Assembly (NCBI RefSeq): GCF_000832125.1
Contig: NZ_JPRK01000005.1
Location: forward strand, 434,001-498,000
Direction: 5' to 3'
From: Flavobacterium hibernum
Lineage (GTDB): Bacteria; Bacteroidota; Bacteroidia; Flavobacteriales; Flavobacteriaceae
Length of the DNA stretch: 64,000 nucleotides
The translations under genes were made by a program, and so were the position numbers. Shown here one piece after another: positions 1 through 64,000 of the stretch. Position 1 is the stretch's first letter; each line of letters begins with the position of its first letter. The notes beneath the pieces were generated by a model. That model was given only the letters and a program-made list of their open reading frames with translations, made no database searches and was not told where the DNA came from.

Positions 1-49
1 AAGAATATTGAAATAATAAAACAAGAATGATAAGTAAAGTTTTTTTCAT
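1..49 (-). CDS. start of a secreted or envelope protein (partial)
   Basis: Sixteen codons of a gene running off the left edge on the minus strand are visible. They begin with an ATG at 49 and read as a Met-Lys-Lys start followed by a run of Leu, Ile and Val, which is the beginning of a typical signal peptide. The gene begins 47 bases after the stop of the HlyD-type adaptor, in the same direction, so it probably belongs to the same export operon. An outer-membrane TolC-like protein or another secreted component would fit the place, but this is inference because nothing of the mature protein is in the window. Confidence 0.5.
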   Translation of the reverse strand, partial: MKKTLLIILVLLFQYS

Positions 50-96
50 TGGGAATAACAGTAGGTTTTTGGTTAATTATTATTTTTAGGTTTGAT

Positions 97-1392
97 TTAA
101 ACTTGTTCAAAAATACTTTTAAACTGATACAAAATTCGTTCAATTAATCGTAAATCTTCGGTAACGATTTCAGCAGTTCCTTTCATTTCCTGCTGAAATA
201 CAATTTGTTTTTTATAGGATGTTTGCAATCCGTTTGGAAGTGCAACATCCAGGAGTAAATTTCCATCTTTATCCGGAACAAGCGATATGTTTTTTATTTT
301 ACCTTTTAGGACTCCAAATTCACGATCGGGAAAATTCGCCAATCTGATATTAACAACTTGTCCAACTTTAATTTTTCCTGAATTTAGGGCTGGTGCTTTT
401 ACTTTTCCAACAAAACCTTTTTTAGTATTCGGAATAATCGAAAAAACATTATCGCCAATATTTATGGTTTGATTTTCTGTCCAAACCTGCAAAAAAGTAA
501 CCACTCCACTTACTGACGATTTTAATGCATAGGCCAATTCCCAATCTTTAATAACTTTTTTGAGCTGATAAAACGATTGTGCCATGTTGCGTCCAAGCGT
601 CACTTCTTCTTTTGTGCCACTTATTTGCGAATTCTGGCTTAATTTTGAATTATCGATCAAAGAGGACCTTAATTGCGAAATCGACGTTAAAAGCCCCTTA
701 TAACTCTTTTGAGCTTGAAGATAACTAAGTTTTTTCGCTTCCATTTCCTGCGCCGAAATAATTCCTTTATTGAATAGCGTTTCAAAACGTGCAATTTCAT
801 TTTTCTGAAGTTGTAATTCACTTTCGTTAATCACTTTTTGCTGCTGCAAAATTTCCAATCGTTCTTTGATCTGAACTTTTTCAGAATTTTGTGCTCGATT
901 TTCAACCTCAAAAGGCTGCAGGTTTTTATTTAATTGTTCTGCTTGATAATCTTTCTGAAAAACCGCAAAAGCACTTTCGATTTCTCCAAGTTGTGCGTTT
1001 TTTAGTAAAGCAAAAGGAAATGTTTTGCTAGCGTCATTGACATTGTATTCATCTACTATTTTTTTCAATAAGAAAACGTCTTTGTAATTAGCAGTATTTT
1101 CAATAATAGCAAGTGTACTATTCTCTGAAACTATAGATTTGTCTTTTACCAAAATGGCTTCGATACGACCAGATGATTTTGAAACTATTTTCTCTGGCGG
1201 AATATTGGTTGTAATTACAATTTGGGTTGTTACTACATCTGGGTATTTAATGAACCATGAGACGAAGAACAACATAAAAATAATTACAAATATCAAAACT
1301 GTCCCCCAACGTATCATCCAATGGGGCACTTTGGTAAGAATGTCCTGAACCTCTTCGCTTCTTAGTTCAATTGCAGTAGTATCTTCAGCCAT
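97..1392 (-). CDS. HlyD-family membrane fusion protein of a peptide exporter
   Basis: This 431-residue protein has the layout of the periplasmic adaptors that link a C39-type ABC exporter to an outer-membrane channel. A short cytosolic N-terminus is followed by one membrane segment at about residues 28-50. Next comes a biotinyl-lipoyl-like half-motif (around residues 60-95, with SGRIEAILVKD), then a long Gln/Glu/Lys/Leu-rich coiled coil at roughly 130-270, then the second lipoyl half and a beta-rich C-terminal part. The gene starts 3 bases after the stop of the ABC exporter gene, so the two are almost certainly co-translated. It should act in the inner membrane and periplasm. Family membership is clear; the cargo is inferred from the GG-leader peptides upstream. 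Confidence 0.9.
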   Translation of the reverse strand: MAEDTTAIELRSEEVQDILTKVPHWMIRWGTVLIFVIIFMLFFVSWFIKYPDVVTTQIVITTNIPPEKIVSKSSGRIEAILVKDKSIVSENSTLAIIENTANYKDVFLLKKIVDEYNVNDASKTFPFALLKNAQLGEIESAFAVFQKDYQAEQLNKNLQPFEVENRAQNSEKVQIKERLEILQQQKVINESELQLQKNEIARFETLFNKGIISAQEMEAKKLSYLQAQKSYKGLLTSISQLRSSLIDNSKLSQNSQISGTKEEVTLGRNMAQSFYQLKKVIKDWELAYALKSSVSGVVTFLQVWTENQTINIGDNVFSIIPNTKKGFVGKVKAPALNSGKIKVGQVVNIRLANFPDREFGVLKGKIKNISLVPDKDGNLLLDVALPNGLQTSYKKQIVFQQEMKGTAEIVTEDLRLIERILYQFKSIFEQV

Positions 1393-1395
1393 GAT

Positions 1396-3594
1396 TTAAT
1401 TTCCTAATTGTAATTGATTTTTTACCAGTTCAAAGTAATTTCCTTTTTGCTCGACTAATGTGGAATGATTGCCAATTTCGATGATTTTTCCTTTATCCAA
1501 AACTACAATTTGATCGGCATTCATAACGGTACTTAGTCGATGTGCAATAACAATTACTGTTTTGTCTTTAAAGAAAATATCTAATTTTTGCATTATTTCT
1601 TTTTCATTATTGGCATCTAAAGCCGAAGTTGCTTCATCAAAAAATAATATTTCCGGATTTTTATAAACAGCTCTTGCAATTAATAAGCGTTGTTTTTGTC
1701 CGGTGCTCATTCCAACTCCTTCAGCACCAATTTTAGTGTTGTAACCAAGCGGTAAACCACTTATATATTCTTTTATGTTGGCAACATCAGCCGCATACAC
1801 TAAACGCTCTTTATCAATTTTATCAACTCCAATGGCTATATTATTTGCAATTGTATCGCTAAAAATAAAACCTTCTTGCATTACGGCTCCAATATGAGAT
1901 CGCCAGGCTCTTTGCGAAATATTCTTTAGTTGTGTATTGCCAATAATAACTTCTCCTTTTTCAGGTTCATAAAACTTCAAAAGCAATTTCATTAAAGTGG
2001 TTTTACCGCTTCCGCTGACGCCAACTATTGCCGTTACTTTATTGGCTGGAATTTTTAGGGTTAAATTGTCTAAAACAAGAATATCTGAACCCAGATAACG
2101 ATAGGAAAGATCTTTTATATCAATATCCGATTCAAACGGAACATCGGTTGTTTGATTCTCTTCTTGTTGTGTTTCGTCTTCTTTTTCATGAATTTCAGAT
2201 AATCTTGCCAACGAAATTTTAGCATCCTGAAGTTCTCTAACAAATTCTATAAGTTGGGTAATTGGCCCATTTAAACTTCCTACGATAGAACTTATTGCCA
2301 ACATCATACCAAGGGTTATAGAACCATCGATAACTAATTTTGCCGAAAGAAAAATGATAAAAATATTCTTCAGCTCATTGATTACAGATGAACCTATGGT
2401 TTGTGTTTGTTCTAAAATTAATCCTTTTATTGAAACTCTAAAAAGCCTGGCTTGCACATACTCCCAACCCCAACGTTTTTGTTTTTCGGCATTATGAAGT
2501 TTAATTTCCTGCATTCCGTTAATAAGTTCCATTACTTTACTTTGTTCTTGCGAAACCTCAGCAAAACGCTTGTAATCTAGAACTTCTCTACGTTTTAAGA
2601 ATAAAGTTATCCATCCAAAATAAAGTATACTTCCGGCAAAAAACACAAAGAAGATCTTAAGATTAAAATAAGCCAATACTCCTCCTAAAACGAACATATT
2701 TATTACAGAGAACAATACATTTAATGACGATGTGGTTAGGATTTTTTCGATTCTTCGATGATCATTAATTCGTTGCATGATATCACCGGTCATTCGGACA
2801 TCAAAAAATGAAATAGGCAAATTCATTAATTTAATAAAGAAATCTGAGATGAGCGATATATTGATTCTGGTTGAGAGATGTAGTAAGATCCAACTTCTAA
2901 TAAGCTCTAAAGCTATTTTTCCGGCAAAAAGAAATAATTGCGCAAAAAGTATCAGGTAGATAAAATGAATATTCTGGTTTTGAATACCAACATCGACAAT
3001 ACTCTGGGTTAAGAAAGGAAAAATTAACTGCAATAAACTACTCGCTAATAAACCAATGCTAAGTTGGATCAAAAATGATTTATATTGCAATACATATTGC
3101 GACAATAACCGAAAACCTAATCCGTTATTTTCTTCTTTATCAAAATCAGACTGAAAAAACTTTGGAGAAGCTTCCATCAACAATGCAACTCCTTCCTGAG
3201 TCGAGTCATCTGCATTGTTTCCTATCCAAAATTTAAGAAAATCTTGCTTATTATATTCAATTAAACCAAAAGCAGGATCAGAAATATAATACGTATTCTT
3301 TTTGATTTTATAAAGTACTACATAATGGTTTTTATTCCAATGTAGAATACACGGCAAGGGGGCTTCTTCTAATCTGGTTATGTTTAGTTTTACTCCTAAG
3401 GTTCTAAATCCAACTTTTTCGGCTGCATCACTCAAAAAGAGTAAATTACTTCCCTCACGAGTTGTTTCGCTTATGTCTCTCAACTCCTGAATATTGATTG
3501 TTTTACCGTAATGTTTTGCTACAATTTTTAAACATGTTGGTCCACAATCCTTATAATCTGCTTGCTTGTAATTGGTGAATTTTTTCAATTTCAA
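1396..3594 (-). CDS. C39 peptidase-containing ABC exporter of double-glycine peptides
   Basis: This 732-residue protein has the three expected parts. Residues 1-140 are a C39 cysteine peptidase with catalytic Cys17 (DCGPTCL), His90 (HWNKNHYVVL) and Asp106 (SDPAFG). Residues about 165-440 are the membrane domain with about six helices. Residues about 490-732 are the ABC ATPase, with Walker A at 525-533 (GVSGSGKTT), a signature near 629 (MSTGQKQR), Walker B ending FFDEATSALD near 651-660, and the switch His near 685. Such proteins cut leaders after Gly-Gly and export the core. No ATG lies near the N-terminus: the frame is closed by a TGA a few codons upstream, and the first usable start is TTG at 3594, which places the catalytic Cys at the normal distance. 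The HlyD-type adaptor follows after 3 bases. Confidence 0.95.
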   Translation of the reverse strand: MKLKKFTNYKQADYKDCGPTCLKIVAKHYGKTINIQELRDISETTREGSNLLFLSDAAEKVGFRTLGVKLNITRLEEAPLPCILHWNKNHYVVLYKIKKNTYYISDPAFGLIEYNKQDFLKFWIGNNADDSTQEGVALLMEASPKFFQSDFDKEENNGLGFRLLSQYVLQYKSFLIQLSIGLLASSLLQLIFPFLTQSIVDVGIQNQNIHFIYLILFAQLFLFAGKIALELIRSWILLHLSTRINISLISDFFIKLMNLPISFFDVRMTGDIMQRINDHRRIEKILTTSSLNVLFSVINMFVLGGVLAYFNLKIFFVFFAGSILYFGWITLFLKRREVLDYKRFAEVSQEQSKVMELINGMQEIKLHNAEKQKRWGWEYVQARLFRVSIKGLILEQTQTIGSSVINELKNIFIIFLSAKLVIDGSITLGMMLAISSIVGSLNGPITQLIEFVRELQDAKISLARLSEIHEKEDETQQEENQTTDVPFESDIDIKDLSYRYLGSDILVLDNLTLKIPANKVTAIVGVSGSGKTTLMKLLLKFYEPEKGEVIIGNTQLKNISQRAWRSHIGAVMQEGFIFSDTIANNIAIGVDKIDKERLVYAADVANIKEYISGLPLGYNTKIGAEGVGMSTGQKQRLLIARAVYKNPEILFFDEATSALDANNEKEIMQKLDIFFKDKTVIVIAHRLSTVMNADQIVVLDKGKIIEIGNHSTLVEQKGNYFELVKNQLQLGN

Positions 3595-3641
3595 AAATTT
3601 AATTCAAGTGCAATTTAATATTATAATTCTGATATCACTAT

Positions 3642-3675
3642 AAAAAAAAACAGAGAGGAAAATTCCTCTCTGTTT
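3642..3675 (-). terminator. hairpin terminator or attenuator between peptide gene and exporter
   Basis: A 13-bp perfect inverted repeat (AAACAGAGAGGAA and its complement, 3648-3660 and 3663-3675) is followed, on the minus strand, by a run of eight or nine U. This is a good intrinsic terminator for transcripts coming from the peptide genes. It lies 48 bases before the exporter start, so the exporter needs either read-through or its own promoter. Confidence 0.75.
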
Positions 3676-3903
3676 ACTATTTAAAAGCTTTATTATTCGA
3701 AATACAATTTCTGTAGGACATGGCACTGGTTAACCCTAACCAAATAAAATCAACTCAGTGACCAATTTCCTAAAGAATCCCAACACCAATCATCAATGCG
3801 GGGAATTTGCTCAATGTTCCACGATCGAGCGCCTACAAATTAAAAAAAACATGACTAAATTCTAAAAAAGGCTATATCGTATTACTCTTAAAAAGGTTAA
3901 AAA
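3676..3903. other. intergenic stretch behind the six-Cys peptide gene
   Basis: No convincing gene is visible between the peptide stop and the hairpin. On the minus strand one frame from about 3834 to 3748 is open without a start codon and encodes a Trp- and Cys-containing stretch (including DDWCWDSLGNW). It continues past one TGA to a double stop. It could be a decayed peptide gene or chance. Confidence 0.4.
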
Positions 3904-4095
3904 TTAACAGCAAAGACGGCTTGTATCACAAATACCTGGCATAGTATTTACAGGACAAGTCCCGCCTACGGGTATTAAAACACAACCTGCTTCGATTGCA
4001 TAAACCCAACATTCAGGAATTCCTCCTTTTATTTTTTTTTGCTCACTTTTACTGATATGCTGAACATTTTCTAAATTCAAAATATTTTTCAACAT
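3904..4095 (-). CDS. six-cysteine double-glycine leader peptide precursor
   Basis: This 63-residue protein is a typical exported-peptide precursor. Residues 1-25 form a leader ending EQKKIKGG, and cutting after Gly25 would release a 38-residue core. The core has six cysteines, at 29, 38, 47, 56, 62 and 63; the first four are spaced exactly nine residues apart and the last two are adjacent. It is otherwise hydrophobic and Gly/Pro-containing with little net charge, so three disulfides are likely. The gene sits between the VKOR-thioredoxin gene and the C39 exporter on the same strand, 7 bases after a leader-like small gene. A bacteriocin or signalling peptide is the natural guess. The core matches no named family that I recognise. 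Confidence 0.8.
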   Translation of the reverse strand: MLKNILNLENVQHISKSEQKKIKGGIPECWVYAIEAGCVLIPVGGTCPVNTMPGICDTSRLCC

Positions 4096-4102
4096 ACTGA
4101 TT

Positions 4103-4237
4103 CTATTTAGTCATAATAGAAACTTCGAGTTTCTTTTTACTATTTTTCAAATCATTTAAATTAGCAAGCATACTTTTTTGTTCCTGCTCCGATAATTTTT
4201 CGATTCCTTTTATTCTTAAAATTTTTTCTAACATCAT
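4103..4237 (-). CDS. 44-residue leader-like peptide lacking Gly-Gly
   Basis: A short open frame starts with two ATG codons (4237 and 4234) and ends 7 bases before the six-Cys peptide gene. Its first 25 residues resemble that peptide's leader: MLEKILRIKGIEKLSEQEQK compares with MLKNILNLENVQHISKSEQK. Where the neighbour has Gly-Gly this one has Ala-Asn, and the rest is a Lys-rich tail without cysteines. It may be a duplicated precursor that lost its cleavage site, an accessory peptide that binds the peptidase, or a translational-coupling leader. The similarity and tight spacing support a real gene; function is unknown. Confidence 0.6.
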   Translation of the reverse strand: MMLEKILRIKGIEKLSEQEQKSMLANLNDLKNSKKKLEVSIMTK

Positions 4238-4292
4238 CTTTCGTTTTAGGGTTAATTTTTCAACTTCATTACAGACATTTAAAATCTTACTT

Positions 4293-5849
4293 TTAAGCGG
4301 TTTTTTCTAAAATCTGAACTTCTTCTACAAAATCATTCAAGAAATATTTCAACTCACTTAATTCATATTCATTTGGAAACAATCTTTCATTAACAATTTT
4401 TACTGGTGTATAATTAAAATTATTTTTAGAACACCACTCATATTGTTTTTGTATTTCTTGATTAATCATGATGCTAACATTATCAACATGCCATTTTTTT
4501 AACCATTTTTTTAATCCAATTTTCTTAATATGCCAATCTGAGATAGCTTCTACAGTTTTTCCCGGAGTTGATCTGTTAATTGTTAAAAGTCTCTCTACAA
4601 CAACTTTATAAGGATTATCAGCATTTTCTGGATTAATATTGAACAACACGCTCAAAAAAATCTTATCCGGAAATCTTAATACTAAATCAAAAGCTTCGTG
4701 AAAAGTATTGTGACAATGTTCGCAACTTGGACTTATGATAACAGAGAGCTTAACGGCTGCATTTCTATTTCCAAAATTCAAGCCTCTCAAATCTTCAAAT
4801 CCTTTTGGATAGGGAACTTTTTTAGACAAGAAATTTAATAACGAATAATTTCTTTTAAACTTTTTCATTTCCTTAAGAGAATTTTCGGTCCCTAAAACAC
4901 TTTTTATCATTGATTTTAAAACCATCCAAATAGGAACCAAAAGAACTACAGAGAATAAAAACGGAAAGATGTTCTCGAAACTAAAACTCAATGTAAACAA
5001 ATCTGAAGCAAACCATACAATGCTTTGAACGAAAATTAAAAATGAAACCATTAAACACATTACGCACCATTTTTGAATTTCAAATTTTTGAATCCAAATC
5101 GAAGACACAATTATTGGTATTGCCAATAGACTTAAGAAGCCAATGAAAATTGCCGAATCTAAGGGTTGAATTAAAATAGAAATTAAACTAGCACTGAAAA
5201 AAATCAATGGCAAATCAGGAAAACTAATCCATTTATTCTCATTTCCGTCTTTATTGTTTATAACATCACTACATGATGAAGTTGAAGTGAGATTACAGAT
5301 ATGTGAGATTATACTATTTTTGAATCCTAATTTTTCCTGAATGATAAATATACTAACTACAAATCCTAATATAGTTGTAGTTAAAAAAACAAGACTAAAT
5401 ACATTATATGTATTATAGTAAAAAGATAGACCAACAATTAATAGTAATGGCAAACCATATTTTAACCAACTGAATTCTACTTTTAAATTTTCTCTCGCAA
5501 CTACATTATTAGGTTCAATTGCTACAATAACTCCATTCCAATCTAAAAGGAATTTTTCATAAGAAAGTTTTTGACTTCCTTTTTTAATTGTATTTATACG
5601 AACGAAATTTTTTGCCTTCTCAACTAATATAAGTTCCTCTTTAAAATATGCTAAAAAATTTGATGGCAAATCTACTATTTGTTCTTTCGAAACTCTTACT
5701 GCTGCATTCTCTACAGACAACAAATCTAAAGAATCTGTTATCGCAAATAAACTTGGATAATTTGGATGAGAAAGAAACAAATCTTTAAACTCATTTTTAA
5801 TTTCCGAGTATCTGTTTATTTGGAGAAATTTTTGGACAAGTTTTAGCAT
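4293..5849 (-). CDS. C39-like / vitamin K epoxide reductase / thioredoxin-like fusion
   Basis: The ATG at 5849 is preferred over the further-upstream start at 5885, giving 518 residues. The first ~120 residues resemble a C39-peptidase fold without its catalytic Cys (NYPSLFAITDSLDLLSVENAAV and the following strand-rich part). Residues ~125-330 carry several membrane helices with the VKOR cysteines: a periplasmic-loop pair (HIC...SSC) and a CxxC in WCVMC. Residues ~345-510 are a soluble thioredoxin/DsbA-like domain with CEHC. VKOR fused to a thioredoxin-like domain makes disulfides in the periplasm of many bacteria. Placed directly upstream of a six-cysteine exported peptide, the likely job is oxidising that peptide; this last point is inference. 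Confidence 0.85.
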   Translation of the reverse strand: MLKLVQKFLQINRYSEIKNEFKDLFLSHPNYPSLFAITDSLDLLSVENAAVRVSKEQIVDLPSNFLAYFKEELILVEKAKNFVRINTIKKGSQKLSYEKFLLDWNGVIVAIEPNNVVARENLKVEFSWLKYGLPLLLIVGLSFYYNTYNVFSLVFLTTTILGFVVSIFIIQEKLGFKNSIISHICNLTSTSSCSDVINNKDGNENKWISFPDLPLIFFSASLISILIQPLDSAIFIGFLSLLAIPIIVSSIWIQKFEIQKWCVMCLMVSFLIFVQSIVWFASDLFTLSFSFENIFPFLFSVVLLVPIWMVLKSMIKSVLGTENSLKEMKKFKRNYSLLNFLSKKVPYPKGFEDLRGLNFGNRNAAVKLSVIISPSCEHCHNTFHEAFDLVLRFPDKIFLSVLFNINPENADNPYKVVVERLLTINRSTPGKTVEAISDWHIKKIGLKKWLKKWHVDNVSIMINQEIQKQYEWCSKNNFNYTPVKIVNERLFPNEYELSELKYFLNDFVEEVQILEKTA

Positions 5850-5984
5850 CTTTTTCGATCGTTTTAAATCATAATTACAATACAAATATTGCTGTTTTTA
5901 TTGTAATTAAAACGACGATAGCACACATTTTATCAATTATACTACATACAATTTATAAATTATATCAGTCTGAATTAATTAATC

Positions 5985-6007
5985 AATTTATTGATAATCA
6001 ATAAATT
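5985..6007. promoter_or_regulatory. palindrome in the divergent promoter region of the peptide locus
   Basis: A perfect 9-bp inverted repeat, AATTTATTG and CAATAAATT separated by ATAAT, lies between the divergent VKOR gene and the plus-strand peptide genes. It has no T-run, so it is more likely a regulator site than a terminator. Confidence 0.4.
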
Positions 6008-6073
6008 ATGCCTAATAATTTTCAAGCAAAACCTCCAAAACCGTAATCTCGACTAAGCGTTTTCCTTTTTGTC

Positions 6074-6081
6074 TAGTTTTG
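6074..6081 (+). promoter_or_regulatory. TAnnTTTG promoter element of the Gly-tail peptide genes
   Basis: TAGTTTTG matches the Bacteroidota -7 consensus TAnnTTTG and lies 30 bases upstream of the ATG at 6111. A clear TTG -33 box is not visible. Confidence 0.5.
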
Positions 6082-6110
6082 GTAAATCATAAACCCTAAT
6101 ACACAAAGAC

Positions 6111-6245
6111 ATGAAAATTCAAGCACTAAAATTCGAAGATTTTGAGAACGAAAAACTATCAAGAAAAGAGCAAAAAACTGTTCACGGAGGAGAAGATCTT
6201 ACTGATCCATCTATAGGACAAGGAAAAGGAGCCGGAAAGCCATAA
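6111..6245 (+). CDS. double-glycine leader peptide, Gly-rich tail, copy 1
   Basis: This is a 44-residue precursor. Residues 1-27 form a leader with the motif KFEDFENEKLSRKEQKTVHGG, and the predicted core after Gly27 is only 17 residues, ending TDPSIGQGKGAGKP. The core has no cysteine, which separates it from the minus-strand peptide. The next gene encodes a paralogue with the same leader type and the same TDPxIGxGKGxG tail. Both are divergent from the export genes and are likely cargo of the same C39 exporter, which is the only such exporter in the window. Function is unknown; candidates are an antibacterial or a signalling peptide. Confidence 0.75.
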   Translation: MKIQALKFEDFENEKLSRKEQKTVHGGEDLTDPSIGQGKGAGKP

Positions 6246-6310
6246 AGCTAAAATCGGAGCAAAAAAATTTAAAAAAAATCAAAAAATTACTAATTTAATT
6301 AAGTATAAAA

Positions 6311-6496
6311 ATGGCAAATCAGAAACTAAATTTCGTAGATTTTGAAACTGAACAACTATCAAAAAGTCAGCAAAAAAAAGTTCGTGGAGGTGATTCTCCA
6401 ATAGATCCTATAAATGCAGCAGAAGAAACTGGTAGAATATTACTAGAAACACCTCCTACAGATCCAGCTATTGGTACTGGTAAAGGAATGGGTTAA
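6311..6496 (+). CDS. double-glycine leader peptide, Gly-rich tail, copy 2
   Basis: This is a 61-residue precursor with leader motif NFVDFETEQLSKSQQKKVRGG ending at Gly27, followed by a 34-residue core. The core ends TDPAIGTGKGMG, nearly the same as copy 1, and in front of this has an extra acidic segment (DSPIDPINAAEETG) containing a second, weaker S/T-P-I-D-P element. It has no cysteine. The gene lies 65 bases after copy 1 and reads in the same direction, so the two probably share a transcript. The conserved tail with variable middle suggests that the tail is the functional or recognised part. Confidence 0.75.
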   Translation: MANQKLNFVDFETEQLSKSQQKKVRGGDSPIDPINAAEETGRILLETPPTDPAIGTGKGMG

Positions 6497-6526
6497 TTAA
6501 AAACCACAATCATTAAATCATAAATC

Positions 6527-6595
6527 AATTTCGAAGATTTTGAAATATAAAATTATCTCAAAATCGACGACTTAAACGGACAGAAAAAGCATTAA
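6527..6595 (+). pseudogene. decayed third GG-leader peptide copy
   Basis: In the frame starting at 6527 the DNA encodes NFEDFE, the same leader block as the two intact copies, then a TAA. The same frame continues with KIDDLNGQKKH, which resembles the end of a leader. The alignment to copy 2 is largely gap-free at DNA level over about 45 bases. There is no start codon and no Gly-Gly or Gly-rich tail, so this is a remnant. Confidence 0.55.
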
Positions 6596-6627
6596 AATTA
6601 ATTTTATCTAAAATACTCATTTTTAAA

Positions 6628-8391
6628 TTAAATATTATTCGCAAATTGAGCTGGAGATACTCCAGTTCTTTTGCGAAATGATTTAGCAAATGAAACTGCA
6701 TTTTTAAAACCAACGCTTTCCGCAATGGCTTGAGTAGAGTATTTTCGATACATATGATTGGTAATCATTTCGTTGATTACATAATTAATTTTAAGCTCGT
6801 TCGAATATTCACCAAAAGATTTACCAAATCTTTTGTTAACTACATACGACAAATAGGTCGTGTTTGTTTTTATTTTTTTTGCAACATAAGGCAAAGTAAA
6901 ATCAGCATTTAGATATTCGTGTTTGCTTTCGAGCGCCAGTAATTTTTCTACTATTTTGTTCTCTTTAGCTTCATCAATACTCAAATTGACGTTTTCTTTC
7001 TTAAGTTGAATTTCTTCGGGTTCAAAAACAACTTCTTCTTGCTCGTGTTCCTGTTCGATTGTTTCAACTTGACTTTTCTTTTCTAAATTGGCCTTGAATT
7101 CTTCAATTAAGGCATTCATCTTTTTATGTGCCTTATTTTTATCTCTTATATTTTTAATCAACAAAAATACAATGGCAACAAATAAAACGACATAAAAAAC
7201 TTTTAAGGCTTTATTCAAGAAAACATCATATTTGTATTTTTCCTGAATAGAAAGCATTTCATCCGTTAAACCTCCTACTCCAAGTTTATAGTTTACTTCT
7301 AAAACCTGATCATTTAATTTTGCCTCAGATTTTTCATAATTATCCAAATAAATTTTAGAATGTTTATAGGCTAAATCAGGTTCTTTTAGAATATTATAAA
7401 TTTTTGCCTGGTAATAATTTGACTTTAAATAATCGACTTCATTAGTTTTTGTTATAGCACTAATTGAGTCCGTTTTTTTAAAAAATACTAATGCTTTATC
7501 GTATTTTTTTGTGGTGTAATATATGTCTCCTAAATTGTAATTTGCCAAGCATACCATATCAGGCATTTTATTTTGATCTGCCAAGAATATTATATCATAA
7601 TATGTTTTTTCTGCTTTAACATAATCTTTTTTCCAACTGTAAATGTTACCCAAACTTAACTTGGCAACGATTTTATTATCGGCAAAATTTTTAGAATAAC
7701 TAATTGTCTTATTATAAAAATATTCAGATGAATCCAGCAGAGTTCTTTCCTTAAGATTTTTTACATAATAATTCTCATAGGCACCTGCTAAACTAAGGTT
7801 GATGTTACTTTTAGTATTTAAAAATTGTTCTTTAGTATAAACACTTTCATTCTTATCGACAAACTCATCAAGTTGTCTTAAATTTTTAATCGCTAATCTA
7901 TAATTACCAACTGCATTATTTATGGATGAAATGTTTGTTTTAAATTTAACAATTTGAACAATATCTCTAATTTCCATAGAGAGTTTCATTCCTTCCTGAT
8001 AGTTTTCTAAAGCTTTACTAAAATTGCCCCGTTTCCATTCTCCCAATCCACCATAATTATATAAATAAGATTTGATCTCTGTTTTTTCTCTGGATTCTGG
8101 CATTTTATTCAAGTACTTAAATGCCAACTGATAACTTTCTTTAGATTTTGCTGAATTTCCTTTTAATTGATTCAAATAAGATAGCGCTCCCTCGGCAAAA
8201 GCAAGATGCTTAAAATTGTCTGATTTTGCCATTTTATTAGCATATACAACAGCACTATCGACATTTACATTAATATTTAGTCGAATTTTGTTCTGCAATA
8301 ATAAATACTCCTGTTCTGTTAATGCTTTCTTCTCTTGAGAAACAACATTATTCAGAACAAAAAAGAGTAAAAAAGAGATGATCAGCCTCAT
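6628..8391 (-). CDS. membrane TPR protein with C-terminal AraC-type DNA-binding domain
   Basis: This 587-residue protein has an N-terminal signal segment (residues 1-18), then a long helical region with tetratricopeptide-like repeats to about residue 375, one membrane helix near 395-413 (VFYVVLFVAIVFLLI), a Glu-rich linker and a C-terminal AraC helix-turn-helix domain from about 490 (KTNTTYLSYVVNKRFGKSF and IAESVGFKNAVSFAKSFRKR). This arrangement is a known Bacteroidota regulator type, with a periplasmic TPR sensor and a cytosolic DNA-binding end. It converges on the Gly-tail peptide genes and is close to the exporter, so it may sense or control the peptide system. That link rests on position only. 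Confidence 0.85.
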   Translation of the reverse strand: MRLIISFLLFFVLNNVVSQEKKALTEQEYLLLQNKIRLNINVNVDSAVVYANKMAKSDNFKHLAFAEGALSYLNQLKGNSAKSKESYQLAFKYLNKMPESREKTEIKSYLYNYGGLGEWKRGNFSKALENYQEGMKLSMEIRDIVQIVKFKTNISSINNAVGNYRLAIKNLRQLDEFVDKNESVYTKEQFLNTKSNINLSLAGAYENYYVKNLKERTLLDSSEYFYNKTISYSKNFADNKIVAKLSLGNIYSWKKDYVKAEKTYYDIIFLADQNKMPDMVCLANYNLGDIYYTTKKYDKALVFFKKTDSISAITKTNEVDYLKSNYYQAKIYNILKEPDLAYKHSKIYLDNYEKSEAKLNDQVLEVNYKLGVGGLTDEMLSIQEKYKYDVFLNKALKVFYVVLFVAIVFLLIKNIRDKNKAHKKMNALIEEFKANLEKKSQVETIEQEHEQEEVVFEPEEIQLKKENVNLSIDEAKENKIVEKLLALESKHEYLNADFTLPYVAKKIKTNTTYLSYVVNKRFGKSFGEYSNELKINYVINEMITNHMYRKYSTQAIAESVGFKNAVSFAKSFRKRTGVSPAQFANNI

Positions 8392-8411
8392 TCATTTTGT
8401 TTTAGGAATCT

Positions 8412-8419
8412 CAAAAATA
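8412..8419 (-). promoter_or_regulatory. TAnnTTTG promoter element of the TPR-AraC gene
   Basis: On the minus strand TATTTTTG matches TAnnTTTG, 20 bases upstream of the ATG at 8391. Confidence 0.5.
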
Positions 8420-8529
8420 GCTTTTAAATTTTCAATAAACTAAAATTAATTTATGTTTATACTATTTTTCTTCTTTATAAAATAGAAAAATATAACAATT
8501 TTATATTCTTTTGTTATATTTTTATTATG

Positions 8530-8537
8530 TAAATTTG
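8530..8537 (+). promoter_or_regulatory. TAnnTTTG promoter element of the acyl-CoA dehydrogenase gene
   Basis: TAAATTTG matches the consensus, 21 bases upstream of the ATG at 8559. A TTG at 8511-8513 may be the -33 box, although the spacer is short. Confidence 0.6.
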
Positions 8538-8558
8538 TTTTAGTAAAACTATCAAAAA

Positions 8559-9737
8559 ATGAAACCAGATTTATTTCAAGCTCCAGATTATTACAACCTT
8601 GACGATTTATTGACAGACGAACACAAACTTGTTCGCGAATCAGCACGTGCATGGGTCAAAAGAGAAGTTTCTCCTATTATTGAAGAATATGCTCAAAAAG
8701 CAGAATTCCCAAAACAAATTATTAAAGGACTTGGCGAAATTGGTGGTTTCGGACCTTATATTCCAGTAGAATATGGAGGTGCTGGCTTAGACCAAATTTC
8801 TTATGGTTTAATCATGCAGGAAATAGAACGTGGTGATTCTGGTGTAAGATCTACTTCATCTGTACAATCTTCATTAGTAATGTATCCCATTTGGAAATAT
8901 GGAAATGAAGAACAACGAATGAAATACTTACCAAAACTGGCAACAGGAGAATTTATGGGCTGTTTTGGTTTGACAGAACCAGATCATGGCTCTGATCCAG
9001 GAAGTATGATTACAAATTTTAAAGATATGGGCGATCATTATCTTTTAAATGGTGCAAAAATGTGGATTTCGAATGCTCCATTTGCCGATATTGCTGTTGT
9101 TTGGGCAAAAGATGAAATTGGAAGAATTCACGGATTAATTGTAGAACGCGGAATGAAAGGTTTTACAACACCGGAAACACATAATAAATGGTCGCTTCGT
9201 GCATCATCAACCGGAGAATTAATTTTTGATAATGTAAAGGTTCCTAAAGAAAATCTATTGCCAAATAAATCTGGTTTAGGTGCGCCACTTGGTTGTTTAG
9301 ATTCAGCTCGATACGGAATTGCATGGGGAGCAATTGGTGCAGCTATGGACTGCTACGATACGGCATTGCGTTATGCTAAAGAAAGAATTCAGTTTGGAAA
9401 ACCAATTGCCGGAACTCAGCTTCAACAGAAAAAACTGGCAGAAATGATTACCGAAATTACAAAAGCGCAATTACTTACTTGGCGTTTGGGTGTTTTAAGA
9501 AACGAAGGAAAAGCTACAACAGCTCAAATCTCAATGGCAAAACGCAACAATGTTGACATGGCTATTCATATTGCTCGTGAAGCCAGACAAATGTTGGGCG
9601 GAATGGGAATTACTGGCGAATATTCGATTATGAGACACATGATGAACCTTGAAAGTGTGATTACTTATGAAGGAACTCATGATATACACTTATTGATAAC
9701 GGGGATGGATGTAACTGGAATTCCAGCGTTTAAATAG
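8559..9737 (+). CDS. acyl-CoA dehydrogenase, glutaryl-CoA dehydrogenase type
   Basis: This 392-residue flavoenzyme has the three-part acyl-CoA dehydrogenase fold. The flavin-binding motif CFGLTEPDHGSDPG is in the middle domain, and the catalytic base is Glu371 in TYEGTHDIHLL near the C-terminus. The segment RSTSSVQSSLVMYPI and the TEPDHGSDP form are those of glutaryl-CoA dehydrogenase, which oxidises and decarboxylates glutaryl-CoA to crotonyl-CoA in lysine and tryptophan breakdown. Another short-chain substrate remains possible. It stands alone, with its own promoter and a hairpin terminator behind it, and no other lysine-degradation gene is nearby. Confidence 0.88.
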   Translation: MKPDLFQAPDYYNLDDLLTDEHKLVRESARAWVKREVSPIIEEYAQKAEFPKQIIKGLGEIGGFGPYIPVEYGGAGLDQISYGLIMQEIERGDSGVRSTSSVQSSLVMYPIWKYGNEEQRMKYLPKLATGEFMGCFGLTEPDHGSDPGSMITNFKDMGDHYLLNGAKMWISNAPFADIAVVWAKDEIGRIHGLIVERGMKGFTTPETHNKWSLRASSTGELIFDNVKVPKENLLPNKSGLGAPLGCLDSARYGIAWGAIGAAMDCYDTALRYAKERIQFGKPIAGTQLQQKKLAEMITEITKAQLLTWRLGVLRNEGKATTAQISMAKRNNVDMAIHIAREARQMLGGMGITGEYSIMRHMMNLESVITYEGTHDIHLLITGMDVTGIPAFK

Positions 9738-9773
9738 TAGACAACTATTAAATTATATATAAAAACAATTATC

Positions 9774-9801
9774 AAAAGCTTCTTCTTACGGAGAAGCTTT
9801 T
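9774..9801 (+). terminator. intrinsic terminator behind the acyl-CoA dehydrogenase gene
   Basis: A 10-bp perfect stem, AAAAGCTTCT and AGAAGCTTTT, encloses an 8-base loop and ends in T residues. It abuts the promoter element of the next gene. Confidence 0.75.
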
Positions 9802-9809
9802 TATCTTTG
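9802..9809 (+). promoter_or_regulatory. TAnnTTTG promoter element of the DUF3050 gene
   Basis: TATCTTTG matches the consensus, 17 bases upstream of the ATG at 9827, immediately after the terminator stem. Confidence 0.6.
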
Positions 9810-9826
9810 CACAAAAATTACAGAAA

Positions 9827-10609
9827 ATGAATATTGAAACTATCAACAATAGCATTCAACCTCAAAAAGATCAACTTTTAAAGCATTCTTTATATAATAA
9901 AATCCAAAATATTGATGATTTACATATTTTCTTAGAAAGCCATATTTTTGCTGTTTGGGATTTTATGTCATTATTAAAAGCTTTACAAGCAAAACTTACT
10001 TGTACTACAACACCTTGGTTTGCTACCAAAAATCCTGAAACAAGATATTTAATTAATGAAATTGTTCTTGCCGAAGAAACTGACTTAAGTATTGATGGAA
10101 GAAGACTAAGTCATTACGAAATGTACATTGAAGCAATGGAAGATTGTGGCGCTAACACAGCTGGAATCAATACATTTTTAGCAGAAGTAAATTCTCTTCA
10201 TAATATTTTTGTTGCTATTAAACAAAGTTCTTTACATCCTGATGTAAAAGCCTTTTTAGATTTTACTTTTAGAGTAATCGAACAAGGAAAGCCTCATGAA
10301 ATTGCAGCCGCTTTTACTTTTGGAAGAGAAGATTTAATTCCGAGTATGTTTACGGCGATCTTAAAAAACTTTCAAAAAAATCTTCCGGAAATTGATTTGA
10401 GCAAATTGCTTTATTATTTTGAAAGACATATTGAACTTGATGCCGATGAACACGGTCCAATGGCAATGCAAATGATTACAGATTTATGCGAAGATGATGC
10501 TCAAAAATGGAAAGAAGTTGAAGAAATTTCAATTCTGGCATTAGAAAAACGAATTGGACTATGGAACGCCATTGAAGAAGAAATCGTGATGAAAGCAGAA
10601 ATGGTCTAA
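9827..10609 (+). CDS. DUF3050 (heme-oxygenase-like fold) protein
   Basis: This 260-residue soluble protein has no signal peptide. It is all-helical with conserved His/Glu-containing motifs: HIFAVWDFM near residue 39, EIVLAEETD near 80, and HIELDADEHGP near 205. These are the usual landmarks of DUF3050 proteins, which are related to the heme-oxygenase-like superfamily, some of whose members are di-metal oxidases. The spaced Glu and His residues would fit a metal site, but its activity is not known. It has its own promoter and no clear partner genes. Confidence 0.8.
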   Translation: MNIETINNSIQPQKDQLLKHSLYNKIQNIDDLHIFLESHIFAVWDFMSLLKALQAKLTCTTTPWFATKNPETRYLINEIVLAEETDLSIDGRRLSHYEMYIEAMEDCGANTAGINTFLAEVNSLHNIFVAIKQSSLHPDVKAFLDFTFRVIEQGKPHEIAAAFTFGREDLIPSMFTAILKNFQKNLPEIDLSKLLYYFERHIELDADEHGPMAMQMITDLCEDDAQKWKEVEEISILALEKRIGLWNAIEEEIVMKAEMV

Positions 10610-10676
10610 AATCCAAAACAAGTTATTTAACGTAACTATTTGTTTAAAATGATTCGAAAATTAATTTATCTAAATT

Positions 10677-11444
10677 ATGAAACCGCATTTCAAACAAATA
10701 GTTATTGTTATACTTTCTATATTCCTGTTAAGCTGTAGTTCTGATGACTCAGCTTCAAAAACTCCTGTTACTCCAATATTACCCGTTACTCCACCTGCAA
10801 CTCAGGTTCCCACTACTCCAATTAACAATTCGATAAAATACTTGGCTTTAGGCGATAGTTATACTATTGGACAGAGTGTTTGCGAAACTTGCCGCTTTCC
10901 CGAACAGTTAAAATCGAATTTAAAAGCAATTTATCCTCAAACTGATTTTTCATTAAAAATAATTGCTACAACTGGCTGGACAACTTCGAACCTTATATCG
11001 GCCATAAACACACAAAATCCAGATTCTAATTACGATTTAGTTACGCTTTTAATTGGTGTAAACAATCAATTCCAACGCATGGATTTTTCAGTTTATCAAA
11101 AGGAATTTCCAGAACTACTTACTAAAGCAATATCCTTAGCCAAAGGCGATAAGAAAAATGTAATCGTACTTTCGATTCCTGACTATGCTTACACTCCATT
11201 TGCAGCAAATTACTCTGAGGCAAACCGCATGAAAATTTCTAACGAACTAGATCAATACAACACGTTTGCAGAGAATACATGTATAAATAAAGGTGTAGTT
11301 TTTATTTCGATTACAGATATTACGCGTCAAGGTCTTAGCAATAGCAATTTAGTAGCTTCAGATGGGCTACACCCTTCTGAATTGGCTTATAAAATGTTTA
11401 TTGGTCGCATATTTCCTCAAGTAAAAATGATTTTGCAGGATTAA
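10677..11444 (+). CDS. SGNH/GDSL-family hydrolase lipoprotein
   Basis: The 255-residue product begins with a lipoprotein signal (LLSCSS, lipid-bearing Cys about residue 20), then a Pro/Thr-rich spacer to about residue 55. The catalytic domain follows, with block I ALGDSYTIG (nucleophile Ser), a later GVNNQ block (Asn) and the C-terminal DGLHPS block with Asp and His. These are the SGNH esterase or lipase residues. It should sit on the outer face of an envelope membrane. The substrate cannot be told from sequence. The stop overlaps by 4 bases with the stop of the convergent membrane protein gene. Confidence 0.88.
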   Translation: MKPHFKQIVIVILSIFLLSCSSDDSASKTPVTPILPVTPPATQVPTTPINNSIKYLALGDSYTIGQSVCETCRFPEQLKSNLKAIYPQTDFSLKIIATTGWTTSNLISAINTQNPDSNYDLVTLLIGVNNQFQRMDFSVYQKEFPELLTKAISLAKGDKKNVIVLSIPDYAYTPFAANYSEANRMKISNELDQYNTFAENTCINKGVVFISITDITRQGLSNSNLVASDGLHPSELAYKMFIGRIFPQVKMILQD

Positions 11445-12463
11445 GCTTTTTTAGATTTCCAGATAAATCCGTCGAGTAAATAATGAGTAAATTGTGGAAC
11501 ACTAAGTAATGGAACAATTAAAAATTGCCATGAAGAAAAATCAAAAGCTGTAACGGAGAAATTTTCATTCCAAACCAAAATTTCCCATAAAAATTCTTCA
11601 GTAAAAGCGATTCCTATTAAAATCAAAACATAAATAAAAATTGCATTGTAACTTTTTAGATAACTAAAAACTCCCGATTTCTGATTAGTTTTATTTTCGA
11701 TTTCTCTAAAATAAACCAACGCCATATATGGGATTCCGTGGGAAACTACATTTAACAAAGTAAAAATAAGATCGTCATTAAAATACGCGATTCCAAAATA
11801 CCATGAAAGTGCCGTTCCTAAAATTATGGCATTTTTAGGAATATTAACAAACTTATTATTTATGCTTTTGTAAACAGTGTAAACCACATAGATAGTCATA
11901 ATTACAACATAAACCCAAAACAGTACTTCTAACAAAAATGCACTTTGAAAACGAAAAAACTCATTTTCGACAAACCAATTGAATTTTCTTTTTGACGACA
12001 AAAACCAATACAACATTGGATAACCTGTTGAAGCATAAATAGCAAGATTATCAATAGCGACAGACAATCTCGTTTTTTGTTCGTTTCTGGCGTACAATCG
12101 CATAAAACCATATTGTTGTCTTATAAAATGAAAAACTGCTACGTAAGCCAAAAAAGACCAGAAAAACAAACTCCCAAAAGAAAACAGAATAATCCCAATA
12201 GCGAAACAAATTGTAGGCAAAAGCAATAATTTTTTTTTATTCTTTTTAAATTCCTCTGCCACGAAATAGGTTTTGAATAAAGTCGCATAAACGTGTGCAA
12301 CATCAATAAAAACTATTAGGAAAAGCCACGTATAAAACGAGTATTTATTTTCAATTTCAGTAATATAATCCTGAAACAAAAATACAATTGCCAACACAAA
12401 AAAGGATGGACCAATGATGAAAATTAAATCTGTCTTGGCTTTATGAATCCAGGGTTGTTTCAT
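11441..12463 (-). CDS. multi-pass membrane protein of unknown function
   Basis: The 340-residue product has about eight to nine hydrophobic helices and aromatic-rich loops (for example FHFIRQQYGFMRLYARNE). I recognise no named family. It is the last gene of the polyamine cluster and overlaps the end of the flavoprotein gene by 23 bases, so the two are translationally coupled and probably work in the same membrane process. The scattered His residues in helices (HVYATL, FHFIRQQ, SHGIPYM) could bind metal or heme; this is a guess. Confidence 0.75.
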   Translation of the reverse strand: MKQPWIHKAKTDLIFIIGPSFFVLAIVFLFQDYITEIENKYSFYTWLFLIVFIDVAHVYATLFKTYFVAEEFKKNKKKLLLLPTICFAIGIILFSFGSLFFWSFLAYVAVFHFIRQQYGFMRLYARNEQKTRLSVAIDNLAIYASTGYPMLYWFLSSKRKFNWFVENEFFRFQSAFLLEVLFWVYVVIMTIYVVYTVYKSINNKFVNIPKNAIILGTALSWYFGIAYFNDDLIFTLLNVVSHGIPYMALVYFREIENKTNQKSGVFSYLKSYNAIFIYVLILIGIAFTEEFLWEILVWNENFSVTAFDFSSWQFLIVPLLSVPQFTHYLLDGFIWKSKKA

Positions 12464-14069
12464 CTAAAATTTGATTTACTACATTAATTCCATGATGAAA
12501 AGCTTCTTCAAAAATCGATATTCCGGACAAATCGGTATGGGCAAAAAAGATTTTATGCTCTATATTTTTTGAGGCTTGTTTTTTTGCTTCGCCAAAAATA
12601 AAATCCGGAGCGGGACTTACCATTCCATGACCCAAAAGAAACACTTCCATTTGTCCTGTACAATCTTCGATATCCGGATGCGCAATTTTTAAATCATCAA
12701 AAACAAATTGTTTCCAATATTCTTTGTTCTTTTTGTAGAGTTCTTTTCTTGATTTTTTTAAATCAGAAGAAGAAAAGCTATAATAATACGTGATAACTTT
12801 TCGAGCCTGAATTTGATTTAAAGACTGGTGCTGATCGTAAACATAACCTAAACCTTTTGCATCATAAATAACGTTATCCCAAGAAAGCGGAAAACTAAAG
12901 TTATCTGCTAAATCGGTCACGGTTAAAGTTGCCAAAAGCCAAGGTGTGTAATGAAACTCTTTTGTAAATTCTTTTCTGTCTTTTATTAAATACTGATTTA
13001 CAAATTGCGGAGTTGCCATGATTACTTTGTCTGCAATAATTTCTACCGAAACCTTTTTGACATCATCAAATGCCTTGGCTACCACTTTATTATTTTCGAC
13101 TTCTACCTCGTAAACCAAATGATTTTTTAGAGTTTTCTGGTCGGTATATTTTTTTAAATGAGAAGCTAATCTGGCGTTTCCTTCCGGCCAGGTTAAAACA
13201 CTTTCTTTTTTATCAGAACTTGCATCTTGTTTTCGCCCTGCAAAATAGTGTATTCCAGCCCAAGCCGAAACATAATGTATTCCAAGTCCAAAGTCGTCTT
13301 TACAACAATAATCTATATAATTAAATAATGGTTCTCTTGTAAAATTGTTAGTTTCAAACCACTCTTTCATCGTGATTTTATCTAAATTTCTAGTCGCTAT
13401 ATCTTCGGACGAAAGATGAAGCGGAATATCAAATAAATACTTTCCGTCATTTCCTTTTCCTTCTCGAAAAGTATCCATTAATTTAAAAAAGCGTTGAAAC
13501 TCGAGGTCTTCATTTTTAGAATTCCCTTCTTTTGGAACCACGCCATCTTGCCAATTATTCTTGTAAAATAATCTTTCATCGGGAGCAAAAGACAATTGCA
13601 ATTCATCAAAAACAGGAAATCCTTTTTGATCGTAACCTAATATGATTTTTTCTTCTTCCAGAAACTGTAATAATTCTTTGTCTTTAAAATTAGGCAAAGG
13701 CAGATAATGTGCTCCAAGTGGAAATTTAGAATACTGATTTTCTCCATTTGAAGAATTACCTCCTAAATGTCCTTCTAATTCCAATACTAAAAAATCTGAA
13801 ATCCCTTTTTTATGAAATTGTCTTGCAGCGCTTAAACCAGAGATTCCGCCACCTACAATCAGGTATGGAATATGTATTTGAGATGTTGGTTTTGGGAAAT
13901 CTTTTACCCAAAGTCTATGTCCCAAAAGATGATTGGTTCCGGACAATCGAAGCAACAATTGGATAATTTTATCAGAACAAAATTGCAGAAAAGGAATTAA
14001 CAATAAAGAAGCTCCAATTCCTTTTACAAAACTGCGCCTTGATTTACTGTAGTTTTCCCCATTCTTCAT
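12441..14069 (-). CDS. Tat-exported FAD-dependent oxidoreductase (amine-oxidase-like)
   Basis: ATG at 14069 is preferred; the codon before it, TTG, is also in frame. The 542-residue protein starts with a twin-arginine signal, SKSRRSFVKG, and a hydrophobic stretch. It then has a dinucleotide-binding motif VGGGISGLSAARQF near residue 73 and the flavin-binding Glu and GGN block (LELEGHLGGNSS). The rest follows the monoamine-oxidase/protoporphyrinogen-oxidase pattern. Being folded before export through Tat fits a flavoprotein acting outside the cytoplasm. Its place directly behind speE suggests a polyamine or a related amine as substrate, but this is inference. It overlaps speE by 26 bases. Confidence 0.85.
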   Translation of the reverse strand: MKNGENYSKSRRSFVKGIGASLLLIPFLQFCSDKIIQLLLRLSGTNHLLGHRLWVKDFPKPTSQIHIPYLIVGGGISGLSAARQFHKKGISDFLVLELEGHLGGNSSNGENQYSKFPLGAHYLPLPNFKDKELLQFLEEEKIILGYDQKGFPVFDELQLSFAPDERLFYKNNWQDGVVPKEGNSKNEDLEFQRFFKLMDTFREGKGNDGKYLFDIPLHLSSEDIATRNLDKITMKEWFETNNFTREPLFNYIDYCCKDDFGLGIHYVSAWAGIHYFAGRKQDASSDKKESVLTWPEGNARLASHLKKYTDQKTLKNHLVYEVEVENNKVVAKAFDDVKKVSVEIIADKVIMATPQFVNQYLIKDRKEFTKEFHYTPWLLATLTVTDLADNFSFPLSWDNVIYDAKGLGYVYDQHQSLNQIQARKVITYYYSFSSSDLKKSRKELYKKNKEYWKQFVFDDLKIAHPDIEDCTGQMEVFLLGHGMVSPAPDFIFGEAKKQASKNIEHKIFFAHTDLSGISIFEEAFHHGINVVNQILDETTLDS

Positions 14070-15564
14070 CAAAATAGCGTACTAAAATTTGGTTGTCTAA
14101 TCGATTGATTTCAATTTCATTTGAGATCATATCGTTTGTAAAATAATTAAATCGGTCGAACTGATAATTGTAGAATCTTAATCCTGGAGCTTTACGATTT
14201 ACTTGATTAAATGTAGTTCCAAAACCGTTAATGGCTATAGTATAACCCCATTCTCCAAACGAAGGAACGTAGGCATGATACGCATCGACCTGAGGAAAAA
14301 CCTGCATAACTGTTTTATTGATACACCAAAATGATTTTGGAGCAAAATAAGGCGATGTTGTTTGTATAACAACTGCTGCATCTGGCTGTAGAATTGTTTT
14401 TATAGTTTGGTAAAAATTAAGCGAATACAATTTTCCTAAACTATAATTTGACGGATCCGGAAAATCTATAATAGCAACATCAAACTTTTCTTTGCAGCTT
14501 TTTGCCCAAATATAAGCATCTGTATTGATCACGGTAACTTTTTGGTTGTTTAATGAACCTTTATTGAAATCTGTAAGAACCTTATTGGTTTTAAACAACT
14601 TTGTCATTCCCTGATCAAGATCGACTAATGTAATTTTTTCAACGTCTTTGTATTTTAAGATTTCACGCACGGCCAAACCATCTCCACCTCCTAAAACCAA
14701 AACATGCTTAACGTTTTTAGCAATCGACATTGCGGGATGAACCAGGGCTTCGTGATAACGATATTCATCGGCAGAACTAAATTGTAGGTTGTTGTTTAAA
14801 TAAAGCCTGTAATCGCTTTTATTATGTGTTAAAACTATTCTTTGATAGGGAGTTGAGTTGGTATAAATAATATTTTCTCCATATAATTTGCCTTCAGAAT
14901 ATGCCAAGATCGTATCTGAAAACACAAAAACGCCTAACAGTATTGCAAATGAAAAAATGGCTTTTACTTTTAAAAAATAGTTGTTCTTTAATTCTCTCTT
15001 TAAAAGAAAACACAAAGCAATGGCAATACTTATGTTGATCATCCCAAAGAATAATGAGGTTCCCATAATTCCCAATTTTGGAACGAGAATAAGCGGAAAT
15101 AATATAGAAGCAAGTAATGCTCCAATGTAATCAAACGTAAAAACATTGGAAACTAAATCTCTAAACTCAACTTTATCTTTAAGGATATTCATTAAAAGCG
15201 GAATTTCTAATCCCACTAAGAAACCTGTTATAAAAACAAGTAAATACAAGATGAACTGAAAATAGGCTACACTTTCGAATAATAAAAATAAGATAACTGA
15301 ACTTAGTCCGCCAATTAAACCAACTAAGATTTCGATTTCGACAAAAGTATTCAGTAAATTTTTATGAAAAAACTTAGAAAAGAAGGAGCCAATACCCATT
15401 GAAAAAAGGTAAACCCCAATAATAAATGAAAATTGTTTTACTGAATCTCCTAGTAAATAACTAGCCAATGTACCCGCAACAAGCTCGTAAACAAGTCCGC
15501 AGGTCGCAATAACAAATACAGCAAACAGCAATAAAAATTCAAACTTAAGAAACTTTTTACCCAT
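14044..15564 (-). CDS. speE: membrane-anchored spermidine synthase-like aminopropyltransferase
   Basis: The 506-residue product (ATG at 15564; a GTG four codons upstream is less likely) has about seven N-terminal membrane helices to residue ~220 followed by a cytosolic aminopropyltransferase domain. The latter shows the decarboxylated-AdoMet site VLGGGDGLAVREILKY, the acidic KITLVDLD, and IIDFPDPSNYSLGKLYS with the catalytic Asp region. Membrane-fused SpeE proteins occur widely in bacteria. The partner speH lies in the same operon and would supply decarboxylated AdoMet. It overlaps the DUF350 gene by 8 bases and the flavoprotein gene by 26. The acceptor could be putrescine or a different amine at the membrane. 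Confidence 0.88.
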   Translation of the reverse strand: MGKKFLKFEFLLLFAVFVIATCGLVYELVAGTLASYLLGDSVKQFSFIIGVYLFSMGIGSFFSKFFHKNLLNTFVEIEILVGLIGGLSSVILFLLFESVAYFQFILYLLVFITGFLVGLEIPLLMNILKDKVEFRDLVSNVFTFDYIGALLASILFPLILVPKLGIMGTSLFFGMINISIAIALCFLLKRELKNNYFLKVKAIFSFAILLGVFVFSDTILAYSEGKLYGENIIYTNSTPYQRIVLTHNKSDYRLYLNNNLQFSSADEYRYHEALVHPAMSIAKNVKHVLVLGGGDGLAVREILKYKDVEKITLVDLDQGMTKLFKTNKVLTDFNKGSLNNQKVTVINTDAYIWAKSCKEKFDVAIIDFPDPSNYSLGKLYSLNFYQTIKTILQPDAAVVIQTTSPYFAPKSFWCINKTVMQVFPQVDAYHAYVPSFGEWGYTIAINGFGTTFNQVNRKAPGLRFYNYQFDRFNYFTNDMISNEIEINRLDNQILVRYFDEEWGKLQ

Positions 15565-15772
15565 GAATTGCGGCACTAATAATCATTGAAATTCCAATGA
15601 TAAATGCTGCCAAAACAATGGCAACAGCAATATTATTTTTCTCTGTAACTTCTTTCCAAGTGTTTTCGGGAGTAAGTTTTTCAATTATAAAATAGCCTAC
15701 TATTAATATAACGATGCCTAAAAGCGAAAAAATAATCGAATTAACGATGGGTTGAAAGTGTATTAAATCCAT
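15557..15772 (-). CDS. DUF350 (YjfL-like) small membrane protein
   Basis: The 71-residue product has two membrane helices and the pattern of one DUF350 repeat (GIVILIVGYFIIEKLTPEN, then NNIAVAIVLAAFIIGISMIISAAI). In other bacteria DUF350 genes sit beside glutathionylspermidine-synthase-like ATP-grasp and spermidine synthase genes. Here it lies directly before speE, overlapping it, which agrees with that association. The family has no settled biochemical role. Confidence 0.8.
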   Translation of the reverse strand: MDLIHFQPIVNSIIFSLLGIVILIVGYFIIEKLTPENTWKEVTEKNNIAVAIVLAAFIIGISMIISAAIHG

Positions 15773-15784
15773 AATTTAAGAGAT

Positions 15785-15964
15785 TTATTTATGATAAAAA
15801 TGATTAACTGAACTACGAGTTCCTGACGTACTATATTTTTCTGTTGTTTCGCAATCACAAATTCGGTTTCCGGAATAAGCAAAATACAAATATGCTGCAA
15901 AGCAAAATATTCCAATTATTGCTGCGAGTAAATTATTCTTTATAAAATCAAATACATTCTTCAT
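15785..15964 (-). CDS. small single-pass membrane protein
   Basis: The 59-residue product (ATG at 15964; a TTG two codons upstream is less likely) has one membrane helix (LLAAIIGIFCFAAYLYFAY), then a polar tail with Cys residues (NRICDCETTEKYSTSG). It fits tightly between DUF4178 and DUF350 genes. I recognise no family. It is presumably a cluster-specific accessory. Confidence 0.6.
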   Translation of the reverse strand: MKNVFDFIKNNLLAAIIGIFCFAAYLYFAYSGNRICDCETTEKYSTSGTRSSVNHFYHK

Positions 15965-15970
15965 AATCAA

Positions 15971-17200
15971 TTATTCGCTATAAGGAGAGTAAGAACTATC
16001 TGCCCATCTTTTTTTCTCAAAATTTATTTTTACAAATCGTATTAATAGAAAAACGGCAATCATAAAAATAATAACCAACCAAGCATTTCGACTTGATGGC
16101 TCATTCCAAACCACCTTTATGGTCATCGCATTATTTCTTAAATCTTCGGGCGCTTTTGCCGGAGTGATTAAAAGATGATATTTTCCTTCTTTTACGCCAC
16201 AAATATTAAAATTCTCAAAGGGGCTACCCTCTGTCCAACTTTCACCGTCTTCATAACCAGAATAATATTCAATGTCTTTATTGGCATGAATTTCATCATT
16301 ACTTTTTTCATCAACTAGAGCAACATCAACATTTGCCCAAGAATTATCTACATCTGTAGAGACATGAATACTCATTGGGGCAGATCCTCCTTTTACAGAA
16401 AAGGATTCACTTGTAAACGACTTATTATCAAAATCTGTAAAAGCTATTGTTTTATTAAATACTGTTTCCTGAGCTTGATCTTTATAAATATACCAATTTG
16501 AAAATATAATCATCAACGCACAAACACAAAATATAATTGCTGTATTTATTAAGTCAAAATAGAAAGGTTCTGTAATATTTACGCCTGTTTGATATGGTAA
16601 ATTCACATTTGGAAACCCTTTTCTAATCTCGCCTTTAGTAATGTATTCTCCAAGAAAAGCGGTTTCATCATCGTTTATTCTTTCAATAGAAATCATTAAT
16701 GGCGGCTGAATATATTCGACCATGTGAATTTTTCTTGTTGGTAAAGAAAAATCAAAATAGCCCTGAGCATTTTCGATTTCAACATCACAATATTCGTATA
16801 AATCGAAATTACAATTATTATATCTTATAACACTTGGATGTTTCTTTATATCGAACTTATCTTCCATTTCGGTTAAAAAGATCCAGTTTCCATCTGATTC
16901 AGAAAGATATACAAAATCGCCTTTTGAGCTTTTCAAAATATATTCTGTCCACATGTAGCTTATGGATACTTTTTTAACTATTGCACCAGTAACAGTATAT
17001 TCTATACCTTTAAGAATACCTTTAGCGCCAATTTTAAATGTAAAATCATTTACTTCTGGCTTAAATTTCGATCTTAAACGAAGCTGACCTTCACTATCTG
17101 ATAAGTATAAACTGTGACAAGTTGGGCAAACAAAGTTTACAACTTTAAAACCAACTTCTAATTCTGTAACAGTATCACAATTGTAACAAGGAACTCTCAT
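15971..17200 (-). CDS. DUF4178 protein with N-terminal zinc ribbon and two membrane helices
   Basis: The 409-residue product begins with a zinc-ribbon-like Cys set (PCYNCDT and FVCPTCHS). A beta-rich DUF4178 domain with FKIGAKGILKGIEYTVTGAIVKK follows at about 50-140. Further on there is a membrane helix around 225-245, an extracytoplasmic domain with a PMSIHVSTDVDNSWANVDVA block, and a C-terminal membrane helix near 380-396. DUF4178 proteins are known to cluster with SpeE, AdoMet decarboxylase and DUF350. It starts 4 bases after speH ends. It may be a membrane sensor or scaffold for the cluster. Confidence 0.8.
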   Translation of the reverse strand: MRVPCYNCDTVTELEVGFKVVNFVCPTCHSLYLSDSEGQLRLRSKFKPEVNDFTFKIGAKGILKGIEYTVTGAIVKKVSISYMWTEYILKSSKGDFVYLSESDGNWIFLTEMEDKFDIKKHPSVIRYNNCNFDLYEYCDVEIENAQGYFDFSLPTRKIHMVEYIQPPLMISIERINDDETAFLGEYITKGEIRKGFPNVNLPYQTGVNITEPFYFDLINTAIIFCVCALMIIFSNWYIYKDQAQETVFNKTIAFTDFDNKSFTSESFSVKGGSAPMSIHVSTDVDNSWANVDVALVDEKSNDEIHANKDIEYYSGYEDGESWTEGSPFENFNICGVKEGKYHLLITPAKAPEDLRNNAMTIKVVWNEPSSRNAWLVIIFMIAVFLLIRFVKINFEKKRWADSSYSPYSE

Positions 17201-17203
17201 ATA

Positions 17204-17566
17204 CTAGCGATTAATTTCAAAATCTTTTATAATTGTTCCTTCAAAATAAGCAATATAATTTGCCATCACTTCTCTAACTTTTTGAGAATTATCTTGCTGA
17301 TAATTGCACAAATAAACATCTAAAGTAAGCTGATTATATTCTGGCCAGGTATGTATACAAATATGAGATTCTTTAAGACAAAAGGAAATTGTAAAACTGT
17401 CATTGTCAAAATCGTGAACAATAACACCCACTTTTTCAAGATTAAATTTCTCTAAAATTGAATTTGTAATAGCAACAAAACCCTTACTATTAGTTAGTTT
17501 CTCAATTTTATCGACATGTAGCGTAACCAGTTTGTGCAAACCGGGCGAATAAGGGGGTAAATCCAT
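17204..17566 (-). CDS. speH: S-adenosylmethionine decarboxylase proenzyme
   Basis: The 120-residue product matches the prokaryotic AdoMet decarboxylase. The self-cleavage site is Glu66-Ser67 in LKESHICIHTWPE, which forms the pyruvoyl cofactor, and the conserved His72 and Cys87 are present. It makes decarboxylated AdoMet for SpeE in the same operon. I chose the ATG at 17566 because a TAnnTTTG promoter element lies at 17587-17594, inside the longer frame from 17620 that starts with TTG; the shorter product also has the family's usual length. Confidence 0.92.
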   Translation of the reverse strand: MDLPPYSPGLHKLVTLHVDKIEKLTNSKGFVAITNSILEKFNLEKVGVIVHDFDNDSFTISFCLKESHICIHTWPEYNQLTLDVYLCNYQQDNSQKVREVMANYIAYFEGTIIKDFEINR

Positions 17567-17586
17567 TAAAATATTTATATACGAGC

Positions 17587-17594
17587 CAAATATA
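17587..17594 (-). promoter_or_regulatory. TAnnTTTG promoter element of the polyamine cluster
   Basis: On the minus strand TATATTTG matches the consensus, 20 bases before the speH ATG. It probably drives all seven genes down to 11441, since the spacings between them are all under 25 bases or overlapping. Confidence 0.65.
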
Positions 17595-17684
17595 TAATAT
17601 TTTTTGGATAATTTTAACAAGAAGATTGACTAGGCTAGACAGTATCAATAATTAGGCATCCATAACTAATTTGTAAAATATCCT

Positions 17685-17692
17685 TAATTTTG
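17685..17692 (+). promoter_or_regulatory. TAnnTTTG promoter element of the AraC gene
   Basis: TAATTTTG matches the consensus and lies 79 bases upstream of the ATG at 17771. Confidence 0.45.
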
Positions 17693-17770
17693 TAAAACTG
17701 AACTTCAATATCTACACTTGAATATAAGAAATACAGTCTATTAACAATCTGCCTAAGTAACTTTAAAGCA

Positions 17771-18598
17771 ATGCAAGTTTCACCTTCAAAAGAGCTATCT
17801 CCTTACATTAAACATTATCTTTTTTTAGATAATACGGCTACTGATATTCAAAAACTACGACTGTTTTCTGATGGTAATACTGGTGTTGTTTTTTCTTTAA
17901 AAAGCAAACTCATTTCTCGATTTGACAATTTTGGCGTAACCAATTATTTACCCAATTCTTTTTTATACGGACAGCTTAATGGCTTTAAAGACATTTATTC
18001 TAATAATGCTATAACTTTAATAATTGTTGTTTTTCAGCCCAACGGAATTCATCAATTGTTAGGAATTCCGGCTAATGAATTTCTGGATGCTATTATTGCT
18101 ATTGATGCCGTTTTTGGTAAGAATGGAATAATTCTCGAAGAGAAATTATCTGAACAAAATAATAATCATTCTAGAATTGAACTTTTAAATCATTTTTTCG
18201 GCAATCTAATTTCTAAAAAAACAATGTCAAACCAATTGATTATAAATGATTCATTAAATTTTATAATCTCAAATAAAGGCTATTTTTCTGTTGGCGAATT
18301 AGTAAAACATACTGGCTACAGCGAAAGACATCTTGAAAGAAAATTTAAAGAATCGATTGGGTTAAACCCAAAAAAATTTGGAAACGTTATAAGACTACAT
18401 CATTTTCTAAAATTGATAAAAAACAAAACCGACGATACTAATCTAACTTCTATTTGTTACGAGGCAGGATTTTCGGATCAATCTCATCTTATCAAAGAAT
18501 TTAGAAAACATACCGGAATATCTCCGACAACATATTTGAACAATAGCGGAAAACTGGCCAATAATCTCATTAAAACATTTCCATCAACTTCAGTTTAA
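17771..18598 (+). CDS. AraC-family transcriptional regulator
   Basis: The 275-residue protein has an N-terminal ligand-sensing part of the type seen in many Bacteroidota AraC regulators (PSKELSPYIKHYLFLDN, later FQPNGIHQLLGIPANEF). The two helix-turn-helix motifs are C-terminal, at about 175-265 (VGELVKHTGYSERHLERKF and SICYEAGFSDQSHLIKEF). It lies 69 bases upstream of the nitrilase gene in the same direction and may control it and the GNAT gene. The inducer is unknown. Confidence 0.88.
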   Translation: MQVSPSKELSPYIKHYLFLDNTATDIQKLRLFSDGNTGVVFSLKSKLISRFDNFGVTNYLPNSFLYGQLNGFKDIYSNNAITLIIVVFQPNGIHQLLGIPANEFLDAIIAIDAVFGKNGIILEEKLSEQNNNHSRIELLNHFFGNLISKKTMSNQLIINDSLNFIISNKGYFSVGELVKHTGYSERHLERKFKESIGLNPKKFGNVIRLHHFLKLIKNKTDDTNLTSICYEAGFSDQSHLIKEFRKHTGISPTTYLNNSGKLANNLIKTFPSTSV

Positions 18599-18667
18599 AA
18601 TGTCGGTTTTGTACAATTTATAGAATTTCATGCTTTCTATTTTTGATTCAAATTAATAGCGTCAAAA

Positions 18668-19633
18668 ATGAAAAATCTAAAAATAGCCACAGCTCAGTTT
18701 GAGAATAAAAGTGGAGACAAAAACTACAATTTATCTATAATCGAAAAACTTTCGCAAAAAGCCGCCAACGAAGGTTGCGATGTAATTTCGTTTCACGAAT
18801 GTTCTATTACGGGATATACTTTTGCACGACATTTATCAAAAGATCAAATGCTGGACTTGGCAGAAATTATTCCAACTGGAGAAAGCATTTTAAAACTTAC
18901 CCAAATTGCCCAAAATAATGATATTGTAATTCTGGCCGGACTTTTTGAAAAAGATGAAAACGACAATCTTTTTAAAGCTTATGTCTGTGTAGACAAAAAT
19001 GGTTTAGTTGCAAAGTATCGCAAATTACATCCGTTTATAAATCCTAATTTAACGCCGGGAGATCGTTATTGTATTTTTGAAATTAAGGGCTGGAAATGCG
19101 GAATTTTAATTTGTTACGACAATAATATTATCGAAAATGTTCGCGCTACAAAACTTTTAGGAGCCGATATTATTTTTATGCCACACGTTACAATGTGCAC
19201 GCCTTCTACCAGACCTGGCGCCGGATTTGTTGCGCCTCAGCTTTGGGAAAATCGCGAAAATGATCCAACTTCTTTAAGACTGGAATTTGACGGAATGAAA
19301 GGCCGTGATTGGTTAATGAAATGGCTTCCTGCAAGAGCTTACGACAATGCAATTTATGCTGTTTTTTCGAACCCAATTGGTATGGATGACGATCAACTTA
19401 AAAATGGTTGCTCGATGATTATTGATCCGTTTGGAGATATTCTGACCGAGTGTCGTTCTTTTGACAATTCTTTTGTAACGGCAATAATTACTCCCGAAAA
19501 ATGCATTCAGGCTGGAGGAAATCGTTATATAAAAGCGAGAAGACCAGAATTATACCGAGATATTATTGGTCAAAATCATGAATCTGAGCAAAATGTAGTC
19601 TGGTTGAATTCTGATAAAAAAAACATAAAATAA
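18668..19633 (+). CDS. carbon-nitrogen hydrolase (nitrilase superfamily)
   Basis: The 321-residue cytosolic enzyme has the catalytic triad Glu44 (SFHECSITGY), Lys119 (KYRKLHPF) and Cys149 (CGILICYDN), in the usual order and spacing. Such enzymes hydrolyse nitriles, amides or carbamoyl groups. The wide catalytic-Cys surroundings and RPGAGFVAPQLWENR loop do not by themselves indicate a specific substrate; aliphatic amidase or N-carbamoyl-putrescine type activities are possible. The divergent polyamine cluster next door makes a polyamine-related amide attractive, but that is only proximity. Confidence 0.88.
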   Translation: MKNLKIATAQFENKSGDKNYNLSIIEKLSQKAANEGCDVISFHECSITGYTFARHLSKDQMLDLAEIIPTGESILKLTQIAQNNDIVILAGLFEKDENDNLFKAYVCVDKNGLVAKYRKLHPFINPNLTPGDRYCIFEIKGWKCGILICYDNNIIENVRATKLLGADIIFMPHVTMCTPSTRPGAGFVAPQLWENRENDPTSLRLEFDGMKGRDWLMKWLPARAYDNAIYAVFSNPIGMDDDQLKNGCSMIIDPFGDILTECRSFDNSFVTAIITPEKCIQAGGNRYIKARRPELYRDIIGQNHESEQNVVWLNSDKKNIK

Positions 19634-19665
19634 GTTTTTTGGCTATTCAAAGCATTTGAAAGATT

Positions 19666-19673
19666 TATCTTTG
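19666..19673 (+). promoter_or_regulatory. TAnnTTTG promoter element of the GNAT gene
   Basis: TATCTTTG matches the consensus, 33 bases upstream of the ATG at 19707. A TTG at 19639-19641 may be the -33 box. Confidence 0.55.
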
Positions 19674-19706
19674 AAAGTTCATTAATCTACAGAATAAACC
19701 ACAATA

Positions 19707-20213
19707 ATGGAATTTTTTAAAACTACAAACGCTGATATCGATGCGGTTTTCGATATTTATAATGAAGCTACATCTTATCAAAAAACAGTCAATAATAAAA
19801 GTTGGAGAGGTTTTGAAAGAGCGCTTATTGAAAAAGAAATTGCCGAAAATCGTCATTTTGTAATCAAAGAAGAAAATGAAGTTGCTTGTACTTTTGTACT
19901 TACTTTTAATGATCTTATTATTTGGAAAGAAGCTGCTCAAGATCCTGCAGTTTATTTACATCGTATCGCGACGAATCCAAAATTTAGAGGACAATCTTAC
20001 GTTAAAAAAATTATCGAATGGGTAAAAGTATATGCCAAAGAAAATAATAAAAAATACATTCGACTTGATACACATAGCGGAAACGAAAGAATAAACAAAT
20101 ACTACACAAGTTGCGGTTTCGATTACAAAGGAATTAGCACAATCGAATGGACTAGCGAATTACCGGAACATTATAAGGAAGGTTCTTTTAGTTTGTTTGA
20201 GATTAGACTTTAG
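19707..20213 (+). CDS. GNAT-family N-acetyltransferase
   Basis: The 168-residue product has the GNAT core. A beta strand with LHRIATNPKFRGQSYVKKI carries the acetyl-CoA pyrophosphate loop in the form RGQSYVKK, followed by YIRLDTHSGNERINKYYTSCGF, the usual motif B. The acceptor is unknown. It ends before a strong hairpin terminator at 20231-20273 and has its own promoter element. Confidence 0.85.
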   Translation: MEFFKTTNADIDAVFDIYNEATSYQKTVNNKSWRGFERALIEKEIAENRHFVIKEENEVACTFVLTFNDLIIWKEAAQDPAVYLHRIATNPKFRGQSYVKKIIEWVKVYAKENNKKYIRLDTHSGNERINKYYTSCGFDYKGISTIEWTSELPEHYKEGSFSLFEIRL

Positions 20214-20230
20214 ATTTAATTTCTTCTTAA

Positions 20231-20273
20231 AAAACAAAACCCTTGTGAATCAATTTCACAAGGGTTTTGTTTT
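20231..20273 (+). terminator. strong intrinsic terminator
   Basis: A 19-bp perfect inverted repeat (20231-20249 and 20255-20273) with a 5-base loop has A-rich and T-rich outer ends, so it would work in both directions. It separates the GNAT gene from the histidine kinase gene. Confidence 0.85.
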
Positions 20274-20390
20274 TATTAAATGAAAGAAAAAACTCATAAA
20301 TAATATTTCCGGATTTTGAGTTTTACAGCCTTTTATGGATTTAAATTTTACTTAGTGAATTTAAATCCAAGACATTAAATTCAGTTAGAT

Positions 20391-20398
20391 TATATTTG
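20391..20398 (+). promoter_or_regulatory. TAnnTTTG promoter element of the histidine kinase gene
   Basis: TATATTTG matches the consensus, 19 bases upstream of the ATG at 20418. Confidence 0.55.
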
Positions 20399-20417
20399 AA
20401 GAAATGAGTTAGAAATT

Positions 20418-21902
20418 ATGACTAAGAAAAAGATTATTCTGCCTGAAACTACAACTTTTACAGAACGAAATAAAACAAATCATAATGACGAATTATTGCT
20501 TGTTAACAAAAGACTTGCTCAACAAATAGAAGAACGTAAAAAACGAGCCGCAGAGTTAATTATTGCCAATGCCACACTAGCTTATCAAAACGAAGAAAAA
20601 GAAAACCGTGCAGCCGAATTGGTGATCGCAAATACAGAACTGGCTTATCAAAATCAGGAAAAAGAAGATCGTGCCGCAGAACTTGTTATTGCCAATACAG
20701 AATTGGCTTATCAAAACAATGAAAAGCAAAAACGTGCCGATGAGCTAAGTATTGCTAACTCTGAACTTATATTTCAAAACGAAGAAAAAGAAAAACGTGC
20801 CGCCGAATTGGTAATCGCAAATACAGAATTGGCTTATCAAAATCAGGAAAAAGAAGATCGTGCTGCTGAACTTGTTATTGCAAATACTGAATTGGCATAT
20901 CAAAACAATGAAAAGCAAAAACGTGCCGACGAGCTAAGTATTGCTAATTCTGAACTTATCTTTCAAAACGAAGAAAAAGAAAAACGTGCCGCCGAATTGG
21001 TAATCGCAAATACAGAACTGGCTTTTCAAAATCAGGAAAAAGAAGATCGTGCCGCAGAGCTTGTTATCGCAAACAATGAATTGGCTTATCAAAATAATGA
21101 AAAAGAAAAGCGTGCCGATGAACTTCTTATTGCTAATGAAGAACTTACTTTTCAAAACAAGGAAAAAGAAAAACGTGCTGCCGAACTAACTTTAGCAAAC
21201 AACGAACTTGAAGCTTTTACCTACATATCAAGTCATCATTTACAGGAACCTTTACGAAAAATACAAGTTTTTTCAGATCGAATTACAACAGATGAACATC
21301 AAAATTTAACTGAGAAAGGAAAATATTATTTTGAACGTATTGAGGTTGCAGCTTTTCATATGCAAGCACTTATAAACGATTTACTAACGTACTCCAGAAC
21401 AAGTGTAACCGAAAAGGAATTTGAAAAAGTTAATCTCAATAACCTTATTAATACTGTGCTTGAAGATTTAGAAAAGGAAATAATTACAAAAAAAGCTGTT
21501 ATCGAAATACTTGGAGATTGTACAGCTTATATTATTCCGTCACAGTTTCACCAATTAATATGCAATTTGATAAGTAATTCTCTCAAATTCTCAACGACAG
21601 ACAAAACACCGCATATTACGATAGAAAGTCTATACACAAAACCCAAAACAAAGAAAAGCAAATCTGCAGTCGATTACTGTCATATCATTATAAAAGATAA
21701 TGGTATTGGATTTGATCCTCAGTTTGAAAATCGAGTTTTCGAAATGTTCCAGCAACTTAACAATAAAACTGATTATAAAGGAACTGGAATTGGTCTTGCT
21801 ATAGCAAAAAAAATTGTAGAAAACCATAAAGGAATTATTACGGCAACCGGAAAACCAAATCATGGTGCTAAATTTGACATTTACATTCCTGTAATGCAAT
21901 AA
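20418..21902 (+). CDS. cytosolic histidine kinase with eleven 21-residue repeats
   Basis: The 494-residue product has no signal peptide and no membrane helix. Residues 38-268 are eleven head-to-tail 21-residue repeats (consensus EKEKRAAELVIANTELAYQN), predicted to form one long coiled coil. They are followed without a gap by the dimerisation and phosphoacceptor domain with the probable phospho-His273 in YISSHHLQEPLRK. The C-terminal ATPase domain has Asn-box residues in HQLICNLISNSLKFS, and DNGIGF and GTGIGLAIAKKIVE. No PAS, GAF or receiver domain and no response regulator gene are visible nearby. The input could come from the coiled coil or a partner protein. Confidence 0.88.
   Translation: MTKKKIILPETTTFTERNKTNHNDELLLVNKRLAQQIEERKKRAAELIIANATLAYQNEEKENRAAELVIANTELAYQNQEKEDRAAELVIANTELAYQNNEKQKRADELSIANSELIFQNEEKEKRAAELVIANTELAYQNQEKEDRAAELVIANTELAYQNNEKQKRADELSIANSELIFQNEEKEKRAAELVIANTELAFQNQEKEDRAAELVIANNELAYQNNEKEKRADELLIANEELTFQNKEKEKRAAELTLANNELEAFTYISSHHLQEPLRKIQVFSDRITTDEHQNLTEKGKYYFERIEVAAFHMQALINDLLTYSRTSVTEKEFEKVNLNNLINTVLEDLEKEIITKKAVIEILGDCTAYIIPSQFHQLICNLISNSLKFSTTDKTPHITIESLYTKPKTKKSKSAVDYCHIIIKDNGIGFDPQFENRVFEMFQQLNNKTDYKGTGIGLAIAKKIVENHKGIITATGKPNHGAKFDIYIPVMQ
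20529..21221 (+). repeat. coding tandem repeat: 11 x 63 bp, with a 189-bp higher order
   Basis: Eleven 63-bp units encode the 21-residue repeats of the histidine kinase. Units 2-10 form three rounds of a three-unit (189-bp) block distinguished by the first residue of each unit (Glu, Gln, Asn). Units within the same block position are more alike than neighbouring units, which indicates recent duplication of the whole block. Confidence 0.9.
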
Positions 21903-22480
21903 AAAAGTCTTTTGTAGAATAGTTTTTTCCTTTATAAATTCATAAACTCAAATAGTTTGATCATTGAACTTAATGATCACAGCTGCACAACTCTTTAAAA
22001 GTACAACAAAGCAATAAAAACTAAATCGAGATTTGAGTACTGTTTGTCGATTTTATTGGCTTTTTATAAAATCTTTATGTTAAAATTAACTTTTAAAGAT
22101 AGCTGGTTAAACTCTTTGAGGAACATTTAGAACCTTGGCAAGAAAACATGTAGGACTTTTTATCTAAAAAACAGACCATTTAAGACATAAACCAAACAGA
22201 ATAAGCCAATTTTATTGGTTAACATTACGTTACTAGACGTTTTACCCCGAAATCTCTACTAAAAAACACATTTTATCTGCTTAAAAAGCTAAAAAAACGG
22301 CTTTTAAAAGTAAGTTATGGATTACTAATTATCAAGTATTTAACTTTTAAAATGCAGTTCGTCGGTTATAAATTACATCTTGTCTAATACTTCAAAAATC
22401 GCATTTTTAATCTGAAATTGCAGTATACATTTGCACTGAAAATTAACAGAATACAAACTTGATTTAATAAAATTTCCAAA
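21903..22480. other. 578-bp gene-free region before the pilin-like gene
   Basis: No open frame of note is present. It holds a palindrome TGATCATT-GAACTT-AATGATCA at 21958-21979 without a T-run, A/T-rich tracts, and the promoter element at 22426-22433. The long leader of the downstream gene could carry regulation, but I see no recognisable riboswitch. Confidence 0.5.
22426..22433 (+). promoter_or_regulatory. TAnnTTTG promoter element of the chaperone-usher-like operon
   Basis: TACATTTG matches the consensus, 47 bases upstream of the subunit ATG at 22481. Confidence 0.55.
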
Positions 22481-23002
22481 ATGAAAAAATTGATTTTAGC
22501 CTCTTTTCTAATCTTAGGCTTCGTTACAGTAAAAGCTCAAAATGTAAAATTAAATGTAAATTTAAAGCCTATACAGACTTTAGTGGTTAATAATGCGCAA
22601 AAAGTTGTAGATCTTAACTATACAACTACAGATGATTACAAAAATGGTGTATCATCAACAAATACAGATCACTTAAATATTTACAGTACTGGAGGTTTTC
22701 AGGTAAAAGTAAAAAGTGCAAACGCTACAATGCAAAACGGAGGTAAAACTATAGATGCTAACACAATCCAAATTAAAGCAACTGCAGGTTCTGATGCTGT
22801 AAATGGAGCTCAATATTCTCAAAACGTTCAATTGTCTAACACTGAAACTACTTTGGTTACTTCTACAAAAGGTGGAGTAGATAAAAAGATTAGTATTGAG
22901 TATAAAGGTGCAGGAGCAAATGCTTACATCGACAATTATATTGCAGGTCAAAATCCTACAGTTTACACTACTGAACTTACATACACTATTGTAAGTCAAT
23001 AA
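22481..23002 (+). CDS. pilin-like secreted subunit of a chaperone-usher-like system
   Basis: The 173-residue product has a signal peptide (residues 1-19, ending VKAQ) and a mature beta-rich domain of about 154 residues without cysteines. Its middle part, DYKNGVSSTNTDHLNIYSTGGFQVKVKS, is matched by the C-terminal half of the protein encoded at 23904-24935 (DYSNGTSVTYTDGLSVNSSSNFQIKVRS), and both end in an alternating hydrophobic strand (TTELTYTIVSQ and STTLQYEITPQ). That type of C-terminal strand is what PapD-like chaperones grasp. It is the first gene of the operon and lies before a hairpin, as expected for an abundant major subunit. The role is inferred from this context. Confidence 0.65.
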   Translation: MKKLILASFLILGFVTVKAQNVKLNVNLKPIQTLVVNNAQKVVDLNYTTTDDYKNGVSSTNTDHLNIYSTGGFQVKVKSANATMQNGGKTIDANTIQIKATAGSDAVNGAQYSQNVQLSNTETTLVTSTKGGVDKKISIEYKGAGANAYIDNYIAGQNPTVYTTELTYTIVSQ

Positions 23003-23020
23003 TACCACTAGGTGAGAATA

Positions 23021-23060
23021 AATAAAAAAGTGTCACAAGAAATTGTGACACTTTTTTATT
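23021..23060 (+). terminator. hairpin between subunit gene and chaperone gene
   Basis: A perfect 18-bp stem (23021-23038 and 23043-23060) with loop GAAA has A-rich and T-rich outer ends. As a partial terminator it would let the major subunit be made in excess over the chaperone and usher-like genes. Confidence 0.8.
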
Positions 23061-23119
23061 TAGCTAACTTTGCTTTACTTCAATTAATGTTCCCAACAGA
23101 TTACTTTAAACTACTAAAA

Positions 23120-23911
23120 ATGAATAAACTTGCTTTAATTTTTTGTTTTTTAATTTTTCAAGCACATTCGCAAACTGGTATTTCGGTATCACCTCCAAGA
23201 ATTTATTTTGAGTCGAAACCCGGAACGAGTAGTACACAAAAGGTAACGGTAACGAATGTTAGCGCAAAGAATACTTTAGATCTTGCTGTAAGTCTTGGTG
23301 ATTGGGAGTATGACGAAAAAGGCGAAAATATGATGTATCCTTCGGGTACTTTAAAAAATTCTTGTGCGAGTTGGATTTCAGTTAAAAACAGTGATAATTA
23401 TTTTTCGCTAGCTCCCGGGGAAAGAAAAGAACTGGAGGTAACTATTACACCTGTAAAGATTGCCAATGATACTTTGCCCACTCATACCGCTGTTTTGTAC
23501 GTAAGTCAAATGAATCCTGTAGATGATTTTGATAGTAAAGGAGCAAATATTAAAGTTAGTATTCGTTCTGGAATTAAAGTTTTTCATACCCTTTCGAATA
23601 GTCTTACCAAAAAAATAGAGATTGAAGATTTAAAATTTGATCAATCTACCAATAACTTAAATTTAAAATTTAAAAATCAATCTCAAATTTGGGTAGATGG
23701 TAAAATTTCAACCGAGATTATTAATATCAAAACGGGTAAAAAAGTGGTGCTTAATGATGTCGTTTTTTATACACTGCCCGGTAATTTGCGTAAATTAAGT
23801 ATTCCTGTTACAGAAGCTTTAGAGAAAGGATCTTACAATGCATCGGTTATTATTGATTATGGCGATTCGTCTTTGTTAGAAATGGCTGAATTAAATTTTA
23901 ATTATGAATAA
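23120..23911 (+). CDS. PapD-like periplasmic pilus chaperone
   Basis: The 263-residue product from ATG at 23120 has a signal peptide (LIFCFLIFQAHSQ). It is then a two-lobed beta-sandwich protein with the N-terminal pattern ISVSPPRIYFESKPGTSSTQKVTVTN, matching the first strands of pilus chaperones, including the conserved basic residue early in the domain. A mid-protein LPTHTAVLYVSQMNP strand resembles the G1 strand region. The longer frame from 23012 would add 36 residues overlapping the hairpin and hide the signal peptide, so it is rejected. Its end overlaps the next start by 8 bases. Such chaperones are uncommon in Bacteroidota. Confidence 0.75.
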   Translation: MNKLALIFCFLIFQAHSQTGISVSPPRIYFESKPGTSSTQKVTVTNVSAKNTLDLAVSLGDWEYDEKGENMMYPSGTLKNSCASWISVKNSDNYFSLAPGERKELEVTITPVKIANDTLPTHTAVLYVSQMNPVDDFDSKGANIKVSIRSGIKVFHTLSNSLTKKIEIEDLKFDQSTNNLNLKFKNQSQIWVDGKISTEIINIKTGKKVVLNDVVFYTLPGNLRKLSIPVTEALEKGSYNASVIIDYGDSSLLEMAELNFNYE

Positions 23912-24935
23912 ATATATTCTTATTACGCTTTTTTGCATTCCATTTTTTGGCTTTTCTCAAGTGTCTTTTACCTCTTGGGTAAATTCTTATTTACAAATTA
24001 ATTCGTATAACGGGAATACCAATCCTGATGCGTATACCGTTACGTTTGCCGGAAATGGTAATTTAAATATTCCGAATTGGAAACTTTCTGCACGATTGAA
24101 ACAGAATATTGTCTCTGAAGATGGTAAATTTACTATACCTTCTAATAAAATTTCTTTTCAACCCATTTCTACAAATGGTCAGGCTTATCCAAATCCAGTT
24201 CCTACTATTTCACAAATTGGAGCTCCTTTAAATGTTTTTTTACAAGAGAATAGTGAATCGTTTTTGATCCCCAATTCTAATGCCCCAATATATAACAAGC
24301 CGCAGACTCCAAATGGTTATTACAACCTTCAGTTAAAATATGCTCTAACCCTTCTTGGCGGTTCGTATTTAGGCAGTTTTCCCGCATGGACAAGATTTAC
24401 AGCTTCGGTCGAGTTTACGGCATACGATCAAAATAATGCTATAATTGGTAAGGTGAGTCATGATTTTCAATTCCAAATTGGAAATATTACTGATGCACCG
24501 CCACCAGCAGATGTTCTTTCTTTAAAAATAAATATGAATGCTGCCAATGGTCTTTTAGAATTTAAAACTATGCAAGACTACAGTAACGGAACGAGTGTTA
24601 CTTATACAGATGGACTTTCGGTAAACAGCAGCAGTAACTTTCAAATTAAGGTACGATCACTCCAAAGCAATTTACAATCTGCGGCAGGAAATTCAATTCC
24701 TGTTGATGTTATTAATTTAACATTAGGAACAGCAACATCTAGCGCCAATCAGCGTATTTTTCCAATTGTTCTTAGTACTGCCAATCAAACTTTGGTGCAA
24801 ACTAATAACAATACAAGCAATATGTCTTTCCGATACGATATAAAGTATTTTACACTCCCTCAAGACGCTCGTTTGATTAATGCTAAATCAGATGATTATT
24901 CGACTACTTTACAATATGAGATTACCCCTCAATAA
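23904..24935 (+). CDS. two-domain secreted subunit, possible pilus tip or adaptor
   Basis: The 343-residue product has a signal peptide (residues 1-18) and no cysteines. The N-terminal part, to about residue 200, is unlike the first subunit and could be the receptor or adhesin-like domain. The C-terminal part, ~205-343, shares the subunit fold with the 173-residue protein. A long N-terminal domain in front of a pilin domain is how tip adhesins of chaperone-usher pili are built. It overlaps the chaperone gene and precedes the barrel protein by 10 bases. The tip role is an inference. Confidence 0.6.
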   Translation: MNKYILITLFCIPFFGFSQVSFTSWVNSYLQINSYNGNTNPDAYTVTFAGNGNLNIPNWKLSARLKQNIVSEDGKFTIPSNKISFQPISTNGQAYPNPVPTISQIGAPLNVFLQENSESFLIPNSNAPIYNKPQTPNGYYNLQLKYALTLLGGSYLGSFPAWTRFTASVEFTAYDQNNAIIGKVSHDFQFQIGNITDAPPPADVLSLKINMNAANGLLEFKTMQDYSNGTSVTYTDGLSVNSSSNFQIKVRSLQSNLQSAAGNSIPVDVINLTLGTATSSANQRIFPIVLSTANQTLVQTNNNTSNMSFRYDIKYFTLPQDARLINAKSDDYSTTLQYEITPQ

Positions 24936-24945
24936 TTTTTAAAAG

Positions 24946-27741
24946 ATGCGTTCTTGTAACCTTAAACTTTTATCAATCTTTTCTTTCTTGTTTATGCTCA
25001 TAAACCAACTGAATGCACAACAGATTCAGAATGCGGTTACTATGGAGATAGACAAGGATGCTTCTTATCAAAAAGGGGCTTTGGTGAGTTTAGTTGTAGT
25101 CGTTAAAAACGCAACACCAGAGAAAATAAACGGAAAGATCTATTTTACTCTGCCTAAAGGCTACAGAAATCTAGCAACTCAAGGTTTAGAAATTGCGATG
25201 CTTCCCGACGAAACTCGTTACATTCCTGTTAAATTTATAATTGAAGATGAAGCTGCTGCTGGAACTTCTGTAATTACCTGTAAGTTAATAGACCTTTCCG
25301 GAAAATTACTTGCAGAGCAAAGCACCAATCAGGTAATCGCGGTAAACAATACGCTTGTTATTACTCCTTTAGAAACCTCGATTTACCGATCATCAAACAA
25401 TGAACCCTTAAAGATAAAAGTAAAAGTTAGCAACAAAGGAAATATTAGGCAAAATATTACGCTAGTTTGTAAATTTCCAGACCCAACAAATGGCAATTTG
25501 TTCCTGGAACAAAATGCTGATATTGCGGTAAAAAAAGATTCTATTTTTACATTTACCTATCTTCCTTCTAAAGAATTGGCCAGACAATCCAACTATTCGA
25601 TACGCATATCTGGATTTAGAAATCCAAGTAGAGAAATTTTTGGAAACACAACGGTAGATGTTCAAAATATTGCCAGTGTACAACAATATCAAGGGGACTT
25701 ATTTATTAATTTTCTTGAAGAAACACAAAACCAAATTACCTCAAGTTACCGAAGATTTGGTAGCGGACTTGATTTTTATCAGGTAAAAGGATCTGGTGGA
25801 GTCAATATTCCTTCGGGATATCTGTTTATGCGAGGAAATATTGCTTTATCAAATACGCTGGAAATTCCTTTAGTAACCAACACTACTTTAACGTATCGTC
25901 AGGAACAAAATGAATATACCATTGGTAATATTAACAAACTACTTGAAATGACTCTAGTAGGTAGAGGTGCAGAATATAGTCATACATTCGAAAAAAATCA
26001 AAAAGTTGAAGTAGGTTTTGTCGATCAAAATTATAATTTAATAGAAGAAAATAGTTGGCTCAAAAATGGTTACGGCTTCTATGCCAAAGGTATGCTTCAC
26101 TCTAATAACAGTTCACGTAATGCTTCGGCTGGTTATTTGTACCGTTATGATCCATTCGAAAAAGCAAAACATAGTATTCTGGGAACCGAAGTTAATTATG
26201 ATTTTAATACAGATTGGAAACTGAATGCAAAAGTAAATGGCGCAATGAGTATTTATGAAATACAAGATTTCGTTAAACCGTCTTTTGCAGGAGAAACAAA
26301 TTATAGCGGAAAAATTAAAAGCTTCAATATCAACGGAAATTATTATTACAGTTCCGATTATTATCCTGGAAATCGACGTGGAAGTATGCTATTGCAGCAG
26401 AATATTACGACCAATATTAAAAAACATAATCTATATGCAAATGTAATTCTTTCTGATTTTTCGCCTAAATTCTATTCTTTCGAAACACAGCAAAAATCGG
26501 CAAATAATCGAATCGAAATAGGAAACCGATTTCCTAAATTTAGAGATTTCAGTTTTAATCTAGGATATCAATATCAAGAGGAAAGTTCTAATAGTTACAA
26601 TCAGCTTTTTGGAAATTTAGACAAAAATGCGAATCAAAAAATGTATGCCAACCGCATCGTTGAGCAATTGTCATGGATTAGTAATTCATCGCGACAATCG
26701 GCCGTTTTAGCCCTTGAAACTGGTATTGTTAAATACCCTTTGCAAACTGACAATCAGTTTCAGATGAAAATAAATGCGAATTACAGTTACAGAAATTTTA
26801 ATATAAATTCAACTTTTCAATCCGGCAGTTATTATTTATCTGAGTATGCTTTTTCGACTATTGCAGGCAGTAGCGTAAATTATGAAAAGCTTACAATGTC
26901 TTTATTTTACAACAATAACTTTGTAAACGACAAAGTAAACCTGAGTACAGGAGTTTCTTATATAAAGGATATTGTTTACGGAAAATCGCCCTCGGCATTT
27001 ATCAATGCAAAGTATCACGGAAAAGCCTTTAGTACTTTTTTCAATTCCTCTTGGTACAATTATTCTGTAGGATCTCTTAGCAATAACACCCTGACTTTTG
27101 AAGTTGGTGTAACGGTAAATTTACAGAAAATCATATTAAATCCAGACCAAAAAGGTACCATCAAAGCTCTATTGTACTACGACACTAACAATAATAATCA
27201 ATACGATGCTGGCGAAAAATTTGCTGCAAATTATATGATTAACATCAATAAAGTGGCTTTACAAACCAATAAGGACGGAATGGCAACTTATAAAAGAGTG
27301 CCTTACGGAACCTATTATTTAAAGCAATTTACACAAGATGGCTGGTATTACGACGATGCTACATTTGAGGTAGACCGACATACGCACAACCTTTCGATTC
27401 CGCTTCACCAAAGTGGAAAAATGCAAGGACAAGTTTCTTTCAACTACAATACTAACACTGTAGTTGAGTTTCAGCACCGCGCTTCGGGTATCTCTTTTAG
27501 TATTATGAAAGATAATAAATTGGTTAAAAAAGTATACACTGATGATGATGGAAAGTACATATCGTTTCTTCCAATTGGTAATTATGTTATCGCTATCGAC
27601 GAGAAATCACTTCCTGCCAATACATTTTGCGAAACAATAAGCTACGATATAACCCTAAAAGCGGGAGAAATAGTAGTGGTGCCGGAATTTATTATAAAAG
27701 TAAAAGAAAAGAAAATCAACACTAAGAAATTCTCTAATTAA
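24946..27741 (+). CDS. outer-membrane barrel protein, candidate divergent usher
   Basis: The 931-residue product has a signal peptide (to about residue 24). An N-terminal region of about 220 residues has Ig-like strands (two domains, with LVVVVKNATPEKINGKIYF and ISGFRNP). A central Tyr/Asn-rich part with alternating hydrophobic strands, ~250-690, looks like an outer-membrane barrel. Two beta domains at the C-terminus follow: a Ca-loop type segment (YYDTNNNNQYDAGEKF near 745) and a CNA-B/carboxypeptidase-regulatory-like one. PapC-type ushers have the same overall order and size (N-domain, barrel, two C-domains), but I see no direct PapC motif. Its operon place after a PapD-like chaperone is the main support. 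Confidence 0.6.
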   Translation: MRSCNLKLLSIFSFLFMLINQLNAQQIQNAVTMEIDKDASYQKGALVSLVVVVKNATPEKINGKIYFTLPKGYRNLATQGLEIAMLPDETRYIPVKFIIEDEAAAGTSVITCKLIDLSGKLLAEQSTNQVIAVNNTLVITPLETSIYRSSNNEPLKIKVKVSNKGNIRQNITLVCKFPDPTNGNLFLEQNADIAVKKDSIFTFTYLPSKELARQSNYSIRISGFRNPSREIFGNTTVDVQNIASVQQYQGDLFINFLEETQNQITSSYRRFGSGLDFYQVKGSGGVNIPSGYLFMRGNIALSNTLEIPLVTNTTLTYRQEQNEYTIGNINKLLEMTLVGRGAEYSHTFEKNQKVEVGFVDQNYNLIEENSWLKNGYGFYAKGMLHSNNSSRNASAGYLYRYDPFEKAKHSILGTEVNYDFNTDWKLNAKVNGAMSIYEIQDFVKPSFAGETNYSGKIKSFNINGNYYYSSDYYPGNRRGSMLLQQNITTNIKKHNLYANVILSDFSPKFYSFETQQKSANNRIEIGNRFPKFRDFSFNLGYQYQEESSNSYNQLFGNLDKNANQKMYANRIVEQLSWISNSSRQSAVLALETGIVKYPLQTDNQFQMKINANYSYRNFNINSTFQSGSYYLSEYAFSTIAGSSVNYEKLTMSLFYNNNFVNDKVNLSTGVSYIKDIVYGKSPSAFINAKYHGKAFSTFFNSSWYNYSVGSLSNNTLTFEVGVTVNLQKIILNPDQKGTIKALLYYDTNNNNQYDAGEKFAANYMININKVALQTNKDGMATYKRVPYGTYYLKQFTQDGWYYDDATFEVDRHTHNLSIPLHQSGKMQGQVSFNYNTNTVVEFQHRASGISFSIMKDNKLVKKVYTDDDGKYISFLPIGNYVIAIDEKSLPANTFCETISYDITLKAGEIVVVPEFIIKVKEKKINTKKFSN

Positions 27742-27792
27742 CGTTTTAGATAAAAATCTTTGCGTTCTCTGCGGTAAAAAATAAACTCATAA

Positions 27793-27834
27793 AAAAACCC
27801 AATTCTACATTTTTGGAAGTAGAATTGGGTTTTT
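27793..27834. terminator. bidirectional terminator between usher-like gene and tRNA-Ser
   Basis: A 16-bp perfect stem (27793-27808 and 27819-27834) with a 10-base loop has five A and five T at its ends. It can end both the plus-strand operon and the minus-strand tRNA transcript. Confidence 0.85.
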
Positions 27835-27869
27835 AATTTTATAGATACTAAGTAATCAGTATTATTTTG

Positions 27870-27956
27870 CAGAGAGGAAGGGATTCGAACCCTCGATACA
27901 GTTACCCATATACTAGCTTTCCAGGCTAGCTCCTTAAACCACTCGGACACCTCTCT
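27870..27956 (-). tRNA. tRNA-Ser (GGA)
   Basis: The minus strand folds as a class II tRNA of 87 nt. The acceptor stem is AGAGAGG with CCTCTCT and discriminator G. The D-loop region GAGTGG, an anticodon loop with GGA (CTGGAAA), a long variable arm and the T-arm GGTTCGAATCC are all present. CCA is not encoded. The long variable arm and anticodon both fit serine. Confidence 0.96.
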
Positions 27957-28016
27957 AAATTGGTCTGCAAATAACACAAAAAAAATCGAGTTAGAAAAAC
28001 AAAATTTCACATTACT

Positions 28017-28889
28017 TTACATGCTCTTTCTAAATTCCTCGATAAATAGTTTTACTGCCTTTTTTTGATACGCACCTTCGATCGTTAATATAAACGAATC
28101 TCTTTGTGTTGGAACTCCTGTAATAGCAATCGCTTTTAAATTATCCCAACCTTTTAAGGCTTTTTCGGTTACAATAGTTACCCAATCACTTTCTTCAACC
28201 AATTGCAAAAGTGCATGAACAGCGTTTAATTCTATCGAAACTTTAGGCTTCATATTATTTTTTAAAAACAATTCGTCTAGAAATTCTCTGGAACTAAATC
28301 CTCTTACGGGTAAAATAAGCGGAAATTCTTCCATTTTTTTAAAGGAAATTTTATCTAAAACTGCCAAAGGATGCGTTTTTGCAACTGCCACAACCAAATT
28401 TGAAGTAAACAATGGAATTTTCTGAATGGTTTCTTTTATTTCTTTAGAAGAAATGACTAAAACCAAATCTAATTCATTGTTCAATAACTTTTGCTCCAAA
28501 GGTTCTGTTGAACCATATTCGACTACAATTTTTAAATTGGGATATCTTTTTGCAAACAAATTGACGATTGGCAAAACTAAAAGTCCAAAAATATAAGTTA
28601 CTCCAATTCGCAATTCACCACCAATCATTTCGTTTAAATCATCGATGGCCTGTTTACCATTTTGAACATTTTCGATGACTTGTTTGGCATGAATCAAAAA
28701 AACTGATCCGGCTTCGGTAAGCTGAACTTTTTTTCCAATCCTAATAAACAAAGGCATTCCGAGTTCTTCTTCTAACTTTTTTATTTGCTGAGACAAACCA
28801 GATTGCGTAACAAAACACAATTCTGCAGCTTTAGTAAAATGCAAGACTTCGGCGGTTTTGATAAAATATTGTAATTGATAAATTTCCAT
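28017..28889 (-). CDS. LysR-family transcriptional regulator
   Basis: The 290-residue product has the N-terminal helix-turn-helix YFIKTAEVLHFTKAAELCFVTQSGLSQQIKKLEEEL. A substrate-binding effector domain from about residue 90 (LRIGVTYIFGLLVLPIVNLF, later ELDLVLVISS) follows. It is transcribed divergently from the MFS transporter 91 bases away, the standard arrangement for a regulator of its neighbour, so it may control the exporter. No ligand can be told. Confidence 0.92.
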   Translation of the reverse strand: MEIYQLQYFIKTAEVLHFTKAAELCFVTQSGLSQQIKKLEEELGMPLFIRIGKKVQLTEAGSVFLIHAKQVIENVQNGKQAIDDLNEMIGGELRIGVTYIFGLLVLPIVNLFAKRYPNLKIVVEYGSTEPLEQKLLNNELDLVLVISSKEIKETIQKIPLFTSNLVVAVAKTHPLAVLDKISFKKMEEFPLILPVRGFSSREFLDELFLKNNMKPKVSIELNAVHALLQLVEESDWVTIVTEKALKGWDNLKAIAITGVPTQRDSFILTIEGAYQKKAVKLFIEEFRKSM

Positions 28890-28980
28890 ATCGATAAGTT
28901 TTAATACTCATTATCAGTAAAATTATTAATTTTTCTAATGAAATCATAATCCCGAACTTTGTAAAAAAATATCAAGCATC

Positions 28981-30222
28981 ATGTTTAAGGCATTAAAATC
29001 GAAAAACTTCAAATTATTCTTTTACGGACAATCAGTTTCTGTAATTGGAACCTGGCTTCAAAAAACAGCCGTGAGTTGGATGGTTTACAGCGTTACGGGT
29101 TCTGTTTTTTTACTTGGGTTAGCCACTTTTTTAAGCATGATTCCGTCTCTTTTTCTAGCACCGTTAGCCGGAAGTATTATTGGCCGATACGACAGACATA
29201 AAACCATGATATTATTACAGTCTCTGGCAATGTTTCAGGCAGGTGCGCTCGCGCTTTTAATTTATCTAAAAATATACAACATCAACTTTATTCTGGCTCT
29301 AAGCCTTTTTCAGGGAATTATAAACTCCTTTGATATGACTTGTCGCCAAACTATGATGATTGACATTGTAGACAATAAAGACGATTTACCAAATGCAGTT
29401 GCCTTAAACTCTACATTAAATAATTTTGCTCGTATTGCAGGGCCAGCCTTGGCCGGAATTATTCTGCACAACTACGGTGAAGACATTTGTTTTATTGGAA
29501 ACTTCCTAAGCTATATTCCGGTTTTGATTTCTTTATTAATGATGAAAATTACTCCTCACATTAAAGCGACTGACAAGATGAAAATGTTAGATGATTTTAT
29601 TGAAGGTTTGGATTACGTTAAAAAAGAAACCGAAATGGCAAAAATGCTATTGATGTTAATGTGTAGTAGTTTATTTGTGATTTCTTTCAACACTTTAATG
29701 CCTGTTTTTGCCAAAGATATTTTTAGCGGAAACGCACAGACTTTTAGTTGGTTTGAAAGTGCCGCCGGAATTGGCTCTATTGTATCTGCTATTTATTTGG
29801 CTAATCTTAAAAAAGCCGATAATATGGGTAAAATAATGATCGCTGCGAGCTTATTGTTAGGTTTTAGCATTATTGTACTTGCTTATTCAAATAGTCTAAC
29901 TGTGGCTCTTATTTGTATGGCTTTAAGCGGCGTAGGTATGATGGCACAAACCTCATCTATAAATATTTATGTTCAAACTCAAAGCACGGTAAATATGCGA
30001 TCCAGAAGTATTAGTTATTATTTAATGGCTTATCAGGGAATGATTCCTGTTGGAAGTTTGATTATTGGGTACGTTTCTCATATTATTGGCACCAGAAATA
30101 CAGTTGCCATTCAGGGAATAATCTGTATTATTTCTGTGATTGTTTATGTGTATTATAAAAACCGTAGTTCTCAGGAAGATTTAGAAACTTGTACGGTTCA
30201 ATATAGAAATTCCAAAAATTAA
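28981..30222 (+). CDS. MFS transporter, exporter-like
   Basis: The 413-residue product has 12 predicted helices and the pattern of the EntS/MFS_3 type: LFFYGQSVSVIGTWLQKTAVSWMVYSVTG at the start, then the cytosolic loop GRYDRHKTM that carries the MFS motif-A-like basic residues. These families mostly export siderophores or drugs. It pairs with the divergent LysR gene. The substrate is unknown. Confidence 0.85.
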   Translation: MFKALKSKNFKLFFYGQSVSVIGTWLQKTAVSWMVYSVTGSVFLLGLATFLSMIPSLFLAPLAGSIIGRYDRHKTMILLQSLAMFQAGALALLIYLKIYNINFILALSLFQGIINSFDMTCRQTMMIDIVDNKDDLPNAVALNSTLNNFARIAGPALAGIILHNYGEDICFIGNFLSYIPVLISLLMMKITPHIKATDKMKMLDDFIEGLDYVKKETEMAKMLLMLMCSSLFVISFNTLMPVFAKDIFSGNAQTFSWFESAAGIGSIVSAIYLANLKKADNMGKIMIAASLLLGFSIIVLAYSNSLTVALICMALSGVGMMAQTSSINIYVQTQSTVNMRSRSISYYLMAYQGMIPVGSLIIGYVSHIIGTRNTVAIQGIICIISVIVYVYYKNRSSQEDLETCTVQYRNSKN

Positions 30223-30263
30223 TTTTCAAATTCTAATCATTTATAAACTTGTCATTTACAAAC

Positions 30264-30405
30264 TTGTCATTTCGACCGAAGGGAGAAATCACACTAGAAA
30301 GTCTGTAAAAATTGTTGCGCATAGTAAACCCGACAGGTTTTAAAAACCTGTCGGGTTACTTTGTTGAGTTATATGTGTGATTTCTCCCTTCGGTCGAAAT
30401 GACAA
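30264..30405. repeat. nested inverted repeat (31-bp outer arms, 15-bp inner arms)
   Basis: The outer arms at 30264-30294 and 30375-30405 are perfect 31-bp reverse complements. Nested inside at 30327-30357 is a second palindrome (AACCCGACAGGTTTT and its complement). The inner one recurs at 33680-33712 and 50433-50467. It lies downstream of the MFS gene and opposite the asparaginase end, so it may act as a terminator or be a REP-like mobile palindrome. Confidence 0.85.
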
Positions 30406-30436
30406 AACAGGATGAAAAGGAAAATTCTAATTACCA

Positions 30437-30493
30437 AAAAAATTCCAAATTCCAAACTTAATCTAATTTTCAAGTTTGGAATTTGGAATTTTT
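30437..30493. terminator. A/T-rich inverted repeat ending the asparaginase operon
   Basis: About 22-bp arms built of the words AATTCC and CCAAAC pair with GTTTGG and GGAATT across a 12-base loop, with A and T runs at the ends. The same words occur in the repeat at 42057-42171. Confidence 0.65.
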
Positions 30494-30511
30494 ATAATTG
30501 AAATTTTCTAT

Positions 30512-31543
30512 TTACAGCGAAATCTCTCCGCGCAAAGCGGTTTCGAATATCGTTTTAAATTCTGATTGAGGAATATTGTGACCTAACAAATACATTAGTT
30601 TCGTAATTGCAGCTTCGGTAGTAATATCTTTTCCTGAAATAACTCCAAGAGATTTCAATACTGTGCTGGTTTCGTATTGTCCCATGTTTACACTTCCACC
30701 AGAACATTGTGTAACATTAACGATGTGCATTCCGGATTTGATTGCTTTTTCGATTAAGTTTAAAAACCAATCTTCGGTTGGGGCATTTCCTGAACCATAA
30801 GTTTCTAAAACAATTCCTTTTAGATCTGGAATTGCAAGAATCGAAGCCAAAACAACTTCGCTCATTCCGGGAAACATTTTTATGATTGCTACGTGATTGT
30901 CTAAATTCTTATGAACAATCAGTTTAGCATCAGTTTTTATCGGAAGAAATAAATGTCTGTTTAATTTAAGATGCACACCAGATTCTACCAATTCAGGATA
31001 ATTTGGTGCTGTAAAAGCTCTAAAATGTTCTGCATTTACTTTTGAAGTTCTATTACCTCGGTATAATTTATATTCAAAATACAAACAAACTTCGTTAATT
31101 ACCGCTTTTCCGTTTTCTTGCAGTGAAGCAATCTGAATGGCTGTAATTAGGTTTTCTTTTGCATCTGTGCGGAGATCTCCAATTGGCAATTGAGAACCTG
31201 TAAATACAACTGGTTTAGCCAAATTCTCTAACATAAAACTCAATGCCGAAGCTGAATAAGACATTGTATCTGAACCATGTAAAACTACAAATCCATCAAA
31301 AGCAATGTAATGTTCTTCGATGATCTCGGCAATTTTTGTCCATTCAGCAGGATTCATGTTCGACGAATCAATTGGATCTTCAAATGAAACAGTTTCAATC
31401 TCACAATCTAATTGTTTGATTTCGGGAATTTTTTGCAACAATTTACCAAAGTTGAACGCTTTGAGCGCGCCTGTCTCAAAATCTTTGCTCATACCGATAG
31501 TTCCTCCAGTATAAATTAGCAGTATTTTAGGTTTAGATGACAT
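30512..31543 (-). CDS. ansA: type I L-asparaginase
   Basis: The 343-residue cytosolic protein has the first catalytic Thr block IYTGGTIGM at the N-terminus and the second block VLHGSDTMSYSASALSFML with Thr and Asp, the signature of bacterial asparaginases. The absence of a signal peptide fits the type I, cytoplasmic, low-affinity enzyme that converts asparagine to aspartate. Its start overlaps the end of the acyltransferase gene by 11 bases. Confidence 0.92.
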   Translation of the reverse strand: MSSKPKILLIYTGGTIGMSKDFETGALKAFNFGKLLQKIPEIKQLDCEIETVSFEDPIDSSNMNPAEWTKIAEIIEEHYIAFDGFVVLHGSDTMSYSASALSFMLENLAKPVVFTGSQLPIGDLRTDAKENLITAIQIASLQENGKAVINEVCLYFEYKLYRGNRTSKVNAEHFRAFTAPNYPELVESGVHLKLNRHLFLPIKTDAKLIVHKNLDNHVAIIKMFPGMSEVVLASILAIPDLKGIVLETYGSGNAPTEDWFLNLIEKAIKSGMHIVNVTQCSGGSVNMGQYETSTVLKSLGVISGKDITTEAAITKLMYLLGHNIPQSEFKTIFETALRGEISL

Positions 31544-32672
31544 CTTGGTATTTTAATTTATTGACAACAGGATTTGCATACATGGCTAAGAATCCTTGTC
31601 TTGCAACTGGATTTTCAGTGTTTCCAATTCGCATTTCTAAACGACGTTCAAAAAGTGATTTTTCGCTTTCTTTATATAAATGAGCAAATCTATCGGTTCC
31701 GTTTAAAATATCGTAAGCAATAAAGTTAGTAGGCCATAAATGATAATTTTTTAAAACCGAATCATCAATTACTTGTGCCAAAGCCTGAATTTGTTTGTTT
31801 GCATTGTCATTTTCAGCAGCAATCTGATCAATTTCAGTATCGAGAACATCTCCAACTGAAATGTGTATTCTTTTTTTAGTTCCCATGATACCACTTAAAA
31901 TGGTCATGAAATCTTCATTTTTATCTTTAACGTAAACTTCGTTGTTTGCTTCTGCCATTAATTGTGGCATTTTTAAAACATCTGTAGGATCGTATTCGTA
32001 TGAAATGGAAACCGGAACAATTTTTAATTTCTTAAAATAGTCCATCAAGTTAGGTTCATCAGACCCCATTCCAATCATTTTTAAAACTCCTGGATTCGTT
32101 TCGTCATTTCCGTCTTTTGTTCTTCCTTCTCTTTGCGCAATCCAAACCGAACGGTTTTCGCGAAGCAACAGTTGTCCAATATATTCTGATAATAACTTAG
32201 AACTTTGCAACATTTCTCTTGGTGTTAAACCTCTCAAAACTAAAAAGTTTCGATTAAGTTTTGCCAAAGTACTCAAGAATGCTTTTTTAACCAAATTGTC
32301 TCCAATTGCCGATGCTGTCATGACCAAGCCATGCTCGAACAAACAAACGTTTAATAAGGTTGTATCTAAAAGAATATCCCTGTGATTGGAGATAAATAAA
32401 TATGACGTATTCTTTTCTAATTTATCAAATCCTGATGTTGTAAGTCCTTCAGAACTTTTCTCTAAAACCTTTTGTATGGTATTATAAATAAAGTTGCATT
32501 GAAAATCACGAATCGAATGTGTTTTCTTAAGTTGCTCTTTCCAAACCTCATCTTCTACTTCCGGAAAAGTAAAGTTCATCATGGTTTTCATCATCGGGTG
32601 ATTGGCAACATCATGAAGTGCTTCATTTATTTCAGAATCATAAAACGGTCGAATGGCATCAAATCTCTGCAT
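31533..32672 (-). CDS. PlsC-type glycerolipid acyltransferase
   Basis: The 379-residue product has an acyltransferase core with SNHRDILLD near residue 95 (the catalytic His-Asp motif, here with five residues between His and Asp, a spacing common in this Bacteroidota type). It then has FLVLRGLTPREMLQSS and IAQREGRTKDGND, the substrate-binding block. It is annotated in this phylum as 1-acyl-sn-glycerol-3-phosphate acyltransferase. It probably acts at the inner membrane in phospholipid synthesis; the exact acceptor is not certain. Confidence 0.8.
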   Translation of the reverse strand: MQRFDAIRPFYDSEINEALHDVANHPMMKTMMNFTFPEVEDEVWKEQLKKTHSIRDFQCNFIYNTIQKVLEKSSEGLTTSGFDKLEKNTSYLFISNHRDILLDTTLLNVCLFEHGLVMTASAIGDNLVKKAFLSTLAKLNRNFLVLRGLTPREMLQSSKLLSEYIGQLLLRENRSVWIAQREGRTKDGNDETNPGVLKMIGMGSDEPNLMDYFKKLKIVPVSISYEYDPTDVLKMPQLMAEANNEVYVKDKNEDFMTILSGIMGTKKRIHISVGDVLDTEIDQIAAENDNANKQIQALAQVIDDSVLKNYHLWPTNFIAYDILNGTDRFAHLYKESEKSLFERRLEMRIGNTENPVARQGFLAMYANPVVNKLKYQDVI

Positions 32673-32735
32673 TATTTATATAGGTTTAAGTGGGCAAAAG
32701 AACAAAAAAAAAATTAAACTATTGTAAGGTATGGG

Positions 32736-33515
32736 TTAAATCCCAAAAACGTGTTTAGAATTCTGAGTAGTTCGATTCGCTATTTCTTCTTCAGAAACGT
32801 CATATATATCTGCTAATTTGCTAATAACATTTACTAAATAACTGCTTTCATTTCGTTTTCCTCGATACGGAATTGGGGCTAAGTATGGAGAATCTGTCTC
32901 TAAAACAATATGTTTTAAATCTATCTGATTTAAAAACTGATCGATTTTACCATTTTTAAACGTCACCACTCCACCAATTCCTAACTTCATATTATAAGAA
33001 ATCGCCTGAAGCGCTTGCTCATGAGTTCCTGAAAAACAATGAAAAATACCAAATAAATCATCTGATTTCTCTTCTTCCAAAACTTCAAATATCTCATCAA
33101 AAGCTTCACGACAATGAATTACAATTGGCAACTTATATTGTTTTGCTAATTGAATTTGTCTCTTAAAAGCAATCTGCTGCTCTTTTAGATGCGTTTTATC
33201 CCAGTATAAATCAATCCCGATTTCACCAACGGCGTAGAACTTTCGCTTCGCCAATTCGGTTTCAACATGTTTCAATTCATCCTCGTAATTATCTTTCACG
33301 TAAGTAGGATGTAACCCCATCATTAAGAACACATAATCTGGATAATTTTGCTCTAAATCATACATCGATTGTGTTGCTGCTGCATCAATAGCAGGAATAA
33401 AAAAACGTGTTACTCCCGCATTAATCGCTCTTTGCATCATTTCGTCGCGATCCTGATCAAATTCTTCAGAATATAAATGTGTGTGCGTATCGGTAATTAT
33501 TGGTGTCGAATTCAA
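32736..33515 (-). CDS. tatD: TatD-family deoxyribonuclease/metal hydrolase
   Basis: The 259-residue product has all the metal-ligand blocks of the family: DTHTHL at the start, VGEIGID in the middle, IHCREAFDE, then HCFSGT and ETDSPYLAP. These enzymes are metal-dependent nucleases of the amidohydrolase fold. No ATG lies before the DTHTHL block; the usable start is TTG at 33515. The gene lies upstream of the acyltransferase in the same direction with 63 bases between. Confidence 0.9.
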   Translation of the reverse strand: MNSTPIITDTHTHLYSEEFDQDRDEMMQRAINAGVTRFFIPAIDAAATQSMYDLEQNYPDYVFLMMGLHPTYVKDNYEDELKHVETELAKRKFYAVGEIGIDLYWDKTHLKEQQIAFKRQIQLAKQYKLPIVIHCREAFDEIFEVLEEEKSDDLFGIFHCFSGTHEQALQAISYNMKLGIGGVVTFKNGKIDQFLNQIDLKHIVLETDSPYLAPIPYRGKRNESSYLVNVISKLADIYDVSEEEIANRTTQNSKHVFGI

Positions 33516-33679
33516 TTGTATAATTTTTAAAGGTTCAAAATTACGACAATATTAAAAACTTTCCCAATTTGAATGTGATGGCACGCGGATGATTCCAATT
33601 TACTTCGTGAAAGCACCAATAAACAAAGCTTTTTCTTGTTCATCCATTTTGTTTTAATTGGTTTCAGTAAAACAAAAAT

Positions 33680-33712
33680 AAACCCGACAGATTTTAAAAA
33701 ACTGTCGGGTTT
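33680..33712. repeat. dispersed CCCGACAG palindrome, copy 2
   Basis: AAACCCGACAGATTTT and AAACTGTCGGGTTT form a near-perfect palindrome between the end of the anti-sigma-like gene and the TatD gene. It matches the inner palindrome at 30327-30357 and the copy at 50433-50467 except for one base pair in the stem. Confidence 0.85.
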
Positions 33713-33771
33713 GAACACATATAAATCTCTTTCCTAATCTCTGTTTAATTTTTAATGTATGCCTAAAACAA

Positions 33772-34494
33772 TTAATCCAACTCATCTAAAAGTTGTTCAA
33801 CATCGTCATAATTTTCATAATCTTGTGAGATGGTCTGCAAGATTTCTTTACACTGTTTGTATTTTTTTTGCTTTAATTTAGATAAGGCAAGGCTCCATTT
33901 TGCTTTCTCTTTATAAACAGAAGTCCCTGCTATCAATTCATTAAAAATAATTTCGGCTCTAGGATATTTACTTTCTTCTAATAATGAAACTCCATAAAAA
34001 TATTGAATTTCAGGTGTGTTATTTACTTTTAAAATGGCTTCAAAAAGCGGAATTGCCACATCGTATTTCCCATCATTAAATGCTGCCTGGGCTTGTATTA
34101 AATTTGTATCCGAATCTCCTCTTTCTACAAATGATGCTGTTTCCGGATTATTATAATCATCAAAAGTTGGATTATTATAATCAAAAAAGAACAATCCAAA
34201 CAAAATGATAATTGAGGCTGCAGCCGCATAATACCAAGGTTTCATCAAGACAACTTTAGGTTTACTAACATTAAAATGCTTGTCTGAAATTGAAGTCAAA
34301 TTAGCCTTAAACACTTCTCTTTCTTCATCATGTTCAAATTTATTTTTCAGCTGCAATTGTACATCTTTAAAAGTTTCAAATTCTGAAGCCATTTCATGAT
34401 CTTCAGACAATTGTTTTTCAAAACTATTTTTTTCCTCAACTGTCATTTCTCCCTGAAGATATTGATCAAATAATATATAGCGCTCTTCGTTCAT
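33772..34494 (-). CDS. anti-sigma-like membrane protein with TPR C-terminal region
   Basis: The 240-residue product begins with an acidic helical region (FDQYLQGEMTVEEKNSFEKQL) like the N-terminal part of anti-sigma factors. It then has a single membrane helix near 88-104 (YYAAAASIIILFGLFFF) and ends with helices in TPR arrangement at about 130-230. It starts 2 bases after the ECF sigma gene. A sigma-binding N-terminus, a membrane helix and a periplasmic TPR sensor fit an anti-sigma role. The clear zinc-finger motif (HxxxCxxC) of classic anti-sigma factors is absent. Confidence 0.6.
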   Translation of the reverse strand: MNEERYILFDQYLQGEMTVEEKNSFEKQLSEDHEMASEFETFKDVQLQLKNKFEHDEEREVFKANLTSISDKHFNVSKPKVVLMKPWYYAAAASIIILFGLFFFDYNNPTFDDYNNPETASFVERGDSDTNLIQAQAAFNDGKYDVAIPLFEAILKVNNTPEIQYFYGVSLLEESKYPRAEIIFNELIAGTSVYKEKAKWSLALSKLKQKKYKQCKEILQTISQDYENYDDVEQLLDELD

Positions 34495-34496
34495 GA

Positions 34497-35081
34497 CTAA
34501 TTATTTTTTAGAGATTTAAAATTCTTGGCTTCCTGAATCCATTGTGTCAACTGTCCTACGCATAACGATTTTTTCTTGCGGACATATCCGTAAGTTACGT
34601 TAAGCTTTTCAGCAACTTCTTCCATCGATTTTATGGTAAAACTGAGTTTTAACAACTCCTGACATTTGTCTCCCAATTTTTGAAACATGGTATCAAAAAG
34701 CTGTTGTTTTTCATCAAACTCTTCTGTGTGTCCAATTAATTCCAGTGCAGATTCATTTATAGATACTGCATCTTCATTAATTGTTACCCCTTTGTTTGAT
34801 GTTTTTTTAAGTTCATTTAGCCATTTCCGTTTACACAGTAAAAAAAAGTAAGCATCAAATGGACAAGTCAATTGTAAAGTATTGGCTTTGGATTGATTAA
34901 AAAGTAAAATCATGACTTCCTGAACTATATCCTGCGCATGTTCCTTGTCTCCGGAATTGTTCATTACGAACATGACCACTTTTGGAACGAACTTTTTATA
35001 AATGGTCTGAATAATTGCCGAATCATTTGCGGCAAGTCCTTCAATATACATTTGATCAGGATGAATTTTAGTTTGGCTCAT
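34497..35081 (-). CDS. ECF-type RNA polymerase sigma factor
   Basis: The 194-residue product has sigma-70 region 2 at about residues 25-95 (FVMNNSGDKEHAQDIVQEVMILLF, with DAYFFLLCKRKWLNELKK, containing the -10-binding and DNA-melting part). Region 4 near 135-180 has SFTIKSMEEVAEKLNVTYGYVRKK as the helix-turn-helix for the -35 box. It is the first gene of a two-gene operon with the anti-sigma-like gene and is divergent from the small membrane protein and lipoprotein genes. Confidence 0.88.
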   Translation of the reverse strand: MSQTKIHPDQMYIEGLAANDSAIIQTIYKKFVPKVVMFVMNNSGDKEHAQDIVQEVMILLFNQSKANTLQLTCPFDAYFFLLCKRKWLNELKKTSNKGVTINEDAVSINESALELIGHTEEFDEKQQLFDTMFQKLGDKCQELLKLSFTIKSMEEVAEKLNVTYGYVRKKKSLCVGQLTQWIQEAKNFKSLKNN

Positions 35082-35136
35082 AAAAAACTTTTTGTAGCTA
35101 ATTTAAAGAACAATTGTAAATAAACTTCACATTGAT

Positions 35137-35167
35137 GGGTAACAATTAACAAATCAAGTTGATATAA
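35137..35167 (+). promoter_or_regulatory. candidate ECF-sigma promoter, site 1
   Basis: GGGTAACAATT at 35137-35147, an 11-base spacer, then TTGATATAA at 35159-35167. The same two boxes with the same 11-base spacer occur at 35657-35687. GTAAC to GATATA are 17 bases apart, right for -35 and -10 boxes. It points at the gene at 35344. Confidence 0.65.
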
Positions 35168-35343
35168 TTCAAAATAACTCATAAAAAGCAACTCCCAGAT
35201 TAAACGAATCAAATAGATTGACATAGATTCTTTTTTATCCAATAGAAAATTCGTGCAATTACTTCGTCAGTTCGTTTCACTCGGATCGTGGCAAAAAAAA
35301 CAAATGTTATCAAAAACAGTTTGCAACATAAAAATGAATAGAA

Positions 35344-35643
35344 ATGGAAACTTATCAATTTGTAAATAAAGAAAACCAAGACCAATTTCATAAAATCCTT
35401 TCTGCCAAAACAAGAGATGGTTTTATAATCACTGAACAAAATGAAAAACTGCCTTATGTGGTTTTATCCAAAGAAAAAAAAGTAATCAAGCATTCTTTGC
35501 ATTTCTTCCTTACCTGTATCACTTTAGGACTTTGGTCAATCATTTGGATCTATTTAAGTATTACGCTTTCGCGGAAAAAAAACATTCTGCTTGCAGTTGA
35601 TGAAGACGGGAATTTGTTTGAAGATAAATGTCTCTCCGAATAA
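35344..35643 (+). CDS. small membrane protein of unknown function
   Basis: The 99-residue product starts with a soluble beta-rich part of about 50 residues and has a hairpin of membrane helices (HFFLTCITLGLWSIIWIYLSITL). The end is a short charged tail. I recognise no family. It follows candidate sigma site 1 and precedes site 2, so it is probably part of the sigma regulon. Confidence 0.65.
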   Translation: METYQFVNKENQDQFHKILSAKTRDGFIITEQNEKLPYVVLSKEKKVIKHSLHFFLTCITLGLWSIIWIYLSITLSRKKNILLAVDEDGNLFEDKCLSE

Positions 35644-35656
35644 AACTTAAAAAACG

Positions 35657-35687
35657 GGGTAACAATTTCGGAACCGAATTGATATAA
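35657..35687 (+). promoter_or_regulatory. candidate ECF-sigma promoter, site 2
   Basis: GGGTAACAATT at 35657-35667, an 11-base spacer, then TTGATATAA at 35679-35687, identical in boxes and spacing to site 1. It lies 72 bases upstream of the lipoprotein start at 35760. The spacers differ, so this is not just a duplicated stretch. Confidence 0.7.
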
Positions 35688-35759
35688 GAATATAATTAAC
35701 AACCAAAATCTGAAAACCACTTGAAAACAATCAAGACAGATTTATAAAAACTAGAAATC

Positions 35760-36746
35760 ATGAACACAAATTTTAAAAAAATCGGGGTTTTATTTTTATT
35801 AATTATCACGTTCGCAAGTTGCGATAATACTGACGACAGTAACAACAATCTTATTTTGCCTCCTACTGCAGCAGCCTTTAAAAGTATAAGCGAAAAAGGA
35901 GTTAAAAAAAATACACAAAATTTCACCATCACTGCTGGAACTGGCGTCGTAACCATAACCTCAGCAAAAGGAGTAAAACTGAATATTAATGGTGACTGTT
36001 TGACTAAAAATGGAGTTGCCGTAACTGGAGCTGTTGATATTGAATTCATCGAACTTTTTGACAAAGGAAATATGCTAATTACCAACAAACCAACAATGGG
36101 TATTATGCCTGACGGAAAGAAAAACTTATTGATTTCTGGTGGTGAATTTTTCATTAAAGCCACGCAAGGCGGAGTTGAACTTAAAACATCTTGCTCTATG
36201 AACATGGTTGTTCCGGCTGCTTTGACTGATGGTGTCGATAATGCTATGACGTTATGGAGCGGTAAAATTGATGATCGAGGAGAATTAGCTTGGGAACAAC
36301 CAAAACCAAACGCCGATGGAACTGGCGGAAAAGGTGGTGTACAAGGAGAAGGAAACAATTATTATGTAACTTTTGGCAATTTTGGATGGACAAACGTAGA
36401 CCGTTTTTACAGCGATCCAAGACCAAAAACTACCCTTCTTGTTGGCGCTCCTACTGGCTACGACAATACTAATAGTGCTGTTTATTTATCATACGATGGC
36501 GAAGGCAACAACGCATTAGCAAAACTAGATACTTATACACCTGCAGGATTATTTAGCGAACACTACGGACAAATCCCGATTGGTTTAAAATGTCATGTAA
36601 TTTTTGCTACAGAATCTAATGGTCAATGGCGTTATGCAATCAAAGCTGTAACTGTTGCGGCAAACGATGTTTACACCTTTACTCTTGCCGAAACCACAGT
36701 TGGTAACGAAGCTCAATTAATAGCCGCAATCAATGCTATTCAATAA
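35760..36746 (+). CDS. lipoprotein of unknown function
   Basis: The 328-residue product has a lipoprotein signal ending FASC (Cys about residue 21), a short Asp/Ser/Asn-rich linker and a beta-rich domain. Residues ~50-150 resemble a beta-sandwich of ZU5-like pattern (KGVKLNINGDCLTKNGVAVTG). The C-terminal half has a Gly-rich loop followed by FGNFGWTNVDRFYSDP. It belongs to the plus-strand set facing the ECF sigma gene and follows candidate promoter site 2. A terminator hairpin lies downstream. Confidence 0.75.
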   Translation: MNTNFKKIGVLFLLIITFASCDNTDDSNNNLILPPTAAAFKSISEKGVKKNTQNFTITAGTGVVTITSAKGVKLNINGDCLTKNGVAVTGAVDIEFIELFDKGNMLITNKPTMGIMPDGKKNLLISGGEFFIKATQGGVELKTSCSMNMVVPAALTDGVDNAMTLWSGKIDDRGELAWEQPKPNADGTGGKGGVQGEGNNYYVTFGNFGWTNVDRFYSDPRPKTTLLVGAPTGYDNTNSAVYLSYDGEGNNALAKLDTYTPAGLFSEHYGQIPIGLKCHVIFATESNGQWRYAIKAVTVAANDVYTFTLAETTVGNEAQLIAAINAIQ

Positions 36747-36765
36747 CTTAGAAAATACTTTTAAG

Positions 36766-36795
36766 AAAAAGTGGTGATTTGCTCATCACTTTTTT
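36766..36795 (+). terminator. intrinsic terminator behind the lipoprotein gene
   Basis: AAAAAGTGGTGA and TCATCACTTTTTT form a stem with one G-U pair and a 5-base loop, followed by T residues. Confidence 0.7.
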
Positions 36796-36840
36796 TTACA
36801 TTTAATCCAGTTTTAAAATTTAATTCTGATGATTTTAAGA

Positions 36841-36926
36841 AGCTAATCCTGCTATTCGTTGCAATCTTTTATGCCTTCCGAAGCCTCGGGACCGACGCAA
36901 AAGGATTTACACTACTATCAGGGCTA
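36841..36926 (+). ncRNA. structured element, candidate Flavobacterium RNA or palindromic repeat
   Basis: A long imperfect inverted repeat pairs 36841-36870 with 36896-36926 (right arm contains GGATTT and CTATCAGGGCT). A GC-richer inner hairpin TTCCGA-AGCC-TCGGGA sits in the middle. The element is richer in G+C than its surroundings and has no open frame of note. It lies just upstream of the PKD gene. Elements of this look are common between genes in flavobacteria; an Rfam-type family search was not possible. Confidence 0.5.
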
Positions 36927-36939
36927 AAAACCACTAGTT

Positions 36940-38892
36940 ATGAAACCACTATCATCTATCTTCTTTCTTCTTTTATCTATATTCTCTTTCTCACAAACCA
37001 AAGTAAAAGACACCATAACCCGAAGAGCCAATATTAGTTTTATCCAAACCGGAAATGTGGTCACTTACAAGCCCGAAACTCCACCTTTAATTCCAATTGC
37101 AGGTGCGCCAAAACCTAGTTACTCTTATTTATGGGAACTTGGTGACGGACACTATAGCAAAGAGGCTGAACCAAAACATGTGTATAAAAACAAAGGAACT
37201 TATACCACAAGACTTGCCGTAACTAACAATTACGACAACGGAAAACCGCCTGCAACTCGCCCTAAAAAAGTGGCGGTAAACGACATTACCGATTCTAATT
37301 ATAAAGACATTGCATCAATTGCAGATCAAAACGGATTTGCGATTATTAAAAACTGTGATCCAATTCCGGAGCAGGAAATGGTAGTCGTAGTAAGTTATCA
37401 AAATCTGGAGAGTTATGTCTCAAGCGGAAAGCTTTATTTGTTTTATAATGAGAAACAATTTAAAAGTAATAATTTCGAACTAGTCGATTTTAGAACCTAT
37501 GCAAACGAGCGCGAAGTAAAAGAAAATACTATTGCTTTTGCCAATGATCTGGATGATTCTAAAAATTATTTGGCTTCTGCCGAAAATAATTCTAAACTCA
37601 AAAAATACCGAAATACAACTACCGAAGAAGATCTTGATGCTTCGTTATTAGATGCTAATAAAACCTATCATAACGTTTCGGTTTTAGAATTTGACGATAT
37701 CAATCCGAGCGAAACACACAATGTGTTTTACACTTTTAAAACTACTCCGGAAATGATTAAAGATACTAGTGCAACAGTTACAATGCGCGGTATTTTTGTT
37801 CCAAACAGAAGTTATAAAAACCACAAAGTAAAAAATCTGGAAATGGAAATCGTAACTTCTCATGATCCCAACAAAATGGGTTCTAACGGAAGTTTTATGA
37901 ATTACAGATTAGTCCGCTTTAAAAGGGTAAATTTTAAAACCCGTTTTCAAAACAACGGCGAAGGTCCTGCACGAATGATCAGGTTAGAAACGGATGTTCC
38001 GGATATGTTCGATAGGAAAACATTTAAGGTCGAAGATATGTATCCAAAATGTCCTATTTGTCCAAAAGATGAAGTTCCTACCGTGAGTTGTCTCGATACG
38101 ATCATCAAGAAAAATCAAATTTTCTTTACTTTCAAAAATATTTATTTGCCCGGAAGCGAGCAAAAAAATGTACACGAAAAAGACAGTACTAAAGGTTTTG
38201 TAAAATATTCGATGAAGTTTACCGAAGATTTTCATAAAGTAAAAACCCGAAGCAGAACTGCCATTATTTTTGATAAAAACGAACCTATAATTACCAACTA
38301 CGCCACTACCCGATTCTTACCCGGAATTTCGATTGGCGCAAAAGCAGGTTATAATTTATATCCTGATTTAGAAAAATCGACCAGTTATTTTGTAGGCGCA
38401 ACTATTTCGCCTTTTAAATCGTATCGCTTTTATTGGCAGGCCGAATGGATTAATGCTTTGAACAAGTACGAAAGTGGTGCTAACGTGGTTAATGATATTG
38501 TGGCAAACCCAAACGGTGTAAAACAACTACAACGCACAACAACTACAACCGAAAACAAAAATATAAACTGGGAAATTCCAATTTTAATACGCTACAATAT
38601 TAATAATTACATTGGTGTTGGAGCAGGAATTCAGGCGAATTTTGATGTTTCGTCTGAACAAAATCAAACCAAGAAAATTGAAACTTTTGAAGGTGCCACA
38701 GATCAGTTTTTAATAAATACCCGAACAGAATCAAATTCGATTAAAAACTCATTTGTTAATTTAAAAACGGGATTATTATTTGATTTAACGGCAGGTTTTG
38801 CTAGAATTGGACCAAGTTTAGGCGCGCGTTATGTGATTAATTTCGAACAGAATTTTAATTATTTCCAGCTCTACGGTATTTGGAAATTTTAA
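36940..38892 (+). CDS. PKD-domain outer-membrane-type protein
   Basis: The 650-residue product has a signal peptide (LLLSIFSFSQ) and a PKD domain at about residues 45-100 with the hallmark WELGDGHYSKEAEPKHVYKNKGTYT. A long beta-rich middle part has a Cys cluster (MYPKCPICPKDE, later SCLDT). The C-terminal ~190 residues look like a small outer-membrane barrel ending in aromatic residues (FQLYGIWKF). PKD domains are often used for binding or scaffolding outside the cell. It lies between the lipoprotein and the CHAT protease genes and is likely in the same regulon. Confidence 0.75.
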   Translation: MKPLSSIFFLLLSIFSFSQTKVKDTITRRANISFIQTGNVVTYKPETPPLIPIAGAPKPSYSYLWELGDGHYSKEAEPKHVYKNKGTYTTRLAVTNNYDNGKPPATRPKKVAVNDITDSNYKDIASIADQNGFAIIKNCDPIPEQEMVVVVSYQNLESYVSSGKLYLFYNEKQFKSNNFELVDFRTYANEREVKENTIAFANDLDDSKNYLASAENNSKLKKYRNTTTEEDLDASLLDANKTYHNVSVLEFDDINPSETHNVFYTFKTTPEMIKDTSATVTMRGIFVPNRSYKNHKVKNLEMEIVTSHDPNKMGSNGSFMNYRLVRFKRVNFKTRFQNNGEGPARMIRLETDVPDMFDRKTFKVEDMYPKCPICPKDEVPTVSCLDTIIKKNQIFFTFKNIYLPGSEQKNVHEKDSTKGFVKYSMKFTEDFHKVKTRSRTAIIFDKNEPIITNYATTRFLPGISIGAKAGYNLYPDLEKSTSYFVGATISPFKSYRFYWQAEWINALNKYESGANVVNDIVANPNGVKQLQRTTTTTENKNINWEIPILIRYNINNYIGVGAGIQANFDVSSEQNQTKKIETFEGATDQFLINTRTESNSIKNSFVNLKTGLLFDLTAGFARIGPSLGARYVINFEQNFNYFQLYGIWKF

Positions 38893-38912
38893 TGTTATTA
38901 ATTCTAAAAAAA

Positions 38913-38974
38913 TTCGCCACGAATTCACGAATTTATTCCTATTAATTGAGAAAAATTCGTGAATTCGTGGCGAA
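38913..38974. repeat. dispersed CCACGAATTCACGAA palindrome, copy 1
   Basis: Perfect 22-bp arms at 38913-38934 and 38953-38974 flank an 18-base loop. A related, less perfect element is present at 50338-50405. It lies just upstream of the CHAT gene and overlaps the first codons of the longer frame from 38959, which supports the start at 38986. Confidence 0.85.
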
Positions 38975-38985
38975 AAAACTTTAAT

Positions 38986-41649
38986 ATGACAAAACTATAT
39001 TATTATATTTTATTCTTTTCAACTCTACTTTCATTCGGACAACAATCTGTTTCGGAAGAGGATAAAATATATAATGCAGTTGATATTTTTGTTGCGAATC
39101 CTTCGGCGAAAGCCATAAAAAATTTAAACCAAATCGAAACGGATTTCTGGAAAAATTCGAAACCAAAAACTAAAGACGAATTATTGGCAATTGTAGTTCT
39201 AAACTGCAATAAAGCGTATTATGAAAATCAATTTGGGCAAACCGAAAAAGCGATTACGAGTTACGAAAAAGCCTGGCAAATTTATCAGAAACAAAAACTC
39301 TCTAATTATGATATTATAGAGTTTTGTTTAAAACCTTTAGGAAATCTATATACCGTTTTGGGCGATTATGATAATGCCGAAAATACCATAAAACAATACT
39401 TTTTTATTGTAAATACTTCTAAAAATTATCCTGACGCAGCGAAACAAAAATTTGCAGCAATTCTTAATTTATCAAATGTTTATCAGAGTTCCGGAAAGAT
39501 TTCTTTGGCGATTGAATTATTAGAAAACACTTTAAAAACCGAGAAACTCACGAACTCTCAAAAAGGGATTTTATTAAACAACTTAGGAAATAATTATTTA
39601 TTAAGTTCTAGCGGAAATTTGATGAGACCTGAAATTCATCAGAAAGCTGAAAATGCATTTCAATCTTCCATAAAGTATTTACAAAATGAAAAAAATCAAT
39701 CAGAAACTTTATCTAATTCTTATAGAAATCTTGGGTCGTTAAACAGACAATGGCAACGATTTGAGATTGCCAATTCTTATTTAGAAAAAGCAGAAAAACT
39801 CTTTTTACAAACTCCCAACCAACAACCTAGAAAACTGGCTAAACTCTATCACGAAAAGGCTTTATTACTTTTTGAAGAAAGAAAATATGCTGAAAGTGAA
39901 AAGCAAATTCAAGCTATTTTTGGAATTCTGATTCCGAATTACAATTCTAAAAACATTCTTCCAAATCAAAACCAATTATATGCAGAAACGGTTTTGATTG
40001 ACGCGCTCGATTTGCAGGCAGAAATCTCGCAATTAAAACAGCCCAAAAAAGCAATTCAAGCTTTTGAACTTTCATTTTACATCGAAGATTTATTGATGAA
40101 TTCTTTGGTTTACGAAAACTCAAAAATTATTGCACAATTGCGATCGCGTGATCGCACAGAAAAGTGTATTTCTATTTATGATCGCTTGTATCAAAAGGAA
40201 AACAAAATTCAATATCTGGAAGAAGCTTTTAAGCTTTCTGAAAGAACAAAATCCGGAATTTTAAAAGGATATCGCTCAAACATTAAAAATGCTTCCGAAG
40301 AAGAAAAAGAGCTTTTACAAGAGCTTCAAAATTTGAATAATGCTATTTTAAAAGAACAGCAAAAAGGTGATTTGGCAAATATTTCAGCACTAAATAAGTT
40401 TATAAAAAAACAAAACGAAATAATGCTTTCGCTGAAAAAAGTGCAAGCTGAAAGCCCAAATAATATTCCCGAAAATTGTGATGTAAAAGCTTTACTTTCA
40501 AAATTAGAAAAAGATAAAGCAATAATGGTTTTTTATTTTATGGGATTTGAGAATCAGTATTATTTCACTTTACAAAATAATCGAATTTCATTAAATCGAC
40601 TTCGCACTGGTGACGGAAAAATCTATAATATTGTACATTTCATAAATTACTTCAATGATGCAAGTTCAATTACAAATGATATTTCGGGTTATAATCGTTC
40701 TGGAAAAATAGCTTACGATTTATTAAAATTGCCCACAAATTATGTTTACCAAAACCTCATCATTATTCCTGACGGAATTTTAAATTTCCTGCCTTTTGAA
40801 GCTTTGATTACGCAAGAATCACCAACAACTAATTTTGCTAAAATGCATTATTTATTGAATGATTTTAAAATTGCTTATAATAATTCAGCTAGCAATTATC
40901 TAAATTCAAAACCTATTTCAAAATCAGAAAAAACAGTTTTAGGGATTTTTCCAATTTTCGAAAAAACCGCTTTTGAATTGAGTTATTCAAAGAAAGAATT
41001 AGAATCTATCAAAAGTAATTTTAAAGGAAAATATTTAGAAAATGCAAATGCCAGTTTTTCTAACTTTAAAAATAATGCAAACCAATATTCGATTTTGCAT
41101 TTAAGTACACACGCTTCTTCGGGCGATATCGAAACTCCGGCAAGCATTAAATTTTACGATCAGGAAATATTATATTCTGAATTGTATAATCTTAATATGA
41201 ATCCGGATTTAGTGGTTTTAAGTGCTTGCGAAACTGGAATTGGAAAACTATATAAGGCCGAAGGCGCAATGAGCGTTGCAAGAGGTTTTCAGTTTGCTGG
41301 CGCACAAAATTTATTATTCTCTTTATGGAAGGTAAACGATTATACCACATCAGTATTTATGGCTGATTTTTATAAAAACGTAAAAAATAATGTTCCGTAT
41401 TTTGAAGCTAATACTAATGCTAAAATTGCTTTTTTGAAAGATAAATCGATTCCGAATGCCAAGAAATCTCCTTATTATTGGAGTTCTTTTGTGTATTATG
41501 GTTCGATTTCATCAGAGGGAAAATCAGGGAATTTTATCTATTACATCATTAGTTTATTGATTGTAATTGGTTTATTTTTGGTTTTCAATCATTATCGAAA
41601 ATGGAAAATCTTCACGAGGTTCTCAAAAAAGAGAAATACAAAAAAATAA
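38986..41649 (+). CDS. TPR-CHAT caspase-like protease with C-terminal membrane anchor
   Basis: The 887-residue product has a signal peptide (residues 1-18, ending FGQQ). A long TPR region of about 450 residues carries repeated A/L/Y-rich helices, and the CHAT domain follows at about 580-840. The catalytic pair is His709 (HLSTHASSG) and Cys748 (VLSACETGIG), both intact. A membrane helix near 855-875 is followed by a basic cytosolic tail. CHAT proteases are caspase-like and in bacteria usually act on partner proteins when a trigger binds the TPR part. It overlaps the retropepsin-like gene by 49 bases, so the two are coupled. Confidence 0.88.
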   Translation: MTKLYYYILFFSTLLSFGQQSVSEEDKIYNAVDIFVANPSAKAIKNLNQIETDFWKNSKPKTKDELLAIVVLNCNKAYYENQFGQTEKAITSYEKAWQIYQKQKLSNYDIIEFCLKPLGNLYTVLGDYDNAENTIKQYFFIVNTSKNYPDAAKQKFAAILNLSNVYQSSGKISLAIELLENTLKTEKLTNSQKGILLNNLGNNYLLSSSGNLMRPEIHQKAENAFQSSIKYLQNEKNQSETLSNSYRNLGSLNRQWQRFEIANSYLEKAEKLFLQTPNQQPRKLAKLYHEKALLLFEERKYAESEKQIQAIFGILIPNYNSKNILPNQNQLYAETVLIDALDLQAEISQLKQPKKAIQAFELSFYIEDLLMNSLVYENSKIIAQLRSRDRTEKCISIYDRLYQKENKIQYLEEAFKLSERTKSGILKGYRSNIKNASEEEKELLQELQNLNNAILKEQQKGDLANISALNKFIKKQNEIMLSLKKVQAESPNNIPENCDVKALLSKLEKDKAIMVFYFMGFENQYYFTLQNNRISLNRLRTGDGKIYNIVHFINYFNDASSITNDISGYNRSGKIAYDLLKLPTNYVYQNLIIIPDGILNFLPFEALITQESPTTNFAKMHYLLNDFKIAYNNSASNYLNSKPISKSEKTVLGIFPIFEKTAFELSYSKKELESIKSNFKGKYLENANASFSNFKNNANQYSILHLSTHASSGDIETPASIKFYDQEILYSELYNLNMNPDLVVLSACETGIGKLYKAEGAMSVARGFQFAGAQNLLFSLWKVNDYTTSVFMADFYKNVKNNVPYFEANTNAKIAFLKDKSIPNAKKSPYYWSSFVYYGSISSEGKSGNFIYYIISLLIVIGLFLVFNHYRKWKIFTRFSKKRNTKK

Positions 41650-42041
41650 AATTTAAGGTTACCAAAACACAACATCTTTTAATAAAAGCGAAAATAAACG
41701 GCGTATCGGGAAATTTTATTTTAGATACAGGAGCTTCCAATTCTTGTGTTGGTTTTGAAAGTATTGAACGTTTTGAACTAAACGCAAAAAAATCTAAAAC
41801 GAAAGCATCTGGAGCTGGAGGAACTGGAATGAAAACCCAAATTTCAGGACAAAATATCTTGCAGCTTGGAAGCTGGAAAAATCAAGATTTTAGTATTGTA
41901 ATTTTTGATCTATCGCATGTAAACGAAGCTTTAGAATCGTATAAAGCAAAACCGGTTCATGGCATTATTGGTGCTGATGTTTTACTTGAAGGAAAGGCAA
42001 TTATTGATTATTATAATCATTATTTGTACCTTAAACTTTAA
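41601..42041 (+). CDS. retropepsin-like aspartyl protease
   Basis: The 146-residue soluble product has the single aspartyl-protease motif ILDTGAS with Asp42 and a later hydrophobic-Gly stretch (VHGIIGADVLLEG), as in clan AA retropepsin-like proteins that work as dimers. No signal peptide is visible. It is translationally coupled to the CHAT gene by a 49-base overlap, so a paired protease system is likely. Its substrate is unknown. Confidence 0.82.
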   Translation: MENLHEVLKKEKYKKIKFKVTKTQHLLIKAKINGVSGNFILDTGASNSCVGFESIERFELNAKKSKTKASGAGGTGMKTQISGQNILQLGSWKNQDFSIVIFDLSHVNEALESYKAKPVHGIIGADVLLEGKAIIDYYNHYLYLKL

Positions 42042-42056
42042 ATTCCAAATAAAAAA

Positions 42057-42171
42057 ATTCCAAATTCCAATTCTGAAAACTTCAGGAGAGATTAATAAAA
42101 AAATCCCAAACTCCAATTAAGGAATTTGGGATTTTAAAATTTTAAACCTTTTTATATTGGAATTTGGAATT
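42057..42171. repeat. nested A/T-rich inverted repeat (AATTCCAAATTCC words)
   Basis: Outer arms around 42057-42072 and 42155-42171 (AATTCCAAATTCC against GGAATTTGGAATT) enclose an inner stem at about 42099-42136 (AAATCCCAAA against TTTGGGATTT). The same words build the terminator at 30437-30493. It separates the retropepsin gene from the RND permease gene, convergent with it. Confidence 0.7.
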
Positions 42172-42192
42172 TCAATATTGAGGTTTAAAATC

Positions 42193-45100
42193 TTAATGGG
42201 TATGTTTAGGATTAAAACCGTCTTCACTAACTTCCGTTGGCGTATAATCCGCAAACATTTCAGTTTCGTAATCAATTTTTTCTCCTTTAGATAATCTTCT
42301 AACTATTCCTTCCATTATTTGGTAGATTACAGGAACAACGATCAAGGTTAGGAATAAAGATGAAATTAATCCTCCAATAATTACCCAAGCCAATCCATTT
42401 TTCCATTCAGCTCCTGCTCCAGATGCTAATGCAATTGGGAACATACCAAATACCATCGCAATTGTCGTCATCAAAATTGGACGTAAACGTGCGTGATTTG
42501 CCTGAATTAATGCTGCTCTGATTGATTCTCCGGCTGCTCTTCGCTGATTGGTATAATCGACAAGCATGATCGCATTCTTACACACCAGACCAATCAACAT
42601 AATAATACCTAAAATGGTAAAGATGTTCAATGAGTTGTTTGTCAATGCTAATGCAAACAAAGCACCAATAAACGAAAGCGGAATAGCAAACAATACTACA
42701 AATGGGTGAACGAAACTGTCGTACAAACTCACCATTACAAGGTAAACCAAAATAATAGCAGCTAATAAAGCGATTCCTAAAGTACCAAATCCTTCAGATT
42801 GATTCTCCATGTCTCCACCCCAGATATAGTTTACACCAGCTGGTTTTTTTAACTTATCTAATTTCTCCTGCCATATTCCAACAATTGTTCCTGAAGGAAC
42901 CCCAACGTTTTGTCCTTTTACAGTTACCGATGCTGATTTGTCTCTACGCTCTAACTGGCTAGGACCAGAACCTTCGGTAATATCTGCAAATTGAGACAAT
43001 TTTATTTGTTGTCCTGCTGAATTTATAAAAATCAGGTTGCTTACATCTGTAATACTTTTTCTGTCGAATGCGTTGTATCTTATATTGATATCGTACTCGT
43101 ATTCTCCGGCTCTGTATTTACCATCTGTGTTTCCGCTAAAAGCAGTTTGCATAGTTAAACCAACTGTTTGAAGTGTTAATCCTAAAGCTGCCATTTTATC
43201 ACGATCCACTTTAACATTAATCTCAGGATTTCCATCTTCAACTGTTAATTTAATCTCTGTTGTTCCCGGAATTTTACGTAACTCAGCTTCCGCTAATTTA
43301 GCAAATGCCATGGCACTTTCTGTAGATGGACCTGTTACAATCAATCCTAAAGTAGCATCTTCTGCCGTACCCAAAATACCAACCGGAACTGTTTTTACTT
43401 TTGCTCCAACTAATACTTTTTCTAGTTTACGTTTGATTTTTGCAGCGTAAACAGATGCATCGTCTTTACGATCTTTTTGTTCGATCATTTTTACGTCAAT
43501 CTCTGCTTTGTAAGCTGTTGCCTGCGATGCTCCAAAACCTTCTGAAGTTTGTCCTACTGTTGTAATTTGACTGTGAACGTATTCTTCTCCTTTTAGGAAT
43601 GCTTCAGCTTTTTGAGTCATGAAGTTCGTTTGTTCTAACGAAGCATCTTTTGGCATTTCGATTTGAACTAAAAACTCTCCACTATCAGATGATGCGAAAA
43701 ATTCTCCCCCAATAAACGGTGACAAACCAAATATTGACCCAAAAAACAATAGTAATACTAAAACAACTGTTTTTCCATAATTATCCAAACACCAAGTTAA
43801 TAAGTGAGAAATCCAGTCTGTGAAACGTGTTAAATAGCTTTCGAAACCAAGAATGATTCTTCCAAATAAATTCTTTCCTTCAATATGTTCTAATTTACCA
43901 TAACGAGATGATAACCATGGAATAATTGTAAACGATGCTAAAAGTGATAGCATAGTCGAGATAATTACGGTAACACAAAATTGTGTAATGATGTTAGATA
44001 CTAATCCAGAACTCATTGCAATAGGCAAGAACACAACCACAATTACTAAGGTAATCGACGTTACTGTTCCACCAATTTCTGCAGTTCCATCATACGATGC
44101 ACGAATTCGGTTTTTACCCATCTCCATATGCCTGTAAATATTCTCAAGTACCACAATCGCATCATCGACCAGAATACCTACAACAAGAGATAAACCAAGT
44201 AAACTCATTAAGTTTAATGTGTATCCCATAAAATAAATACCAATAAAGGTAGCAATCAAAGATGCCGGAATAGAAACCATTACAATTAACGAGTTTCTAA
44301 TACTGTGCAAGAAAAACAACATTACAAATGCTACCAGAACAACTGCAATTAATAAATCGTGAACTACAGAGTCTGCCGCTTCAAGAGTAAATACCGTACT
44401 GTCTTTTGCAACTTCTAATTTTAATTCATTGTTTTTATAATCTTTTTCAAGAACTTTAATTGTTTTCAACAATTGCTCACTCACGGCAACCGCATTTGCA
44501 TCAGATTGTTTTACGATTTGCAAAACGATCGCACTTTTTTGATCTACACGAGATATTTTTTCAGCAATTTTTTGAGTATCCTGAACATCTGCAATATCAC
44601 TTAAACGAATTTGAATTCCGTTTTGAGATGAAACTACTAAGTTTCTTAATTCGTCAACACTTTTATATTTACCCGCTAAACGAATTAATATTTTTTGATT
44701 ACGAGTTTGAATGTTTCCTGTTGGGAAATCTAAGTTCGAAGTCAAAATCATTTGTTGTACCTGAGGAACAGATAAATTGTAACCTTGCATTTTTACTGCA
44801 TCAAGATTTACCTGAATTTCACGCTCAGATCCACCAATGATATTTACTTGCGCCACACCTTGTACACGAGATAAAATAGGAGCAATTTTTTTGTCAATTA
44901 AGTCATAAAATGCTGCTTCGTCCATTTTTCCGTTAGCACCAAGCGTCATAATTGGTAAATCACTCAGCGAGAATTTGGTTAGTGCCGGAGTTTTAACATC
45001 ATCCGGTAAATCACTAATGATGGCGTTTATTTTTCGCTGTGCATCATTAAGAGAGAAATCGACTTTTGCATTAGAGGTTAAAGTAATCGAAACGATAGAC

Positions 45101-45363
45101 AAACTTTCGTACGACTTTGAGTCAATTTTCTTTACGTTCTCTAAGGATGCAATCGCATCTTCAATTTTCTTGGTTACTGTATTTTCTACCTCACTTGGAG
45201 AAGCTCCCGGATAAACAGTAGAAATCGTAATAACGTTTTGCTCAAATTTAGGGATCAGCTCATAACCTAATTGGCTGTAACTGAACAATCCACCAAGTGT
45301 TAGAATTGTAAACAATACAATTACTAACGACGGACGTTTTATGGATATTTCGGCTAATTTCAT
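42193..45363 (-). CDS. RND efflux permease (HAE1-like)
   Basis: The 1056-residue product has the 12-helix RND architecture with two large periplasmic loops. The start KRPSLVIVLFTILTLGGLFSY is typical, and the proton-relay Asp residues lie in the LSLVVGILVDDAIVVLENIYRHMEMGK helix. The adaptor and TolC-like genes follow upstream in the same operon (transcribed first), so a tripartite pump is complete. The export substrate cannot be given from sequence. It has 71 bases to the adaptor gene, containing a hairpin. Confidence 0.93.
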   Translation of the reverse strand: MKLAEISIKRPSLVIVLFTILTLGGLFSYSQLGYELIPKFEQNVITISTVYPGASPSEVENTVTKKIEDAIASLENVKKIDSKSYESLSIVSITLTSNAKVDFSLNDAQRKINAIISDLPDDVKTPALTKFSLSDLPIMTLGANGKMDEAAFYDLIDKKIAPILSRVQGVAQVNIIGGSEREIQVNLDAVKMQGYNLSVPQVQQMILTSNLDFPTGNIQTRNQKILIRLAGKYKSVDELRNLVVSSQNGIQIRLSDIADVQDTQKIAEKISRVDQKSAIVLQIVKQSDANAVAVSEQLLKTIKVLEKDYKNNELKLEVAKDSTVFTLEAADSVVHDLLIAVVLVAFVMLFFLHSIRNSLIVMVSIPASLIATFIGIYFMGYTLNLMSLLGLSLVVGILVDDAIVVLENIYRHMEMGKNRIRASYDGTAEIGGTVTSITLVIVVVFLPIAMSSGLVSNIITQFCVTVIISTMLSLLASFTIIPWLSSRYGKLEHIEGKNLFGRIILGFESYLTRFTDWISHLLTWCLDNYGKTVVLVLLLFFGSIFGLSPFIGGEFFASSDSGEFLVQIEMPKDASLEQTNFMTQKAEAFLKGEEYVHSQITTVGQTSEGFGASQATAYKAEIDVKMIEQKDRKDDASVYAAKIKRKLEKVLVGAKVKTVPVGILGTAEDATLGLIVTGPSTESAMAFAKLAEAELRKIPGTTEIKLTVEDGNPEINVKVDRDKMAALGLTLQTVGLTMQTAFSGNTDGKYRAGEYEYDINIRYNAFDRKSITDVSNLIFINSAGQQIKLSQFADITEGSGPSQLERRDKSASVTVKGQNVGVPSGTIVGIWQEKLDKLKKPAGVNYIWGGDMENQSEGFGTLGIALLAAIILVYLVMVSLYDSFVHPFVVLFAIPLSFIGALFALALTNNSLNIFTILGIIMLIGLVCKNAIMLVDYTNQRRAAGESIRAALIQANHARLRPILMTTIAMVFGMFPIALASGAGAEWKNGLAWVIIGGLISSLFLTLIVVPVIYQIMEGIVRRLSKGEKIDYETEMFADYTPTEVSEDGFNPKHTH

Positions 45364-45387
45364 ATATGTTTTTTTATGCTTTAGGCT

Positions 45388-45418
45388 GTACGCTACAGGC
45401 TTAAAGCTTATAGCGTAC
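45388..45418. repeat. inverted repeat between adaptor and permease genes
   Basis: GTACGCTA at 45388-45395 and TAGCGTAC at 45411-45418 pair across a 15-base loop. GGCT/GCC words just outside extend it imperfectly. It has no T-run. It may lower or shift expression between the two genes or be a repeat. Confidence 0.5.
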
Positions 45419-45434
45419 GGCTTATAGCCTACAA

Positions 45435-46502
45435 TTATTTAATAATTTCTACTGTATTACCGTCTTGTAAGTTAATTTGACCTGTTGTAACTACAATCTC
45501 TCCATCAGTCAATCCGTTGATGATTTCTACTTTATCACCTAAAATTCTACCTGCTGTTACTTTTCTTAATTTTGCAACACCTTTTTCAACTACAAAAATC
45601 TCGTTGCTGCTTACACTTCCAACAAATGCATTTCTTGGTACAACCATCATATGCTGTTTTTGTTGTTTTGATGCAAAGTTTGCTGTTCCATACATACCTG
45701 CTTTTAGATCGTTGTTTACGTTGTTTGTAATTTCAATTTCAACTGGAAAGTTTAAAGACTCATCTGCTTTTGCAGCAATGAAAGTGATTTTTCCTGAGAA
45801 ATTTTTATCTGGATAAACACTAGCTGTTACATTAATATGGTCTCCTACTTTTAAACTTGCTACTTGGTTTTCGTTTACAGTAACTACTAATTTTAATTTA
45901 GATACGTTCACGATATCAAACAAAGCAGTTGCAGGCATTCCTGTTAAGATAGAACCTGGCTCAATGTATTTTTTATTGATGAAACCATTAATTGGAGCTT
46001 TTACTTTTGTATCACCCACATTAATGTTAGCTTGTTTTAAGTTAGATTCTGCATTTGTTAAAGCTAATTTTGCCTGATCTAATTGTTGTTTTGTAACACC
46101 GCCAGTTTTAAAAGCATTTTCGTATCTGCTGTAATCAGATTTTGCATTTTGATAAACTGCTTGTGCTTGTTGTGCACTTACGTTAATTACATCACCTCTC
46201 ATTGTCAATAACGTTTGACCAACTTTTACGTAATCTCCTTCTTTAGCTAAAACACTGATAACTTTACCAGATTTTTCGGCAGAGAAAGTCAATTGTTGAA
46301 TTGGTTGAAAGTTTCCGTTTGCAACGAAATCCAATGATATTTCTTCTGTTTTAACTGGAGAAACTTTTACTGATATAGCTGCATTTTTCTCTGCTACGAT
46401 ATCTGTTTTTTCTTTATTCTCCTTCTTATTATTATTTAAGACATATCCAATCACACCCAGCGCTGCAATTATGATTACGATTGTTATAATAGTTTTCTTC
46501 AT
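45435..46502 (-). CDS. RND efflux periplasmic adaptor (membrane fusion protein)
   Basis: The 355-residue product has an N-terminal membrane anchor (TIITIVIIIAALGVIGYVL), a lipoyl-like hairpin split by an alpha-helical coiled coil (AEKSGKVISVLAKEGDYVKVGQ and later TKVKAPINGFINKKYIEPG), then a beta-barrel and a membrane-proximal domain. It connects the RND permease to the TolC-like channel. It is 9 bases from the TolC-like gene. Confidence 0.93.
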   Translation of the reverse strand: MKKTIITIVIIIAALGVIGYVLNNNKKENKEKTDIVAEKNAAISVKVSPVKTEEISLDFVANGNFQPIQQLTFSAEKSGKVISVLAKEGDYVKVGQTLLTMRGDVINVSAQQAQAVYQNAKSDYSRYENAFKTGGVTKQQLDQAKLALTNAESNLKQANINVGDTKVKAPINGFINKKYIEPGSILTGMPATALFDIVNVSKLKLVVTVNENQVASLKVGDHINVTASVYPDKNFSGKITFIAAKADESLNFPVEIEITNNVNNDLKAGMYGTANFASKQQKQHMMVVPRNAFVGSVSSNEIFVVEKGVAKLRKVTAGRILGDKVEIINGLTDGEIVVTTGQINLQDGNTVEIIK

Positions 46503-46511
46503 TTTGTTTAG

Positions 46512-47846
46512 TTATTTAATAAGAGTTTTAAGTTCGCCTTTTGATTTGATTAGAGATATTTCGGCAATTTTATAATTTAAAACTGCTCTGGTAAAATTAT
46601 TTTGAGCTTCAAGAGATGCATTTTCAGCGTCTAATAAATCTGTTAATGATGCTAATCCCTGAAGGTAATTGTTCTTTGTGTTGCTTAAGATTTCAGTCGC
46701 CAAACGCATGTTTTCTTTTTGATTATTGATTGTAACAAGGTTATTATCAATTTGCGCCATTGCGTTTCTGTAATCTAAATCAAGAGAAAGTTTAGTGTCT
46801 TTCATATCTTCCTGAAGCGATCTGATTTCTACATCGGCTTGTCTTACTTTAGCACGAGTTCCAAATCCTGTAAAAATTGGTACATGCAAATTCAATCCAA
46901 TTGCTGAGTAATCTGACCAATACACACCATTTGATGGTTTTGCAAACCAAGGCATTTGAGGTCCTTGACCAATATAATTATAACCTGCCGTTAGAGAAAG
47001 CGTTGGATAATATCCTGCTTCAACTGCTTTTTTGTTGAATACTAAAAGCTCTTCTTGTTTTTTCAAAAGCAAGTATTCTGTTCTGTTTTCAACATTTGGC
47101 ACTTCTGTCAATGCAGCAGGAACAACTTCAAATTCTTCTTTTGGCAAATCGATTTGAGTTTCTATAGGCATACCCATATAAAACTTCAAAGCATTTTCTT
47201 GTAAAGTAATTTGGTTTTTTATTTGTTGACGTTCTGTATCAATGTTTGACATTTTAACGATGATACGGTCTAAGTCAATTTTTTTAGCCAAACCGTTATC
47301 AAATTGACCTTTTACAATGTCGCGAACTTTGGTCGTATTAACATAGTTACTATCTAATAAAACCAATCTTTCTTTTTGTACATAAACCGAATAGTAGTTA
47401 TTGGCAACTCTTTCTATAACTTGCTCTTCTGTTAACTGATCGTTTATTTGGTAAAATTCACGAGTCGATCTTGCAGCTCTTAATCCTGTAAAAACAGATT
47501 GATCAAATATTGTTTGGGTTAAAGAAACTCCAGCGTTTGAAGTCCATTTTTGACCAAAAGCGGCCTGAATTGTAGTTCCCGGCTGACCAAATCCTGCTCC
47601 GTCAATAACGGTTGTTTGAATTATTGGATTGTGAGTTAAATTTCCGTTTGCAGAAATTTGTGGTAAGGCTCTCGAACGTACTTCTTGAATTTTATACTCA
47701 CTGTTTTCAACCTGTAATTTAGCTTTTTTAGCATCGGCTTTATTTTCAAGCGCATATACGACAGCCTCTTTTAGGGTTAGACTTTTGACTTGTGCGTTGG
47801 CAGTCAAGCCAATTGTACACAAAAATATAAGAATTATTCTTTTCAT
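46512..47846 (-). CDS. TolC-family outer-membrane efflux channel
   Basis: The 444-residue product has a signal peptide ending TANAQ and two copies of the outer-membrane efflux repeat with long helices and short barrel strands (AGVSLTQTIFDQSVFTGLRAARS; NLHVPIFTGFGTRAKVRQAD). It completes the tripartite RND pump. It lies 10 bases after the TetR gene. Confidence 0.93.
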   Translation of the reverse strand: MKRIILIFLCTIGLTANAQVKSLTLKEAVVYALENKADAKKAKLQVENSEYKIQEVRSRALPQISANGNLTHNPIIQTTVIDGAGFGQPGTTIQAAFGQKWTSNAGVSLTQTIFDQSVFTGLRAARSTREFYQINDQLTEEQVIERVANNYYSVYVQKERLVLLDSNYVNTTKVRDIVKGQFDNGLAKKIDLDRIIVKMSNIDTERQQIKNQITLQENALKFYMGMPIETQIDLPKEEFEVVPAALTEVPNVENRTEYLLLKKQEELLVFNKKAVEAGYYPTLSLTAGYNYIGQGPQMPWFAKPSNGVYWSDYSAIGLNLHVPIFTGFGTRAKVRQADVEIRSLQEDMKDTKLSLDLDYRNAMAQIDNNLVTINNQKENMRLATEILSNTKNNYLQGLASLTDLLDAENASLEAQNNFTRAVLNYKIAEISLIKSKGELKTLIK

Positions 47847-47856
47847 AGATTGATGA

Positions 47857-48456
47857 TTAAGTAGTAATTTTTTTAAGTTGTTTTTCTAATTCGAGTATTC
47901 CTTTTTCTGTTGCCATTGCTCTGGTGTGATATTCCAGCGCTTCTAATTCTATTTTTTGTGCTTCACGTTCTGAGACTGTATTTTCGTTAATGTGAAAAAT
48001 TAAAGTGTAATAAAATTTAACATAAACATCTATATTCAGCTCTTCTCTATAAAGCTTTTCGCGCATTCCTTTTTCAATGTTTTCTCTAAAATACTGACTA
48101 CATTGATCTATTTCGTACGACAATATGTTTTGATATATTTCGGGATAATGTTTTTTTAATTGATAAATTGGAGAGGTGTCAGAATTATTTTTGAACATAT
48201 CTCGAAACGATTCTCTAATCTCAAAATTTTCATGAATTGCATTATAATCTTTCGCTACAATGGTATCGATAACTTCATGAACTTGTTTGTGAACCATCGA
48301 AGTACTTTCTTCAATCAGGACTTCTTTATTACAGAAATACTTGTAAATCGTCTTTTTCGAAATACACATTTCTCCAGCAATGTCATCCATTGTAACACTT
48401 TTAAAACCGAGCTTTAAAAATAACTCACTCGCTTTTGCTATTATTTTCTCTTTCAT
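47857..48456 (-). CDS. TetR-family transcriptional regulator of the RND operon
   Basis: The 199-residue product has the N-terminal TetR helix-turn-helix (LFLKLGFKSVTMDDIAGEMCISKKTIYKYFCNKEVLIEES) and a helical ligand-binding part. As the first gene of the efflux operon it is expected to repress its own promoter, where palindromes TTGCATTGCAA and AGACTAAAGTCT are present. The inducer is unknown. Confidence 0.9.
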   Translation of the reverse strand: MKEKIIAKASELFLKLGFKSVTMDDIAGEMCISKKTIYKYFCNKEVLIEESTSMVHKQVHEVIDTIVAKDYNAIHENFEIRESFRDMFKNNSDTSPIYQLKKHYPEIYQNILSYEIDQCSQYFRENIEKGMREKLYREELNIDVYVKFYYTLIFHINENTVSEREAQKIELEALEYHTRAMATEKGILELEKQLKKITT

Positions 48457-48470
48457 TTTGATTTTTCAAA

Positions 48471-48504
48471 TTGCATTGCAAATATATTTAAGAGACTAAA
48501 GTCT
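48471..48504 (-). promoter_or_regulatory. promoter and candidate operators of the TetR-RND operon
   Basis: On the minus strand TATATTTG (48479-48486) matches TAnnTTTG, 22 bases before the tetR ATG. The palindrome TTGCATTGCAA (48471-48481) overlaps its start-site side and AGACTAAAGTCT (48493-48504) lies just upstream, so either could be the TetR site. Confidence 0.55.
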
Positions 48505-48564
48505 AAAAAACAGCTCTCGTTATATTTGTAATAATTTTACATTAACTTCTTCATTATGTAAGAT

Positions 48565-49086
48565 TTATATACTAAACTCAAGATTTGCAATAAGCTTAAT
48601 GTCTTTTCCTAATGCAAGACCTCCATTATGATTGTATGAATTATAATCTAAACCAAAATCCTGGCGCTTAATGTCTCCTTTAATTTCAAAAGCAACTTTT
48701 TTTCGTCCATTATAAGAATTGACTCCTATAAACTCTGCATCAAGTTCAACCACTTTGGTAACATCTTTTATAGTTAAATCACCTTTAAAAAAATTGATGT
48801 TATTATTTATTTTTTGAAATGAAGTTGATTTAAAACTAATAATTGGATGTTCATTTACATCAAATAGATCTTGAAGTTGTAAATACGTATCAACTTGCTG
48901 AAAACTATCATTTTTGTTGTTGATGTCTAATGAAAATTCAACTGAAGCATCTTCAATTTCATTATCTTCAATATTCACAAAACCATCAAATTTATTTGTA
49001 GTTCCGCCCATGTAAGCAATTATTGAATGTCTCATCTTAATCAAAACATCTGATTGGCTAGAGTCTAAGGTCCATGTTGTTTTCAT
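48565..49086 (-). CDS. YceI-family protein
   Basis: The 173-residue product has the YceI lipocalin-like beta-barrel pattern: WTLDSSQSDVLIKMRHSI at the start, FDGFVNIED, HPIISFKSTSF and then FKGDLTIKDVTKVVELDAEF. YceI proteins bind isoprenoid or other lipid-like ligands. There is no signal peptide here, so it would be cytosolic, unlike the periplasmic E. coli form. It has its own promoter and is upstream of the TetR-RND genes in the same direction with a gap of 108 bases. Confidence 0.88.
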   Translation of the reverse strand: MKTTWTLDSSQSDVLIKMRHSIIAYMGGTTNKFDGFVNIEDNEIEDASVEFSLDINNKNDSFQQVDTYLQLQDLFDVNEHPIISFKSTSFQKINNNINFFKGDLTIKDVTKVVELDAEFIGVNSYNGRKKVAFEIKGDIKRQDFGLDYNSYNHNGGLALGKDIKLIANLEFSI

Positions 49087-49172
49087 ATCTATCTGATTTA
49101 ATTGAGTTTACAAACCACTCAAATCTCTACACGGAAACTTTTACAGTGTTTCAAGTTTCCACTAAGAAGTTG

Positions 49173-49180
49173 CAAATATA
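49173..49180 (-). promoter_or_regulatory. TAnnTTTG promoter element of the YceI gene
   Basis: On the minus strand TATATTTG matches the consensus, 86 bases upstream of the ATG at 49086. Confidence 0.45.
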
Positions 49181-49323
49181 AACAGGAAACTCTAAACACC
49201 AATAAAGTTTCCAAGTTTTTTTCAAAATAATTTTAAATCGCTAAGTATTAGCCGTTTTAATGGTCTTTTGAGGCACTTATTTATCATTTAAAATTTTAAG
49301 AAAGAAAAATTCATAATGAATCG

Positions 49324-49331
49324 TATCTTTG
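49324..49331 (+). promoter_or_regulatory. TAnnTTTG promoter element of the polyprenyl synthase gene
   Basis: TATCTTTG matches the consensus, 25 bases upstream of the ATG at 49357. Confidence 0.6.
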
Positions 49332-49356
49332 AGCCTCGCAATTCAGATTATTTATT

Positions 49357-50331
49357 ATGCACGATATTAGCCAGTACCAAGAATTTTTTATAAATTATTT
49401 AGAAAGCCAAAGCATCAACAAAGAGCCTAAAAACCTCTACGAACCAATTGAATACATTTTAGGTCTTGGCGGAAAACGTATGCGCCCGGTACTAACTTTA
49501 ATGGCTGCTGAAGTTTTTGATACTGATTACAAAGTAGCTCTTCCGGCCGCTATGGCTGTTGAAGTTTTTCATAATTTTTCGCTGGTTCACGATGATATTA
49601 TGGATGATGCACCTTTGCGTAGAGGACAGGAAACTGTACACGAAAAATGGGATTTGAATACTGGAATTCTTTCTGGAGATGCAATGCTTATTTTGGCATA
49701 TCAATATTTTGAACAATACGATCCAACTGTTTTTAGAGACCTGGCAAAATTGTTTAGCAAAACTGCTCTCGAAGTTTGCGAAGGACAACAATGGGATGTT
49801 GATTTCGAAAAAAGAAACGACGTTACTATTCCTCAATATCTAAAAATGATAGAATATAAAACAGCTGTTTTAGTTGCTGCTGCCATGAAAATGGGTGCTA
49901 TTGTTGCCAAAACTTCTGAAAAAGAAGGAGATTTAATTTACGATTTCGGATTAAATTTAGGTTTAGCTTTCCAACTTCAAGATGATTATCTGGATGCTTT
50001 TGGAGATCCGGAAACGTTTGGAAAACAAGTTGGCGGTGATATAATGGTAAATAAAAAAACGTATTTATATCTAAAAGCTCGTGAATTCTCTACACCTGAA
50101 AAAGCTTCAGAACTAGAAAAATTATTCAGTTTACAACTGGAAGATAATACTAAAAAGATCGAAACGGCAAAATCTATTTTTAATGAATCAGGTGCTTCAA
50201 AAGCGACTCAGGATGCAATAGAAATGTATACTTTTAAAGCGTTTGAAACTTTAGAAAAAATGGATATTAACGCTGAAAAGAAAAACATTCTCAGAACTTT
50301 TGGGGAGAATTTAATGGGGAGAAAAGTTTAG
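49357..50331 (+). CDS. trans-polyprenyl diphosphate synthase
   Basis: The 324-residue cytosolic enzyme has both Asp-rich motifs: the first DDIMDDAPLRRG at residues 79-90 and the second QLQDDYLDAFGD at about 207-218, plus GGKRMRPVL at 38-46. It extends allylic isoprenoid diphosphates with isopentenyl diphosphate. Residues before the first Asp-rich motif decide product length, but I cannot call it; menaquinone side-chain synthesis is likely in this group. Confidence 0.9.
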   Translation: MHDISQYQEFFINYLESQSINKEPKNLYEPIEYILGLGGKRMRPVLTLMAAEVFDTDYKVALPAAMAVEVFHNFSLVHDDIMDDAPLRRGQETVHEKWDLNTGILSGDAMLILAYQYFEQYDPTVFRDLAKLFSKTALEVCEGQQWDVDFEKRNDVTIPQYLKMIEYKTAVLVAAAMKMGAIVAKTSEKEGDLIYDFGLNLGLAFQLQDDYLDAFGDPETFGKQVGGDIMVNKKTYLYLKAREFSTPEKASELEKLFSLQLEDNTKKIETAKSIFNESGASKATQDAIEMYTFKAFETLEKMDINAEKKNILRTFGENLMGRKV

Positions 50332-50337
50332 TTTTTT

Positions 50338-50405
50338 CGCCACGAATTTCACGAATCTTCGCGAATTTTTATCCTAATTAAATTAGTGAAAATTGGTGAA
50401 ATTGG
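50338..50405. repeat. dispersed CCACGAATTTCACGAA repeat, copy 2
   Basis: CGCCACGAATTTCACGAAT at the left side and a decayed, imperfect right arm (GTGAAATTGG) form a looser inverted repeat than copy 1 at 38913-38974. It lies directly behind the polyprenyl synthase stop. Confidence 0.6.
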
Positions 50406-50432
50406 TAGCAAAAATTTCACATTTACATACAG

Positions 50433-50467
50433 TAAACCCGACAGGTTTTAAAAACCTGTCGGGTTTA
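50433..50467. repeat. dispersed CCCGACAGG palindrome, copy 3
   Basis: TAAACCCGACAGGTTTT pairs perfectly with AAAACCTGTCGGGTTTA. It is the same core as at 30327-30357 and lies between the convergent polyprenyl synthase and trehalase genes. With its T-rich end it can serve as a terminator. Confidence 0.9.
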
Positions 50468-50517
50468 TCATTTGAAAACTAATATAATCTGTGAAAATCT
50501 TTCAATCTGTGGCTATT

Positions 50518-52383
50518 TTAAAACAAATCATCAGGATCAACTAAATCTGACAGTTTTTGTTTTAGATCATCTTCCAAAATCGTTAATCCGTATTGGTAGG
50601 AAGCGTTCATCCATCCAAAACCTTCTTCGGGTATATAATCAAACTCAGTTCCTACGTTTCCGTATTCGGCAGAGATTTTATGTGAACTTATCGATAAATC
50701 AAACTTCTCCGGAATCGTTCCGTTATAATCAACTGCGTTTCTGGTAATCAGCCAAAGCCATCGATATACCATTTCTTGGGCTTCTTCGTTGAAATTATAA
50801 TTCAATAGTCCTTCCCATAAAAGCATTTGATGCGGTGCCCATCCAAACGGATAATCCCATTGTCGTATTGGAGCATTTTCGTCTACATTAGCAATTGATT
50901 CTTTGGTACAGCCAGCAATTCCGCCTTTCATTTTAAACCTTGGAAGCGTCTTTTTAACCAAAATTTCTGCTTGTTCCTGCGTACTTATTTTTGCCCAAAG
51001 CGGATAAAATGTAGGCGCAGCCTCAAAGAAATGCTGTTTCTCGTTTACAAAATCATAATCGAAATAAATTCCGCTTTCTTGATTCCATAACATTTCGTTT
51101 ATTTTTTTCTTTCTGAAAGCCGCTTTTTCTGTCCAATATTCACCCGAAAAAGATTTATCTTCAAAATATTGAAACTCGTTTTTAAAATACTTTTGAATCA
51201 AAAATGCAATATCAGTTTCGTATTTATACAATAAACTATTAATTGCAACTGTATTTAAATTAGCACAAATCCCCACCAATCTATTTGTTGTATCATGTCC
51301 GCTTTCGCGCATGCTTCTATCGTGTGTAAAATATTTATCGAGTTCAGGTTCAACAATTTCTCGTTCAAGATATTTCTTTTCGAATTCACGAGTTGATAAA
51401 TTGTATTTTGGAGCATATTGTTCCAGAATATCATTAAAATGCCCTTCTTCTACCTCAAACGGAAGTCCAATTCCTTCGGCTTTATAACGGTTTAATCCAT
51501 TTGCAGTAAGACGTTTTCCTTCTTCCATCCAAACAGTTTGATATTCTTTTATAGCGGTCTTTAAATGTCTTTCTATCCAAAAAATATCTGGATTAGATTT
51601 TTCTAAAACATCTATAATCAAAGATGTATATAATGGTGGTTGTGTTCGGGTTAAATAATAACTGCGGTTGGCATTTAGAATTTTTCCGTAATGATCGATT
51701 TGATATTTAAAGTTCTCGGCAATGCCCAAAGCTAGCTCGATTTTATCGTCGATCAAAAGTCCTTTGGCAATAAAATAACTGTCCCAACCGTACATTTCAT
51801 TAAATCTTCCGCCCGGAACCACAAACGGAACTCCTGAAATTTCATTGTTTTTTATCTGAAGTGCCAAAGCCAGAATCCCTGGTTTTTTATTCAGTGATAA
51901 AACATATTCAGGCGAAATATTCTTAGGCATTTGCACCACTTTTAATTTTGGCGTTACAGCTTCTAATTTCTTGAAATAATCAAAAACTATTTCGTCGCCA
52001 AATGGCACATACAAATAAGCCACTTCATTTTCGATCTTATTGTCTTCCAGAATTTTCTTTACGCCAATAGCATCAATTGTTCGGGTAAGACCTTTCCAAT
52101 ACAGATTTTTTATTTTTCCTGAAATTCTTTTTACCGGATCTTCAGTAATTTCATTTAGATCAATCTCACCAAATTCGGTATTGTTTTTTTTAGCCAAAGC
52201 CAATTCCTGCAATAAATTGGAAAGCTGATACGTTCCTTCGATCAAAGCCGAATTTCCGTTTTCATCATTCAATAAAAACTTTTTTGGACCATTATCATCA
52301 ATCGTTATTTTTTTATCGCCATCAGTATCTTCCTGAGCCAATAATTTTTCGATGGTTTGGGTTATATGTAATTTAAATTTCAT
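50518..52383 (-). CDS. treF: GH37 trehalase with neutral-trehalase-type Ca-binding N-terminus
   Basis: The 621-residue product has no signal peptide. Residues 19-30 (DTDGDKKITIDD, followed by NGPK) match the calcium-binding segment known from yeast neutral trehalases. The GH37 catalytic part has signature 1 PGGRFNEMYGWDSYF near residue 190 and signature 2 QWDYPFGWAPHQML near residue 505. It hydrolyses trehalose to two glucose molecules in the cytoplasm. It overlaps the MFS gene by 11 bases. The Ca-type segment is unusual for bacteria. LacI with its operators probably controls the set. Confidence 0.9.
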   Translation of the reverse strand: MKFKLHITQTIEKLLAQEDTDGDKKITIDDNGPKKFLLNDENGNSALIEGTYQLSNLLQELALAKKNNTEFGEIDLNEITEDPVKRISGKIKNLYWKGLTRTIDAIGVKKILEDNKIENEVAYLYVPFGDEIVFDYFKKLEAVTPKLKVVQMPKNISPEYVLSLNKKPGILALALQIKNNEISGVPFVVPGGRFNEMYGWDSYFIAKGLLIDDKIELALGIAENFKYQIDHYGKILNANRSYYLTRTQPPLYTSLIIDVLEKSNPDIFWIERHLKTAIKEYQTVWMEEGKRLTANGLNRYKAEGIGLPFEVEEGHFNDILEQYAPKYNLSTREFEKKYLEREIVEPELDKYFTHDRSMRESGHDTTNRLVGICANLNTVAINSLLYKYETDIAFLIQKYFKNEFQYFEDKSFSGEYWTEKAAFRKKKINEMLWNQESGIYFDYDFVNEKQHFFEAAPTFYPLWAKISTQEQAEILVKKTLPRFKMKGGIAGCTKESIANVDENAPIRQWDYPFGWAPHQMLLWEGLLNYNFNEEAQEMVYRWLWLITRNAVDYNGTIPEKFDLSISSHKISAEYGNVGTEFDYIPEEGFGWMNASYQYGLTILEDDLKQKLSDLVDPDDLF

Positions 52384-53593
52384 CTTTTGAAGTTATTTTT
52401 TTGAGAATAAAAAAGGATATTAATAATAAAGACATTGGAATTAGAGTAAAGTAAAAAGCTTTTTCCGGTCCTTCATTTTTAAACAACCAACCTGTTATTC
52501 TGGAACCTAAAGTTCCGCCAAGAGCAGAAAAAATTACAATTAATCCGGTCATGGAGCTTTGTAAATTCTTTGGTAAAGCACTTAATACAATTGAATTTAG
52601 TAACGGATAAATAGGCGCGATAAACAGTCCTATTAAAGGAAATGCAAAACCTATTAACGGAATATCCGAAAGTGTATTGATGTTTTTCACTTCTAATCCA
52701 ACGGTTTTTGGAAGTACAAAAACAACTATTAACATGGCCGAAATTATACAAACACTTAAAACATAAATCCAGTTTACTTTTTTGGTCACGATTCCGGCAA
52801 TTAATCTTCCGATCGCTAATGAAATAGCCAAAATACTGGCCATCATAATACTAATATTTTCTGGCAGATGAAGCACTTTTGTATTGAATGTAGGCAACCA
52901 CGAAAGAATTCCCTGCTCGATCATAACAAATAAAAACACGCTAATTACAAAAATAACGGTTAGCAATTTTGCCATTAATTTGAACATTTGCAGGAAGTCA
53001 TCTTTAAGATTTGCTCCTGTCGCAACTTCTGGCTCTTTGAATTTTACAAAAAATAAAAACAAAAACGACAACAACGATAATCCCGCCAAAAACCAATAAA
53101 CGTTTAACCATGAATTTGGATCGTTTTCGTTATTAAAGGCTGGAAATAAAAAATAAGCTAACGCGATTCCAACCATAAAAAAACCTTCGATACTACTCAT
53201 TAAAGCGTTGTGTTCTTTTTTGGTTTCAGTCACAGTTCCAATCAACGAATAAACTGAAACTTTTATCAAAGCAAATGAAACTCCAACGGTAGCAAAAAGG
53301 ATTTTAGCATTGTCGAATGAGTTTCCAAAATACATAGAAATACAAGCCAAAGTAACCAAAGCCAAACCTGTAAGCATTGCTTTTCTATAGCCTATTCTGG
53401 GTAAAAAAGAAGCTATAAAAAAAGATACAATTGCAATTGGCATATCTTTAAAAGCTTCTAAAATACTTGCCTGAACTTCATCTACTCCATAATTTCTTTG
53501 CGATTTTAGAATCACAATACCTACGCTGTTTAATAAAATAGCGAAGACAAAATAATTAAGGTAAAGTGAAATTTTAATTCCTATGTTTTTCAT
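52373..53593 (-). CDS. MFS sugar transporter
   Basis: The 406-residue product has 12 helices and the fucose/hexose-permease-like pattern: IAILLNSVGIVILKSQRNYGVDEVQASILEAFKDMPIA at the start and FLPRIGYRKAMLTG as the loop with basic residues. It overlaps the trehalase gene by 11 bases, so it most likely brings in trehalose from the periplasm. The substrate is inferred from the operon. Confidence 0.85.
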   Translation of the reverse strand: MKNIGIKISLYLNYFVFAILLNSVGIVILKSQRNYGVDEVQASILEAFKDMPIAIVSFFIASFLPRIGYRKAMLTGLALVTLACISMYFGNSFDNAKILFATVGVSFALIKVSVYSLIGTVTETKKEHNALMSSIEGFFMVGIALAYFLFPAFNNENDPNSWLNVYWFLAGLSLLSFLFLFFVKFKEPEVATGANLKDDFLQMFKLMAKLLTVIFVISVFLFVMIEQGILSWLPTFNTKVLHLPENISIMMASILAISLAIGRLIAGIVTKKVNWIYVLSVCIISAMLIVVFVLPKTVGLEVKNINTLSDIPLIGFAFPLIGLFIAPIYPLLNSIVLSALPKNLQSSMTGLIVIFSALGGTLGSRITGWLFKNEGPEKAFYFTLIPMSLLLISFFILKKITSKDEI

Positions 53594-53617
53594 TTTTTAT
53601 TATGTGATTTGTTTGTC

Positions 53618-53831
53618 AATACGGTATGGAGACGCACTGCTGTGCGCCTCTACAATACCGTATGTCATTTCGCTGCAGCCCTGTTGACTGTAAATTTAAC
53701 ACATAGAAACATAGCTTATATTGAACTCAAAAAGGCGTTTCACTTGTATTAATTAACATAGCTATGTCTGGAAACTAGTTTCTTTTTTGTTCTTTTTTAA
53801 ACGATAAAAATCTATATTTCTATGTGTTTAA
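53618..53831. repeat. two inverted repeats between MFS and TonB receptor genes
   Basis: An ATACGGTAT/ATACCGTAT pair (53619-53663) encloses a GAGACGCAC/GTGCGCCTC stem. Further left-to-right, AACACATAGAAA (about 53698) and TTTCTATGTGTT (about 53817) form a second long-loop pair. The first is typical of dispersed GC-richer elements in this genus and could end the TonB receptor transcript. Confidence 0.6.
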
Positions 53832-53872
53832 TATTTTTTTTTACGGATTACATCCAAACAGTTTATATAAAT

Positions 53873-56512
53873 TTAGAAATTAATCGCTACCGAAAATCTA
53901 AACGCGCGTCCTAAAATAGGTCTTGCCATAAACACATCGCTTGCCGCAGATGTTGTTTGTCTTGGATCTCCTTCGGTCAAACCAATTTCATTGAATAAGT
54001 TCGAAGCATCAACTGCAAAACGAAGATTATTATAGGTATAATTTAAACCTGCTCCAACTTCTTTATAAGCCGGTAAAACTTGTCTGTTATCCTGATTCGT
54101 GAATTTTTTATCATAATAAGAAAACTGAACATAAGCCGTAAGGTCTTTTGTAATATCAACTTCTGGTCTTAAATTACAGAAGAATTTAGGGATTCTTCTG
54201 GCGGTATTTCCGTTGAAATCAAAAGTAGAACCATCAGCATTTGTTCCTGTAAAGTTATCGTATTCCGGTTTTTGAACTGTGAATGTAAAATTCAGTTTTA
54301 CAATACTATATCTCGCATTAGTTTCTACTTCAAGACCAATATTATTTACGTCGGCAAATTTGTTTTCAGAACTTCCGTCAGATAAAATATCAGTGAAAGC
54401 AACATTCTTTAAACCCATGTGAAATAAATTCGCATTTACGGAGAAGAATGAACTCGCATATTTATACCCCAATTCAAACTGATTTACTTCAGTATTTTGA
54501 AGTTTGCTTAAATCTGCTGCATTATCATAAAAAGATTCTTCGATTGGAGATCTAAATCCGTGGCTGTAACGAACGTATGAAGCCATCTTGTCACTAAATT
54601 TGTAATTCCCTGCCGCAGTATAAGACCATTCGCTTACATCATATCTCCAATACGTATAAGGATTTCCTTTTACCGTTGTCACAGCATCATCTGCAGTATT
54701 ATTGTCTAAGATTCCTAGATTTTCTGCAAAAAATCTTGCGTTATCTCTATAACCAGAATATTTATCTTTATTATATCTTAAACCCGCATTGAACGTTAAA
54801 TTATCAGTCGCTTTAATTTCGGCGTCAGCATAAATATCATTCAAAAGGCCTTTAGTCTGCGCATCTCTTTCTAACCAAGTAATTCTCTCGATACCGTTCC
54901 AGGTATGATCTACTCCAGTTGTGTTGTCTTTTACATTTAACAATCTCGGATTATCCGAAACGCCAACTAAATACGAATTCCAGTTCCAGTATTGATTCGA
55001 TTTCCAATTGGAATAATAATAACCAGCGGTCAATTTTACAGGATCTAAATCAAATGAAAAAGAGAAATTATTCGCAAAATTGTTCATCTTTTTATCGATA
55101 TGCCAAAGATCTGCTCTCATAATTAAAGCGTTTGGATCCAGTTTTTGACCATTATCTACATAAGAATATGTTAGATTACTGGCTGTAGTATTTTGAACAG
55201 TTGTTGCATATCCATCTTGTGTCCACGGTCCTCCATTTGGGAAAATTGCATTGTAATTCAAATCAATATTGGTGTTTTTGAAAGAATTTTTGAATGTTAC
55301 TTTATCAGATATTTTTTTCTTGAATTCCGCTCCAATAGAGTTGATAATTGGATGTGAACCATCTTCAAGATCTGCGCTAAAAGTTCCTCCACCATATTGA
55401 GGTACATTTAAATGGCTAAAATTTACTGAAGTCAAAGTTCCATAATTTGGATTAAAACCAGGTATTCCTTCTACTTTTCCGTTGTTGCTTTTTAGAGGAA
55501 TTGGTAAATAAAATGCATTTCGGTCGTCAAGATGCTTAAAATTTACTCTCAAATAGTCGTCGTCATCAAATTTATAGGTAATGTTTCCTTTTATCTGTCC
55601 ACCTTTATTGGCTGTAAAACCTGTATTTCTTACACCATTATCGGCTCTATAAAAACCTCCAACATTAAAAAATAATTTATCCTGAATTAAAGCGCCTGAT
55701 AAATTAAGATCAGTTCTAAACATTCCGTAATCTGAAGTCGTAAATTTTGCTCTTCCCTTAAATTCATTTTGACCAGTTTTTGAGATAAAATTGATAATTC
55801 CACCTGGAGCGTTGTTTGCAAAAATTGAGGCAGAACCTCCACGAACAGCTTCCATTTTGTTTACGGTTTCGTCTAGTCTATAAAAAGTATCGGCATTGGC
55901 AAATTGCAAAGCACCATCTTCAAAAACCGGTAAACCATCTTCCTGAATCTGTACATATTCGTAAGCTCCTGCTGACGGGATTCCTCTTGCAAAAAGGTTA
56001 TTTCCTATTTCTCCTCCCGATGCTTCAACCACAAATCCGGGAATCGTTTGAAGCAAAGCTGCTGTACTTGACGGCGCTCTGTCTTCGATTGCTTTTGCGC
56101 CCATTGTAGTAATTGCAACACTAGATTCTAATTTTGATCTTGGTGCCGATGATCCTGTTACAACAACTTCTTTTAAACTTTGTGATTCTCCTTCGAGTAA
56201 TAAATTTACTTCTAAAGATTCTCCTTCTTTTAACGCAATTTTTTTCTCGAAGGTTTTGTAACCCACATTGGTTGCAATTATGGTATATGTTCCTGCTTCG
56301 ATGTTTGAGAATGCATATTCTCCGTTTTCATTTGTAACAGTACTTTTTCCTGTTTCTTTAATCGAAACATTTGCTCCGGGAACTGTAACTCCGCTGTCGT
56401 CGAGTACTTTTCCAAAAACTTTAGCTGCATTTTGGGCAAACCCTTTATTTGGTAAAAAAAATAGGCAAAACATTAAAAATAATGTACCTAAATACTGGTG
56501 TAGCTTTTTCAT
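53873..56512 (-). CDS. TonB-dependent receptor of the trehalose set
   Basis: The 879-residue product has a signal peptide, then an N-terminal carboxypeptidase-regulatory-like beta domain at about 30-110 (VFGKVLDDSGVTVPGANVSI and GEYAFSNIEAGTYTI). A plug (VVVTGSSAPRSKLESSVAIT) and a 22-strand barrel ending in AFRFSVAINF follow. There is no SusD-like partner gene. Lying between the MFS gene and the divergent LacI gene with operators, it is the likely outer-membrane gate for trehalose or trehalose-containing sugars. Confidence 0.9.
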   Translation of the reverse strand: MKKLHQYLGTLFLMFCLFFLPNKGFAQNAAKVFGKVLDDSGVTVPGANVSIKETGKSTVTNENGEYAFSNIEAGTYTIIATNVGYKTFEKKIALKEGESLEVNLLLEGESQSLKEVVVTGSSAPRSKLESSVAITTMGAKAIEDRAPSSTAALLQTIPGFVVEASGGEIGNNLFARGIPSAGAYEYVQIQEDGLPVFEDGALQFANADTFYRLDETVNKMEAVRGGSASIFANNAPGGIINFISKTGQNEFKGRAKFTTSDYGMFRTDLNLSGALIQDKLFFNVGGFYRADNGVRNTGFTANKGGQIKGNITYKFDDDDYLRVNFKHLDDRNAFYLPIPLKSNNGKVEGIPGFNPNYGTLTSVNFSHLNVPQYGGGTFSADLEDGSHPIINSIGAEFKKKISDKVTFKNSFKNTNIDLNYNAIFPNGGPWTQDGYATTVQNTTASNLTYSYVDNGQKLDPNALIMRADLWHIDKKMNNFANNFSFSFDLDPVKLTAGYYYSNWKSNQYWNWNSYLVGVSDNPRLLNVKDNTTGVDHTWNGIERITWLERDAQTKGLLNDIYADAEIKATDNLTFNAGLRYNKDKYSGYRDNARFFAENLGILDNNTADDAVTTVKGNPYTYWRYDVSEWSYTAAGNYKFSDKMASYVRYSHGFRSPIEESFYDNAADLSKLQNTEVNQFELGYKYASSFFSVNANLFHMGLKNVAFTDILSDGSSENKFADVNNIGLEVETNARYSIVKLNFTFTVQKPEYDNFTGTNADGSTFDFNGNTARRIPKFFCNLRPEVDITKDLTAYVQFSYYDKKFTNQDNRQVLPAYKEVGAGLNYTYNNLRFAVDASNLFNEIGLTEGDPRQTTSAASDVFMARPILGRAFRFSVAINF

Positions 56513-56551
56513 TTTTTTGTTTGGTTAGTTAGTAATTATGGTTATTACTGT

Positions 56552-56559
56552 CAAACTTA
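56552..56559 (-). promoter_or_regulatory. TAnnTTTG promoter element of the TonB receptor gene
   Basis: On the minus strand TAAGTTTG matches the consensus, 39 bases upstream of the ATG at 56512 and close to the LacI operators. Confidence 0.6.
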
Positions 56560-56592
56560 ACAACTAATTATAAGGAATATAGGAATTAAAAA

Positions 56593-56631
56593 TCGAAAAC
56601 GTTTTCGAAATGACCTAAAACGTTTTCGGAA
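56593..56631. promoter_or_regulatory. two LacI-type operators
   Basis: TCGAAAACGTTTTCGA (56593-56608) is a perfect 16-bp palindrome with the central CG of LacI/GalR-family sites. A second, less perfect copy with the AAAACGTTTT core (56617-56626) lies 24 bases on (56616-56631). Both sit between the divergent TonB receptor and LacI genes. Confidence 0.8.
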
Positions 56632-56675
56632 GTTAATTTTTTATCAATCCGTTTTATTTTTAGTACTTTTATTTT

Positions 56676-57701
56676 ATGAATGACACAAAATTAATAGATA
56701 TAGCCTCGGCATTAGGAATTTCGGTTACTACGGTTTCAAAAGCCTTAAAAGGATATACTGATATTAGCAAATCTACCCGAGCCAGAGTGATTGAAATGGC
56801 CGAAACGATGAATTATATTCCTAATTCTGTTGCGGTAAATCTAAGAACTAATGAGACCAAAACTATTGGTGTCATTATTCCGGCTACTGTACATCACTTT
56901 TTCTCCAGCGTACTAAATGGTATTTTAGAAGAAGCCGAAAAAAGAGGTTATCTGGTCATTATATTACAATCTAACGAAAAATATGAACTCGAGAAAAAAC
57001 AACTTGCCTTATTGATTCAAAAAAGGGTTGATGGTGTTTTGATGTCACTCTCAAACGAAACTGATGATTTCTCTCATATTAATGACGCTATTAAAAAAAA
57101 TACTCCTGTGGTTTTATTTGATAAAATTGCAAAAAGAGTTGATTGTTCTAAAGTTGTTATTAATGATGCAAAAGCTGCTTTTGATGCCGTTTCGTACCTT
57201 ATTAATAAGGGCTACAAAAGAATTGCACATTTTAGAGGCTCGTATGTTCCTCAAAACTCTATCGATCGTTTCTTAGGCTATAAAAGAGCGCTTGAGGCGC
57301 ACGGAATTGAATACGATTCGAAATTGGTTTATGTTTGCGACAACAATACTGATTTTGAAGATGGTTACGAAAATGCTCAAAAAATAATGGCCGAGAACCC
57401 GGATATCGATGCTATTTTTGCGATTACTGATTTAGTTGCCATCGGGATTATTAAATACTTTAATGAGGCTGGAATAAAAACGCCGGAACAAGTGGCTGTT
57501 TTTGGATTTAGCAATTGGTTTATGAGTACTGTAATTTCTCCCAAATTAACTACAATAGATCAGCCCGGATTTGAAATGGGACACACAGCAGTTTCGATTT
57601 TAATTGATGAAATTGCCGATATTAAAGAGCATCGACCGGTGACACATCAAATTATTGAACTTCCTACAAGAATCATTGAAAGAGAATCGACAGTTAAATG
57701 A
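56676..57701 (+). CDS. LacI-family transcriptional regulator
   Basis: The 341-residue product has the N-terminal LacI helix-turn-helix (LIDIASALGISVTTVSKALKGYTDI, with the hinge NYIPNSVAVNLRT), followed by a periplasmic-binding-protein-like effector domain (IGVIIPATVHHFFSSVL; AIFAITDLVAIGIIKYF). The divergent TonB receptor and the operators 45-83 bases upstream of its start suggest that it regulates the trehalose set and itself. Confidence 0.93.
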   Translation: MNDTKLIDIASALGISVTTVSKALKGYTDISKSTRARVIEMAETMNYIPNSVAVNLRTNETKTIGVIIPATVHHFFSSVLNGILEEAEKRGYLVIILQSNEKYELEKKQLALLIQKRVDGVLMSLSNETDDFSHINDAIKKNTPVVLFDKIAKRVDCSKVVINDAKAAFDAVSYLINKGYKRIAHFRGSYVPQNSIDRFLGYKRALEAHGIEYDSKLVYVCDNNTDFEDGYENAQKIMAENPDIDAIFAITDLVAIGIIKYFNEAGIKTPEQVAVFGFSNWFMSTVISPKLTTIDQPGFEMGHTAVSILIDEIADIKEHRPVTHQIIELPTRIIERESTVK

Positions 57702-57712
57702 TTTTTTAGTTT

Positions 57713-57720
57713 TAACTTTG
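57713..57720 (+). promoter_or_regulatory. TAnnTTTG promoter element of the gene at 57743
   Basis: TAACTTTG matches the consensus, 22 bases upstream of the ATG at 57743. Confidence 0.55.
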
Positions 57721-57742
57721 CGTCAATTATTAAAAAGCATCA

Positions 57743-58096
57743 ATGTTTCCGATTCCTGAAAATACCGATATTTTATTGGCTGATGCCGAAAAAGATAATT
57801 TATATCTAAGTCTGATTGAACAAATTAATAAAGACTTTAATTTGGCAAATGAAGGAATTGATTTTCCGATGAGTATTTCTCCTGAAGAATTAAAAATTCA
57901 GCTCCACGAAAAAATCTACAGAATGATTCAGTACAAATTTGCTGAATATTTAAACCTTCTTTATATTATTGATGTATCTGAAAGTGAGATAAAAAAACTC
58001 GATGGTTCTGATTTAGTGATTCTTGCCGAACAAGTTGCTTTTTTAATTTTAAAACGAGAATGGCAAAAAGTTTGGTTTAGAAATTATTACAAATAA
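57743..58096 (+). CDS. small conserved-looking protein of unknown function
   Basis: The 117-residue product is soluble, acidic and mostly helical, with no signal peptide, motif or metal site that I recognise. Its own promoter element and the strong terminator behind it show a single-gene unit. The TAnnTTTG element, start and terminator all support a real gene. Confidence 0.7.
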   Translation: MFPIPENTDILLADAEKDNLYLSLIEQINKDFNLANEGIDFPMSISPEELKIQLHEKIYRMIQYKFAEYLNLLYIIDVSESEIKKLDGSDLVILAEQVAFLILKREWQKVWFRNYYK

Positions 58097-58111
58097 GCAA
58101 TCATAATTAAT

Positions 58112-58155
58112 AAAAAAAAAGAGCCGAATTAAGTTTTAATTCGGCTCTTTTTTTT
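58112..58155. terminator. bidirectional terminator between convergent genes
   Basis: GAGCCGAATTAA and TTAATTCGGCTC form a 12-bp perfect stem with a 3-base loop. Nine A precede and eight T follow it, so it serves both the gene at 57743 and the T9SS gene. Confidence 0.9.
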
Positions 58156-58163
58156 GGCAATAT

Positions 58164-58964
58164 TTAATCTACCACTAATTTTACTGATTTCTGACCTTCA
58201 TCAGATTTTACTTTTACGATATAAAGACCTGTATTTAATCCAAACGAAATATCTGCATCAGTTTGCAATGATTTAGTCAATGCGCCTGTCATACCATAAA
58301 TATCAATTTTTGTATTTGATTTTACGTTGGTTACAAAAACTTCTTTTCCATTAGAAAAAACATTTGCAGTCATGTCTACTTTAAAATCATTTACTCCTAA
58401 AGCACCAATTAATTGCGTTGTGCCTATTGTTCCGGTTATTTCAATTTTATAAATATTAACTCCGGTACCTGCACTTGTGTAAATAAAAATATTTCCACTT
58501 GTTTGAGTATACTGCGCCTCAAGAATTGTAGGCGTTGCAGAATTGGCAGAACTTGCACTTCCTATTTCTGTTGTGCCATCTGTAACCTTAATAGAGCGAC
58601 TACCGCCACCGCCACTGGTAAACCAAATTTTTATGGTTCCTGCTCCACTTGGTGCAAAATACAAATAACGTTCTGTTGGTTTATTTGCAGTAAAAACGGA
58701 TGCCTGTCCCATTCTAAAATATCGAGTTGCATTAAAGCCATCCGAAAAAGCTAAAGTTGATGGAATAATTCCTCCAATTGGTGTTGCGGTAATGGTGACA
58801 CCAGGAAAAATTCCTAAATTATCTTTTACAGTATTTGCTGTGTAACCTGCAGTCGAAGTTGTCCAATTTGTAGTATCGTTGGTAAAATCCCAAACTTTTT
58901 GGGCATTAACATAAGTTACTGAAGATAAAACAGTAATCAGAATAACGAGTAATTTTTTTGTCAT
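58164..58964 (-). CDS. T9SS-secreted protein with type A sorting domain
   Basis: The 266-residue product has a signal peptide (ITVLSSVTYVNAQ), a beta-sandwich domain at about 20-180 (VWDFTNDTTNWTTS, later a Gly-rich GSGGGGSRSIKV loop region) and a C-terminal ~75-residue sorting domain. The sorting domain ends TGLYIVKVKSDEGQKSVKLVVD and contains FSNGKEVFVTNVKSNTKIDIYGMTG. Such domains direct proteins through the type IX system to the cell surface or outside. The role of the first domain is not clear; carbohydrate binding is possible. Confidence 0.85.
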   Translation of the reverse strand: MTKKLLVILITVLSSVTYVNAQKVWDFTNDTTNWTTSTAGYTANTVKDNLGIFPGVTITATPIGGIIPSTLAFSDGFNATRYFRMGQASVFTANKPTERYLYFAPSGAGTIKIWFTSGGGGSRSIKVTDGTTEIGSASSANSATPTILEAQYTQTSGNIFIYTSAGTGVNIYKIEITGTIGTTQLIGALGVNDFKVDMTANVFSNGKEVFVTNVKSNTKIDIYGMTGALTKSLQTDADISFGLNTGLYIVKVKSDEGQKSVKLVVD

Positions 58965-59149
58965 AATAAAAGTGTTGTGTTAAAAAATAGCTTTGTACAA
59001 TTGATTGTTTTTTCATGCAATCATTACACACAAACATAAATTTTAATACCAACTAACACTTTCAGTTTTGCTTTTAAAGCTTTCGGTTTTGTCTACTTTA
59101 ATCAAAAAATAGTTTTTTTTTAAGAACAATTTTCTGTTGATTTTGAACT

Positions 59150-59704
59150 TTATTTCTGACGAACAATTTTTTTTAATCTATCAAATTCAGACCAAAGTCC
59201 AAATCCATTAGTATCTAATTTGCTTCCTGTAATCTGAAAACGACCGCATTTAAAGCAGATTTTCGCTATTCCAATCGTTCTTTCTTTCTTCTTAAAAATA
59301 AAAATATCCCGGTATTCCGCAGCACACGAAGCATAAGAGTCTGGTGACGAATCTTTTTCGCTAAAAACATTTTCAATATCTTTTTGCTGTTTAATTGTTA
59401 AGTCTGATTTTTTATAATTATGCTTTTGTAGAATCTTCTCGAAATTTTCTTGTGGAATACTATCAGGAAAATGATGCACAAATAGAGCTATGAACTCTAA
59501 TTCTTTTTCAGTATTTCTATCTTTTCTAATAATTTTCATAAAATCATCATCAGAAAAATCCAAATAATAATGGTCTATTCCATCTGAATCAAAAAAAGGT
59601 CGTAATTCTTTTTTTAAAACTTTCTTATTATTCAAATTTACTTTTTTAGAGTCATTACAACTCGACAACACAATAATAAGAATTATGAAAATATATCTCT
59701 TCAA
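59150..59704 (-). CDS. lipoprotein of unknown function
   Basis: The best start is TTG at 59704: it gives a lipoprotein signal MKRYIFIILIIVLSSCN with Cys at residue 15. A TTG further upstream at 59746 adds 14 polar residues and is less fitting. The 184-residue product is charged and soluble apart from this, with two Cys pairs (SCAAEYR, KICFKCGRF) that could bind metal or form disulfides. I recognise no family. It is close behind the gene at 59758-60309 in the same direction. Confidence 0.65.
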   Translation of the reverse strand: MKRYIFIILIIVLSSCNDSKKVNLNNKKVLKKELRPFFDSDGIDHYYLDFSDDDFMKIIRKDRNTEKELEFIALFVHHFPDSIPQENFEKILQKHNYKKSDLTIKQQKDIENVFSEKDSSPDSYASCAAEYRDIFIFKKKERTIGIAKICFKCGRFQITGSKLDTNGFGLWSEFDRLKKIVRQK

Positions 59705-59757
59705 TTTTTTCAGATTTAAAAACTTTGAATCTTTGCTACTCTGCAACTTTGAACCTC

Positions 59758-60309
59758 TTAGAAATAAACTCTCACAAAAGGCATAAATCCAGATCCATAA
59801 AGACTTTTATTCGGATCATACAAAACATCGTAACGCGCACCAATCGTGACACTTCCAGTTCTATAACCCGCTCCAAGATATAAGGCCGTATTCCAATAAT
59901 TATCAGAATAAGAAGGAAAATTATTTACAGCTTTGTAATCTGTATTTACGCGAACTTGCTCTAATTCTGCAGATAATTGAATTTCCGGAATCGGATTTAC
60001 AAGTCCTACTATACTTCCACCATAAACATAAGAGCTATAATAATTTTTAGAAGACAAATAACCAAATTGCAACCCTACACCAACAGCGACAATCTCGTTT
60101 ACGTTATAAATTGCACTTGGCATTACAGAAATATCTGTGTACCCAGATCCAATTCCTAAACCAAGTCCGCCACCAAATTGTACTTTGTCCCAAAAATGAT
60201 TGCTATTGTCTATAACATACTTTTGCTGTGCATTTCCAAAATTGGAAAATAAGACTGCCAAAATCACAAAAAAAGGTCTGAAAACGATTGAGATTTGAAT
60301 TTTCTTCAT
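59758..60309 (-). CDS. outer-membrane beta-barrel-like protein
   Basis: The 183-residue product from ATG at 60309 has a signal peptide (FFVILAVLFSNFGNAQ). A Gly/Tyr-rich pattern of alternating strands then looks like a small 8-stranded barrel, ending in MPFVRVYF with a terminal aromatic residue. The longer frame from 60405 would overlap the sucA promoter and is rejected. In related genomes a gene of this type next to sucA is often mislabelled as 2-oxoglutarate decarboxylase because of its neighbour; nothing enzymatic is visible here. Confidence 0.75.
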   Translation of the reverse strand: MKKIQISIVFRPFFVILAVLFSNFGNAQQKYVIDNSNHFWDKVQFGGGLGLGIGSGYTDISVMPSAIYNVNEIVAVGVGLQFGYLSSKNYYSSYVYGGSIVGLVNPIPEIQLSAELEQVRVNTDYKAVNNFPSYSDNYWNTALYLGAGYRTGSVTIGARYDVLYDPNKSLYGSGFMPFVRVYF

Positions 60310-60331
60310 AGTTGAGTCTATTTTTAACAAA

Positions 60332-60355
60332 TTTTTACGTAAAAGTACGTAAAAA
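60332..60355. promoter_or_regulatory. 24-bp palindrome between barrel gene and sucA
   Basis: TTTTTACGTA and TACGTAAAAA are perfect reverse complements around AAAG. It lies 23 bases before the barrel gene start and 27 bases before the sucA promoter element, so it may be an operator of the divergent pair. Confidence 0.55.
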
Positions 60356-60381
60356 AAAGATTTAAATAAATGCGATTGTTG

Positions 60382-60389
60382 TACTTTTG
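60382..60389 (+). promoter_or_regulatory. TAnnTTTG promoter element of sucA
   Basis: TACTTTTG matches the consensus, 36 bases upstream of the sucA ATG at 60426. It overlaps the TTG at 60387, which rules out a start there. Confidence 0.65.
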
Positions 60390-60425
60390 CCTTTCTATTT
60401 AACAAAAAGTATATTCACTAATATT

Positions 60426-63200
60426 ATGGATAGGTTTTCATTTTTAAATGCAGCGCATACAGAGTTTTTCGCACAATTATATGATCAATATTTAGTAAAC
60501 CCAGATAGCGTTGAGCCAAGCTGGAGAAGTTTTTTTCAAGGTTTCGACTTTGGACAAACGACTTATAATGACGAAAATCCAGTTCAACGAATTGTTGAAT
60601 ATGTGACGAGCGAGAACGCAGATTGTAGTTTAGTTTCTGATAAATTACAAAAAGAATTCAATGTATTAAAGTTAATCGATGGTTACCGTACACGTGGGCA
60701 TTTGTTTACAAAAACAAATCCGGTTCGTGATCGTAGAACATCATCTCCTACTTTAGATATCGAAAATTTCGGATTAACAACTGCTGATCTTACAACAGTT
60801 TTTGATGCTGCTCAAGCAATTGGAGTGGCACCAAGCACATTACAAGATATCATAAAACGTCTTCAATCTATTTATTGCCAACACATTGGAATCGAATATA
60901 TGTATATTCGAAATCCTGGCGTTGTAAAATGGGTTCAGGATAAAATAGGTGTTAATGACAATCAGCCTAACTTCTCTTCAGAAGAAAAGAAAATTATCTT
61001 AGACAAATTAAACCAAGCGGTTTCTTTCGAGAACTTCTTACATACTAAATATGTAGGTCAAAAAAGATTTTCACTTGAAGGTGGAGAATCTATCATTCCT
61101 GCTTTAGATGCTTTGATCGAACAAGCTGCTGAAAAAGGTGTTGAACAATTCGTAATGGGAATGGCTCACCGTGGTCGTTTGAACGTTTTGGCTAACATCT
61201 TCGGAAAATCTACTCAGGACATCTTTGGTGAGTTTGACGGTAAAGATTACGATCAAGAATATTTTGATGGTGACGTAAAATACCACTTAGGTCTTACGGC
61301 TGACAAAAAAACAAGAACAGGAAAAAATATCAATATCAATTTAGCACCAAACCCTTCTCACTTAGAAACGGTTGGAGCTGTAATTGAAGGAATCACAAGA
61401 GCAAAACAAGATAAATATTTCCCAAATGACTTTTCGAAAGTATTGCCAATTGCTGTTCACGGTGATGCTGCAATTGCTGGACAAGGTATTTTGTATGAAA
61501 TTATTCAAATGGCATTGCTTGACGGTTACAAAACTGGAGGAACAATTCATATAGTAATCAACAACCAAGTTGGTTTTACTACAAATTATTTAGACGCTCG
61601 TTCTTCTACTTATTGTACAGATGTGGCCAAAGTAACTCTTTCACCAGTATTACACGTAAATGCTGATGATGCTGAAGCTGTTGTACATGCAGTATCTTTT
61701 GCATTGGATTACAGAATGCAATTTGGACGTGACGTATTTATTGACTTATTAGGTTACAGAAAATATGGTCATAACGAAGGTGATGAACCTCGTTTTACAC
61801 AACCTGTTTTATACAAAATCATTGCAAAACATAAAAACCCAAGAGATATTTATGCTGAAAAGTTATTATCTGATGGTGTAATTACTGCAACTTATGTAAA
61901 TGCTTTAGAAAAAGAATACAAATCTAGAATGGAGGAGAACTTAGAAGCTTCACGTAAAAAAGATTTGACTATTATAACTCCATTCATGAAAAACGAATGG
62001 AACGGATTTGTTCAGGTAACTGATACGCAAATGCTTGAAAAAGTTAATACTTCTTTCGACAAAAGCGGATTGGATTCTATCATAAACACAATCTCAACAT
62101 TACCATCTGACAAGAAATTTATCAGTAAAATAACTAAAATTGTTACGGATAGAAAAACTGGATACGACAACAACACTATTGACTGGGGAACTGCTGAAGC
62201 ATTGGCTTACGGTTCACTTTTGACTGAAGGGTTTGATGTTCGTATTTCAGGTCAGGACGTAGAGCGTGGTACATTCTCTCACCGTCATGCTGTAGTAAAA
62301 GTTGAAGATTCTGAAGAAGAAGTAATTCTACTTGACGGTATCGAAAACAAAAAAGGAAAATTTGGCGTATTCAATTCACTTTTATCTGAATACGGTGTAC
62401 TTGGTTTTGATTATGGATATGCATTGGCTAATCCAAATGCTTTAACTATTTGGGAAGCACAATTTGGAGATTTCTCTAATGGAGCCCAAATAATGATTGA
62501 CCAGTACATTTCATGTGGTGAAGATAAATGGAACAACCAAAACGGTATTGTTTTATTACTACCACACGGATATGAAGGTCAAGGAGCTGAACACTCATCT
62601 GCAAGAATGGAGCGTTATTTACAACTTTGTGCAAGACATAATATGTATGTTGCTGATTGTACAACTCCTGCCAACTTCTTCCACTTGTTGAGAAGACAGA
62701 TGAAAACAAATTTCCGTAAACCTTTGGTAGTTTTCTCTCCAAAAAGTTTATTGCGTGATCCAAGATGTGTTTCTACAGTTGAAGAATTAGCTAACGGAAC
62801 TTTCCAGGAAACTATCGATGATACTTCTGTAAACAAAAAAGATGTGAAAACATTGGTTTTTGTTACTGGTAAATTCTACTATGACATCGTTGCAGAAAGA
62901 GAAAATAACGGAAGAAATGACGTTGCAGTGGTTCGTATCGAGCAATTATTCCCTTTCCCAGTAGAGCAAATCAAAGAAATCATTGCACAATATCCAAATG
63001 CTGATGATTATGTTTGGGCACAAGAAGAACCTAAAAACATGGGAGCTTATAGCTTTATGTTAATGAACTTTGATCTTGTAAAATGGAGATTAGCTTCATT
63101 AAAAGCTTATTCTGCTCCGGCATCAGGAAGTTACACACGTGCAAAACGTCGTCATGCAGATGCAATTAGAATGGTTTTCGATAAAAATTTATTCAGATAA
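60426..63200 (+). CDS. sucA: 2-oxoglutarate dehydrogenase E1 component
   Basis: The 924-residue product has the typical E1o layout: an N-terminal segment DRFSFLNAAHTEFFAQLYDQYL, then the thiamine-diphosphate site with HRGRLNVLANIFGK and GDAAIAGQG. The transketolase-like C-terminal domain has GQDVERGTFSHRHAVV and later YVWAQEEPKNMGAYSF. It decarboxylates 2-oxoglutarate and passes the succinyl group to the E2 lipoyl arm in the TCA cycle. The E2 gene follows after 82 bases. Confidence 0.97.
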   Translation: MDRFSFLNAAHTEFFAQLYDQYLVNPDSVEPSWRSFFQGFDFGQTTYNDENPVQRIVEYVTSENADCSLVSDKLQKEFNVLKLIDGYRTRGHLFTKTNPVRDRRTSSPTLDIENFGLTTADLTTVFDAAQAIGVAPSTLQDIIKRLQSIYCQHIGIEYMYIRNPGVVKWVQDKIGVNDNQPNFSSEEKKIILDKLNQAVSFENFLHTKYVGQKRFSLEGGESIIPALDALIEQAAEKGVEQFVMGMAHRGRLNVLANIFGKSTQDIFGEFDGKDYDQEYFDGDVKYHLGLTADKKTRTGKNININLAPNPSHLETVGAVIEGITRAKQDKYFPNDFSKVLPIAVHGDAAIAGQGILYEIIQMALLDGYKTGGTIHIVINNQVGFTTNYLDARSSTYCTDVAKVTLSPVLHVNADDAEAVVHAVSFALDYRMQFGRDVFIDLLGYRKYGHNEGDEPRFTQPVLYKIIAKHKNPRDIYAEKLLSDGVITATYVNALEKEYKSRMEENLEASRKKDLTIITPFMKNEWNGFVQVTDTQMLEKVNTSFDKSGLDSIINTISTLPSDKKFISKITKIVTDRKTGYDNNTIDWGTAEALAYGSLLTEGFDVRISGQDVERGTFSHRHAVVKVEDSEEEVILLDGIENKKGKFGVFNSLLSEYGVLGFDYGYALANPNALTIWEAQFGDFSNGAQIMIDQYISCGEDKWNNQNGIVLLLPHGYEGQGAEHSSARMERYLQLCARHNMYVADCTTPANFFHLLRRQMKTNFRKPLVVFSPKSLLRDPRCVSTVEELANGTFQETIDDTSVNKKDVKTLVFVTGKFYYDIVAERENNGRNDVAVVRIEQLFPFPVEQIKEIIAQYPNADDYVWAQEEPKNMGAYSFMLMNFDLVKWRLASLKAYSAPASGSYTRAKRRHADAIRMVFDKNLFR

Positions 63201-63220
63201 AAAATTAGTTTAACGTTTAC

Positions 63221-63250
63221 GGCTTAAAGCACAACCAAACACTTTAAGCC
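63221..63250 (+). repeat. inverted repeat between sucA and sucB
   Basis: GGCTTAAAG and CTTTAAGCC pair across a 12-base loop. Without a T-run it is not a terminator, and may adjust the E1:E2 ratio by mRNA processing or stability. Confidence 0.5.
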
Positions 63251-63282
63251 TTAAACAATACAAACCTTAAACAAAAACAAAG

Positions 63283-64000
63283 ATGATTTTAGAAATGAAA
63301 GTCCCATCACCAGGGGAATCAATAAAAGAAGTTGAAATTGCAACTTGGTTAGTAAAAGACGGAGATTATGTAGAAAAAGATCAAGCTATTGCTGAAGTTG
63401 ACTCAGACAAAGCAACTCTTGAATTACCTGCTGAAATGAGCGGAATTATTACGCTAAAAGCTGAAGAAGGTGATGCAGTTGCAGTAGGAGCTGTAGTTTG
63501 TTTAATTGATACAGATGGTGTAAAACCTGCAGGTGATGCTCCGGCGGCTCCAGCGGCTGAAGCTCCTAAAGCTGAAGCTCCAAAGGCAGAAGTGAAAGCT
63601 GAAGCTCCAAAAGCAGCACCAGCACCAGCAGCAACTTATGCTACAGGAGCTCCATCTCCAGCGGCAAGAAAAATATTAGACGAAAAAAATATAGCACCAG
63701 CAACTGTTTCAGGAACTGGTAAAGGCGGAAGAATTACTAAAGATGATGCTGTAAATGCAGTACCATCTATGGGAACTCCAACTGGTGGAAACCGTGGATC
63801 TGAGCGTACAAAATTATCAATGTTACGTCGTAAAGTAGCAGAGAGATTAGTTGCAGCTAAAAACGAAACTGCAATGTTAACTACTTTCAACGAAGTTAAC
63901 ATGACGCCAATTAACCAAATTCGTAACGAATACAAAGATGCTTTTAAAGCAAAACACGGTGGTCTAGGTTTAGGTTACATGTCTTTCTTTACAAAAGCAG
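63283..64000 (+). CDS. sucB: dihydrolipoyl succinyltransferase, E2 component (partial)
   Basis: The first 239 residues are visible before the window ends. Residues 1-78 are the lipoyl domain with the lipoylated Lys in VDSDKATLEL. An Ala/Pro/Glu/Lys-rich linker follows, then the E1/E3-binding domain (SPAARKILDEKNIAPATVSGTGKGGRITKDD). The start of the catalytic domain (RTKLSMLRRKVAERLVAAKNE) is last. It is the E2 core of the 2-oxoglutarate dehydrogenase complex and is encoded with sucA. Confidence 0.96.
   Translation, partial: MILEMKVPSPGESIKEVEIATWLVKDGDYVEKDQAIAEVDSDKATLELPAEMSGIITLKAEEGDAVAVGAVVCLIDTDGVKPAGDAPAAPAAEAPKAEAPKAEVKAEAPKAAPAPAATYATGAPSPAARKILDEKNIAPATVSGTGKGGRITKDDAVNAVPSMGTPTGGNRGSERTKLSMLRRKVAERLVAAKNETAMLTTFNEVNMTPINQIRNEYKDAFKAKHGGLGLGYMSFFTKA

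Follow-up and report, generated by a model that had tools for sequence, protein, structure and literature searches.

Genes and Features of the Locus

The 64,000-nucleotide stretch of Flavobacterium hibernum DNA analysed here (the window; all coordinates are positions within it) contains a peptide-export locus (Table 1) that encodes an HlyD adaptor, a C39 exporter, a six-Cys peptide with a GG leader, a fusion of C39-like, VKOR, and thioredoxin (Trx) domains, two Cys-free GG-leader peptides, and a regulator that joins TPR repeats, a transmembrane (TM) segment, and an AraC domain. A preliminary description made from the same DNA had proposed such a locus, and every part that it named is present among the ORFs and Pfam domains, including the minus-strand six-Cys peptide with its VKOR-thioredoxin gene and the TPR-AraC membrane regulator that converges on the plus-strand peptides. 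The feature, which had been placed at 1-6600, does however extend to 8391.

Table 1. Coordinates of the genes and other features of the locus
Feature	Position	Strand	Details
HlyD-family membrane-fusion adaptor	97..1392	-	PF13437, E 1.4e-11
C39 peptidase-containing ABC exporter	1396..3594	-	PF03412, E 9.6e-35; ABC_membrane, ABC_tran; TTG start
Intrinsic-terminator-like hairpin	3648..3675	-	Between peptide genes and exporter; 12-pair stem and T run
Six-Cys GG-leader precursor	3904..4095	-	25-aa leader, 38-aa core IPECW...LCC
Leader-type ORF without GG	4103..4237	-	Resembles the MLEKIL.....L..EQKN.. family at the same place in relatives
C39-like/VKOR/Trx fusion	4293..5885	-	PF07884 (VKOR), E 4.4e-10; Trx motif CEHC
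Candidate operator, direct repeat	5926..5964	.	CATTTTATCAATTATA / CAATTTATAAATTATA, period 23
Conserved promoter region of the plus array	6047..6081	+	TCTCGACTAA block; putative Bacteroidota-type -7 box TAGTTTTG at 6074-6081
Cys-free GG-leader peptide 1	6111..6245	+	Core EDLTDPSIGQGKGAGKP; candidate pheromone precursor
Cys-free GG-leader peptide 2	6311..6496	+	Core ends TDPAIGTGKGMG
Third plus leader remnant	6527..6595 (about)	+	NFEDFEI, then stop; by eye
TPR-TM-AraC regulator	6628..8391	-	PF12833, E 1.4e-12, and TPR; convergent with the plus peptides
Acyl-CoA dehydrogenase	8559..9737	+	Flanking marker of the conserved site, outside the system

The Cys, His, and Asp of the exporter's C39 site are visible in its translation as KDCGPTC, HYVV, and DP, which we take to be the active-site motif. 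In the VKOR fusion, on the other hand, the N-terminal domain matches Peptidase_C39 only from profile position 46 and under the profile's cut-off, and a catalytic Cys near its N terminus is absent; in the translation, with a paralogue aligned, residues 4-190 hold no Cys. Many relatives align to this fusion only from residue 7-10, and its true start is probably the ATG at 5849. A looser rule places hairpins in the 600 nt ahead of the exporter gene in 37/56 relatives, a raw and uncontrolled count, and no -7 box is conserved ahead of this gene (TAnnTTTG in 11/56).

Counterparts of the six-Cys peptide with 70-87% identity along its whole length occur in 23 other genomes among the 150 searched (its own included), although the GG is absent from 4 of 43 copies. 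The neighbouring leader-type ORF appears to have decayed; it gives one tblastn match each in loci L086 and L088, and its likeness to the family found at this place was judged by eye. Neither an immunity gene in the locus nor an outer-membrane uptake route for the peptide was recognised.

Synteny of the locus is shared by many Flavobacterium species. When the regulator alone was used as query, 73 loci were retrieved (the named loci); VKOR, C39 exporter, and HlyD accompany it in 61 of them, a count limited to the DNA examined per locus, and a Cys-rich peptide gene, found by script or by a match to the window's peptide, in 60. Within the examined DNA, the acyl-CoA dehydrogenase flank is present at 72 of the 73, L230 being the exception. 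The locus is also found in one strain of Flavobacterium johnsoniae (L197).

Leaders and Cores of the Peptides

The GG-leader pattern consists of a terminal GG, hydrophobic residues at -4 and -12, E or Q near -8, and a short core. Both peptide kinds show it. The GG, which the preliminary description had seen at the end of both leaders, closes both consensus leaders and is invariant in 42 aligned plus peptides (one from each of 40 named loci and the window's two) and 33 aligned Cys peptides, but these alignments were drawn from GG-bearing members and exceptions occur elsewhere: the GG is replaced by GS in L234, by GK in the second pair of L093, and by CG in L095. The two families had also been called unrelated, and this did not hold. 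The last 12 residues of the leaders follow one pattern in the alignment consensus, [LI]S..[EQ]QK.[IV].GG, whereas the N-terminal halves of the leaders and the cores do differ between the kinds. From the common leader register and the synteny, we infer that a single exporter may serve both.

As had been described, the two plus-strand peptides of the window lack Cys and end in a common Gly-rich tail (TDPSIGQGKGAG / TDPAIGTGKGMG). A locus carries from 1 to 8 tandem copies of such peptides. Within a locus, core tails lie at a mean distance of 0.15, compared with 0.59 for the N-parts of those cores; between loci, the tail distance is 0.60 overall and 0.29 between close species.

The Plus Peptides Accompany the Regulator

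A convergent gene for a GG-type peptide is present at the 3' side of the regulator in 73/73 named loci; a script detected it in 71, and in the other two, L232 and L234, it was identified by eye. An HMM of the plus peptides, built from 40 named loci and the window's peptides, finds a match in 31 of the 33 named loci not used for building and, on the plus strand, in 35 of 38 regulator loci outside the 73. In contrast, there is no match at 21 loci that have VKOR but no close regulator, nor at 30 other AraC loci of the window's own genome (the best-scoring 30 of 53 matches there). In an order-wide search with the regulator, 11/11 near-full-length loci, 2 of them already seen, hold a plus peptide. 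At L104, the regulator and peptide occur as a pair independent of exporter and VKOR, with no exporter in the 15 kb of that locus. Furthermore, a separated second copy of the regulator in L093 and L096 comes with a peptide of its own, as does a regulator fragment in L232. Two loci are less regular. L144 encodes a shortened regulator whose HTH part is 52% identical, and no GG peptide gene converges on it within the 3.4 kb of that locus. L108, counted as lacking a close regulator, carries a pair of distant regulators (29%), of which one faces a plus-strand, Cys-containing peptide whose leader ends in AG.

These results bear on the earlier interpretation that one C39 exporter serves two kinds of cargo. 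It is supported in part: both peptide kinds co-occur with a C39 exporter in relatives, and a lack of such co-occurrence would have counted against it. However, given their absence from the VKOR loci that lack a close regulator and the pair at L104, the plus peptides track the regulator rather than the exporter, and consequently we prefer to read them as a signal for the regulator, not as another cargo of like kind.

The regulator has a hydrophobic helix at about 396-416 and a C-terminal AraC HTH, and by a positive-inside reading its TPR part is predicted to be periplasmic. A structure model (pLDDT 80.8) matched peptide-bound TPR proteins in the PDB, with LGN first and Rap pheromone receptors from rank 25.

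The direct repeat is near-invariant across 26 loci and has one match in its own genome at <=3 mismatches. A copy with <=4 of 32 mismatches precedes the plus peptides in 69/70 named loci, and one with <=5 mismatches does so in 9 of 13 distant pairs (none convincing in L091, L092, L103, and L104), but none of 22 controls has the repeat, all being at 8 or more mismatches. In the conserved block ahead of the plus array, TAGTTTTG presumably represents the Bacteroidota -7 box (consensus TAnnTTTG). A scan for sigma-70 promoters yielded 45 against an expectation of 41.1 (sd 5.8), which is no clear excess. An Rfam search returned 3 weak matches, all under the gathering score; thus, the conserved intergenic block contains no known RNA element.

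Covariation and Selection

Regulators from 42 of the 73 named loci and the window were aligned. For covariation, 68 entries were used, namely the 73 loci and the window minus L232 and L234 (for which the script gave no plus peptide), L192 and L198 (VKOR absent from the DNA examined), L230 (acyl-CoA dehydrogenase likewise absent from it), and L214 (shortened frame). With VKOR and species distance held, the core covaries weakly with the TPR part (partial Mantel r 0.151, 2/999 permutations; in 26 loci, r 0.18, 46/2000), and it does not covary with VKOR in the 68 entries. However, r drops to 0.087 (65/999) once TPR third positions are controlled for, and the core shows covariation with silent HTH sites too (0.156, 4/999). 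Co-evolution of core and TPR was consequently rejected as a decisive test; linkage may be the cause of the covariation.

Identity in 26 loci is 0.96 for the HTH versus 0.63 for the TPR part, but median dN/dS is the same for the TPR part as for VKOR (0.060 and 0.058). There is thus no sign of diversifying selection, and the idea of positive selection on the TPR part was dropped. Nor are the variable TPR sites concentrated in the concave-face helices (0.65 versus 0.67).

A TPR Histidine Kinase Beside Another Peptide

An orphan Cys-free GG peptide has strong matches in 6 genomes (7 copies), and a TPR histidine kinase adjoins each. The pairing is one-way: the kinase occurs in 95/150 genomes, far more widely than the strong peptide matches, and a two-way pairing was therefore discarded. 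A script run over 20 kinase neighbourhoods found no GG peptide, but one of them, L270 (G108), was seen on direct reading to hold an in-frame copy; because the script missed it, the 20 do not constitute a clean count of kinase neighbourhoods without peptide.

A Model for the Locus and Its Alternatives

Taken together, these findings have led to the hypothesis that this is a bacteriocin locus which regulates itself through a peptide pheromone of its own, an interpretation to which we give slightly better than an even chance. In this model, the GG leader of the plus peptides would be cut and the peptide exported by the C39 exporter with HlyD. The Gly/Pro/Asp-rich tail would be the signal, bound in the periplasm by the TPR superhelix of the adjacent TPR-TM-AraC protein; the cytoplasmic HTH of that protein would then bind the direct repeat, which separates the plus array from the divergent VKOR-Cys-peptide operon, and activate both transcription units. 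The Cys-rich peptides, made through that same exporter, would be effectors resembling bacteriocins, with the VKOR-Trx fusion introducing their disulfides, and the degenerate C39-like domain of the fusion may dock the leader.

It can instead be postulated that the plus peptides are themselves antibacterial, or cargo of a two-component bacteriocin, and that the regulator answers some other envelope signal. GG-leader peptides near C39 exporters are often bacteriocins, and the Cys-rich neighbours here look like bacteriocins. The plus leaders also match NF047798 (leader_Chryseo, 'bacteriocin-like protein') weakly, with 21/42 members at E<=0.1, although peptide 1 scores 22.5 against a cut-off of 23.5 bits and peptide 2 has no match. 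In addition, 8 of the 73 named loci have only one plus peptide next to a tandem set of two or three regulator-like ORFs, an arrangement that needs no receptor-ligand pair. Nevertheless, the cores are short, very hydrophilic, and rich in Gly, Asp, and Pro (177 cores: mean GRAVY -1.37, 23% Gly, mean charge -1.9), which makes them unlike membrane-active peptides. This, the association of the plus peptides with the regulator instead of the exporter, and the retention of their GG in 9 named loci where the VKOR-side peptide gene has none make such a role unlikely in our judgement. The least probable proposal is that an unlinked maturase (rSAM or another RiPP enzyme) converts the plus peptides to a natural product. 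Matches to TIGR04149 'rSAM-modified RiPP' (28/42 members) and PF14406 (17/42) at E<=0.1 would agree with it, but they fall mostly on the leader, the window's peptides do not reach the curated thresholds of 25 bits (17.3 and 14.4; 16.9 and 13.1), and no maturase was recognised among the ORFs, inspected by eye, of window positions 1-12000 and the 10 kb to the left.

The constant pairing with a membrane protein would equally suit a local partner, and the plus peptides might thus have a role inside the producer toward the exporter or the periplasmic TPR protein, for instance as its inhibitor, chaperone, or immunity factor, with no intercellular signal; that the locus has no other recognised immunity gene also fits. 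Yet tails that vary across species and are alike within a locus are more usual for signals, and the tandem copies suggest dose, so that we regard this explanation as improbable, if marginally less so than the action of a maturase.

Under the pheromone model, Flavobacterium would possess peptide quorum sensing with a new receptor class, in which a one-component TM TPR-AraC protein reads species-specific Gly-rich pheromones, exported via a shared GG leader by the C39 machine of the disulfide bacteriocins that it controls. This broader claim is held tentatively, at somewhat less than an even chance; on the same reading, the TPR-TM histidine-kinase hybrid beside another Cys-free GG peptide would be a second type of receptor. 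Peptide pheromone signalling is textbook knowledge for Gram-positives, whereas no paper demonstrating it in Bacteroidota was found in the open-access literature searched, and we know of no demonstration there. If true, the model would reveal a form of peptide communication not yet shown in Bacteroidota, with receptor, ligand family, candidate operator, and output within one 8-kb locus. It would also tell how one GG exporter handles both signal and weapon, and it would offer many natural ligand-receptor pairs. Flavobacterium johnsoniae has established genetics, and the presence of the locus in a strain of this species makes the question directly testable.

Comparison with Known Systems

The RRNPP receptors (Rap, Rgg, PlcR), with Rap among our fold matches, resemble the regulator in that a TPR superhelix is proposed to bind a short peptide. 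However, these receptors are cytoplasmic, have an N-terminal HTH and no TM segment, and need peptide import, whereas the regulator has its hydrophobic helix and a C-terminal HTH of the AraC type. Rgg is likewise a cytoplasmic TPR protein, and SHP is not GG cargo. The pneumococcal rtg system (RtgR/RtgS, RtgAB) combines an Rgg regulator, a peptidase-containing exporter, and co-regulated GG peptides, and it is regulated by an Rgg/SHP-like pair (PMC7018657), whereas here the sensor is membrane-bound and the proposed ligand is itself a GG peptide. The streptococcal blp/com systems (BlpAB/BlpC, ComAB/ComC) also share a peptidase-ABC exporter, a GG-leader pheromone, and GG-leader bacteriocins, which are under pheromone control, but they are Gram-positive and use a histidine kinase and response regulator (PMC5295010). 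The present locus is from a Gram-negative, with a one-component TPR-AraC protein that spans the membrane.

Within Bacteroidota, the bacteroidetocins (class IIf, Bacteroidales) are alike in their double-glycine-peptidase ABC transporter, Cys-bearing GG peptide, and thiol oxidoreductase gene. Bacteroidetocins A and B have four Cys and the family at least two (PMC6671954); the six-Cys GG peptide of our locus exceeds that minimum and likewise has a peptidase-ABC exporter and a thiol oxidoreductase as neighbours, though its leader is 25 aa, compared with 15-16 aa. Antibacterial activity has been demonstrated for bacteroidetocins, while for the present locus it is a prediction. The present locus further differs by its VKOR-Trx protein with a C39-like domain, its second, Cys-free family, and its TPR-AraC regulator. 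RiPP clusters of Bacteroidales share C39 exporters and GG precursors, and two include TPR genes for which pheromone binding is mentioned, but they are defined by maturases, and the sections consulted describe no TPR-AraC/Cys-free peptide pair in them (PMC10352776). The leaders and the Cys-rich half of the locus are of known kinds, while the unit of sensor and peptide looks new.

Gene Content and Distribution of the Locus

The preliminary description had outlined here a peptide-export locus in which one C39 exporter serves two GG-leader cargo families and a TPR-AraC regulator converges on them. The gene arrangement is borne out, all parts being present, with the right end shifted from 6600 to 8391.

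Features of the peptide-export locus, in window coordinates
Feature	Position	Strand	Remark
HlyD adaptor	1392-97	minus	
C39 ABC exporter	3594-1396	minus	
Terminator-like hairpin	3675-3648	minus	
Six-Cys GG precursor	4095-3904	minus	
Leader-type ORF without GG	4237-4103	minus	
C39-like/VKOR/thioredoxin fusion	5885-4293	minus	start probably 5849
Two Cys-free GG precursors	6111-6245 and 6311-6496	plus	
Third leader remnant, stop-interrupted	about 6527-6595	plus	read by eye
TPR-TM-AraC regulator	8391-6628	minus	convergent with the plus-strand peptides

The window spans positions 434001-498000 of contig C5. In the regulator search, the relatives of the window's regulator belonged to Flavobacterium. 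Among 150 genomes of the genus, the regulator was matched in 36 (E ≤ 1e-30; one a fragment), the VKOR fusion in 45 (E ≤ 1e-15), and the Cys-free plus-strand peptides ("plus peptides") in 40 (E ≤ 0.1, counting weak and core-only matches). The six-Cys peptide is 70-87% identical in 23 other genomes and gives some match at E ≤ 0.1 in 42, many of them leader-only. Most parsed loci occupy one site adjoining an acyl-CoA dehydrogenase gene, and their common order is HlyD, exporter, Cys-rich GG peptides, VKOR fusion, 1 to 8 tandem plus peptides, and regulator. An order-wide search of 296 genomes returned only distant TPR-AraC proteins outside the genus. Some of their genes adjoin GG peptides of other types (fetched loci L145, L147, L150, L153, L154, and L158); L145, L154, and L158 are a hint that pairs of this sort may extend more widely.

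Pairing of Regulator and Plus Peptide

When genomes were scanned with the regulator as sole query, 73 loci were obtained. Scripted parsing identified the expected convergent plus-strand peptide in 71 of them; in L232 and L234 it was recognised by visual inspection, L234 reading GS instead of GG. A plus-peptide HMM matched in 31 of the 33 loci outside its training, missing L228 and L230, whose peptides the pattern search had found. VKOR, exporter, and adaptor are all present in the fetched DNA of 61 of the 73; several of the remaining 12 stop at a contig end. Within their 15 kb, L104 has regulator and plus peptide and lacks VKOR and exporter, while L103 has the pair plus Cys-rich peptides and lacks the exporter. 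The pair is present in 73/73 loci, and in some of these the Cys-peptide genes are missing or GG-less; the regulator and plus peptide are thus the constant unit, in loci that were themselves found by the regulator, and the Cys-rich cargo turns over. In the order-wide search, all 11 near-full-length matches fetched (L133-L143, two already known from earlier loci, with further matches in genome G336 outside the 11) have convergent peptides; none was seen beside the shortened regulator of L144.

As a control for the pair, one HMM applied to all small ORFs gave a plus-strand match in 35 of 38 regulator loci from a separate genus search, a count that is not independent, since the HMM was built from loci overlapping those genomes. 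Of the three misses, L107 is truncated by the edge of its stretch; in L098 and L102 the peptides were recognised by other means. The negative sets are independent: plus-strand HMM matches were found in 0/21 VKOR loci without a close regulator, seven of which carry minus-strand Cys peptides only, and in 0/30 other AraC loci of the window's own genome (best 30 of 53). A looser pattern gave 1/30 on the AraC background, the match being by its look a regulator ORF. L108, one of the 21, has two distant regulators (29%), one of which faces a Cys-containing plus-strand peptide with leader end AG that the HMM did not score. L097, where VKOR, exporter, and Cys peptides occur and the regulator is absent, is without a plus peptide.

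Two regulators, set apart from each other and each with its own peptide beside it, occur in L093 and again in L096, and in L232 a second peptide adjoins a regulator fragment. However, two or three tandem regulator-like ORFs stand beside a single plus peptide in 8 of the 73 loci, an arrangement that runs against simple one-to-one pairing and is unexplained by a model in which the plus peptides are pheromone precursors sensed by the regulator.

Proposed Sensor Protein and the Question of Co-evolution

Over 26 loci, mean pairwise identity is 0.63 for the TPR part versus 0.96 for the HTH; comparison values are 0.80 for VKOR (26 loci), 0.87 for HlyD (22), 0.89 for the exporter (24), and 0.98 for acyl-CoA dehydrogenase (26). 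The structure model of the regulator (pLDDT 80.8, pTM 0.58) comprises consecutive helix pairs, one long helix crossing the putative membrane segment, and the HTH. Judging by the basic residues following the TM helix, the TPR part would be periplasmic and the HTH cytoplasmic. Peptide-bound LGN TPR domains head the list of PDB matches, and Rap proteins, some pheromone-bound, appear from rank 25 on; this is weak evidence, since TPR folds generally match one another.

With VKOR and species distances controlled for, the plus-peptide core and the TPR part covary in their distances (r 0.151; 2 of 999), and the core and VKOR do not (-0.011). For the leader, covariation with the TPR part is stronger still (0.291; 0 of 999). 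However, silent HTH sites also covary with the core (0.156; 4 of 999), the core/TPR signal drops to 0.087 (65 of 999) when TPR silent sites are held constant, and dN/dS of the TPR part (0.060) is the same as that of VKOR (0.058; HTH, 0.005). The plus array and regulator therefore look to be co-inherited as a cassette, and ligand-receptor co-evolution is not demonstrated.

In a separate setting, orphan Cys-free GG peptides with an RKGKVA(A) tail adjoin a TPR-TM-histidine kinase-receiver hybrid in 6/6 genomes with strong matches (seven copies; L126, L127, L128, L129, L131, and, from genome G108, L270). The TPR-TM-histidine kinase hybrid occurs in 95 of 150 genomes, often seemingly without the peptide.

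Candidate Operator

Alignment of 26 VKOR-to-plus-array intergenic regions revealed a near-invariant 40-bp block, with a TAGTTTTG box upstream of the plus array (TAGCTTTG in three of the 26). The window's genome has a single match to the block at ≤3 mismatches. In distant loci the block is a direct repeat, CAATTTATAAATTATA twice, with 22-23 bp spacing. Scored as two 16-mers (32 positions), the repeat is present at ≤4/32 mismatches in 69 of 70 loci, and period 23 likewise in 69/70; the 70 are those among the 71 script-found loci whose fetched DNA extends 300 bp or more upstream. The repeat unit was defined on close loci overlapping the 73, so that the independent test is the 13 distant pairs: nine have ≤5 mismatches, one of these on the opposite strand only, and L091, L092, L103, and L104 score 8-9, the shuffle level. 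Where VKOR genes lack a close regulator, all 22 upstream regions show at least 8 mismatches. Direct repeats spaced some two helical turns apart are compatible with binding by an AraC-family dimer, and the constancy of this putative operator would suit the near-invariant HTH.

Peptides and Leaders

Strong hydrophilicity marks the plus cores (177 sequences, GRAVY -1.37), which contain 23% Gly and 13% Pro and have a mean charge of -1.9. Tails, taken from the last DP-type motif onward, are similar within a locus (mean distance 0.15 over 163 pairs), whereas the segments preceding them in those cores are dissimilar (0.59 over 162 pairs); between loci, tail distance is 0.60 overall and 0.29 for close species (25 comparisons). 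Because tails are alike where the upstream parts differ, the tail is probably the functional part, a likeness that by itself does not imply a signal role. The two leader families share their last 12 residues and differ in their N-terminal portions, a pattern consistent with a single protease that has different docking partners. In the VKOR fusion, the N-terminal C39-like domain has no catalytic Cys and aligns with just the later portion of the C39 family; we infer a role in leader docking.

By script, loci hold 0 to 18 Cys-rich GG peptides. The 101 script-found cores of the 73 loci have two (12), four (70), or six (19) Cys, a tally in which the conserved six-Cys family (leader I at -12) is largely missed. 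L091 carries 15 such peptides between exporter and VKOR (6653-11358 in window orientation), a large and diversified array in which two have an identical core. A Cys-rich peptide gene is present in 60/73 loci (by script, or at least 60% match to the window's), 44 loci showing that match. In the IP[ED]CW family, the six-Cys peptide that is otherwise highly conserved, one or both Gly are lost in 4 of 43 copies: the cleavage site has a single Gly in L204, L207, and L221, and AK in L209. Of the 13 loci without a Cys-rich peptide gene, 11 were inspected by hand; nine (L173, L174, L176, L178, L180, L181, L182, L195, and L213) have a gene of the Cys-peptide-leader type beside VKOR with the second Gly or both gone. 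In all of these except L195, the GG-less peptide is still kept as a two-Cys gene.

Other arrangements were seen. In L180, an insertion between exporter and VKOR encodes a GG peptide along with long ORFs, of which one is ATP-grasp-like by eye; the insertion is possibly a graspetide cluster. The window's own genome has a second C39/HlyD/VKOR-Trx locus (L005:5002-13858; contig C5, about 300-309 kb) that encodes four six-Cys GG peptides and also carries a gene pair, DUF6734 and DUF6625; the scripts found neither regulator nor plus peptide, and its product may be a modified bacteriocin. L130 (G103 C1:1708000-1723000) has eleven consecutive GG peptides with three Cys each and a common SGPY.SWC.GC-like motif; the window's C39 exporter is unmatched within the 15 kb.

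Relation to Known Systems

In the Cys-rich half, exporter, thiol oxidoreductase, and a GG peptide with Cys come together as in bacteroidetocin loci, but the peptides do not have the bacteroidetocin leader length (PMC6671954). The whole locus may be likened to blp/com of streptococci, where a GG pheromone and GG bacteriocins share this exporter type (PMC5295010). In its set of regulator, exporter, and GG peptides it also resembles rtg, where an Rgg regulator governs the exporter and its GG peptides (PMC7018657). A 2023 Bacteroidales survey reports that two RiPP clusters contain TPR genes and cites pheromone binding by TPR domains (PMC10352776). The open-access literature searched yielded no TPR-AraC/GG-peptide pair and no demonstrated peptide pheromone in Bacteroidota. 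The locus is a variation on known systems, and its proposed receptor type is its newest part.
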